Shown here one piece after another: positions 1 through 37,593 of a stretch of DNA of 37,593 bases. The notes beneath the pieces were generated by a model. That model was not told the DNA's origin. It ran no database searches and saw nothing but the letters and a program-made list of their open reading frames with translations. Location: the IMG/VR virus record IMGVR_UViG_3300038701_000977, positions 1 through 37,593 of that record; one strand, given 5' to 3'. Origin of the DNA: a virus. The position numbers and the translations under genes are program-made. Numbering within the stretch: the stretch's first letter is position 1; each line of letters opens with the position of its first letter.

Positions 1-822
1 GAAATTAAAACCAAGACGGAATGGAACAACCGCTACACATCGGCATATGAGGACGCCATGGCCGATCTCATGCGCAAGGAAGCCCGCGCAGCCAATGCGC
101 GAATGCAGGGCGGCGGCGCATGGGATAACATGCAGAAAAACGAAGCGGTGGGCCGTTCAATGGGCTACCGTCAGGCCGTGCTGGGCTACCTCAAGGACAA
201 TCCGGGCTGGAAGGATCGCCGCACCATCGCCGCAAATGTAGAGATGCCAGACGACGGGCTATCGAACGCGCTGCACGGCCTCGTGACAAGCAAAGCGCTG
301 GTGAAGCGTATCGTTCAAGGCGGAGCCGGGACAAGCGGGCGTGTGGGGCAATGGCGCATTGCCAAGGGCGCTGACATATCGCCAAAGGCGTTGAGGCGCA
401 CCAACCGCCAGCGGCTGCAACTGGCCTTGACAGACGAATGGCAGACAACCGCGCAGCTTGCCGCCAAGACCGGCCTAAACGCGGAACAGGCCCGCCGCGC
501 GCTTTCGTCTATCACAAGCTGCGGTGAAGCATCCCGCGATTACGTCGATCAAAAGCATGGCGGCAAAAAGGCAATCTGGCGCAAGGTCGGGGCTGAAAAG
601 CGCAGGGAAATGAAAGCGGCTGTTGAACAGCTTATAAACATTCTGGACGGCGGCGAATGGTTGACGCTCCGCCAGATAGCGGACAAAATCGAGACGTGGA
701 GCGACATGCGCCTGCATTCTCAGCTATCCACGCAGGTTTCAATCGGTGTGCTTGAAAAGCGCCTTGATGTGATCGGAGGCCGGAAAAAGACGCAGTGGCG
801 GCGCAAGGAGGGCGGGAAATGA
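1..822 (+). CDS. Winged-helix-repeat DNA-binding protein (3' part; gene crosses the map join)
   Basis: The frame is open from base 1. Across the terminal repeat it joins the ATG at 37404, giving about 293 residues; the ATG at 58 would be an internal start. No family is recognised with certainty. The chain holds three stretches that look like winged-helix units, around residues 70-135, 150-210 and 225-285 of the full protein. Each has a helical part (for example Q-L-A-A-K-T-G and L-R-Q-I-A-D-K-I) followed by a basic beta-wing ending in W-R or W-R-R. It is basic and probably binds DNA. It follows ssb and overlaps its stop codon (ATGA at 37403-37406), so it likely belongs to the replication operon. 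A replication or regulatory role is inference. Confidence 0.75.
   Translation, partial: EIKTKTEWNNRYTSAYEDAMADLMRKEARAANARMQGGGAWDNMQKNEAVGRSMGYRQAVLGYLKDNPGWKDRRTIAANVEMPDDGLSNALHGLVTSKALVKRIVQGGAGTSGRVGQWRIAKGADISPKALRRTNRQRLQLALTDEWQTTAQLAAKTGLNAEQARRALSSITSCGEASRDYVDQKHGGKKAIWRKVGAEKRREMKAAVEQLINILDGGEWLTLRQIADKIETWSDMRLHSQLSTQVSIGVLEKRLDVIGGRKKTQWRRKEGGK
4..129. repeat. Terminal direct repeat, left copy
   Basis: Positions 4-129 are identical to 37467-37592 (126 bp). The flanking bases differ on both sides: 2-3 are AA against TC at 37465-37466, and 130 is A against T at 37593. Repeated ends of this size are what an assembler leaves when it opens a circular or circularly permuted molecule. 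The reading frame of the first gene runs through the repeat without interruption, which supports a join here rather than a true physical end. Confidence 0.9.
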
Positions 823-1133
823 CAGCCAACGAGACCATAGACGTTGAGAAAGCGGTAAGTTTTCTTGAAATGTGCGTGCTAAAGCACATGGCAGGTAAAG
901 ACGCGCCATTTGGAATAACAGAAACCTATTATTTTTTCCGGGCCTTCGACGATTTGAAAATACCCAAGGATATGCTGCGGGCGTTGCTTCGGGGGCTGAC
1001 GGATAAAGGATTTTGTCGCTATAGGGCCGGTCTTTTTACCGAAGATGGGATAACTGCCGGGGCGGGTTATGCAATTACTGGATGTGGCCTATCTCAACTC
1101 AAGAAAAGCAAAATTGAAATGGTGACGCCATGA
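819..1133 (+). CDS. Small hypothetical protein
   Basis: About 104 residues. I chose the ATG at 819, which overlaps the upstream stop in an ATGA, with an AAGGAGG-like ribosome site at 805-811; a longer in-frame start at 795 has no such site. The protein is mixed helix and strand, without membrane segments or a recognised motif. A segment rich in aromatic and charged residues (Y-Y-F-F-R-A-F-D-D-L) precedes a possible helix-turn-helix-like part (M-L-R-A-L-L-R-G-L-T-D-K-G). Base composition is slightly more AT-rich than its neighbours. It is translationally coupled to genes on both sides. Confidence 0.7.
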   Translation: MTANETIDVEKAVSFLEMCVLKHMAGKDAPFGITETYYFFRAFDDLKIPKDMLRALLRGLTDKGFCRYRAGLFTEDGITAGAGYAITGCGLSQLKKSKIEMVTP

Positions 1134-1393
1134 CAGCCAACGAACGCCGCCTGCAAGCGCAGGTCGAAACGCTGCGCCGCCAAGTCGAGACGCAGGCCGC
1201 GACCATCACCAAGCTGCGCGCCCACGGCATGAAGCAACGCCAGGACATAGGCAGGCTGTCAAGGGCGCTTGACCGCAAGACAGACGAGTGCCTACGCTGG
1301 CAACAGCAGGCCCGCCCGCTTCTGACGGAAGCCGAGGACGACGCCGGGACGCGCGCAATGGTGGAGCTTGAGCTAAGGGGAGATGTGTGGTGA
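1130..1393 (+). CDS. Small coiled-coil protein
   Basis: 87 residues, starting in an ATGA overlap with the previous stop. Residues 5-65 are almost entirely helical with heptad spacing (Q-A-Q-V-E-T-L-R-R-Q-V-E-T-Q repeats) and many Arg and Gln residues, so a coiled coil is the safest description. It has no signal peptide and no catalytic motif. Proteins of this kind are common in phage early operons and are usually uncharacterised. Confidence 0.7.
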   Translation: MTANERRLQAQVETLRRQVETQAATITKLRAHGMKQRQDIGRLSRALDRKTDECLRWQQQARPLLTEAEDDAGTRAMVELELRGDVW

Positions 1394-1734
1394 ACACGCG
1401 GGCCAATGAAAAGACGCTTGTCGGATTGACGCACAGCCAGATGGCCGATCTCAAGAAGTTTTTTGAGTGCAAGGTTAGTGAGGTTGAAGAGGCAAGAAAG
1501 TCTTCCGCCTTTGCCGCACAAATCAAAGCGCTTGGTGTTTTGACAAGTATGCTTGGGCGGGTGCGCGCGATCAATTCTATGCGTCGGGCCGTATCAGACC
1601 TGAAATCAAGGCCGGTTTGCAGGTGCGGGGATAGAACAATGATTTTGATTGACACTGAAAAGCAAAGGCTAGACCCTAAAGTGATTGATGATTTCGTGGC
1701 GGAAATGAACCAATCATTGGCGGAAAGCAAATGA
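1390..1734 (+). CDS. Hypothetical protein with a Cys-x-Cys pair
   Basis: About 114 residues, read from GTG 1390 in a GTGA overlap with the previous stop; GTG 1387 is an alternative. The first two thirds are helical and charged. Near residue 80 lies R-P-V-C-R-C-G-D-R, a small knuckle that could bind a metal, but no second Cys pair is present. The first codons (TGAACACGCGGGC at 1391-1403) recur at 1732-1744, at the start of a mini-ORF after this gene. The function is not recognised. Confidence 0.65.
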   Translation: MNTRANEKTLVGLTHSQMADLKKFFECKVSEVEEARKSSAFAAQIKALGVLTSMLGRVRAINSMRRAVSDLKSRPVCRCGDRTMILIDTEKQRLDPKVIDDFVAEMNQSLAESK

Positions 1735-1790
1735 ACACGCGGGCAAGCTACACCATTGGGCAGGTGCCTTGTGCAAACCGTCTAACGTGA
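1731..1790 (+). CDS. Mini-ORF of 19 codons, possible gene relic
   Basis: It starts in an ATGA overlap with the previous stop and encodes M-N-T-R-A-S-Y-T-I-G-Q-V and a few more residues before TGA. Its first 13 bp after the A duplicate the start of the preceding gene (1391-1403). It could be a translated mini-gene or the stump of a recombined copy. The downstream half overlaps the putative late promoter, which argues against an important coding role. Confidence 0.3.
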   Translation: MNTRASYTIGQVPCANRLT

Positions 1791-1796
1791 TACAAT
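1769..1796 (+). promoter_or_regulatory. Putative late promoter
   Basis: TTGTGC (1769-1774), a 16-bp spacer, then TACAAT (1791-1796). The -10 box matches the sigma70 consensus at five of six positions. It lies in the only sizeable gap before the terminase and head-tail genes and would start RNA near 1803, just ahead of a strong hairpin. This is prediction from pattern only. Confidence 0.5.
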
Positions 1797-1813
1797 AACG
1801 CACGAGGGACAGC

Positions 1814-1845
1814 GCCACGGCTGGCGGGGACAAGCTGGCCGTGGC
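1814..1845 (+). promoter_or_regulatory. Leader hairpin before terminase
   Basis: GCCACGGC (1814-1821) pairs perfectly with GCCGTGGC (1838-1845). The stem continues with four inner pairs (two G-U) around the loop GGGGACAA (1826-1833), making 12 pairs. It lies between the putative late promoter and the terS start codon and has no T-tract, so it is more likely a leader or processing structure than a terminator. Confidence 0.55.
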
Positions 1846-1863
1846 AACTTCATGAGGATGGCA

Positions 1864-2295
1864 ATGCCAGCAGGGCGACCAACAGACTACACGCCAGAGA
1901 TAGCAGAGCGCATTTGCGAATGGCTTGCTGGTGGTCAGTCTCTACGCGCATTCTGTAGGCAAGATGATACACCGGACCTTTCGACAATATGCCGTTGGGT
2001 TGTCGCGCATGATGAATTTCGCAAGCAATACGTGAGCGCGAGAGAGGCGGCAGGTTATGCCCATGCAGATCAGATCATGGAAGTGGTCGAGGATTTGAAG
2101 CGCGGGAAGCTGGACCCAAGCACCGGCAAGGCCATGATGGACGGGCTGAAATGGTCAGCCGAACGCATGGCCCCGAAAACACACATGCCGCAATCCCTGG
2201 TGAACCATCAAAGCCCTGATGGCAGCATGACGCCCAAGCCAACGACAATCGAGTTGATCGCCAAGCCTGTTCCGAATGACGACAGTCAGGATTGA
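1864..2295 (+). CDS. terS: Terminase small subunit
   Basis: About 143 residues. Three in-frame ATGs occur at 1852, 1858 and 1864; I chose 1864 because AGGA at 1855-1858 sits five bases upstream and family members typically begin M-P-A-G-R-P-T. The N-terminal half (R-P-T-D-Y-T-P-E-I-A-E-R-I, then S-L-R-A-F-C-R and S-T-I-C-R-W) is a helix-turn-helix of the type in Sf6-like small terminases. Next comes a helical region (Y-V-S-A-R-E-A-A-G-Y) and L-K-W-S-A-E-R-M-A-P-K, also usual in the family. It would recognise the packaging site and feed DNA to the large subunit, whose gene overlaps it by 20 bp. Confidence 0.88.
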   Translation: MPAGRPTDYTPEIAERICEWLAGGQSLRAFCRQDDTPDLSTICRWVVAHDEFRKQYVSAREAAGYAHADQIMEVVEDLKRGKLDPSTGKAMMDGLKWSAERMAPKTHMPQSLVNHQSPDGSMTPKPTTIELIAKPVPNDDSQD

Positions 2296-3508
2296 ACTGC
2301 CGCCAAAGATTGCGGCAAACTTTTCGCAGCCTGCAAAGCACCGCGTATTCCGTGGCGGTCGGGGTTCAGCCAAGACAAAAGCGCTTGCCAAGATGGCCGC
2401 AATATACGGCTACAAGTTTGCAGAGGCGGGGCGAGAGGGCATCATCCTCGCAAGCCGGGAACACCTTAACAGCCTAGACGAAAGCAGCCTTGAGGAAATC
2501 AAAGGCGCAATCCGGTCTGAGTCTTGGCTGAATGACTATTACGAGATTGGCGAAAAGTACGTCAGGACCAAAAACCGGCGTGTGTCTTTTGCCTTCGCCG
2601 GTCTTAGGCATAACCTAGACGGGATCAAGTCAAAAGCCCGCATACTGTTGAACTGGACGGATGAAGCGGAAAGCGTGAGCGAAACGGCTTGGCGCAAGCT
2701 AATCCCGACCATTCGCGGCGGGGACGATCTGGAAAACTGGATCAGCTACAACCCCGAAAGCCCTGACAGCGCGACACATAGGCGCTTCATCATCAACAAC
2801 CCGCCGCGTTGCATAGTGACCGATATCAACTGGCGGGATAACCCGTGGTGGGCTGAAAGCGGGCTAGAGGAAGAACGCTTATACGACCAGAAGTACAACC
2901 CGGACACTTACGATCATGTCTGGGAAGGCGCGTTTCTGACCATGACAGAAGCGCAGGTGTTCGCGGGCAAGCACCGCGTCGATGAATTTGAGCCGTTGGA
3001 AAATTGGGCGGGGCCATATCAGGGCATTGACTTCGGGTTTCGGCCTGACCCGCTGGCCGCTTTGCAGTGCTGGATACACGACGATCATATATGGATCAGG
3101 CATGAGGCATACAGCGCCAAGATTGAGATTGACGCCACGGCTGGCTTCATTACAGACCGCATCCCAAGGTTTGCCGAATATGCATCTAGGGCAGACAGCG
3201 CGGAACCGAAAACCATTAGCTACCTATCGCGCAACGGGTTGCCCCGAATTGAACCGGTCAAGAAGTGGCCCAACAGTGTAGAAGAGGGCGTAAGGTTTCT
3301 TCGCGGTTTCAAGGGCATTGTCATTCACCCTGACTGCCCCAATACGGCGCGCGATTTCCGGCTTTACTCGCACAAGATTGACCGAAACACTGGCGACATT
3401 TTGCCCGATCTTTTGGACACCAACAATCACGCGCCAGACGCTTTGCGCTATGCCCTTGCGCCGATCATCAAGGCGCAGGCTGGCGGAAAGGTGCAAATTC
3501 GCATCTAG
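2276..3508 (+). CDS. terL: Terminase large subunit
   Basis: 410 residues, PBSX/Terminase_3-like packaging motor. The N-terminal ATPase has a Walker A-type loop G-G-R-G-S-A-K-T at 27-34, a Walker B strand I-L-L-N-W-T-D-E ending at D129/E130, and a coupling segment S-Y-N-P-E-S near 157-162. The C-terminal RNase H-fold nuclease shows D252 (G-I-D-F-G-F-R-P-D), an acidic D307 region and D388 in H-A-P-D-A-L-R-Y, the usual three metal ligands. It cuts and translocates DNA into the prohead through the portal encoded next. All key motifs are present, so it looks functional. Confidence 0.95.
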   Translation: MTTVRIELPPKIAANFSQPAKHRVFRGGRGSAKTKALAKMAAIYGYKFAEAGREGIILASREHLNSLDESSLEEIKGAIRSESWLNDYYEIGEKYVRTKNRRVSFAFAGLRHNLDGIKSKARILLNWTDEAESVSETAWRKLIPTIRGGDDLENWISYNPESPDSATHRRFIINNPPRCIVTDINWRDNPWWAESGLEEERLYDQKYNPDTYDHVWEGAFLTMTEAQVFAGKHRVDEFEPLENWAGPYQGIDFGFRPDPLAALQCWIHDDHIWIRHEAYSAKIEIDATAGFITDRIPRFAEYASRADSAEPKTISYLSRNGLPRIEPVKKWPNSVEEGVRFLRGFKGIVIHPDCPNTARDFRLYSHKIDRNTGDILPDLLDTNNHAPDALRYALAPIIKAQAGGKVQIRI

Positions 3509-3546
3509 TTTGCAACTTAGCAAATCTGTGATAATACTTTGCAAAC
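3509..3546 (+). promoter_or_regulatory. Putative extended -10 promoter flanked by TTTGCAA motifs
   Basis: The 62-bp gap before the portal gene is AT-rich. It holds TTTGCAACTTAGCA (3509-3522), then TG-n-GATAAT (3527-3535), which fits an extended -10 element, then TTTGCAAAC (3538-3546). The same two motifs recur at 32739-32765. I read this as a regulated internal promoter for the portal and downstream head genes. There is no good -35 at normal spacing, so the promoter call is tentative; the shared motif is directly visible. Confidence 0.4.
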
Positions 3547-3570
3547 ACCACGACCAAAGGCACGGCGGAT

Positions 3571-4941
3571 ATGACGAAGGTTCATGAGGTAAGCGCAGAA
3601 GTGCAGGCCATGCTTGACGCATCTGCCCCGATCCGGGACGTGGTGAAGGGCGGCTCTCATATGCGGAAGCTGCGCACCAAGTACCTGCCAAAGTTTGCCT
3701 TGGAAAATGACGAAGACTATAGCGCCCGAGTTGAAAGCACTTGGCTATTCAACGGCACCAAGAAAGCCCGTGATGACATGGCGGGCCGTATTTTTGAGAA
3801 GCCGGTTGTTCTTGAAGATCAGGAGGGCCAGCTTTTTGAGTGGTGCCAGAACATTGATCTTGAGGGACGCGACCTTTCCAACTTCGCGGATGATGCGTTC
3901 AAAGCGGCGATTGAGGCGGGCATTTCGTTTATCATGGTCGATGCTCCGCCCCGATCTGGAGACGTCACGCGCGGCCAAGCGCAAGCGCTGAACCTTCGGC
4001 CCTACATGGTTCAACTGCCCATCACGTCCGTATTGGGCTGGAAGTGGGAAAACATTGCCAGTGCGCCGGTTCTGACGCAATTCCGCATTATGGAGCAAGT
4101 TGCCAAGCCGGATCGAGGCGAGTTTTCCGACGAAACCATTGATCAGGTGCGGGCGCTGTTCCTTGAAAATGGGCGCGTCGTGGTCAGGCTCTATCAAAAG
4201 CGGGACAAGTCGGATCATGAGTTCATCCAAGTCGAAGAATACGCGACTGACATGAACCAAATCCAAGTGGTTCCCGTCTACACCGGGCGAACGGCATTTA
4301 TGCGAGCCGAGCCGCCACTTGCTGACATTGCAGAACTAAACCTTGCACACTGGCGGGTGCAGTCTGACAAGAGCAATTGTCTACACAAGGCGCTATCGCC
4401 GCTGCTCTTGTTGAAAGGCATCGAGGTTGACGGTGGGGCGGTGGTTAATTCCGCTGGCTATGCTTTCCACAGCAATAACGAGAGCGCGGCCTTGCAGTGG
4501 GCAGAGATCACCGGCAGCGGCATCGAGAAGGGCAGCGACGAACTGCGCGACCTTGAGAAGCAAATGCAATGGATGGGCTTGCAGCTCATCATGTCACGCA
4601 CAGGCGTCAGCACTGCGACCGGCGATGCAATTGACGAGAACAAGTCAACATCCCGCTTGCGGTCGTGGGCGGACAACCTGAAAGATGCACTTGAAATTGC
4701 CCTTGGCTGGATGGCCGACATGGGCGGGCTTGGTGAGGCTAGCGTTTCCGTTGTGGTCCACAAAGACTTTAACGTCATGGGTCATTTGTCCATTGCTGAC
4801 GTTCGGGACATGTATAACAGCGGGGCGATCAGCCGAGAAGCATATGTCGCAGAAGCCATGCGGCGCGGCATCTTGGCGGAGAATTTCAACGCTGATGATG
4901 ACGCTGAATTGATCGAGCTGGACACCACGGGGCTTGAGTGA
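3571..4941 (+). CDS. Portal protein (DUF4055 family)
   Basis: 456 residues. The sequence resembles the DUF4055 portal family: an N-terminal region with Y-L-P-K and Y-S-A-R-V-E-S-T-W, a central mixed domain, and a long C-terminal helical part with S-G-I-E-K-G-S-D-E-L-R and L-E-K-Q-M-Q-W-M-G-L. The dodecameric portal sits at one capsid vertex, docks the terminase and passes DNA. The gene follows terL and precedes the Mu F-like gene, the standard order. The ATG at 3571 is the start; no strong Shine-Dalgarno is visible, only a weak GGCGGA upstream. Confidence 0.88.
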   Translation: MTKVHEVSAEVQAMLDASAPIRDVVKGGSHMRKLRTKYLPKFALENDEDYSARVESTWLFNGTKKARDDMAGRIFEKPVVLEDQEGQLFEWCQNIDLEGRDLSNFADDAFKAAIEAGISFIMVDAPPRSGDVTRGQAQALNLRPYMVQLPITSVLGWKWENIASAPVLTQFRIMEQVAKPDRGEFSDETIDQVRALFLENGRVVVRLYQKRDKSDHEFIQVEEYATDMNQIQVVPVYTGRTAFMRAEPPLADIAELNLAHWRVQSDKSNCLHKALSPLLLLKGIEVDGGAVVNSAGYAFHSNNESAALQWAEITGSGIEKGSDELRDLEKQMQWMGLQLIMSRTGVSTATGDAIDENKSTSRLRSWADNLKDALEIALGWMADMGGLGEASVSVVVHKDFNVMGHLSIADVRDMYNSGAISREAYVAEAMRRGILAENFNADDDAELIELDTTGLE

Positions 4942-5927
4942 TGACGTTCTATAGCGCGAACGTCCGACATGCGATCTACATAGAGCGATACAAGGCCCGC
5001 GTGGCGCGTGAAATCGCGGCGCTGGTCAACAGCGTGTCAAACGACCTGTTTACCTATATTGCCGCATCTGACCTTGAGAACATGACCCGGCGCGAATTGG
5101 ACCGGCTGCTAGTGCAGGTGCGTCGGATAGTGAATGACGGCTATGGAGAGATTACCCCACGCATTGCGGACGCGCTTGAGCAATTTGCAGTTTACGAAGC
5201 CGAATGGACTGCAAGCGCTGTCACGCGCGCTGGCTTGGTCACTGACATGGGCGTTCCGTCTGACGCTGATTTGTGGGCTGCAATGTATGCGCGCCCGTTC
5301 CAGGGCAGGCTTCTGCGCGATTGGCTGACTTCCTTGCCTGCCAACACGGCGGCGCGTGTACGTCAGACCATCCGGCAGGGATACGTTGACGGGCTTGGAT
5401 CAACAGAGATTGCCAGACAGATACGCGGGACGCGGTCACGGCAAGGCGTCATGGACATTTCTCGGCGAGGTGCTGAGGCGATGGTTCGCACTGCTGTTGC
5501 GCACACGTCCAGCAGGGCGCGCGACCTGACATATGAGGCCAATGGTGTGAAGTATGTGCAGGAGGTCAGCGTTCTAGACGGAAGAACATCCGCTCAGTGC
5601 AGGGGATTGGACGGGAAAATATGGCGCATTGGCAGTAGCGATGAGAAGCGAAATAAGCCGCCTGGACATTTGAACTGCCGTCGAACACGTATTCCAGTTA
5701 CCCCCGGCAACCGCGTGGCTGTTCAAACGCGCCCGACATATAACGACTGGCTCACAACACAGCCGGAAAGTGTGCAAGACGATATTCTAGGCCCGACGCG
5801 GGCGCAGTTGTTCCGCGAAGGCAATTACACCGTTGATCGGTTTGTGGATCAATCCGGGCAGGAATACACGCTAGACCAGTTGCGCCAAAGGGATAGCGCC
5901 ACGTTTGATGAGGTGTTTAGTGGATAA
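4941..5927 (+). CDS. Mu F-like / SPP1 gp7-like head morphogenesis protein
   Basis: About 328 residues from ATG 4941, which shares one base with the portal stop; GTG 4938 is an alternative. The C-terminal part carries the hallmark of the family: V-L-D-G-R-T-S-A-Q-C-R, then D-G-K-I-W, then P-P-G-H-L-N-C-R-R. The two Cys and one His are spaced as in Mu F-like minor head proteins. The N-terminal part is helical. These proteins attach to the portal, enter the prohead in a few copies and assist assembly or DNA ejection. Confidence 0.88.
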   Translation: MTFYSANVRHAIYIERYKARVAREIAALVNSVSNDLFTYIAASDLENMTRRELDRLLVQVRRIVNDGYGEITPRIADALEQFAVYEAEWTASAVTRAGLVTDMGVPSDADLWAAMYARPFQGRLLRDWLTSLPANTAARVRQTIRQGYVDGLGSTEIARQIRGTRSRQGVMDISRRGAEAMVRTAVAHTSSRARDLTYEANGVKYVQEVSVLDGRTSAQCRGLDGKIWRIGSSDEKRNKPPGHLNCRRTRIPVTPGNRVAVQTRPTYNDWLTTQPESVQDDILGPTRAQLFREGNYTVDRFVDQSGQEYTLDQLRQRDSATFDEVFSG

Positions 5928-6165
5928 TGTAGTAAAGTTTGGCGAGGCCACGCCTCACGGTATGGTAAATGAAGAACTGATCCAAATGCTTGAAGGCTTA
6001 ATGGCGCGCGCTAAATCGGGTGAAATCGTTGGCTTGGCTTATGCATATACGGATGGTGACGATGTGTGCGGAAACGGTTGGGAAAGCGGTTCGCACAACA
6101 TAAAATTAGCTGCGTCAGTTGGAATTCTGTTCCACGCTTTCAACGCTGGATTTATTGGCGACTAA
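5920..6165 (+). CDS. Small conserved phage protein of unknown function
   Basis: 81 residues from GTG 5920, chosen because GATGAGG (5907-5913) stands six bases upstream; it overlaps the previous stop by 8 bp. It begins M-D-N-V-V-K-F-G and has a helix L-I-Q-M-L-E-G-L-M-A-R-A-K-S-G followed by hydrophobic strands. Short proteins with this helix followed by G-E-I-V-G-L-A-style strands are frequent in phages and unnamed. Its position between the portal-associated protein and the scaffold may be incidental. Confidence 0.65.
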   Translation: MDNVVKFGEATPHGMVNEELIQMLEGLMARAKSGEIVGLAYAYTDGDDVCGNGWESGSHNIKLAASVGILFHAFNAGFIGD

Positions 6166-6212
6166 TCGCCAGCGGGTGGCCCGCCGTTCTGGGCAGCGAA
6201 TGAGGCAAAGAA

Positions 6213-6965
6213 ATGACACTCAAGTATCAGGTGGAGAACCTTGAAGGCATCGACGAAGCGGCGCAAGCCTTTTACAAAGAACAAGACGGCGGCGGCTATG
6301 TTTTGCAGGTGGAAGGCGCAGTTTCTGAAAGCCGTTTCAATGAGGTGAACCAAAAGGCGGTGGACAACGCCACAGAGGCGCAGCGCCGCCGCAAGACGGT
6401 CGAGCGGGTGCTTGGCAAGCTCGGGCTGGAAGACGCTGGCGGGCTAGATGATGCGCTTGACGGGCTTCTCAACAAGGCCAAAACACCTGCGAAAGACGAC
6501 GCGGCGCAACAGGCTATCATTGCACAATTCAAGGCCCAGGCGGAACAAGAGAAATCCGCGCTTCAGAAGCAGATTGACGCAATGCGGTCTGAAACTGCTG
6601 GAAGTCAATTCAAAGCGGCCCTTATGTCACAGGGTTTTGGTGAAAAGGTCGCGGATATGATTGCAAAAAGCAATATGTCACGCGTTCAATTTGACGACGC
6701 CGGAAAAATGCGTATTATGCAGGATAACGGCAATCCCCTAGCTGGTTCGGGGGCCGATGGTTTTGCCACTCTTGGCGACCTTTCCAAAGAACTAGCAGCG
6801 GCCATGCCCGAACTCCTAACGGACCAGGGCAAAGGGGGGGGCGGTAAACCCCCAGCGTCAGGCACCGGCAGCGGTGCAAAAACTGTCACGCGGTCGCAAT
6901 TTGACACCATGTCACAAGCAGAACGCGCGGCTTTCGCAAAATCAGGCGGCAAAGTCGTAGACTGA
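6213..6965 (+). CDS. Scaffold protein
   Basis: 250 residues directly upstream of the coat gene. It is strongly charged and helical: residues 45-130 are rich in Lys, Glu, Gln and Ala with coiled-coil character, followed by a Gly-rich linker (D-Q-G-K-G-G-G-G-K-P-P) and a short C-terminal helix T-R-S-Q-F-D-T-M-S-Q-A-E-R. Position, composition and size fit an internal scaffold that directs coat assembly and leaves before packaging. No protease gene is seen, so exit without cleavage, as in P22, is likely. Sequence alone does not prove the role. Confidence 0.8.
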   Translation: MTLKYQVENLEGIDEAAQAFYKEQDGGGYVLQVEGAVSESRFNEVNQKAVDNATEAQRRRKTVERVLGKLGLEDAGGLDDALDGLLNKAKTPAKDDAAQQAIIAQFKAQAEQEKSALQKQIDAMRSETAGSQFKAALMSQGFGEKVADMIAKSNMSRVQFDDAGKMRIMQDNGNPLAGSGADGFATLGDLSKELAAAMPELLTDQGKGGGGKPPASGTGSGAKTVTRSQFDTMSQAERAAFAKSGGKVVD

Positions 6966-6990
6966 CCGCTAACCAAATGAGGTTCTGGGC

Positions 6991-8145
6991 ATGGCAAATG
7001 TTCTGACTGATCTGGCGGCTGACATCTACAAGGCCGCTGACGTTGTGGGCCGGGAGCTTGTCGGCTTCATCCCATCTGTCACCATCAACGCGGGTTCCGA
7101 ACGGGCAGCGCAAAACGACACTGTGCGCTCGCACTTTACCCGCGCTTCCACTGTCAACACGTCCTATTCCCCGGCGATGACCATTCCCGAGGGTGATGAT
7201 CAAACCGTTGATAACAAGACGTTGACCATCAACAAGGCGGCAAACGTTCAAATCCCGTGGACCGGAGAAGATATTCGCCACGTGAACAACGGTTCCGGCT
7301 TCGAAACCATCTATGGCGATCAGATTGCTCAGGCGATGCGCGGAATTGTCAACGCAATCGAGGTCGAGGTCGCGACGGAAGCTTACACCAACGCTTCGCG
7401 CGCGGTTGGCACCGCTGGCACCAACCCGTTTGCATCAAACTTTGATATAATGGCCGATGCCCGCAAGGTGCTTGAAGACAATGGTTGTCCGATTGACGGT
7501 CGTCTAACGATGGTCGGCAACACCGCTGCAACTGCTGCTCTGCGCAAGCTGGCGACGCTGCAAAAGGCGAACGAGCAAGGCACTGACGCGCTTGTCCGTC
7601 GCGGCGAATTGCTGGACCTGCAAGGCTTGATGATCAAGGGTTCGGCGGGCGTTCAATCGCACACCAAAGGCGCAGGCACGGGTTATGATCTGAACGGCGC
7701 GGCGGCTGTTGGCGATACCACCATCACGCTTGACGGCGGCACCGTGAACACGACCGGGATCAAGGCTGGTGATGTCGTGACCTTCGCAGGCGACAGCACC
7801 AAGTACGTTGTCGGCACCGGCCTCACGGCGGTTTCTGGCGATATCGTGCTGAACAACCCCGGCCTTGTCGCGGCTGTTGCTGATACCGTGGAAATGACCA
7901 TTGGCAACAGCTACACTGCCAACGTCGCATTCCATCAGGCGGCAATCGAACTTGCGGCCCGCGCCCCTGAGCAGCCGTTTGGCGGTGACGCGGCTGTTGA
8001 CCGTATGACCGTGCAAGACCCGATTTCTGGCCTTGTGTTCGAGATCGCGGTTTACAAGGGCTACGGCAAGACCATGATCGACGTGACGACCCTTTACGGC
8101 GTCAAAGCATGGAAGCCCGACTTTATCGTCGGCGTTCTTGGCTAA
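6991..8145 (+). CDS. Major capsid protein (P22 coat-like)
   Basis: 384 residues, HK97 fold, resembling the P22 coat family. It begins M-A-N-V-L-T-D-L-A-A-D-I-Y, then V-G-F-I-P-S-V and an N-arm/E-loop region with T-I-N-K-A-A-N-V-Q-I-P-W-T. An inserted beta-rich segment (about residues 230-300, with T-T-I-T-L-D-G-G and A-G-D-V-V-T-F-A) resembles an extra surface domain. The end has P-I-S-G-L-V-F-E-I-A-V-Y-K-G-Y and K-P-D-F-I-V-G-V-L-G. AGGTT at 6979-6983 is a weak ribosome site, but codon use is strongly biased to C/G endings, as expected for a highly expressed gene. Confidence 0.9.
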   Translation: MANVLTDLAADIYKAADVVGRELVGFIPSVTINAGSERAAQNDTVRSHFTRASTVNTSYSPAMTIPEGDDQTVDNKTLTINKAANVQIPWTGEDIRHVNNGSGFETIYGDQIAQAMRGIVNAIEVEVATEAYTNASRAVGTAGTNPFASNFDIMADARKVLEDNGCPIDGRLTMVGNTAATAALRKLATLQKANEQGTDALVRRGELLDLQGLMIKGSAGVQSHTKGAGTGYDLNGAAAVGDTTITLDGGTVNTTGIKAGDVVTFAGDSTKYVVGTGLTAVSGDIVLNNPGLVAAVADTVEMTIGNSYTANVAFHQAAIELAARAPEQPFGGDAAVDRMTVQDPISGLVFEIAVYKGYGKTMIDVTTLYGVKAWKPDFIVGVLG

Positions 8146-8154
8146 TCTTTGTCA

Positions 8155-8178
8155 ATGGGGCCGGTTCGCTGGCCCCAT
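8155..8178 (+). terminator. Hairpin after the coat gene, without T-tract
   Basis: ATGGGGCC (8155-8162) pairs with GGCCCCAT (8171-8178). Two inner pairs close a TTCG tetraloop (8165-8168), so the stem has about 10 pairs. It follows the coat stop codon by a few bases and no T run follows. It could be a partial terminator or a 3' end protecting the abundant coat mRNA. Confidence 0.55.
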
Positions 8179-8203
8179 CACTGAGATTAGACGGAGGCTT
8201 GAA

Positions 8204-8344
8204 AATGGCGCGCATTCCCACTGTTCAAATCGAAGTCAACGGGCGCAAGAAGATTGTGAACGCTGACGACCCCCGCGCCCAAGCCAAGCCTGCGCCAAAG
8301 CCTGCGCCGAAAAAGCGCGGTCGTCCTAAGAAGGCTGACGAATA
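8204..8344 (+). CDS. 46-residue basic protein with AT-hook-like tail
   Basis: ATG 8204 is preceded by GGAGG at 8193-8197; a longer in-frame opening at 8109 runs through the coat gene and hairpin and is not used. The peptide starts M-A-R-I-P-T-V-Q-I-E-V-N-G and ends in a Lys/Pro-rich tail with P-K-K-R-G-R-P-K-K, whose G-R-P core is that of an AT-hook. Small proteins of this design follow the coat gene in many phages. DNA binding inside the head or a connector role is conjecture. The stop overlaps the start of the next gene. Confidence 0.75.
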
Positions 8345-8857
8345 ATGGCGCTGACCACCACCATAGGCGGGGCATCTTCGGACAGCTACGGAACGCTTGC
8401 GGCGTATGAAGCCTATGTTGTGGCGAACATCGACGCCAACTTCAACGGGCATGGGCACGATAGCACCCATGAACTGCACCTGCGGCGGGCGGCGCAGTAT
8501 CTTGACCGCCACTATCAATTCGCCGGGTATAAGCAGTATGAGACGCAAGCCCGGTCTTGGCCGCGCCTGACGAATATCCTTGTGGACGGCTGGCCGATTG
8601 ATGGCGACACTATCCCGCAAGATATAATCTATGCGCAGTTTGAACTGGCCTATGCTTTCGAGACGGACAGCATTGACCCGTTCGCCACGATCACGACCGG
8701 CACGGTCAAGCGCAGCAAATCCAAGGCTGGCCCCGTTGAGGCAGAAACCGAATATATGACCGGACGCGATACGCCGCGCATGGTCGCTGTTGAGGGGCTG
8801 TTGCGGCCTTACATTCTCGGCGGCGCAACCGGGCAAGTCAGGATGGGGCGGGGCTGA
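8345..8857 (+). CDS. Head-tail connector (DnaT-like fold family)
   Basis: 170 residues. It starts M-A-L-T-T-T-I-G-G-A-S-S-D-S-Y and has L-R-R-A-A-Q-Y-L-D, then W-P-R, then I-P-Q-D-I-I-Y-A-Q-F-E-L-A-Y, as in the phage family often labelled DnaT-like ssDNA-binding protein. Its place right after the coat gene and before connectors argues for an adaptor (gp6/gp15-type) under the portal rather than replication. ATG 8345 is in an AATAATGG stop-start junction. Confidence 0.8.
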   Translation: MALTTTIGGASSDSYGTLAAYEAYVVANIDANFNGHGHDSTHELHLRRAAQYLDRHYQFAGYKQYETQARSWPRLTNILVDGWPIDGDTIPQDIIYAQFELAYAFETDSIDPFATITTGTVKRSKSKAGPVEAETEYMTGRDTPRMVAVEGLLRPYILGGATGQVRMGRG

Positions 8858-9504
8858 TGGCTACGACTGTTTCCGCCATTGCCACAGCCGCATTCAATGG
8901 GGTTGCCGCTGCTATTACTGACGCCGTTCTGACTGGCACGTTGAACGATGGAGCCACCGACTATACCGGGCGCGTGGTGTTTGGCGGTGAAACCGCGCCT
9001 ACAGGCTTTCCGATGCCTACTGCAAAGGACAAGATGCGGCCCGCGTATCTGGAGGGTTTTCCGGCTGTTCCTGGCGCTGGCTGGACGCTCACGGCTGACA
9101 GTGCAACCTATTACGTCGGCGGCGTTCGGGATGTGGTCGAGGCTGGCGGGTTCTTTGTCGTCAATGTGGTCAAGAGCACGGATATTCTGTGGCAAACGGC
9201 AACGTTTGAGCGGCTGACGCTAACCACGGACGGCGCGGGCGGGTCAACAGAAGGATGGGCGGCTATCGCCGGGGCCGAGGATGTTTCTATCGGCCTTGTC
9301 GCCATGTCTGGTTCCCTTCGCTACCAGTCGCAACGCTCAGAGGCGCAAAGCAACTGGCAAGTGTTTTGCCAGCCGGTAACAGGGCTAACCGAAAAGGATC
9401 GGCTGGACATTGGCGGGCGCAAGTATCGCATCGCCTTCGTTAATGACGTGGAAAAGCGCGGCGTGTGGCAAGTGCTTGATGTTGTCGAGGGGATGGCAAC
9501 ATGA
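8857..9504 (+). CDS. Putative head closure / head-tail joining protein
   Basis: 215 residues. The C-terminal part looks like the SPP1 gp16 / HK97-type joining fold: F-E-R-L-T-L, then Y-Q-S-Q-R-S-E-A-Q, then K-D-R-L-D-I-G-G-R-K-Y-R-I-A-F-V-N. The N-terminal part is a Thr/Gly-rich beta domain (about 1-110) that such proteins often lack, so the gene may be a two-domain variant. It overlaps its neighbours by 1 and 4 bp within the connector block. Confidence 0.7.
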   Translation: MATTVSAIATAAFNGVAAAITDAVLTGTLNDGATDYTGRVVFGGETAPTGFPMPTAKDKMRPAYLEGFPAVPGAGWTLTADSATYYVGGVRDVVEAGGFFVVNVVKSTDILWQTATFERLTLTTDGAGGSTEGWAAIAGAEDVSIGLVAMSGSLRYQSQRSEAQSNWQVFCQPVTGLTEKDRLDIGGRKYRIAFVNDVEKRGVWQVLDVVEGMAT

Positions 9505-9929
9505 CACAATTGCGCGTCCAGGGTATGGCAAGGCTGCAAGCCGAGTTACTCGCGTTGGCAAGCGACGTGAAGGACGCGGTTGAGGGTGTTGTAATGGAAA
9601 CCGCAGCTAACCTAGAGGCGGATATTAAATTGCGCCATAGAAGCGGCGGGCGCACTGGTGAAACATATCTTCGCGGGACAGTTTCGCACATTGCATCTGC
9701 GCCGGGAGAAGCCCCCGCCGTGGACATTGGCGATCTTCTCGGCTCAATCTATCACGAAAAGGTTTCCAAACTAAGCGCGGTCGTAGGTTCTCGATTGGAA
9801 AAATCGTTTTACCTTGAGGAAGGCACGACGCGCATTAAGCCTCGTCCGATGTGGACGCCAGCGGCAGAAGCTATCGCACCCTCTTTCCGGGCGTCAATGG
9901 AAGCGGCAATAGGCAGGGCAGTGCGATGA
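9501..9929 (+). CDS. HK97 gp10-like neck / tail-completion protein
   Basis: 142 residues. It opens with a helix containing L-Q-A-E-L-L-A-L-A-S-D-V and has a central S-A-P-G-E-A-P-A-V-D-I-G-D-L-L-G-S-I turn, then E-E-G-T-T-R-I-K-P-R-P-M-W-T-P-A. The A-P-G-E-x-P and R-P-x-x-x-P-A-A features are typical of gp10-like phage neck proteins. It probably sits between the closure ring and the tail tube. Confidence 0.82.
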   Translation: MTQLRVQGMARLQAELLALASDVKDAVEGVVMETAANLEADIKLRHRSGGRTGETYLRGTVSHIASAPGEAPAVDIGDLLGSIYHEKVSKLSAVVGSRLEKSFYLEEGTTRIKPRPMWTPAAEAIAPSFRASMEAAIGRAVR

Positions 9930-10345
9930 AAAGCGCCGCATTGCAACAGGCCATTTATAGCCGCTTGAACGGGTACTCTGCTCTTACCGACCTCGTGCAG
10001 GGCATTTATTCGGAAAGCGGCGCTCCGCAACCTGATGACGCTGGCGACGGCAGCGACTTTCCTTATGTCATTGCTGGCCCGTTCACTGCCGCGCCTTGGG
10101 ATACGAGCGGAACGCCGGGGCAGACTTCAATTGTCAAGGTAAACATATACTCGCGCGGTAAAAGCGATCTGGAATGGCGGGCAATAGCGGATCAAGTTTA
10201 CAACGCTCTAAATCGCCACGAGCTTTCAATTTCTGGCGCTAACGTGGTGGATTGCCTGTTTGAAAATATGTCCTCTTTTCCCGATCCCGATGGGAAAACA
10301 ACTAGGGCCGTGATAGAATTTCGGGTAACTTATGGCATCATCTAA
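9926..10345 (+). CDS. DUF3168-like tail terminator / completion protein
   Basis: 139 residues from ATG 9926 (ATGA overlap); the frame stays open upstream to 9851, but that lies inside the previous gene. Characteristic parts are L-Q-Q-A-I-Y-S-R-L-N, then F-P-Y-V-I-A-G-P, then I-Y-S-R-G-K-S-D-L-E and A-I-A-D-Q-V-Y-N-A-L. This is the usual pattern of DUF3168, the gp17/gpU-type protein that caps the tail tube. It lies directly before the tube gene. Confidence 0.85.
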   Translation: MKSAALQQAIYSRLNGYSALTDLVQGIYSESGAPQPDDAGDGSDFPYVIAGPFTAAPWDTSGTPGQTSIVKVNIYSRGKSDLEWRAIADQVYNALNRHELSISGANVVDCLFENMSSFPDPDGKTTRAVIEFRVTYGII

Positions 10346-10357
10346 AGGAGAATAGCC

Positions 10358-10750
10358 ATGGTGGCAACAAATGGACGCGCCGTTATCATCGAAAAAGGTG
10401 CAACGGACCTCGCGGATGAACTTCGCACCAAAACAATCACATTCAACGGTGAACTCGTTGACGTCACAACTGACGGAGATGACGGGTGGACCACCACACT
10501 TGCGGACACGTTTAAAGCAATCAACGTGTCAATCCCGCTTGAGGGCGTGTTGAAAACGGACACGTTGACTGACATGGCATTCACCGGTGAGCAGGACACG
10601 TTCACTGTCACTGTCGGCACGCTGTTTACCCTAACCGGGACTTGGCAATTCCAGCCCGGATTTCAGATCGGGGCACCTCACAATGGTGAACGCACGTTTT
10701 CCGGCACACTGCAATCGTCTGGCACCATCACTAAGGCGGCGGTTGTCTAA
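10358..10750 (+). CDS. Major tail tube protein
   Basis: 130 residues, TP901-1-type tube subunit. It begins with M-V-A-T-N-G-R-A-V-I-I and continues with alternating strands including T-K-T-I-T-F-N-G-E-L-V-D-V-T. The end has T-F-S-G-T-L-Q-S-S-G-T-I-T-K. AAGGAG at 10344-10349 is a good ribosome site and fits high expression. Subunits stack into rings that form the tail tube around the tape measure. Confidence 0.85.
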   Translation: MVATNGRAVIIEKGATDLADELRTKTITFNGELVDVTTDGDDGWTTTLADTFKAINVSIPLEGVLKTDTLTDMAFTGEQDTFTVTVGTLFTLTGTWQFQPGFQIGAPHNGERTFSGTLQSSGTITKAAVV

Positions 10751-11160
10751 TGGGCGACGTTTTCCGCGAGATCACGTTTCAATTTAACGGCGAGGACGTC
10801 ACCTTGGTTCCAAGTCTGGCGGTCTTGCGCCGGGTTAAGGCGTCTGGCATCAACACCGCCGTTCTGGCCCAACAGGCTATGAGCGGCGGCGCTGATCCAG
10901 TTGACATGTGCGTTCCTCTACAAGTGTTCCTCGGGGTTGCTGGTGTTAAGAATGATAACGGTGCGCCGTACACTATGGACGAAGCCTATGGGTGGCTTGT
11001 TGGGGTCGGTGATGATCGAGACCCAAGCGTTGCAGAAATGGAAATTTCCTCGTTTCTTGCCGCATATGTCTCGGCAGTTTTGCCGCAGGTGGACCTTGGA
11101 AAAAAGCCCGAAGCCCAGCCCCAGGGCAAGAACAAAAGGACGCGAAAGAAGACGACCTAG
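10750..11160 (+). CDS. Tail assembly chaperone, short form (gpG-like)
   Basis: 136 residues between the tube and tape-measure genes, the place of the lambda G/T pair. The N-terminal part is strand-rich (I-T-F-Q-F-N-G-E-D-V-T-L-V) and the rest helical, ending in a basic tail (K-N-K-R-T-R-K-K-T-T). Its codons cross a slippery heptamer at 11100-11106, after which a second frame continues to 11408. The short form is made by normal reading, is not part of the virion, and helps load the tape measure in the lambda model. Confidence 0.82.
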   Translation: MGDVFREITFQFNGEDVTLVPSLAVLRRVKASGINTAVLAQQAMSGGADPVDMCVPLQVFLGVAGVKNDNGAPYTMDEAYGWLVGVGDDRDPSVAEMEISSFLAAYVSAVLPQVDLGKKPEAQPQGKNKRTRKKTT

Positions 11161-11408
11161 ACTTCAACACGATTTATTTGCTGGCGCGAAATTGGGGCAT
11201 TCAGCCTAGCGAAATCTGGCAAATGACAATTGCTGAGGTGGCGTTAGAATACGAGATCAGGCGAGAAACAGCGCCAACAGACTATGCGGGCGGGATGACA
11301 GAGGGCGACATACAAAGCATCCGAGAGGAAAGCGCCGCTCTACGCGAACAGGTAAGAAAGCGCAGGCAAGCACAAAATGGCGATCCGACCAGTAACAATC
11401 CCGATTAA
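10750..11408 (+). CDS. Tail assembly chaperone, -1 frameshift fusion (gpGT-like)
   Basis: Slippage at 11100-11106 joins 119 codons of the first frame to 100 codons of the second, giving about 219 residues. The extension begins A-R-S-P-A-P-G-Q-E-Q-K-D, then D-L-D-F-N-T-I-Y-L-L-A-R-N-W-G, then I-A-E-V-A-L-E-Y-E-I-R. A helical T-domain of this kind is expected to bind the tape measure. An independent start at 11178 (TTG) is possible but has no clear ribosome site, which favours frameshifting. The end overlaps the tape-measure start by 32 bp. Confidence 0.7.
11100..11106 (+). promoter_or_regulatory. Programmed -1 frameshift site
   Basis: The heptamer A-AAA-AAG lies exactly in the zero frame of the gpG-like gene and equals the slippery site of E. 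coli dnaX. A Shine-Dalgarno-like AGGTGGA (11087-11093) lies just upstream. The -1 frame is open from the slip onward and reads through to the next gene without a stop. No strong downstream stem is obvious. Confidence 0.75.
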
Positions 11409-13479
11409 CGGCGACACGTCTGGGTTTGAACGTGCGCTGACACGAACGCAAACTCTGGTCAGAAATTTTTCTGTTGCTGGTGGTGCTGCATTGGGAACCG
11501 TCACGGCTGGCTTGACCGCCATGTCAATCGCGGGCGTTCGGGCAGCGCGCGAGGTTGAAATTCTATCGCAGCGGGCAAACGCATCGCCGGTACAGTTGCA
11601 GCGCATGGCGGCAGCGGGGCGGCGCGTTGGGCTGGACATGCGCGACATGTCTGACATTTTGCAGGATGTTAACGACCGGATTGGCGACTTCTTGCAAACC
11701 GGCGCGGGGGAAATGGCCGATTTCTTCGAGATCATAGCGCCGCGCGTTGGTGTGACTGCCGATCAGTTCCGCAATCTTTCTGGCCCTGACGCCTTGCAGC
11801 TTTATGTTTCCACCCTTGAACGGGCGGGCGTAAACCAGCAGGAAATGACGTTCTACATGGAAGCCATGTCGAGCGAATCAACTCGCCTATTGCCTCTTCT
11901 CAGAAACAACGGCGCGCAAATGCGGGCACTTGGGGAAGCCGCCGCCGCGTCGGGCGCGATCATTTCCGAAAGCATGATTGCCAGCATCAATGATGCGAAC
12001 AATTCGCTAGACGTTATCAGCGCATCATTTTCAGCATTGCAAATGCGCCTTGCGGCAGAAGTGTCACCGGCTTTGCAGTCTGTCGCTGACCAATTCAGCA
12101 GCTTTTTGGGTTCGGATGCTGCACAACGGGCAATTGAAAGGCTTTCGGACGCATTCGGGGCGCTTGCTGACGCCGCTACGTCTGAAGGTTTTCTAGAGGC
12201 CGTTGCGGGAGGCTTGACCAACATCCTGACGGCTTCGACGGCGGCTGTTGAAGGCATCGTCTGGCTGACGCAAAACGTGGAGATATTCACGGCGGCTGCG
12301 ACGGCTGCTTCCGTGGCTATCTACGCCATGGGCGGGCCGATCACGCTGCTTGTGGGCGCTGTCAGCGCGGCAACGGCTGGCCTTGTCGCTATGTCTCGCG
12401 GGTTTAACACCCAAAAAACAGCCGCAGACGCGGCGCGCATTGCCCAAGAGGCTTTAAACCGATCACTTGGCGGGGAGGGCGGGTATAATTCACTTACGCC
12501 AACAGCGCAGGCCGAAGCGTTAACTCTTGCTGTCGCATATGAGGAAGAAGCGCGCCTAGCATTGCAGGCGGCAGAAGCAAACTATGAATTAGCCGCATCT
12601 CGCCTTGCGGCTGTTTCCGGCTTCGGTGAAGACAGTCTTGCAAGCAATCCCTCTGCCCCTGGGATAGCGGAAGAATACGAAAACGCAGCGGAAAACGTCC
12701 GCTTGTGGCGTGAAGAATTGTCGGCGGCAAGCCGCACGGTGTACGCACTAAGGGTGCAAATCGCAGCAGGCATAGGCGGAGGGGGCGGCGATACTGGTGA
12801 TGACGGACCTCCTAGCACAATCCCAAGTGGCGGTGGTGGTGCGGACGATCTTCAACAGCGCCTTGATACGCTTCTTTCTGGAATTCAGAGCGAGCGCGAA
12901 ATCCTTGAAGAGTGGTATGCTGAGGGCTTGGAAACCCTGCGGGATGCCCGTGAGGCGGAGCTTTTGACAGAGGAAGAATATTTGCAGCGCCGCGCCGAAT
13001 TGCGCAGAGAATACGCAGACGCGGAAGCGCAAATTGAGCAAATGCGATGGAACAACACCGTGGGCGCTGTGGGCAGCGGTATAGGTGAAGTTCTTGGTGC
13101 GATGGGGCAGGGTAATAGGAGGCTGCTTGCTGCGTCTAAGGCGTTCAACGCGGGCATGGCGTGGATTGACACAATTGCTGGCGCGGCGCGAGAATTGAGA
13201 AACGGCACTTTTGGTTTTGCAAGTGCGGCGGCAGTCATTGCAAAAGGTATTGGCTTTGTAAACGCCATAAATGGAGTTTCACTTTCTGGCGGCGGAGGCG
13301 GCGGTGGCGGCGCGGCTGGCGGTGGTGCTGTAAGCAGCGGCGCGGCGCAAAGCAGCGGGCCGCGCATATATCTAGACATTCAGCCAAACGCGCGCGGCGA
13401 TATTCCGATGGAAACATTTACCAGCACGATTGACACGATCAATGAACAGCTTGGGCGCGGGGGGCGCATTGTCGCATGA
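11377..13479 (+). CDS. Tape measure protein
   Basis: 700 residues. The N-terminus (V-T-I-P-I-N-G-D-T-S-G-F-E-R-A-L) is typical of tail tape measures, followed by helical Ala-rich repeats. Hydrophobic stretches lie near residues 295-345 (A-A-A-T-A-A-S-V-A-I-Y-A-M-G-G-P-I). A coiled segment near 500-550 is rich in Glu and Arg, and the Gly-rich region near 630-650 is flexible. At the usual ~0.15 nm per residue this length predicts a tail near 105 nm (an estimate from family behaviour). It sets tail length and helps pass DNA across the host envelope. Confidence 0.92.
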   Translation: MAIRPVTIPINGDTSGFERALTRTQTLVRNFSVAGGAALGTVTAGLTAMSIAGVRAAREVEILSQRANASPVQLQRMAAAGRRVGLDMRDMSDILQDVNDRIGDFLQTGAGEMADFFEIIAPRVGVTADQFRNLSGPDALQLYVSTLERAGVNQQEMTFYMEAMSSESTRLLPLLRNNGAQMRALGEAAAASGAIISESMIASINDANNSLDVISASFSALQMRLAAEVSPALQSVADQFSSFLGSDAAQRAIERLSDAFGALADAATSEGFLEAVAGGLTNILTASTAAVEGIVWLTQNVEIFTAAATAASVAIYAMGGPITLLVGAVSAATAGLVAMSRGFNTQKTAADAARIAQEALNRSLGGEGGYNSLTPTAQAEALTLAVAYEEEARLALQAAEANYELAASRLAAVSGFGEDSLASNPSAPGIAEEYENAAENVRLWREELSAASRTVYALRVQIAAGIGGGGGDTGDDGPPSTIPSGGGGADDLQQRLDTLLSGIQSEREILEEWYAEGLETLRDAREAELLTEEEYLQRRAELRREYADAEAQIEQMRWNNTVGAVGSGIGEVLGAMGQGNRRLLAASKAFNAGMAWIDTIAGAARELRNGTFGFASAAAVIAKGIGFVNAINGVSLSGGGGGGGGAAGGGAVSSGAAQSSGPRIYLDIQPNARGDIPMETFTSTIDTINEQLGRGGRIVA

Positions 13480-14291
13480 TCTATATCGCGTCAAACCATG
13501 TCGGCACGATCTACCCGATGGACCACCCGCGCTTCTGTTTCCACAAGTGGGGCGCGACAGTCACGGCGACCAATAGCGCGGCTGGCGCTGATCCGGATTG
13601 GATGGATGACGGCGAAACGTGGTCACAGTGGCAGGCTGGTAGCAGCACGGTCACGGTGACGCTGACTTTTTCCGAGACGCGATCCATTGACTACATCGGC
13701 CTTGCCGCCCATGATTTAGACTTGGCCGGATCAACACTGGATTTACAGATTGACACGGGCGCGGGCTTTGCCACGGTTCCCGGCCTTGGGGCCATAGAAC
13801 CGGCGGATGACAGTTCGATCTTGTTCTTTGTCGGGCCGGTTGATGTGGATGCGGTTCGCATTGCTGTTACCGGCACGAGTGCGCCGAAAATTGCGGTGTT
13901 CCAGGCTGGCTTGTCCATGGAATTGCCGCGCAAGTGCACCTATACGGCCCTCCCGATCAGCGAGAGTGAGCAGACGCGATACAGGACCGCGCAATCCATC
14001 AAGGGGCAGGTTCTGGGCCGGTCTGTTGAGGCCGCAGAACTTGGCTTTACTATTGACGTGGCAAATCTTTCCGAGGCATGGCGTCAGGAGACTGGGATCA
14101 ATTCGTGGTCCGCATTTACCGCGCACGTTCGGGACACCGGGCCATTCTTTGTCGCGTCGCGCCCTAGCCGCTATGCGGACGATGTAGCCTATGGCGTTGC
14201 CAATGACCGGCCTAGGTTCAACAGACAACTCCCCAATCATGCCGTTTCGGGGCAGATCAGTCTTGATTTCATGGGGTATAAGCGCCCATGA
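13476..14291 (+). CDS. Distal tail / minor tail protein
   Basis: 271 residues, starting in an ATGA overlap with the tape-measure stop. Strand-rich, with W-S-Q-W-Q-A-G-S-S-T-V-T-V and R-S-I-D-Y-I-G-L-A-A-H-D, which look like a jelly-roll/galactose-binding-like domain at about 40-155. A second domain has Y-R-T-A-Q-S-I-K-G-Q-V-L-G and ends in I-S-L-D-F-M-G-Y-K. Position after the tape measure matches Dit-like baseplate proteins that form the ring at the tail tip. Confidence 0.75.
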   Translation: MIYIASNHVGTIYPMDHPRFCFHKWGATVTATNSAAGADPDWMDDGETWSQWQAGSSTVTVTLTFSETRSIDYIGLAAHDLDLAGSTLDLQIDTGAGFATVPGLGAIEPADDSSILFFVGPVDVDAVRIAVTGTSAPKIAVFQAGLSMELPRKCTYTALPISESEQTRYRTAQSIKGQVLGRSVEAAELGFTIDVANLSEAWRQETGINSWSAFTAHVRDTGPFFVASRPSRYADDVAYGVANDRPRFNRQLPNHAVSGQISLDFMGYKRP

Positions 14292-16048
14292 CGCAATATG
14301 TTGAAATAATCGAGCTTCGCCAAAAGAGGTGTGATCTGCGCTATGGCGTTGGTGATTGCGGCGCGTCCGGGTCCGTGAAGTGCCTGCAATCTTATCCGAC
14401 ATGCGATTTCAAGTCAGCCTTCAATCTGGATGGGGAATTGCGTTGGTATTTCCACCGTGCGGGCGATCCTGCGCCTTACACCGCTGACTTGCCAACGGCG
14501 AATGAGTGGTATGGGCCAAGCATCCCGATCCTTGAGGGGGTCAGCACAGAAGAGAGCCGGATCAACATCGGCGCTATTCGGGAAGGTGAAAGCCCGTTTG
14601 GTCTTCGCGGCACTATATCCATTACACTGGCGGATTTTGAGTTCCGCAATCAGTTTGGCGACTTCTACGCGAGTGAACGCGAAATCAGGGCAAGCATTGG
14701 TTCTCTGCTTTTGGCTTGGCTTGGTGACAGCGCGGCGCAGATGGAGCTTTACCATTATTGGGGCGAGAAGGGTCAGACGCTTGCGCAAATGGAACAGCGG
14801 CGCTTTGACCTGATCAACATCGAACCTCCTAGCAATGGTCGCTGGACAATCGAGGGCATGGACCCTCTACACCGCGCATTGCGTCAAAAGGCGCAGTTTC
14901 CGCGCGCTACTGATCTTCGTTTGGTCGGGGAAATCGACGAGGCGTCCACCAGCGTTACGGTTTTTGGCGAGGAAGAAGACGTTTCCGACCATTTTGGCAA
15001 TACCGCGACCAGCTATGCGCGCATTGGCTCCGAGATCATTGGGTATACAGGCTATTCCGGCAGCGCGGGGGAGTGGGTTCTGAGCGGCGTCACTCGGGCG
15101 GCACTTGGCACGGTGGCAGACAGCCACAATGATGACGCCGGGGTGCAGCGTGTGGGGCACTTCGAAAACATGCGGTTTTATCGGATTGTGAACTACATCC
15201 TGCAAAACCACACAACGATTGACAGCGCGCTCATTCCCTTTGCTACCACTTGGGAGGCTGAGGGGGGCGCTTATTTAGGGACGCTTCTAGGAACCGGCAC
15301 ATTCATCGAGCCTAGGCCGGTTGAAGAGGTGTGTGGTATGGCAATGCGCGATGGCATGTTTAGCCTGTGGTGGGATAGCCTAGCACAGGAAATCCCGATA
15401 AAGGCCCTTCGCCAGCCTGTTGAAACTCCGACTGTGCTTAATGAGGCGCAGCATCTGGTGGACGTCAAGATTGTGCGGCGTCCAGATGACAGGTTAACCA
15501 GAATTGTCACCTACTATGACAGAAACGACCCAACAGAAAGCTTAAATGACCCTACCAATTTTGAGGTTGTGAGGGTTCGCGTTGACGCTGACGCCGAAGG
15601 TAGTTTTCTTGCGGACGGGACGACGCGGGCGCGGACGACCTATTCCCCGCTCATGCGCACGGACGCAAATGCTGTATTGTCTCAGGCAATGCAGTTGCAG
15701 CGGTATCGGGAAACGCCAACTTATATCAGTTTCCGGGTTTCCGCAAAAGACGCCAGTCTTGGGATTGGCGACGTGGTGCAGATCGAAAGCGCGCGATATT
15801 TGGACAGGGTGGGCAATGCCCTTGTGACGACATGGGAAATCATCCAGGGGCCTAAAGAGATCGAGCGCGGCTTGGTCTATGAGTACATGGCGCAGTCTTT
15901 TGTTCTGTTTGACCGTCCAGCCTTTATCATGGCCAATGATGCGCCGGATTTTGGCGACGCGACGGATGCAGAGAAGTTGAATGCGTGTTATATTTCGCAA
16001 AATGATGGAACTATGCCAGATGGGTCAGCAGCTTATGTCATTCAATGA
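14288..16048 (+). CDS. Tail hub protein with N-terminal four-Cys motif
   Basis: 586 residues. The first 40 residues hold four Cys (C15, C24, C32, C39) around R-C-D-L-R-Y-G-V-G-D-C, an arrangement frequent in phage tail proteins and reminiscent of the Fe-S cluster protein gpL of lambda. The body is beta-rich (S-I-T-L-A-D-F-E-F-R and S-Y-A-R-I-G-S-E-I-I-G-Y-T-G) and ends with a domain containing G-I-G-D-V-V-Q-I-E-S. It likely forms the tail-tip hub that binds the distal ring and fibres. Metal binding is inferred. Confidence 0.72.
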   Translation: MTQYVEIIELRQKRCDLRYGVGDCGASGSVKCLQSYPTCDFKSAFNLDGELRWYFHRAGDPAPYTADLPTANEWYGPSIPILEGVSTEESRINIGAIREGESPFGLRGTISITLADFEFRNQFGDFYASEREIRASIGSLLLAWLGDSAAQMELYHYWGEKGQTLAQMEQRRFDLINIEPPSNGRWTIEGMDPLHRALRQKAQFPRATDLRLVGEIDEASTSVTVFGEEEDVSDHFGNTATSYARIGSEIIGYTGYSGSAGEWVLSGVTRAALGTVADSHNDDAGVQRVGHFENMRFYRIVNYILQNHTTIDSALIPFATTWEAEGGAYLGTLLGTGTFIEPRPVEEVCGMAMRDGMFSLWWDSLAQEIPIKALRQPVETPTVLNEAQHLVDVKIVRRPDDRLTRIVTYYDRNDPTESLNDPTNFEVVRVRVDADAEGSFLADGTTRARTTYSPLMRTDANAVLSQAMQLQRYRETPTYISFRVSAKDASLGIGDVVQIESARYLDRVGNALVTTWEIIQGPKEIERGLVYEYMAQSFVLFDRPAFIMANDAPDFGDATDAEKLNACYISQNDGTMPDGSAAYVIQ

Positions 16049-16295
16049 ATTTGTGCCGCCGCAGTTTGGACCTGTGATTGATTGGCGCGGGGGAAATTGC
16101 CCTGTGGACCCTGACACAGTTGTGAGGTTCCACTATCGGGATGGTCGGAGTGGTATTGGTCGCGCCATCCCTGATGATATGCGTGTTCCTCCCGCCGCTC
16201 AATATGTGCACCTGATATGGCGTCATGCGCCGCTTCCCGGTCGTGCCAACCCCCAGCGTGATATTATAGCTTATCAGGTGGCGTCACATGGCTAA
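16035..16295 (+). CDS. Small tail-region protein
   Basis: 86 residues from ATG 16035, which overlaps the hub gene by 14 bp; longer in-frame starts lie deeper inside it. It reads M-S-F-N-E-F-V-P-P-Q-F-G-P-V-I-D-W, then C-P-V-D-P-D-T-V-V-R-F-H-Y-R-D-G. Small domains with this W-x-G-G-x-C-P-V-x-x-D-T-x-V pattern recur next to phage tail genes and at the ends of tail proteins. The exact role is unknown; a virion accessory is likely. Confidence 0.65.
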   Translation: MSFNEFVPPQFGPVIDWRGGNCPVDPDTVVRFHYRDGRSGIGRAIPDDMRVPPAAQYVHLIWRHAPLPGRANPQRDIIAYQVASHG

Positions 16296-16899
16296 TTATA
16301 CCCCTTGGGATGTTAACGATTACCTACCCGGCCAGCCGCTTACAAGCGCGAAGGCAATTTCGTATCACGAGAACCTAGACGCGACAGCGGCGGGTGAAAC
16401 AGGCTCTCCCGTTCTGTCCACCGGCTGGCATCCCTACAACATGGCCAACGTCGGTGACGGCAACGGCGCGTTTTACGATTTCTCCGTGCATGGCCTGCAA
16501 AGCTCTGCGGAAAGCCCGAACTTCGAAGACGGCTACGAATATGCGCTGGTTTTCTCGGGCCTCGCCCACAACAATTCTCCGTCGGCGCAATTCAATATCG
16601 AAATCTACAAGGAAACCGACGCGGCCTATGCAACTGCTGCGGGAGTGGCCAGCGCGAACCAGAACGCACCTCTGTTCGGTGTGCTGCGCTTGCCGTTCTG
16701 TCGGCTCGAAAACTACGCGATGACGGCTGTTTGGGAGACTGCGGCAGCGGCGGGGTCTGGCGGCAGCACGGCAACAGACGTCGAGGTTACCGACACGACG
16801 GCGCAGAAAATCGGCAAAATACGCCTTGCGCCTGTAAGCGGTAGTTTTTCTGCGGGTCGGATCATCCTTGCGCGCAGGCGCTGCTTCCTAAGCGGCTGA
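16288..16899 (+). CDS. Putative tail-tip or virion structural protein
   Basis: 203 residues, beginning M-A-N-Y-T-P-W-D-V-N-D-Y-L-P-G. The middle is beta-rich and aromatic (Y-D-F-S-V-H-G-L-Q, then Y-E-Y-A-L-V-F-S-G), with G-S-G-G-S-T-A-T and R-I-I-L-A-R-R-R near the end. No family is recognised. It lies between hub and fibre genes and overlaps the previous gene by 8 bp, so a tail-tip or receptor-contact part is reasonable. Confidence 0.6.
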   Translation: MANYTPWDVNDYLPGQPLTSAKAISYHENLDATAAGETGSPVLSTGWHPYNMANVGDGNGAFYDFSVHGLQSSAESPNFEDGYEYALVFSGLAHNNSPSAQFNIEIYKETDAAYATAAGVASANQNAPLFGVLRLPFCRLENYAMTAVWETAAAAGSGGSTATDVEVTDTTAQKIGKIRLAPVSGSFSAGRIILARRRCFLSG

Positions 16900-16930
16900 C
16901 AGAGAATACCTAACAGGATAAGGGCACACC

Positions 16931-19414
16931 ATGACCACCGTTTCGGGAATAATTTCAGACACACAAGGTAACCCGGTCACCAGCGCCAGTGTCACCGTCA
17001 CCTATAGCAAGCCGCTTATAGGCTATGACGGCGGTGGCGTGGTGAAAAACGCGCGGCTGTTCACCACACATGCCTCAACCGGCATGTTGACCATGACCGA
17101 TCTTACGCCCGGTACCTACACGATCACGATTGCGATTGTCGCCAATGCCAGCACTAGCGTGCAGGTTTTGCAGACTGGTACAATGGTGGTTTTGGATCAG
17201 GCGACGCAAACTCTGGAAAGCGCGCTGACTGAGACAGTCGGCACAATTACGCCAAGCGTCTTGCAGCAAGCTATTGACGCCAAGAATGCGGCAGAGGCGG
17301 CGGCGGCTTCTGCATCTGCGCAACGCAATTTTGAAAGCCGCGCGGCGCTGGTGGCCGCATGGGACGCCCTTAGCGCAGGTGAAAAGTCGGCAATCCCCGA
17401 CGGCACTGTCTGGACGTGGCCTGACTTCTCCGTCGTTCGGGATAGCACGGCGACGGATATTTCTGACCTGAGCGGTTGGGTTCCGGTTGCTCCAATATCG
17501 ACAGAACACTTCAACGGCGACGTTGGTGAATTCATTGCATACTTGGCCTCTGCGTCCAACAAATCTCGCCTTGCCTTGGCGGCAACCGTGCAAATCCCGA
17601 CCGACGTCGCCACGCTTCAGGGCGCAATCGACGCCCTCGGTGAAACCGTTGAAGGTGACGCCATTGTCCTGAACATTGAAACTGGTCACGCCCCGACGAC
17701 TGGCGTCAGCGTATCCTATGGTAATTACTCCGGCTACCAAATCACCAGCACCGATGCGACGGTTTCGGTTGCAGCTTTCACAGGTGATCTCGTCAAGGCG
17801 GTAGACGCTCAAGCCCCGCGCCTGTCTGCTAAATTCATTGCAAACGGACAGATCACGCTGACGCTGACCGGGGCTGTTACTGTTGTGGCTGGCGAGACGA
17901 TAACGCAGGCTTCGACCGGCGCGAATGGCGTTGCGGTTTCGGACGGGTCAGTCTCGGAGCTTGTTCTTTCAACGCTCGACGGTGGGGCGTTCAACAGCAG
18001 CAACGAGCTTTCCGGCTCTACGTCTGGTGGCCTTGGCGCAAACAGTGTACCAACAGACATTGCCCCGGTTTCTATCGTCAACGGATATTGGCTCGAAGGA
18101 AACTCAGAAGGCCGTGTTGATGCGGGGTGCGGCGTTGACTACTGTTACGACAGCGGTCTCGTTTGCTATGAAGGCGGAAAGGCCCACGCGCAATCGGCTG
18201 AATTCAACTTTGCAGCGCGGGCCGCGAAGGTGGCCTTCGGCACCAATCAGCCGGTGTTCAACTCTGCGGCACATGCTTGGGGTGCGGGATCTTCGATCTA
18301 CGGTGAGGGCATCCAAGGCAACGACAGTGGGTATTACGGGCTACAGGCCAGCCACGGCGCGACGGCCATTTTTCGAAACTCTGACAGCCAGAGGGCATGG
18401 CGTCACGGGATGCGGGTGTCTGACAGTGGCGTAATGGACGCCGAAGCGGCGAACCCTTCGGGCAGCGCACGCGACGGAAGTGGCAGTTGCATCAGGTGTT
18501 TTGAAAACGGTCAGATTTCTGCGGTGAACGCAAATGCGACCAACTCCGGCGCTTCTGCTATTCGGGTGACTGGTGGTGGCACGGTGAACGCACAAGGAGC
18601 TGACCTTACTGGTGCGACAACTCAGACTGTCTGGGCCGAAAATGGTGGCCAAGCGCTTTGTGAAAACGCGACCGTTGATGCAACGGCGACGTTCCTTTTG
18701 GAAAGTGGATCGCTATGCACGATTGTCGGCGGCACGGGTGCCACAAGCATCACGCTCGGGATTGCCGATGGTGCGAGGTACATCAACACCGCAGGCAACA
18801 TCACCACGGCAGGCACCTACACATTCAAAGAGGATGTGAAGATCAATGGTCAGGTTGCTATTGGCACAAACGATCTGTCGGAAGAACTGCGCGTTCAAAA
18901 AGATGACCCGACGATTTGGGTCGATGCCACAAGTTTGGGGGAGGAGACATTAACGGGGCGCAGCGCAAACGGTGGCCTGCTACTGACGGCGGGCGGAATG
19001 AACGCGACGCTGAAGTACACGCCTGCCGTGATGTTTGGTTCGACCGATGATAGCCTAACCACGACCAATCCGAAGGTCGGCGCGGCCATGGCTGGCGTTG
19101 CCCGTGAAACCTATTCAGGTGATAGCGACGGGGCTATGGGGCTGGCTTTCTTTGCGACGCCACTTAACCCCGGAACGACAGAGGCAATGGTAGAGGTCGC
19201 TTGTTTTGATGAGGCTGGCAATTTTGGTGTCGGGACAGGCGATCCTGACTACCTTGCACATTTTGCGGGGGAAATTGGCTTTGCTCCCGGATCATCTGTA
19301 ACGCCCGTTAGTAACGGCGACGTTGTGTTCGAACTGACCAGCAACACCACTCTGACAATCAAAGCGAAAGGTAGCGATGGTGTTGTTCGCTCTGGCACGG
19401 TGACGTTGGCATGA
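16931..19414 (+). CDS. Tail fibre / tailspike with beta-helix region
   Basis: 827 residues, the longest gene here. Residues 1-90 look like a carboxypeptidase-regulatory/CnaB-type beta sandwich (V-S-G-I-I-S-D-T-Q-G-N-P-V-T, then L-T-P-G-T-Y-T-I-T-I). A short helical linker at about 112-135 (A-A-E-A-A-A-A-S-A-S-A-Q) follows. The middle, about 380-640, has the turn-rich Asn/Gly/Ser pattern of a right-handed beta-helix (G-V-M-D-A-E-A, N-G-Q-I-S-A-V-N-A). The C-terminal part resembles fibre tips. It is the main candidate for host-surface recognition; no catalytic residues for glycan cleavage can be assigned by eye. Confidence 0.8.
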   Translation: MTTVSGIISDTQGNPVTSASVTVTYSKPLIGYDGGGVVKNARLFTTHASTGMLTMTDLTPGTYTITIAIVANASTSVQVLQTGTMVVLDQATQTLESALTETVGTITPSVLQQAIDAKNAAEAAAASASAQRNFESRAALVAAWDALSAGEKSAIPDGTVWTWPDFSVVRDSTATDISDLSGWVPVAPISTEHFNGDVGEFIAYLASASNKSRLALAATVQIPTDVATLQGAIDALGETVEGDAIVLNIETGHAPTTGVSVSYGNYSGYQITSTDATVSVAAFTGDLVKAVDAQAPRLSAKFIANGQITLTLTGAVTVVAGETITQASTGANGVAVSDGSVSELVLSTLDGGAFNSSNELSGSTSGGLGANSVPTDIAPVSIVNGYWLEGNSEGRVDAGCGVDYCYDSGLVCYEGGKAHAQSAEFNFAARAAKVAFGTNQPVFNSAAHAWGAGSSIYGEGIQGNDSGYYGLQASHGATAIFRNSDSQRAWRHGMRVSDSGVMDAEAANPSGSARDGSGSCIRCFENGQISAVNANATNSGASAIRVTGGGTVNAQGADLTGATTQTVWAENGGQALCENATVDATATFLLESGSLCTIVGGTGATSITLGIADGARYINTAGNITTAGTYTFKEDVKINGQVAIGTNDLSEELRVQKDDPTIWVDATSLGEETLTGRSANGGLLLTAGGMNATLKYTPAVMFGSTDDSLTTTNPKVGAAMAGVARETYSGDSDGAMGLAFFATPLNPGTTEAMVEVACFDEAGNFGVGTGDPDYLAHFAGEIGFAPGSSVTPVSNGDVVFELTSNTTLTIKAKGSDGVVRSGTVTLA

Positions 19415-19725
19415 GGCTGACTGACTTCCTCCGCACACCGTCCAGCTTTGAGGGCCAGCCGCTTGCGTTCGCGCGCAATCAGGCTGGTCATGCTGGCGTT
19501 GGGATGCTGCTGGCGTGGGCGCTTGGCGCGTGGTGGCCGGTAGCGCTTGGCTATGCCGTTTGGGAAATTGTCCAGTGGCGGCGGTTTGGCGGCGACGATT
19601 GGGACGGGTTGCAGGATTGGGCGTTTGTCTGTCTGGGTGCCTTTGCAGCGGCGAACCTGTGGCTTCTGGTGCCGATGGCCGGGTATCTGGCGGCGGGCTA
19701 TCTGAGGCGGGCCGATGGTGCATAG
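19411..19725 (+). CDS. Small membrane protein of the lysis region
   Basis: 104 residues. It overlaps the fibre stop (ATGA) and contains about two hydrophobic helices, near 29-53 (V-G-M-L-L-A-W-A-L-G-A-W-W) and 70-95 (A-F-V-C-L-G-A-F-A-A-A-N-L-W-L-L-V). Asp/Trp-rich residues (G-G-D-D-W-D-G-L-Q-D-W) lie between them. Two helices with both ends on one side would fit a class II holin-like protein, but several neighbours could also be the holin. Confidence 0.65.
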   Translation: MRLTDFLRTPSSFEGQPLAFARNQAGHAGVGMLLAWALGAWWPVALGYAVWEIVQWRRFGGDDWDGLQDWAFVCLGAFAAANLWLLVPMAGYLAAGYLRRADGA

Positions 19726-20128
19726 GGCCGGAGAACAGGCGCTGCTTGCCTTGGTGCATTTCGTACCGCTCATGCTCATGTGGCTGGCGGCGGTGGTGCT
19801 GGATAGTCCGCCTGTTGACGACGCTTTTGGCCCGGTCATCATGGCGCTGCGCGCAGAACAGTGGGTTGGCCCGCCATGCGTGGGCGCGTTTCTTGTGCTT
19901 CTGGGCGTTTATATGCGCGACTGGCCCGAGGCCCTGCGCGCGGTGCTGCGCTTTACCGGGTGGGTGACGGTGGCGACCACGGTTTTCGCCTTTGGCATCG
20001 CTGGCCTGTGGGCAAACACGGTTCAGATGATTTTTGTCTACTCGCTGACCACGCCGCTTTTCGTGGTGCCGATGGTTCGCATGGGCTGGCGGGACGTTCG
20101 GGCGGCGCTGGGGGCACGGCATGTTTAA
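19715..20128 (+). CDS. Polytopic membrane protein
   Basis: 137 residues with about four predicted membrane helices (near 8-29, 53-68, 79-101 and 105-122). It begins M-V-H-R-A-G-E-Q-A-L-L-A-L-V-H and ends in a short basic tail. It overlaps both neighbours. No family is recognised. Possible roles are lysis or altering the host membrane (superinfection exclusion); context slightly favours lysis. Confidence 0.62.
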   Translation: MVHRAGEQALLALVHFVPLMLMWLAAVVLDSPPVDDAFGPVIMALRAEQWVGPPCVGAFLVLLGVYMRDWPEALRAVLRFTGWVTVATTVFAFGIAGLWANTVQMIFVYSLTTPLFVVPMVRMGWRDVRAALGARHV

Positions 20129-20354
20129 CCTTGTGCAAACGCTATGGGCGGTGGCGCTGGTGGCCTTTCCGGTCGGGCTGTTCATTGGCGCGGGGATCAT
20201 GGTCTTGCGCGCGGGTGGCCTGCCTGTACCGGAAACGATGCAACTACTGGATACGATGGTGACGGAACATGAGCGCACAAGAGACCGAGTTACCGCCTTG
20301 GAGCGCCGGGTTAAGGCACTGGATGGCGTATCTGTTTTTCGAGGGCACCGGTAA
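20121..20354 (+). CDS. Membrane-anchored coiled-coil protein
   Basis: 77 residues: one membrane helix at about 8-30 (A-V-A-L-V-A-F-P-V-G-L-F-I-G-A), then a charged helix V-T-E-H-E-R-T-R-D-R-V-T-A-L-E-R-R-V with heptad spacing. This layout resembles small phage membrane proteins near endolysins. It overlaps the previous gene by 8 bp and ends one base into the next start. Confidence 0.62.
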   Translation: MFNLVQTLWAVALVAFPVGLFIGAGIMVLRAGGLPVPETMQLLDTMVTEHERTRDRVTALERRVKALDGVSVFRGHR

Positions 20355-20557
20355 TGGACTGGAACCAAGTCATCGAGCAAATGGGCGGCGGGTTGTCGGC
20401 GGTGGTTATCGTGGCGCAGGCCGTGGCGCTGGCGTGGGCGGTAAAGAAAATCTTTTCCCGGTACGAGGCGCAGATGGAACGGGAGAGGGAGCATTCGCGC
20501 GAACTCAAAGAGACGATCTCGGCTGTGCAGATGCTGACGCGGGGGGCTGGTCAATGA
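20354..20557 (+). CDS. Putative holin
   Basis: 67 residues: N-terminal M-D-W-N-Q-V-I-E-Q-M-G-G-G, one membrane helix at about 14-32 (S-A-V-V-I-V-A-Q-A-V-A-L-A-W-A-V), then a charged tail Y-E-A-Q-M-E-R-E-R-E-H-S-R. The short N-terminus, single helix and long charged C-terminal helix resemble BhlA/UviB-like holins. Of the membrane proteins here this is the best holin candidate, but the assignment is by shape only. Confidence 0.55.
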   Translation: MDWNQVIEQMGGGLSAVVIVAQAVALAWAVKKIFSRYEAQMEREREHSRELKETISAVQMLTRGAGQ

Positions 20558-20706
20558 TTTGGCCGTTCAAAAGCAAGCCGGAAAAGGTGGACCCGCTCAC
20601 ATCGCAAGAGCGGCAGAACGACGACCTCAAGCAGCAGTTGCGCGATATGCGTGAACGGCTATTGCGCGAAACGGTCGCGCGCACGGTGCAAAAAGATGAT
20701 GGGTGA
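20554..20706 (+). CDS. 50-residue charged protein
   Basis: From ATG 20554 in an ATGA overlap. It reads M-I-W-P-F-K-S-K-P-E-K-V-D-P-L-T and then a charged helix (D-D-L-K-Q-Q-L-R-D-M-R-E-R-L). A longer opening of the same frame from 20269 overlaps two genes and is not credible as the start. It has no membrane helix. It is probably a soluble or membrane-peripheral lysis-region accessory; the role is unknown. Confidence 0.6.
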   Translation: MIWPFKSKPEKVDPLTSQERQNDDLKQQLRDMRERLLRETVARTVQKDDG

Positions 20707-21025
20707 TTGGATTTCGTTCCTCAGCGGCGTTGCCCTGATGGTCAGCGGTTGCCGTGTCATGTGGGCCTATAGGCCGCGTGGCGATTGGCGGCAGACTGCG
20801 GCTGGCATTCTTGGCTTCGCCATCTTTCTCGGTTTCTTCGGCGCTGTTTTCAACACGGTCTACTGGCAGGTTTGGGGGCAAATCACAGTCGAATATCTGC
20901 GGGTGTGGTCGGTGCAAATGCTGCGCTTTTGGGGCGATTATACAGACGTGATTGCAAAAGGCAGCGGCGCGGTGGCGGCGGAATTACATCTTTGGGCACT
21001 TAGGAAGAAGGATCGGGAGAAATGA
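20696..21025 (+). CDS. Membrane protein next to the endolysin
   Basis: About 109 residues from ATG 20696 (ATG 20699 possible). Two hydrophobic helices lie at about 6-24 and 36-62 (A-G-I-L-G-F-A-I-F-L-G-F-F-G-A-V), then a Trp-rich amphipathic part (Y-L-R-V-W-S-V-Q-M-L-R-F-W) and a basic end K-K-D-R-E-K. It overlaps the previous gene by 11 bp and the amidase by 4 bp. It could be an antiholin or a second holin. Confidence 0.6.
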   Translation: MMGDWISFLSGVALMVSGCRVMWAYRPRGDWRQTAAGILGFAIFLGFFGAVFNTVYWQVWGQITVEYLRVWSVQMLRFWGDYTDVIAKGSGAVAAELHLWALRKKDREK

Positions 21026-21492
21026 TCTATCAAGGCTCGGGCCGGACACCGGTCCATGAAGTCATCATTCACTGTGCGGCCACGCGGCTAACGGGCTGGT
21101 TTGCTGAATTGCCGTTTGACGAACAGGTCAAGGAAATCCGGCGCTGGCACATGGAGGATCGGGGGTGGCGGGACATTGGCTATCACCGCGTCATCGGGCG
21201 TGAAGGTCAGGTAGCAATCGGGCGGTCGCTGTATGAATACGGCGCACACGTCAAGGGCCACAATCGCGGCACGGTTGGCATTTGCCTGATCGGGGGCCAC
21301 GGCGCGGCGAAAGACGACGACTTCTTTGACCACTTCACGCACAAGCAAGACGCGGCGTTGCGCCAGTATCTCAAAGAGCTTGGCGAGCTGACCGAAATCC
21401 GCAAGATCACCGGCCACAGTCAATACGCGAACAAGGCTTGCCCCGGCTTCAACGCGAGGGCGCGCTATGGGTCGCTGGTGGGCGGTCTGTGA
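21022..21492 (+). CDS. Endolysin: N-acetylmuramoyl-L-alanine amidase
   Basis: 156 residues, T7 lysozyme-like Amidase_2. The zinc ligands are visible as H17 (V-I-I-H-C-A-A-T), H132 (I-T-G-H-S-Q-Y) and C140 (N-K-A-C-P-G-F), with the catalytic pair Y54 (I-G-Y-H) and K138. The spacing H-x5-K-x-C matches T7 lysozyme. It cuts the bond between N-acetylmuramate and L-alanine in peptidoglycan. There is no signal peptide, so it needs the holin for release. Spanin genes follow at once. Confidence 0.92.
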   Translation: MIYQGSGRTPVHEVIIHCAATRLTGWFAELPFDEQVKEIRRWHMEDRGWRDIGYHRVIGREGQVAIGRSLYEYGAHVKGHNRGTVGICLIGGHGAAKDDDFFDHFTHKQDAALRQYLKELGELTEIRKITGHSQYANKACPGFNARARYGSLVGGL

Positions 21493-21839
21493 TGTTCGGC
21501 CTTGGCTGGAAGGTCGCGGGCGTCTTGACCCTTGTGGCCGCAGGGGCGGGCGTGTGGGGCGGCTATCAGGGCAAGAAGGCGGAACGAGCCACAGAACGCG
21601 CTATCGCCGCTGAGCGGGCCGTTGACGCGCTGGAACGGACGCTGGAAGCTGAACGGGCGGCGGCAATCATCTTGGCGGCTGAGAATGAAGCGAACGCGGC
21701 GCGGGCCGCTGAATATGACGCCCTGCGCGAAACACTCTTGGAGGGTGGCGATGACCAAGACTTGCCTGACTTTCTGCGCGATTATCTTGACCGGCTGTTC
21801 GGCACAGACGGAATTGGTGGGGCCAACGGTCCCGAGTGA
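21492..21839 (+). CDS. i-spanin (Rz-like)
   Basis: 115 residues from ATG 21492 (overlap TGATG with the amidase stop). One N-terminal membrane anchor (W-K-V-A-G-V-L-T-L-V-A-A-G-A-G-V) is followed by a long Ala/Glu/Arg coiled coil, as in inner-membrane spanins. The C-terminal third overlaps an Rz1-like lipoprotein gene in another frame. It joins the outer-membrane partner to fuse the two membranes at lysis of a Gram-negative host. Confidence 0.85.
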   Translation: MFGLGWKVAGVLTLVAAGAGVWGGYQGKKAERATERAIAAERAVDALERTLEAERAAAIILAAENEANAARAAEYDALRETLLEGGDDQDLPDFLRDYLDRLFGTDGIGGANGPE

Positions 21840-22005
21840 GTTGCGCCAGCCTTGCGAGGTCCAGGCGCGGGAATATGACACGCTGCGCGACGTGGCGCTG
21901 ATCCTGACCGATCACGTTGAAGCGCTGGATTGCTCAAATGGCCGTATCATGGCTATTGACGCGATCCTGACAGGCTACGAGGCGGCGCTTGAGGCTGGCA
22001 AGTGA
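21751..22005 (+). CDS. o-spanin lipoprotein (Rz1-like), overlapping Rz
   Basis: 84 residues from ATG 21751, with GGAGGGTGG at 21740-21748 as ribosome site. It starts M-T-K-T-C-L-T-F-C-A-I-I-L-T-G-C, a signal peptide ending in the lipobox L-T-G-C with Cys16 as the lipidated residue. The gene starts inside the i-spanin gene in another frame and extends past its end. The mature part is short and charged and would reach across the periplasm to Rz. The longer opening of this frame from 21532 lacks a signal peptide. Confidence 0.85.
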   Translation: MTKTCLTFCAIILTGCSAQTELVGPTVPSELRQPCEVQAREYDTLRDVALILTDHVEALDCSNGRIMAIDAILTGYEAALEAGK

Positions 22006-22226
22006 CCTTCTACGCCCTGACCCTCTACTTATGTGCTATCGGCGCTGACGGGGCGTTCTGTGTGGCGGCTGGCGTTGGTGATGCTATGATGTTTGGGGAA
22101 TGCGCGCTGGAAGGCGCAGAACTGACGCTGGTGGCCGAATATGAGTTCCGAATGTCTACTGGATACTCTGGCGAAATGATCGTAACCTATGGATGTTCCG
22201 AGGTTTCCCCGCAAGTCTCAGGATAG
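22002..22226 (+). CDS. Small cysteine-containing, possibly exported protein
   Basis: 74 residues from GTG 22002 in a GTGA overlap with the spanin stop. The N-terminus (M-T-F-Y-A-L-T-L-Y-L-C-A-I-G-A-D-G-A) is mildly hydrophobic and there are four Cys, so export and disulfide formation are possible. No family is recognised. It is the last gene of the rightward late block. Confidence 0.6.
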   Translation: MTFYALTLYLCAIGADGAFCVAAGVGDAMMFGECALEGAELTLVAEYEFRMSTGYSGEMIVTYGCSEVSPQVSG

Positions 22227-22241
22227 CCGGAAAGCGGCTAT
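22223..22241 (+). terminator. Hairpin at the end of the late block
   Basis: ATAGCCG (22223-22229) and CGGCTAT (22235-22241) form a 7-bp stem around GAAAG. It overlaps the last late stop codon and lies where rightward and leftward genes converge. No T-tract follows on either strand, so termination activity is uncertain. Confidence 0.4.
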
Positions 22242-22334
22242 GTTGGCAGCCCGTTAGCGCGCCCCGGTATGGACCCAGAGCATCCCACCCCCGAAGGACT
22301 TGTATACCGCCACGGGCCAACGGCGGTCAGGCCC

Positions 22335-22628
22335 CTACTCTACACCATCGCGCGGCGGGGTGGAAGAGATGCGCGGCCCCGGCTCAGGCGGGTGTTTGTT
22401 GACTACCCTTTGGGGGTCGAAGGCGTTTCCGATCTTTCGAAGTGTGCGACGGTCTTTATCCCAATAAACTTTTCCAGACTGCCACCAGATTTCATCGCCC
22501 ACCAAGGGCATCGCCGGTGCAGTTTCCACGATGACGCAGCGCTCGTCTCCATATCGATCTACGCAAGTTATCTGCGTCTCGCCCTGAATATCGCTTTCGA
22601 TTATCTCAATTATCCAGCCGCCAACCAT
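22335..22628 (-). CDS. Hypothetical protein, last gene of the leftward operon
   Basis: 97 residues from ATG at 22628, with a GGAGGGGG ribosome site upstream; GTG 22631 is an alternative. It starts M-V-G-G-W-I-I-E-I-I-E-S-D and has a compact strand-rich part (T-Q-I-T-C-V-D-R-Y-G-D-E-R-C-V-I-V), then W-W-Q-S-G-K-V-Y-W and a Pro-rich end. W-W-Q-x-G and similar small beta folds occur in short phage proteins of unknown function. Start and upstream stop overlap (TGATG). Confidence 0.62.
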   Translation of the reverse strand: MVGGWIIEIIESDIQGETQITCVDRYGDERCVIVETAPAMPLVGDEIWWQSGKVYWDKDRRTLRKIGNAFDPQRVVNKHPPEPGPRISSTPPRDGVE

Positions 22629-23011
22629 CACTCCCCCTCCTTCTGTGCTAGGGCGCGGATTTCCTGCTTAATCTCGTATGCGACAGACGCCCCAAACAAG
22701 TGAGTTTCCTCCGACACGTATGGGTTGCCGTCTTTGTCAAGCCCCTCATGGTCCTCATGTCGTTGCGCGATTTCGGTAGCCTCCTCCAACCCCGCCCTAC
22801 GCCCTTCCTCGCGGGCGGCGTCGAGGGTCTGTTGGTCGGTGCGGGTGTTCCATGCCGAAGAGGCAAGTTCTGCGGTGGCATATCCAGCACTACCTGCCAT
22901 ATCGCAATCAGTGCAGCCTACAGCATACTCAAGACCAAACTGCATTCTGGTTGTGAGTGCCTCACCACCACAAAACGGGCATGGCAGCAGTTCGGGTGCG
23001 TCACTGGTCAT
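22628..23011 (-). CDS. Lar-like restriction alleviation / zinc-finger protein
   Basis: 127 residues from ATG 23011 with AGGAGA upstream; a longer opening to 23143 overlaps the neighbour. The N-terminus has L-L-P-C-P-F-C-G-G-E-A, then C-T-D-C, the two Cys pairs of the Lar_restr_allev family. In that family the fold binds zinc, and Lar of Rac modulates type I restriction. A helical C-terminal part (T-L-D-A-A-R-E-E-G-R-R-A-G) is extra. Restriction alleviation is an inference from the family name; many members have no tested function. Confidence 0.72.
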   Translation of the reverse strand: MTSDAPELLPCPFCGGEALTTRMQFGLEYAVGCTDCDMAGSAGYATAELASSAWNTRTDQQTLDAAREEGRRAGLEEATEIAQRHEDHEGLDKDGNPYVSEETHLFGASVAYEIKQEIRALAQKEGE

Positions 23012-23486
23012 CTGTCTTCTCCTGTTCTGCGAGGGCGCGGAGCCACGCCTCGATGATTGGGGACGCATCTGGATACGTTCTGTCAACGTGCGCCCATTGA
23101 TCTGTGATGGCATCATCAGCAGCGGCATCTGCGCCGTCCTCAAATGCTCCAGAAAGCCATCTATCTAGCAGTACTGTCGCCGCCTCTGCCACCGGGTCAG
23201 GCGGCGTGGGGGAGAGGGCGCGGATGGCGTGGAGAAGTTTTTCCGCCATGTTGGCGGCGCTCTCACGGTTCCTTGAGTTATCCTCGTCACCTAATATTAA
23301 TGCCGTCATGTGCTCTGCGAATGCGCTTGCGCAAATACTTGTCGCCGCCTCGATCCCCCGCGCATAACCCCGCTTCTCGGCGGCTGCGATGGCCTCGGCA
23401 ATCCGCACGGCGCAATAGGCGGTCCCCCATTCGCTGAGAAACAGCGCCCACTCGTCGGAGTTCGATCCGGTTGGTGCGTCAGTCAT
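23001..23486 (-). CDS. Hypothetical acidic helical protein
   Basis: 161 residues. Begins M-T-D-A-P-T-G-S-N-S-D-E-W and is mostly helical, with A-A-A-E-K-R-G-Y-A-R-G-I-E-A-A and a C-terminal acidic stretch A-F-E-D-G-A-D-A-A-A-D-D-A. The K-R-G-Y-x-x-G-I-E-A-A pattern is common in short phage accessory proteins that lack a name. Overlaps the genes on both sides by 8-11 bp. No catalytic motif seen. Confidence 0.62.
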   Translation of the reverse strand: MTDAPTGSNSDEWALFLSEWGTAYCAVRIAEAIAAAEKRGYARGIEAATSICASAFAEHMTALILGDEDNSRNRESAANMAEKLLHAIRALSPTPPDPVAEAATVLLDRWLSGAFEDGADAAADDAITDQWAHVDRTYPDASPIIEAWLRALAEQEKTDDQ

Positions 23487-23970
23487 GGCTGTCTCCTTTT
23501 GGGGCGGCGCGGATCATGTCTATGGCTTCGTATGGTGACATATCACCAGCTTGGATTTCGTGCAGAGCTTGTCCCACCTTCTCCAGCTTGTTTTTGTTCT
23601 CCGCCCCTTGCAGAAGTGCCCTTTCATGGCGCAGTGACAGCGCGGCCAACTGTCCCCTCAGCTTCATCACCTCGGCGCGCTCTGCGGCGATGATGGCGGC
23701 AGCGCCTTCGGCCTCATCAACCAGCGCGTCACGCTCGGCAAGCAGGTGGGGCATCATGTGCAGAACCGTGTTGAGCGCGATCACTTCCGAGTTTCGTTTC
23801 GCGCCCTCGGAATACAGCGATTTCCGAAGTGCGGTCAGCACCGGGATAGCCGCGTCGAACGACATGCCTCCAAGTCGATCCGGCCCCACCTCATGCCCCA
23901 CGAACCGCGCGTCACGGTCTCGGCTCTCGGGCGTGTGGTGGCTCTCGGTTTCGTAGATGTTGTCGGTCAT
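23479..23970 (-). CDS. Hypothetical coiled-coil protein
   Basis: 163 residues. A flexible N-terminus (M-T-D-N-I-Y-E-T-E-S-H-H-T-P-E) leads into a helical body with A-E-R-A-E-V-M-K-L-R-G-Q-L-A-A-L and E-N-K-N-K-L-E-K-V, likely a coiled coil. The ribosome site GTGAGG lies at the end of an 11-codon mini-ORF just upstream. No family recognised; it belongs to the leftward accessory operon. Confidence 0.62.
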   Translation of the reverse strand: MTDNIYETESHHTPESRDRDARFVGHEVGPDRLGGMSFDAAIPVLTALRKSLYSEGAKRNSEVIALNTVLHMMPHLLAERDALVDEAEGAAAIIAAERAEVMKLRGQLAALSLRHERALLQGAENKNKLEKVGQALHEIQAGDMSPYEAIDMIRAAPKGDSHD

Positions 23971-23974
23971 TGGT

Positions 23975-24010
23975 TTACCTCACAATTTTCAGCTTGTCTC
24001 GGTCGGTCAT
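23975..24010 (-). CDS. 11-residue leader mini-ORF
   Basis: Encodes M-T-D-R-D-K-L-K-I-V-R from ATG 24010, with TAGGAG upstream. Its last codons contain the GTGAGG ribosome site of the next gene, which starts five bases after its stop. The layout suggests a leader peptide or translational coupler rather than a functional protein. Confidence 0.3.
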   Translation of the reverse strand: MTDRDKLKIVR

Positions 24011-24014
24011 GTCT

Positions 24015-24064
24015 CTCTCCTATGTTGGTCCCGCCGCCTTCGTGTCTCGGTATCCGGCGGCGGG
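24015..24064 (-). promoter_or_regulatory. Leader hairpin plus GGGACCAACATAGGAG element, copy 1
   Basis: On the minus strand, CCCGCCGCC (24064-24056) and GGCGGCGGG (24038-24030) form a 9-bp stem with a 17-base loop. This runs directly into GGGACCAACATAGGAG and a start codon. A near copy of the same arrangement lies at 25733-25785. It looks like a repeated 5' leader with built-in ribosome site. Confidence 0.5.
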
Positions 24065-24100
24065 GAACCCGTCCGTCTGGGGGATCGGGCGGGTTATTGA

Positions 24101-24355
24101 TTAGCCATCGCCATCGCCATCGCCATCACCAGAGCCATCGCCATAGCCAGAGCCATAGCCAGAGCCAGAGCCATAGCCATCGCCATAGCCATCGCCATCG
24201 CCAGAGCCATAGCCATAGCCATAGCCATAGCCATCGCCATCGCCATCGCCATCGCCAGAGCCATAGCCATAGCCATAGCCATAGCCATCGCCATCGCCAT
24301 CGCCATTTTCTGCGAACGTTTCTGGCGTGAGTTTGATCACATCAGGAAGGTTCAT
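24101..24355 (-). CDS. Gly-Asp/Gly-Tyr/Gly-Ser repeat protein
   Basis: 84 residues from ATG 24355, with GGAGAG upstream. Residues 1-17 are ordinary (M-N-L-P-D-V-I-K-L-T-P-E-T-F-A-E-N). The remaining 67 residues are an unbroken run in which every second residue is Gly and the others are only Asp, Tyr or Ser, in blocks such as G-D-G-D-G-Y-G-Y. The DNA is built of hexamers GGCGAT, GGCTAT and GGCTCT. Other frames are also open (Met-Ala or Ser-His repeats), but this frame has the ribosome site, a plausible N-terminus and a 14-bp overlap with the upstream gene stop. Function unknown; the chain should be disordered, acidic and sticky. Confidence 0.7.
   Translation of the reverse strand: MNLPDVIKLTPETFAENGDGDGDGYGYGYGYGSGDGDGDGDGYGYGYGYGSGDGDGYGDGYGSGSGYGSGYGDGSGDGDGDGDG
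24104..24306. repeat. Hexanucleotide-type low-complexity repeat
   Basis: About 200 bp made of degenerate six-base units of the pattern GCCATC, GCCATA and GCCAGA on the plus strand. A larger unit, roughly four Tyr steps followed by one Ser and several Asp steps, recurs at 24200-24300. Such a tract is prone to slippage, so length variation between isolates is expected. Confidence 0.9.
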
Positions 24356-24746
24356 ATTCTGGCTCTCCAAGGATGGACTGACCAGCAGCGGCGGTCGTCG
24401 GCAGGATTTCGCAGGCGTCGAGAATGCAGATTTCCGACACCTCTCCGGCGATCTTGCTTCCAGACGCGGCCAGCCCGTGCAGCGCCACACCACTCAGAGT
24501 GTGGCCTTTCGCGGCTTTCCAATGCCAGAGCCGACGCGATCCGGTAAGGCGAACGGTGCGATCCTGCACAGAAACCAGCGTTCCGGCATGGACGCCGCTA
24601 TCGCGGCTGCGGATGATGACGAACTTCCCGATCATTTGCGCCGCTGGGTGGTCGGTCGGGGTCGGCGCTGGGTGGTCGGTCGGGGTCGGCGCTGGCGCGT
24701 CATCACGCAGCAGTTCCAAAAGTGTCGTCAGCTTTTCAATGCTCAT
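24342..24746 (-). CDS. DUF6948-like protein with Pro-Thr repeat
   Basis: 134 residues from ATG 24746, with an AAGGAAGG ribosome site; upstream in-frame codons lie in a hairpin region. A short helix (M-S-I-E-K-L-T-T-L-L-E-L-L) is followed by two exact copies of P-T-P-T-D-H-P-A. A compact domain then reads G-K-F-V-I-I-R-S, S-G-V-H-A-G-T-L-V-S and R-R-L-W-H-W-K-A-A-K. V-H-A-G and R-R-L-W-x-W are the marks of a phage domain I know as DUF6948, of unknown function. Confidence 0.68.
   Translation of the reverse strand: MSIEKLTTLLELLRDDAPAPTPTDHPAPTPTDHPAAQMIGKFVIIRSRDSGVHAGTLVSVQDRTVRLTGSRRLWHWKAAKGHTLSGVALHGLAASGSKIAGEVSEICILDACEILPTTAAAGQSILGEPEYEPS
24643..24690. repeat. 24-bp tandem repeat, two copies
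   Basis: 24643-24666 and 24667-24690 are identical and a partial third copy starts at 24691. The repeat lies in frame in the gene at 24342-24746 and encodes an eight-residue Pro/Thr/Asp/His unit. A recent duplication by slippage is the simplest origin. Confidence 0.9.
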
Positions 24747-24774
24747 AGTCTTTCCTTCCTTCCTTGTGTAAGTT

Positions 24775-24807
24775 CCCCCGGCAACCGTGCAAATGATACG
24801 CCGGGGG
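24775..24807 (-). promoter_or_regulatory. GC-rich leader hairpin
   Basis: CCCCCGGC (24775-24782) and GCCGGGGG (24800-24807) pair over eight bases with a 17-base loop. It lies between the stop of the gene at 24829 and the start at 24746. There is no T-tract, so it is probably an intercistronic structure that limits or tunes expression of the DUF6948-like gene. Confidence 0.45.
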
Positions 24808-24828
24808 CAGCCGTCCGTGAGTGATCGG

Positions 24829-25131
24829 CTATCCAATATCCCAAGACCGACGCGCCAATGCCTCGGCACCGTCCAGGCGGTCGGTTTCCGTGCGCAGAGC
24901 GTCGGCGGCGCGTTCATGGCGCTGGATGACAGCGTGAAGCGTCTGCGGGTCCACACGGCCCGCATAGTGGGCTGTCAGAAGGTCAAACGCTTCGTCTATC
25001 TCAAGGTGGCAAACAGCGTTTTTCAGCGCCTCAATGGCGGCTGCACGGCTGGCGCGGGCCTCGCTGATCTGCGCGGCCTGAGCGGACGTGATGGCCTGCC
25101 ACTCTGGCGATATTTTGCGGCGGGTGAACAT
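24829..25131 (-). CDS. Hypothetical helical protein
   Basis: 100 residues from ATG 25131; GTG 25134 is possible. GGAGGGGAAG is a strong ribosome site. Begins M-F-T-R-R-K-I-S-P-E-W and is almost all helix, with A-Q-A-A-Q-I-S-E-A-R-A-S-R-A-A and a C-terminal A-L-R-T-E-T-D-R-L-D-G. A basic N-terminus followed by long helices might bind nucleic acid, but no motif supports this. Confidence 0.6.
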   Translation of the reverse strand: MFTRRKISPEWQAITSAQAAQISEARASRAAAIEALKNAVCHLEIDEAFDLLTAHYAGRVDPQTLHAVIQRHERAADALRTETDRLDGAEALARRSWDIG

Positions 25132-25169
25132 CACTTCCCCTCCACGGCTTCCGGTGTTAGGTCAGTCAT
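25131..25169 (-). CDS. 12-residue bridging mini-ORF
   Basis: M-T-D-L-T-P-E-A-V-E-G-K from ATG 25169. It starts inside the end of the upstream gene, its stop overlaps the next start (TGATG), and it contains the GGAGGGGAAG ribosome site of that gene. Either a coupling leader or chance. Confidence 0.25.
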   Translation of the reverse strand: MTDLTPEAVEGK

Positions 25170-25404
25170 TGGACTTCTCCCTCTGTGCAAGCATGGCGTC
25201 GGCATATTGGTAGGCATCTTCTGCCCACATTGGCGGGGAAACACCGCCCATATTAGGATTGGCGTGGTACCCTGCCAAAATCCCCCCAAGTGCCTGCCCT
25301 GCGAACCAGTCGCGCAGGGTCATGCCTTCACGGTCAAAACCTTCGGTCGGGTGGTAGTATGTGGGATACGCTGGCCCGCCGTTCTTTTGTGTTTTGTCAG
25401 TCAT
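25162..25404 (-). CDS. Small conserved phage protein
   Basis: 80 residues from ATG 25404, which shares one base with the upstream stop (TGATG). The core is G-G-P-A-Y-P, then G-M-T-L-R-D-W-F-A-G-Q-A-L-G-G, then Y-Q-Y-A-D-A-M-L-A-Q-R. This G-P-A-x-P ... G-M-T-L-R-D-x-F-A ... A-D-A-M-L pattern marks a very common small phage protein of unknown function. It lacks a membrane segment. Confidence 0.75.
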   Translation of the reverse strand: MTDKTQKNGGPAYPTYYHPTEGFDREGMTLRDWFAGQALGGILAGYHANPNMGGVSPPMWAEDAYQYADAMLAQREKSND

Positions 25405-25529
25405 CAAATCACTCCATAGTTTGCGGCCAACAGGGCCAGAATTGCGAGGACGCAGAACACGGCAACGCCAAGGTCATCTCGGCTGGCGCGGATCGGGGCG
25501 GGGCGGATGTAGCGGCGAAGGGGGTTCAT
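25404..25529 (-). CDS. 41-residue single-helix membrane peptide
   Basis: From ATG 25529, which overlaps the upstream stop in an ATGA; its stop overlaps the next start. It reads M-N-P-L-R-R-Y-I-R-P-A-P-I-R, a basic start, then a hydrophobic helix V-A-V-F-C-V-L-A-I-L-A-L-L-A-A. Junctions coupled on both sides support real translation. It fits a tiny inner-membrane protein with its N-terminus in the cytoplasm. Confidence 0.62.
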   Translation of the reverse strand: MNPLRRYIRPAPIRASRDDLGVAVFCVLAILALLAANYGVI

Positions 25530-25726
25530 TGTCCCGGCTCGTGACATAGTTTCAACCTCTGAATATCGTCAGTGGCGTCACGTAGGCGCTGACACATGCG
25601 CTCTCGCACAACGTCGCTTACCTCGCCGCGATACAAGCATCGCATCATGTCGTTTTGGCAGTCTGTGATTTGCGCCTGTGCGGTGTGGATGCGGTCATAG
25701 TTCCAGTCCACTGTTGATCGTGCCAT
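25526..25726 (-). CDS. Small helical protein
   Basis: 66 residues with a TAGGAG ribosome site in the repeated leader element upstream. Begins M-A-R-S-T-V-D-W-N-Y-D-R-I and is helical and charged (R-M-C-Q-R-L-R-D-A-T-D-D-I-Q-R-L-K). Four Cys are present but not paired like a zinc site. Unknown role. Confidence 0.6.
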   Translation of the reverse strand: MARSTVDWNYDRIHTAQAQITDCQNDMMRCLYRGEVSDVVRERMCQRLRDATDDIQRLKLCHEPGQ

Positions 25727-25732
25727 CGTCTC

Positions 25733-25785
25733 ATTCTCCTATGTTTGGTCCCGGCGAGGACGGGGAGGAGGTCGCCCCCGCCGGG
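25733..25785 (-). promoter_or_regulatory. Leader hairpin plus GGGACCAAACATAGGAG element, copy 2
   Basis: CCCGGCG (25750-25756) and CGCCGGG (25779-25785) form a stem with a GC-rich 22-base loop. On the minus strand it runs straight into GGGACCAAACATAGGAGA ahead of the gene at 25726. Apart from one extra A this matches copy 1 at 24015-24038. Confidence 0.5.
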
Positions 25786-25819
25786 TAAGCCGCGCGAAAC
25801 GGGCGCGCAGGCTATGCTG

Positions 25820-25996
25820 TCAGTCCCCGCGCACCTGTTCCCAAGCGTGGCCCGGTTTCATGTTGGCGCTGCGGTCAATCGGTTCATCGCGGGCGTCGGG
25901 CGGGATCGGCTTTTCCGTGCCGTTGAACCAGCCTTGCGCGGTTCCGCCCCGGCGGCAATGACGCTCTAGGGCGTTCATGTCGTCAAGCAGGCTCAT
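25820..25996 (-). CDS. 58-residue hypothetical protein
   Basis: From ATG 25996, preceded by GAGGCGG; a longer opening to 26071 overlaps the upstream gene. Starts M-S-L-L-D-D-M-N-A-L-E-R-H-C and contains G-W-F-N-G-T-E-K-P-I-P-P-D-A. Very polar, no motif recognised. Overlaps the upstream gene by 14 bp. Confidence 0.55.
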   Translation of the reverse strand: MSLLDDMNALERHCRRGGTAQGWFNGTEKPIPPDARDEPIDRSANMKPGHAWEQVRGD

Positions 25997-26198
25997 GATC
26001 CGCCTCGTCTTTCGCGCCACTGTAGGCCATGGCGTCATTGAATGCGTCGGCGGTAGCCTTGGCAACTTCAAAGTTGTCGCAGAAGATCACGGCTCGATTG
26101 TCCTTTGCCTCGTCTTCGAACGAAATCCAATAAATCCCCTGCCCCGCTGATTTTGCTTCAACCTTCGTAGCGCGGTGGATGTGGGCTATCATACTCAT
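25983..26198 (-). CDS. 71-residue hypothetical protein
   Basis: M-S-M-I-A-H-I-H-R-A-T-K-V-E-A-K-S leads into strands (G-I-Y-W-I-S-F-E-D, A-V-I-F-C-D-N) and a helix (A-K-A-T-A-D-A-F-N-D-A-M). The compact alpha/beta order suggests a small folded domain. It starts in an overlap with the stop of the gene at 26195. Unknown function. Confidence 0.6.
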   Translation of the reverse strand: MSMIAHIHRATKVEAKSAGQGIYWISFEDEAKDNRAVIFCDNFEVAKATADAFNDAMAYSGAKDEADHEPA

Positions 26199-26395
26199 GC
26201 TTCGTATCCTTTTGAGAATTCCATCTGGATTTTGGGCGCACCGTCGATCTGGCTCAGAAAGTAGCGCCAGCGGAACCCGTCACGCGCGGCCCAGATTTCA
26301 TGCGCGCGGGCTTGCAATTCACGCAAAGGCGCACCGGTCAGCGTCACAATCTCCGCGTAATGCGTGGTTTGCGTGGTTTCGGTGATCTGGGTCAT
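26195..26395 (-). CDS. First gene of the leftward accessory operon
   Basis: 66 residues, M-T-Q-I-T-E-T-T-Q-T-T-H-Y-A-E-I-V-T. Contains L-R-E-L-Q-A-R-A-H-E-I-W and F-R-W-R-Y-F-L-S-Q-I-D-G-A-P-K-I-Q-M-E-F, probably a small alpha-beta fold. GGAGG stands upstream. As first gene after the divergent promoter it should be the most strongly expressed of the operon, but no family is recognised. Confidence 0.62.
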   Translation of the reverse strand: MTQITETTQTTHYAEIVTLTGAPLRELQARAHEIWAARDGFRWRYFLSQIDGAPKIQMEFSKGYEA

Positions 26396-26434
26396 CTTCT
26401 ATCCTCCATCTATCCGCGTAGTGCGGTATGCCTC

Positions 26435-26463
26435 AACCTATCTCCATGGTGGCCACGTGTCAA
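26435..26463 (-). promoter_or_regulatory. Early leftward promoter with GTGGCCAC operator
   Basis: On the minus strand: TTGACA (26463-26458), a 17-bp spacer, then TAGGTT (26440-26435). The -35 is perfect and the -10 is weak. The palindrome GTGGCCAC (26449-26456) occupies the spacer one base after the -35, where a bound protein would block or alter polymerase binding. Confidence 0.65.
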
Positions 26464-26477
26464 GCGGCAAAATGCGG

Positions 26478-26506
26478 TTGACGTGGCCACTCGCCGCAAG
26501 TATGCT
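26478..26506 (+). promoter_or_regulatory. Early rightward promoter with GTGGCCAC operator
   Basis: TTGACG (26478-26483), a 17-bp spacer, TATGCT (26501-26506), then AGGAG and the ATG at 26526. GTGGCCAC (26483-26490) overlaps the last base of the -35. It faces away from the leftward promoter, and the two palindromes are 34 bp apart. Confidence 0.7.
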
Positions 26507-26525
26507 ACCGAAAACAGGAGCGACC

Positions 26526-26684
26526 ATGGCACGAGACAAACAATTCAAGATGAAAGCCACGCGCGAGGAACTCGACCGCTGGCACAATGCGGCGGCAAAG
26601 CGCGGCACAACTGCAAGCGCGTATGTTCGGGCGGTTCTGGATCGGCTGGCAAAGCGCACGGAAAAGCAGGAGGCGGGGGAATGA
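26526..26684 (+). CDS. Ribbon-helix-helix DNA-binding protein
   Basis: 52 residues: M-A-R-D-K-Q-F-K-M-K-A-T-R-E-E-L-D-R-W, then A-K-R-G-T-T-A-S-A-Y-V-R-A-V-L-D. A short beta strand (F-K-M-K-A) followed by two helices is the ribbon-helix-helix plan of small dimeric repressors. It is the first gene after a promoter carrying GTGGCCAC, so autoregulation and control of the other GTGGCCAC promoters is an attractive but untested idea. The longer frame from 26364 crosses the promoter and is rejected. Confidence 0.72.
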   Translation: MARDKQFKMKATREELDRWHNAAAKRGTTASAYVRAVLDRLAKRTEKQEAGE

Positions 26685-26983
26685 GCGAAGAATGGGGGCC
26701 GTGGATTGAACATGATGGGCTCGGGTTTCCTGAGCGCCTTATATGTGTGACTGTTGAGGTCGAGGCGGTTGATTGCTTCGGTGAAGATCAGGGCCAAATA
26801 GGCATGGCTAAAAACCCGCGCGCAGAGGCGCTTTGTGCGTGGGATTGGTCCTACTATAGAAAGTTCAACTCAACGGGCGATTACAACTTTAGCAAGGTCA
26901 TCCGCTACCGCATCCGCAAGCCTCGCGGCCTGACCATTCTTGAGGGCATTCTTGAGAACCTGCCCGAAAAGGTGGACGCATGA
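26681..26983 (+). CDS. Hypothetical phage protein
   Basis: 100 residues in an ATGA overlap with the previous stop. Begins M-S-E-E-W-G-P-W-I-E-H-D-G-L-G, has V-T-V-E-V-E-A-V-D and ends with R-Y-R-I-R-K-P. W-G-P-W-x-x-H-D-G is a frequent start in short phage proteins with a small beta fold that have no assigned function. Coupled to the next mini-gene. Confidence 0.65.
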   Translation: MSEEWGPWIEHDGLGFPERLICVTVEVEAVDCFGEDQGQIGMAKNPRAEALCAWDWSYYRKFNSTGDYNFSKVIRYRIRKPRGLTILEGILENLPEKVDA

Positions 26984-27060
26984 CCGTCGCCCCGCCAGAA
27001 CCAAATTCCCCGCTGGTCGCGGCGCTGATGGCTGCGAAGGCCGAGAGGGCAGGCCGGTGA
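26980..27060 (+). CDS. 26-residue coupled mini-gene
   Basis: M-T-V-A-P-P-E-P-N-S-P-L-V-A-A-L-M, then a short Ala-rich helix ending in G-R. It overlaps the previous stop (ATGA) and the methyltransferase start (GTGA), the same coupling used throughout this operon, which supports translation. P-P-x-P-N-S-P-L-V is seen at the start of short phage proteins. The role is unknown. Confidence 0.5.
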   Translation: MTVAPPEPNSPLVAALMAAKAERAGR

Positions 27061-27785
27061 AAAAGCTGCGTGTCCTTGATTTGTTTAGCGGCGCTGGGAT
27101 GTTTTCTCTCGGGCTGGAACGCACGGGAGGGTTTGAGACTATCGCATTCTGCGAGATTGAAGAATATCCCCGCCGCGTTTTGGAGAGACATTGGCCGGAT
27201 GTGCCAATTTGCAAGGATGTGTGGAATGCACAGTTTCGACGCTTTGAACCCGTGGACGTGGTTACGGCGGGCTTTCCCTGTCAAGACATTTCACACGCTG
27301 GAAAGGGCGCCGGACTTACCGGAGACAATTCGTCTCTCTTCTGGGCTGTGCTTCGAGCCTCTCGCCTGGTGGGACGGCCCAAACTGTTGTTGGAGAACGT
27401 GGCAGCGCTGCTTAATCGAGGGATGGGCGCGGTTCTCGGGGCCTTGGCCTCGGTCGGGTATGACGCGGAATGGCATTGCATACCAGCGTCCGCCGTTGGT
27501 GCCCCACACCAGAGGGATCGCGTCTGGATTGTTGCCGACCCCATCAGGGACCAGCAACCACGGCAAGAACCATGTGTCAGGGCGTTTGGACGAATGGGGC
27601 GGGTCGAGCAATCCATGGCGTGGGACGAGCATTGGCAAGACGCATTCGCCCGCCTTCGAGGAATGGATGATGGGAATGCCAGAAGCGTGGACAGAACTGA
27701 CATAACGCGCAATTCGTTAGTCCCCCAAATTCCCGAAATGATTGGCTACGCAATTCTAGAAGCGGAAATGGAAAATCATGCGTGA
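27057..27785 (+). CDS. DNA (cytosine-5) methyltransferase
   Basis: 242 residues from GTG 27057. Motif I is D-L-F-S-G-A-G-M-F-S at 8-17, motif IV has the catalytic C75 in G-F-P-C-Q-D-I-S, motif VI is E-N-V at 113-115 and motif VIII is Q-R-D-R at 152-155. The end has S-L-V-P-Q-I-P-E-M-I-G (motif X region), but the usual G-N before it reads R-N. The target-recognition part between VIII and IX is very short. It would methylate cytosine in a short site, likely to evade restriction. The DNA of the second half is also open in another frame that looks like a separate phage family. Confidence 0.88.
   Translation: MKKLRVLDLFSGAGMFSLGLERTGGFETIAFCEIEEYPRRVLERHWPDVPICKDVWNAQFRRFEPVDVVTAGFPCQDISHAGKGAGLTGDNSSLFWAVLRASRLVGRPKLLLENVAALLNRGMGAVLGALASVGYDAEWHCIPASAVGAPHQRDRVWIVADPIRDQQPRQEPCVRAFGRMGRVEQSMAWDEHWQDAFARLRGMDDGNARSVDRTDITRNSLVPQIPEMIGYAILEAEMENHA
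27070..27705 (+). CDS. Possible overprinted gene inside the methyltransferase (alternate frame)
   Basis: 211 codons open from GTG 27070; the convincing part is about 27340-27705. It reads C-C-W-R-T-W-Q-R-C-L-I-E-G-W, then G-P-W-P-R-S-G-M-T-R-N-G-I-A-Y-Q, then S-G-L-L-P-T-P, and ends F-E-E-W-M-M-G-M-P-E-A-W-T-E-L. I recognise this order (W-R-T-x-Q-x-C-L, W-P-R-S-G-M, L-P-T-P, E-W-x-M-G-x-P-x-x-W-T) as a phage protein family that normally accompanies a Dcm-type methyltransferase. Here it lies in another frame of the methyltransferase itself. It may be an overlapping gene or a mark of past frame change; no start site is convincing. Confidence 0.4.
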   Translation: MSLICLAALGCFLSGWNAREGLRLSHSARLKNIPAAFWRDIGRMCQFARMCGMHSFDALNPWTWLRRAFPVKTFHTLERAPDLPETIRLSSGLCFEPLAWWDGPNCCWRTWQRCLIEGWARFSGPWPRSGMTRNGIAYQRPPLVPHTRGIASGLLPTPSGTSNHGKNHVSGRLDEWGGSSNPWRGTSIGKTHSPAFEEWMMGMPEAWTELT

Positions 27786-27957
27786 CCTGTGGCATCCTGA
27801 CATTGTTCCCGGAGAACCAAACTCCGGCGACGAGGCGAACCTTACGAAATGGGGCTGGCCTTCGCCTGCGCTATTGCAACGCCACAACCGCGACAAGCCT
27901 GCGACCGGTAATCTGTGGACCGGCCCGACTAAGGAACAGCCTGACCCGCCGTTTTAG
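27778..27957 (+). CDS. 59-residue protein after the methyltransferase
   Basis: From ATG 27778, overlapping the methyltransferase stop by 8 bp. Reads M-R-D-L-W-H-P-D-I-V-P-G-E-P-N-S-G, then K-W-G-W-P-S-P-A-L-L-Q-R-H, ending in P-D-P-P-F. Pro/Trp-rich, no family recognised. It is the last gene before the terminator. Confidence 0.6.
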   Translation: MRDLWHPDIVPGEPNSGDEANLTKWGWPSPALLQRHNRDKPATGNLWTGPTKEQPDPPF

Positions 27958-27999
27958 TTGGCTACTGCCGCCGCGCCTGGTCATGTGCGCGGCAAACTG

Positions 28000-28025
28000 C
28001 CGGGGCCTAGCGCCCCGGTTTTTTT
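28000..28025 (+). terminator. Intrinsic terminator of the methyltransferase operon
   Basis: CCGGGGC (28000-28006), loop CTAGC, GCCCCGG (28012-28018), then seven T (28019-28025). A textbook rho-independent terminator for rightward transcription. It overlaps the stop codon of the leftward gene at 28007, so the two convergent operons meet here. Confidence 0.88.
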
Positions 28026-28354
28026 ATGTCCAGCATCTTGGCGACGACCGGCAGCAACTCGAAGTCCGGGCCATGCCGCGCAACCCATGAACGCTTTGCG
28101 GCGTGATAGCCGTTAGGCCCTTGGTGGCAGTCATAGCATAGCGGGATAACGCGCCAGTCAGATCGGGGCTGCTTATCACCGGTGACGTGGTGCGCTTGTG
28201 AGGGCGGCGGCGCACCGCAGGCGACACACGGCAGGGCCTTGACCCTCGCCATGTGTTCCCATGCCCCCTGCGCCCTCTCTGCGGCCTTGTGCGCCCGCTT
28301 TTTGGCGCTGACAGGTTTTAGAACGGATTTACGCATGATTGGTGTGCGCCTCAT
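28007..28354 (-). CDS. HNH nuclease, Ref/DUF968-like
   Basis: 115 residues. A basic N-terminus (M-R-R-T-P-I-M-R-K-S) is followed by C43-x2-C46 (C-V-A-C-G-A), H55-H56 (Q-A-H-H-V), and C73-x2-C76-H77 (L-C-Y-D-C-H-Q-G), the metal and catalytic pattern of small HNH nucleases such as Ref or DUF968/NinG-type recombination proteins. In the lambda-like setting it would process recombination intermediates with the annealing protein of this operon. Its start overlaps the stop of an inserted homing endonuclease. Confidence 0.75.
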   Translation of the reverse strand: MRRTPIMRKSVLKPVSAKKRAHKAAERAQGAWEHMARVKALPCVACGAPPPSQAHHVTGDKQPRSDWRVIPLCYDCHQGPNGYHAAKRSWVARHGPDFELLPVVAKMLDIKKPGR

Positions 28355-28926
28355 GATTCTGACCGATTTCGGCGTCCATGCCTTTCGGTAAAGCCGTTTT
28401 TCTTGTTAAATTCGGCGCGAGCAGTTGCGGCGTCTTGCAAGTCCCGAAAACTACCAATGTATTTTTGGCGACCGTTTAACCTAGCAGAAGCCACCCATTT
28501 CCCGTAAGTTTTACACCAATACACGCCACAATATCCGCTTTTGTTATCAGAGCGCGCGCTCTTGTTGCGTTGGTTTCCGGAATTGCTCACTTCACGCAAA
28601 TTTTCAATTCGATTGTCGGACCTGTTGCCGTTTATGTGATCAATTTGATCCTCTGGCCATTTGCCGTAGTGAACAACCCAAGCAACGCGATGTGCCTTGA
28701 GGTGCTTTCCTCCTATCTTGCCATGCTTGTATCCATTGCCGTCGTCAACGGAAAAAGCTTCCCGTCCTGCGAAACGCGCATTCCATGCCGCGCAAATATT
28801 TTCCTTAGGATGCTTTCCGTCCGTAAAGTCGTGGGGTGACCTTTTAAGCCAAAACAACATTCCAGTGCTCGGCTCGTATCGCACCAACTTGCGCAACAAT
28901 TCAGGTGATAGTATATCTTTTGTCAT
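28351..28926 (-). CDS. Homing endonuclease, HNH plus AP2
   Basis: 191 residues from ATG 28926, with AGGAAA upstream; the frame stays open to GTG 29058. The HNH domain is at about 79-118 (A-H-R-V-A-W, I-D-H-I-N-G-N, D-N-R-I-E-N-L-R-E). The AP2 DNA-binding domain is at about 131-180 (G-Y-C-G-V-Y-W, W-V-A-S-A-R, Y-I-G-S-F, A-A-T-A-R-A-E-F). Free-standing enzymes of this type cut phage genomes lacking them and spread by repair. Codons are more AT-rich than those of neighbours, which fits recent arrival. It sits between two recombination genes. Confidence 0.9.
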   Translation of the reverse strand: MTKDILSPELLRKLVRYEPSTGMLFWLKRSPHDFTDGKHPKENICAAWNARFAGREAFSVDDGNGYKHGKIGGKHLKAHRVAWVVHYGKWPEDQIDHINGNRSDNRIENLREVSNSGNQRNKSARSDNKSGYCGVYWCKTYGKWVASARLNGRQKYIGSFRDLQDAATARAEFNKKNGFTERHGRRNRSES

Positions 28927-29022
28927 CGGCGTTTTTCCTTTGTCAAGACGCTGGTCATGGGGCGGGATGTTGGCGCATCGCCGCCCCACATTTATACATA
29001 TCAACACAAAAGGCGTCAACGC

Positions 29023-29058
29023 AGATGGCGTCTTGCGCTTGAGCGGGCTGCGTTTCAC
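29023..29058 (-). pseudogene. 5' remnant of the interrupted HNH gene
   Basis: GTG at 29058 forms a GTGA overlap with the stop of the NinB-like gene and encodes M-K-R-S-P-L-K-R-K-T-P, the usual start of phage HNH/NinG-type proteins. It resembles the start of the gene at 28354 (M-R-R-T-P-I-M-R-K-S). After about 11 codons the sequence loses protein character and leads into the homing endonuclease. I read it as the original start, separated from the body by insertion. The end coordinate is approximate. Confidence 0.45.
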
Positions 29059-29510
29059 TGGAATTCTTCCTGGTACTTCAGATCATCGGGGTGGGTTAGC
29101 CGAACGCCCTGCGGCGTCCAGTGCTGCGAAACCGCGTCCATGTATGCGGTTTGCTGTTTAACGGTCATCAACCGGGTCACTGGCAGATCAAACGCTTTCA
29201 CGGCTTCCAGCTTGTCCTCATATGGCAGGTGTTTCATCACCCGGTCATAGGACAGCCGGAACGCCTCGTTTTCGGCTCGTAAGATCGGAACGCCAAAGTG
29301 AAGCTTGTTATAGGCCCGCGCGTCCTCGTGGGTCATGTCACCCATCTGGATAGCAATATCGGTGTTCCAGCGTTGAGCCAGCCGGTTCTGGCGTGATCGG
29401 CGTGGTTCGCCCTTTGTCACGGTCACAGTGCAAGGAAACTGGCCGCGCGCCTTGATTTGAGCGGCCAGCTTGTCAGCGTCTTCCGGCGTTCTTATGACGC
29501 GGGTGGTCAA
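29055..29510 (-). CDS. NinB-like recombination protein
   Basis: 151 residues from TTG 29510, an unusual start supported by AGGAAAAGGAAG upstream and a TTGA overlap with the previous stop. It reads T-V-T-K-G-E-P-R-R-S-R-Q-N-R-L-A-Q-R-W, then M-T-H-E-D-A-R-A-Y-N-K-L-H-F-G, then L-P-V-T-R-L-M-T-V-K-Q-Q. The R-S-x-x-Q-N-x-L, helical middle and L-x-x-x-E-M/V-x-x-x ending fit NinB/Orf proteins that help load recombination proteins on ssDNA. The context (annealing protein, HNH) agrees; the family match is moderate. Confidence 0.6.
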   Translation of the reverse strand: MTTRVIRTPEDADKLAAQIKARGQFPCTVTVTKGEPRRSRQNRLAQRWNTDIAIQMGDMTHEDARAYNKLHFGVPILRAENEAFRLSYDRVMKHLPYEDKLEAVKAFDLPVTRLMTVKQQTAYMDAVSQHWTPQGVRLTHPDDLKYQEEFQ

Positions 29511-36208: not shown

Positions 36209-36525
36209 CGATCTTTGATCCGGTCACATCTGAGCAAATGCGCGATGATTATGCGGCAGCTTCGGCGGCGATGGAATATGCCCACATGCCTCGCGGACCT
36301 CTACGCATTATGAAGGAAGTCGCGTTTGAGCATGACGTAACCGTTGGCGAAATTTGCGGGCCTTGCAGGCTAAGAAATATCGTCAAGGCCCGCTTCAAGG
36401 TCTATCACCGGCTTCAAACTGAACTTGGGTTAACCACGACGCGAACCGGCCAGCTTGTCGGCGGTCGGGATCATACGACCGTCATGCACGGTGTGCGGCG
36501 CTACAACGAAAGGAAAGACACATGA
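36205..36525 (+). CDS. Stand-alone DnaA domain IV-like protein
   Basis: 106 residues (ATGA overlap). The end, G-G-R-D-H-T-T-V-M-H-G at 86-96, is the DnaA-box-binding signature. It is preceded by a helix-turn-helix-like V-A-F-E-H-D-V-T-V-G-E-I and a helical R-N-I-V-K-A-R-F-K-V-Y. There is no AAA+ part. It could bind DnaA boxes in the phage or host origin, either to recruit host DnaA partners or to compete with DnaA. Confidence 0.82.
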   Translation: MTIFDPVTSEQMRDDYAAASAAMEYAHMPRGPLRIMKEVAFEHDVTVGEICGPCRLRNIVKARFKVYHRLQTELGLTTTRTGQLVGGRDHTTVMHGVRRYNERKDT

Positions 36526-36764
36526 CCGACACACAACGCGCTGAGGGTGCAGAATTGCGCCAGATCATCGAGCGGATCGAACGCTTGAATGAGGAAAAGC
36601 AGCAAGCCGCTGACTTGGCAAAAGACGTTTACGCGGAAGCCAAGGGGCGGGGCTATGACCCGGCAATTCTGCGCAAGGTGATCGCCCGCCGCAAGCGCGA
36701 CCGCGACGACTTGGCCGAGGAACAGGCCGTAATTGAAATTTACGAAACCGCGCTGGAGGGGTGA
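36522..36764 (+). CDS. gapR: GapR-like DNA-binding protein (DUF2312)
   Basis: 80 residues. L-R-Q-I-I-E-R-I-E-R-L-N-E-E-K-Q, then D-V-Y-A-E-A-K-G-R-G-Y-D, then L-R-K-V-I-A-R-R-K-R-D-R and E-E-Q-A-V-I-E-I-Y-E are near copies of the DUF2312/GapR signature. In Caulobacter GapR forms a clamp on overtwisted AT-rich DNA and helps topoisomerases during replication. Phage GapR could ease fork movement or bind the host chromosome. Length is normal and no key part is missing. Confidence 0.9.
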   Translation: MTDTQRAEGAELRQIIERIERLNEEKQQAADLAKDVYAEAKGRGYDPAILRKVIARRKRDRDDLAEEQAVIEIYETALEG

Positions 36765-36767
36765 AAT

Positions 36768-36929
36768 ATGCGATACGTGATTATGATGTTTGTCGTGGCG
36801 ATTTGTGCGCTGTTTGCATCTTATAGTTTTGGTTGGTCATCGGTCCTGATGTTCCTTTCTGGCGTTGCGTTTGGGGCAGCAATCGTCATGTTTTTGGTGA
36901 CGTTGCACGAAATAGGTTGGAGGTTCTAA
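36768..36929 (+). CDS. 53-residue membrane peptide
   Basis: From ATG 36768 with GGAGGGG upstream, ending just before ssb. M-R-Y-V-I-M-M-F-V-V-A-I-C-A-L-F-A and, after a short polar turn, V-L-M-F-L-S-G-V-A-F-G-A-A-I-V form two hydrophobic helices. Possibly an exclusion or membrane-modifying peptide. No family recognised. Confidence 0.65.
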   Translation: MRYVIMMFVVAICALFASYSFGWSSVLMFLSGVAFGAAIVMFLVTLHEIGWRF

Positions 36930-36930
36930 A

Positions 36931-37404
36931 ATGCTTAATCAATGCACATTCATAGGCAACCTTGGGGCCGATCCTGAAACGCGGAATTTCAGCAACGGGA
37001 ACAAGGTCTGCAACCTGCGCCTTGCCGTGTCCGAAAAGTGGAAAACCAAGGACGGGGAGCGCAAGGAAAAGACCGAATGGATCAGCGTCGCCATTTTCAG
37101 CGACGGGCTTGTCAGGGTGGCGGAACAGTATCTGCGCAAGGGCAGCAAGGTGATGGTTCAAGGCAAATTCACTACTCGCAAGTGGCAGGACCAGTCGGGG
37201 GCTGACCGCTACAGCACTGAGATCGTGTTGCACGGCTTCGACGCCAAGCTGGTGATGCTGGACGGGCCAAGCGGTGAAGGCCAGCGCGACACCGGAGGCG
37301 GATACGACCGCGACCAGTCAAGCGGATACGGCGCGGGCGGATCGCCAATGGGCGGCGACATGGGTGAGGACGGCATACCGTTCAACAAGGAGGCCCGCGT
37401 CTGA
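36931..37404 (+). CDS. ssb: Single-stranded DNA-binding protein
   Basis: 157 residues. The OB fold is complete: M-L-N-Q-C-T-F-I-G-N-L-G-A-D-P-E, then F-S-N-G-N-K-V-C-N-L-R-L-A-V, then T-E-W-I-S-V-A-I-F, then Y-L-R-K-G-S-K-V-M-V-Q-G-K. A Gly-rich flexible linker leads to G-E-D-G-I-P-F near the end, the acidic tip that recruits partner proteins, but with K-E-A-R-V after it instead of a terminal Phe. It coats ssDNA in replication and recombination. Confidence 0.94.
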   Translation: MLNQCTFIGNLGADPETRNFSNGNKVCNLRLAVSEKWKTKDGERKEKTEWISVAIFSDGLVRVAEQYLRKGSKVMVQGKFTTRKWQDQSGADRYSTEIVLHGFDAKLVMLDGPSGEGQRDTGGGYDRDQSSGYGAGGSPMGGDMGEDGIPFNKEARV

Positions 37405-37593
37405 TGTTGCCAAGCCAATCCACAATAGCCGTTCGCCAAACCCCGGACCGTGAAGCGCCAGCCGTCATTAAAACCAAGACGGAATGGAACAACCGCTACA
37501 CATCGGCATATGAGGACGCCATGGCCGATCTCATGCGCAAGGAAGCCCGCGCAGCCAATGCGCGAATGCAGGGCGGCGGCGCATGGGATAACT
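37404..37593 (+). CDS. Winged-helix-repeat protein, 5' part (continues at base 1)
   Basis: ATG 37404 overlaps the ssb stop (ATGA) and opens a frame that runs off the window. It continues in the same frame at base 4 via the terminal repeat. The first residues are M-L-P-S-Q-S-T-I-A-V-R-Q-T-P-D-R-E, then I-K-T-K-T-E-W-N-N-R-Y. See the entry starting at base 1 for the main part. Confidence 0.8.
   Translation, partial: MLPSQSTIAVRQTPDREAPAVIKTKTEWNNRYTSAYEDAMADLMRKEARAANARMQGGGAWDN
37467..37592. repeat. Terminal direct repeat, right copy
   Basis: Identical to 4-129. The single-base difference at 37593 and the differences just upstream show that the identity stops at 126 bp, consistent with an assembly overlap, perhaps with strain variation at the edges. 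Confidence 0.9.

Follow-up and report, generated by a model that had tools for sequence, protein, structure and literature searches.

A viral C5-cytosine methyltransferase gene carries a nested second frame that probably encodes a companion subunit

The gene for the small chain of the C5-cytosine methyltransferase M.EcoHK31I was reportedly found by Lee, Kam and Shaw in 1995 to lie nested in another frame of the large-chain gene, and M.EcoHK31I-like systems are characterized by this placement of one gene inside the other and by a requirement for both chains in methylation. In nature, M.EcoHK31I consists of two chains, the large one bearing motifs I-VIII and X and the small one motif IX (PMC3404938). 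M.AquI likewise occurs naturally as a C5 methyltransferase divided between two chains (PMC3404938); it differs from the locus described here in that the split is inside the variable region and motifs IX and X are both on the small chain, which brings it nearer to the type found in the phage Corndog. For Corndog, overlapping methylase segments with coding potential in the overlap were described in the Cluster O paper, which reports that similar arrangements occur elsewhere and leaves open the choice among two products, a frameshift, a hop or an intron (PMC4351075); the Corndog products were not found by mass spectrometry (PMC4351075). The overlapping two-chain kind is therefore already known, from M.EcoHK31I and from the Corndog case that was left open. 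In the searchable literature, only these two papers approach an earlier account of phage C5 methyltransferases with nested chains. A 2025 report of a 'hidden HNH in a phage methylase' (PMC11855218) was considered as a precedent and rejected, as it concerns a different arrangement, an inserted homing endonuclease. As far as that literature shows, what is new here is the dual-frame selection, the assignment of the recognition segment and motif IX to the second chain, the breadth of the family and the apparently obligate pairing of its two chains.

The locus lies in a virus record of 37,593 bases, the whole of which is the window analysed here. At a probability of about 0.9, we read it as a two-subunit C5-cytosine methyltransferase of the M.EcoHK31I kind, the subunits of which are nested and overprinted in one gene. 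The catalytic chain (alpha) and the putative second chain (beta), together with their parts, are as follows.

27057-27785, plus strand: alpha, predicted C5-cytosine methyltransferase catalytic chain, GTG start, 242 aa
27078-27113, plus strand: alpha motif I (DLFSGAGMFSLG), predicted AdoMet binding, from the sequence, alignment A7 and hhalign to M.HhaI
27213-27217, plus strand: AAGGA, candidate ribosome-binding site, 8 nt before the beta ATG at 27226, from the sequence
27226-27705, plus strand: beta, 159 aa, open frame in the +1 frame of alpha, putative ATG start
27270-27293, plus strand: alpha motif IV (GFPCQDIS) with the predicted catalytic Cys, from alignment A7
27340-27534, plus strand: beta N-terminal region over alpha motifs VI-VIII (WRTWQRCL..WPRSGMTRNGIAY..LLPTP), from third-position divergence, recoding and phrog_1008
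27393-27401, plus strand: alpha motif VI (ENV), E113 and N114 invariant in alignment A7
27501-27533, plus strand: alpha motif VIII (APHQRDRVWIV), R153 and R155 invariant in alignment A7
27535-27639, plus strand: beta segment in the target-recognition position (PTPSGTSNHGKNHVSGRLDEWGGSSNPWRGTSIGK), from identity across relatives and beta-frame codon periodicity
27640-27699, plus strand: beta motif IX (THSPAFEEWMMGMPEAWTEL), from a profile match to M.HhaI motif IX
27705-27764, plus strand: alpha motif X (TRNSLVPQIPEMIGYAILEA), directly 3' of the beta end, from hhalign to M.HhaI motif X
27999-28019, plus strand: likely terminator of the transcription unit, downstream of alpha/beta, 8-bp G+C-rich stem and T tail

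The likeness to M.EcoHK31I is one of architecture, compared by description rather than by subunit sequences. As in M.EcoHK31I and M.EaeI (two-subunit, site YGGCCR), the large chain carries motifs I-VIII and X without IX, and the small chain, here beta, holds motif IX. The two systems differ in that alpha/beta is carried by a phage and none of the neighbouring genes scanned was recognised as a restriction enzyme, and in the placing of the recognition domain, which the published account predicts on the large chain of M.EcoHK31I but which is assigned to beta here by position and conservation. The methylase pair gp7/gp6 of Corndog (gp6/gp5 of Firecracker) is a detectable homologue in the same relative frame, with motif IX on beta; in those phages, however, the beta chain includes motif X and the two genes overlap in a staggered way, whereas here the genes are nested and motif X is on alpha. 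The same nested architecture is found in the C-5 cytosine-specific DNA methylase of Vibrio phage 1.091.O (AUR86966.1), whose beta is ~50% identical and whose annotation covers the alpha frame only.

A first-pass annotation of this DNA had described a methyltransferase frame with motifs I, IV, VI, VIII and X, and this was borne out. Alpha matches PF00145 in Pfam (E=5e-33) and phrog_363 (E=5e-65), and GAGAGGG at 27043-27049 lies 7 nt upstream of its GTG. Motifs I, IV (PCQ), VI (ENV) and VIII stand in order on one chain, the arrangement by which C5 methyltransferases are recognised, and within motif IV G72, F73, C75 and S79 are invariant and P74, Q76 and D77 nearly invariant in alignment A7. The AF2 model of alpha (pLDDT 84.9) aligns with M.HhaI (2i9k_A, VIA-align) at a Z of 24.5 and an rmsd of 3.1 over 223 residues, with motif X as a well-folded helix; low confidence is confined to residues ~165-218, which is exactly the stretch overprinted by the end of beta. 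The spacing from motif VIII to motif X is ~55 residues, compared with ~130 in M.HhaI, which leaves alpha too short there to accommodate motif IX together with a recognition domain; a match to motif IX was looked for in this stretch and not found. Alpha is not a single-chain C5 methyltransferase: motif IX and, on our reading, the recognition domain sit in the beta frame. The proposal made earlier, that an alternate frame might explain the very short target domain, fits this arrangement, as beta holds motif IX and the segment in the recognition position.

The +1 frame of alpha is open from 27061 to 27702, with a stop at 27703-27705, and reads WRTWQRCL, WPRSGM, LLPTP and EEWMMGMPEAWTEL. These peptides had been noted over 27340-27705 and are present exactly; the interval also agrees with the extent of dual-frame constraint. 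ATG 27226, with AAGGA 8 nt upstream, is the likely start codon; ATG 27217 and TTG 27244 are other candidates. The AAGGA element is not conserved in relatives, and an ATG occurs near the beta start position in 140 of 206 loci, the start codon not being sharply conserved. A universal beta ATG arising from the conserved D54-V55 of alpha was considered and rejected, as GAT is not enriched there (69 GAT versus 111 GAC).

The coding status of beta was assessed against null sequences made by synonymous replacement or shuffling of the alpha codons, which leaves the alpha protein unchanged. In 2% of these recodings, no stop interrupts the 159 codons of beta. With the four nearest relatives left out of the beta family model, the real beta scored 218.7 bits, 9-11 sd above recodings that averaged 71-88 bits and reached a maximum of 121-135. 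When the recoding was limited to sub-regions, the N-terminal region of beta scored 124.9 bits against a null maximum of 93.9, and the N- and C-terminal halves each passed separately. The beta core is open in 130/130 loci tested, with ~22 expected; because the loci are relatives of one another and were retrieved with beta, their openness is supportive rather than independent. The null scores also show that similarity in the alternate frame is partly a shadow of alpha conservation. A bare BLAST match is therefore no proof, and simple BLAST matches overstate the case; the recoding, codon-position and control tests allow for this component.

Codon-position rates were obtained by a sliding analysis of the alpha/beta region among ten relatives. 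Alpha third positions diverge by 0.67 in the single-frame parts, by 0.50 over 27226-27534 and by 0.29 over 27535-27702, the last two values being lower than in the single-frame parts at p=1e-8 and p=6e-17, respectively. Alpha first positions, which are the wobble positions of beta, diverge by up to 0.47 over 27535-27702. Codon periodicity switches to the beta frame over this interval and returns to alpha after the beta stop, and dual-frame constraint becomes visible at ~27330-27350 and ends at 27702. A check for purifying selection in both frames, which the first-pass annotation had called for, was in this way answered positively.

It could be argued that the frame is only a passive shadow, kept open and similar by alpha residues and codon usage and giving no product; alpha recodings do still reach 71-88 bits on the beta model, and two canonical methyltransferases (L229 and L236) yield weak beta matches. 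However, the real beta stands far above that null, alpha wobble positions are conserved precisely where beta lies, and the +1 frame of other C5 methyltransferases contains many stops. A set of 24 such enzymes, taken from gammaproteobacterial genomes, shows 6-24 stops in this frame in 23 members and 4 in the remaining one, a short fragment; a significant beta match was seen in 0/24. We give the passive shadow practically no chance; to judge from the sequence tests, it is already refuted at the level of selection. The recoding nulls, the codon-position rates and the control methyltransferases instead indicate that beta is a genuine coding sequence, with both frames under selection, and uphold the earlier suggestion that two meaningful proteins are overprinted in one stretch.

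The C-terminal part of beta can be compared with known enzymes. A 19-residue profile of the beta C-terminus matches M.HhaI best at motif IX (KLHPRECARVMGYPDSYKV, residues 273-291), and 0/20000 shuffles equalled it. In 15 of 21 canonical methyltransferases, namely those with a recognisable motif X, the profile falls on motif IX, ~30 aa before motif X. In Firecracker (L007:2013-2576) and in a Streptomyces locus (L051), the beta frame itself carries IX and then X, as expected of a genuine motif IX. For Corndog, the Cluster O paper describes an HHpred match between the C-terminus of beta and the C-terminal helices of M.HaeIII (PMC4351075). These comparisons identify the C-terminal end of beta as motif IX. 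The Firecracker and Streptomyces loci represent a second architecture, with X after IX in the beta frame and staggered genes, as in Corndog-like mycobacteriophages.

The 35 residues that precede motif IX (PTPSGTSNHGKNHVSGRLDEWGG...) share 86-91% identity among enzymes with alpha chains that are only 35-46% identical. Such behaviour is as expected of a specificity module that is shared or exchanged among enzymes and is read in the alternate frame. The alignment of the segment to the recognition domain of M.HhaI is weak (hhalign probability ~2%), and it is its position and modular behaviour that suggest a recognition domain. The loci sharing the 27535-27639 segment at 86-91% (L018, L020, L024 and L029) have alpha chains of just 35-39% identity and beta N-terminal halves that hardly align.

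On the DNA, the motifs follow the canonical order across the two frames: I-VIII in alpha, the recognition segment and IX in beta, and X in alpha. The same order would suit programmed +1 frameshifting after motif VIII, which would yield a single fused chain of I-VIII with the recognition segment and IX, and PMC4351075 names a frameshift, a hop or an intron as possibilities. We regard frameshifting as very improbable. The beta frame is constrained over alpha motifs VI-VIII, upstream of any useful slip site, in a part that a slip after VIII would leave untranslated; reaching motif X, which in the nested type is again read in the alpha frame, would take a second shift; and in Firecracker a stop immediately precedes the beta ATG in the beta frame. 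With regard to an intron, RT-PCR gave no splicing in Cluster O phages (PMC4351075).

The family is broad. A tblastn search with the beta frame gave 229 phage records, and further beta searches gave two sets of viral contigs, of 26 and 80 (with at least 519 relatives in the scan), as well as 21 bacterial contigs. Among loci found through beta, a methyltransferase overlaps in the same +1 relative frame in 136/136, 132 of them by an automatic alpha-profile test at +1 and the other four by ORF coordinates; among loci found through alpha, beta is present at +1 in 80/80. No free-standing beta was seen in the 136 beta-found loci or the bacterial loci checked, and the pairing of alpha and beta is apparently obligate. 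The first-pass annotation had assigned the alternate frame to a companion family usually adjoining Dcm-type genes; this is not supported, as in all of these loci it lies inside the methyltransferase gene itself. The same annotation had named two signs of a spurious frame, an absence of matches outside phages in which it overlaps the methyltransferase, together with stop codons among close relatives. The first is indeed observed, which is what a nested subunit predicts, but the second is not, the beta core being open in every locus tested.

In bacteria, a beta-profile match was found in 14/369 sampled gammaproteobacterial genomes (about 4%), a few of the 14 being shadow matches on canonical enzymes. 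Apparent stops within beta in some bacterial genomes do not disrupt the frame, being located past motif IX, at the natural end of beta, with the exception of L236, a canonical enzyme with a shadow match. In one gammaproteobacterial genome (L216:1308-2015), alpha has a single TAG before motif VIII and beta is intact to motif IX, which may reflect either a decaying prophage or stop-codon reassignment. Among eight phage records inspected in detail, both chains are annotated only in that of Firecracker.

Phrog_1008, a phage family labelled 'DNA methyltransferase', matches beta residues 15-118 (E=1.5e-16) and the Firecracker beta at E=1.1e-58, and sequence searches of Pfam, NCBIfam and PDB with beta gave no match. 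Modelled alone, beta is weak (pLDDT 69, pTM 0.43), and a fold search of PDB with this model gave no match and no Z of 2 or more; for the N-terminal half, no relative was recognised outside the beta family. The missing Pfam family and PDB fold, and the isolation of the N-terminal half, would also suit a beta that is real and nested but acts apart from the methyltransferase, perhaps as a regulator or as an anti-defence protein aimed at a separate target. Yet the motif IX at the beta end is exactly the part missing from alpha, IX and X occur together in the beta of some relatives, and alpha and beta of the nested type were never found apart (136 + 80 loci), which makes a non-subunit role very improbable.

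We therefore return to the two-subunit enzyme as the preferred reading. The sequence itself shows that two frames are coding, how they are offset, which motifs each holds and how widespread the pair is; the rest of the reading is inferred. Alpha would bind AdoMet and carry out catalysis through motifs I-VIII and would also supply the motif X helix at its C-terminus, and the C-terminal half of beta would supply the recognition segment and motif IX, while the N-terminal half of beta, which overprints alpha motifs IV-VIII, probably docks on alpha. Both chains would be made from the same mRNA, beta by internal initiation, presumably at 27226, and would assemble into one active methyltransferase in which beta picks the target site. 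Methylation of the phage DNA would most likely shield it against host restriction.

For the origin of this arrangement, a wider scenario can be put forward, to which we give an even chance. The recognition/IX part of a once canonical enzyme would have slipped to the +1 frame, and the out-of-frame readings of its neighbours would have become functional as the N-terminal half of beta and the variable region of alpha; the recognition segment would evolve and move between enzymes in the alternate frame, and the result would be a large, mostly unannotated phage and prophage class of two overprinted chains. Descent of beta from a methyltransferase is plausible, as are a single origin of the overlap and the frame slip.

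Phage and prophage 'DNA cytosine methyltransferases' may often be annotated as a lone catalytic chain, with the specificity subunit hidden out of frame. If so, neither specificity prediction nor cloning would succeed when based solely on the annotated chain. The selection test also addresses the question left by PMC4351075 among two products, a frameshift, a hop and an intron, and favours two products. In addition, the family is a clear-cut natural example in which the same bases encode two conserved proteins that probably interact, and should be useful for studying the origin and constraint of overprinted genes.

Downstream of alpha, a 59-codon ORF (27778-27957, plus strand), for which no Pfam match was found in the part scanned, lies before the terminator, its ATG overlapping the alpha stop (ATGCGTGA). 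On the minus strand, two endonuclease-like genes (28007-29058), one RecA-dependent nuclease/DUF968-like and the other HNH_3, lie beside NinB-like and exonuclease genes, and this endonuclease-like pair converges on the methyltransferase unit at the terminator-like hairpin at 27999-28019.
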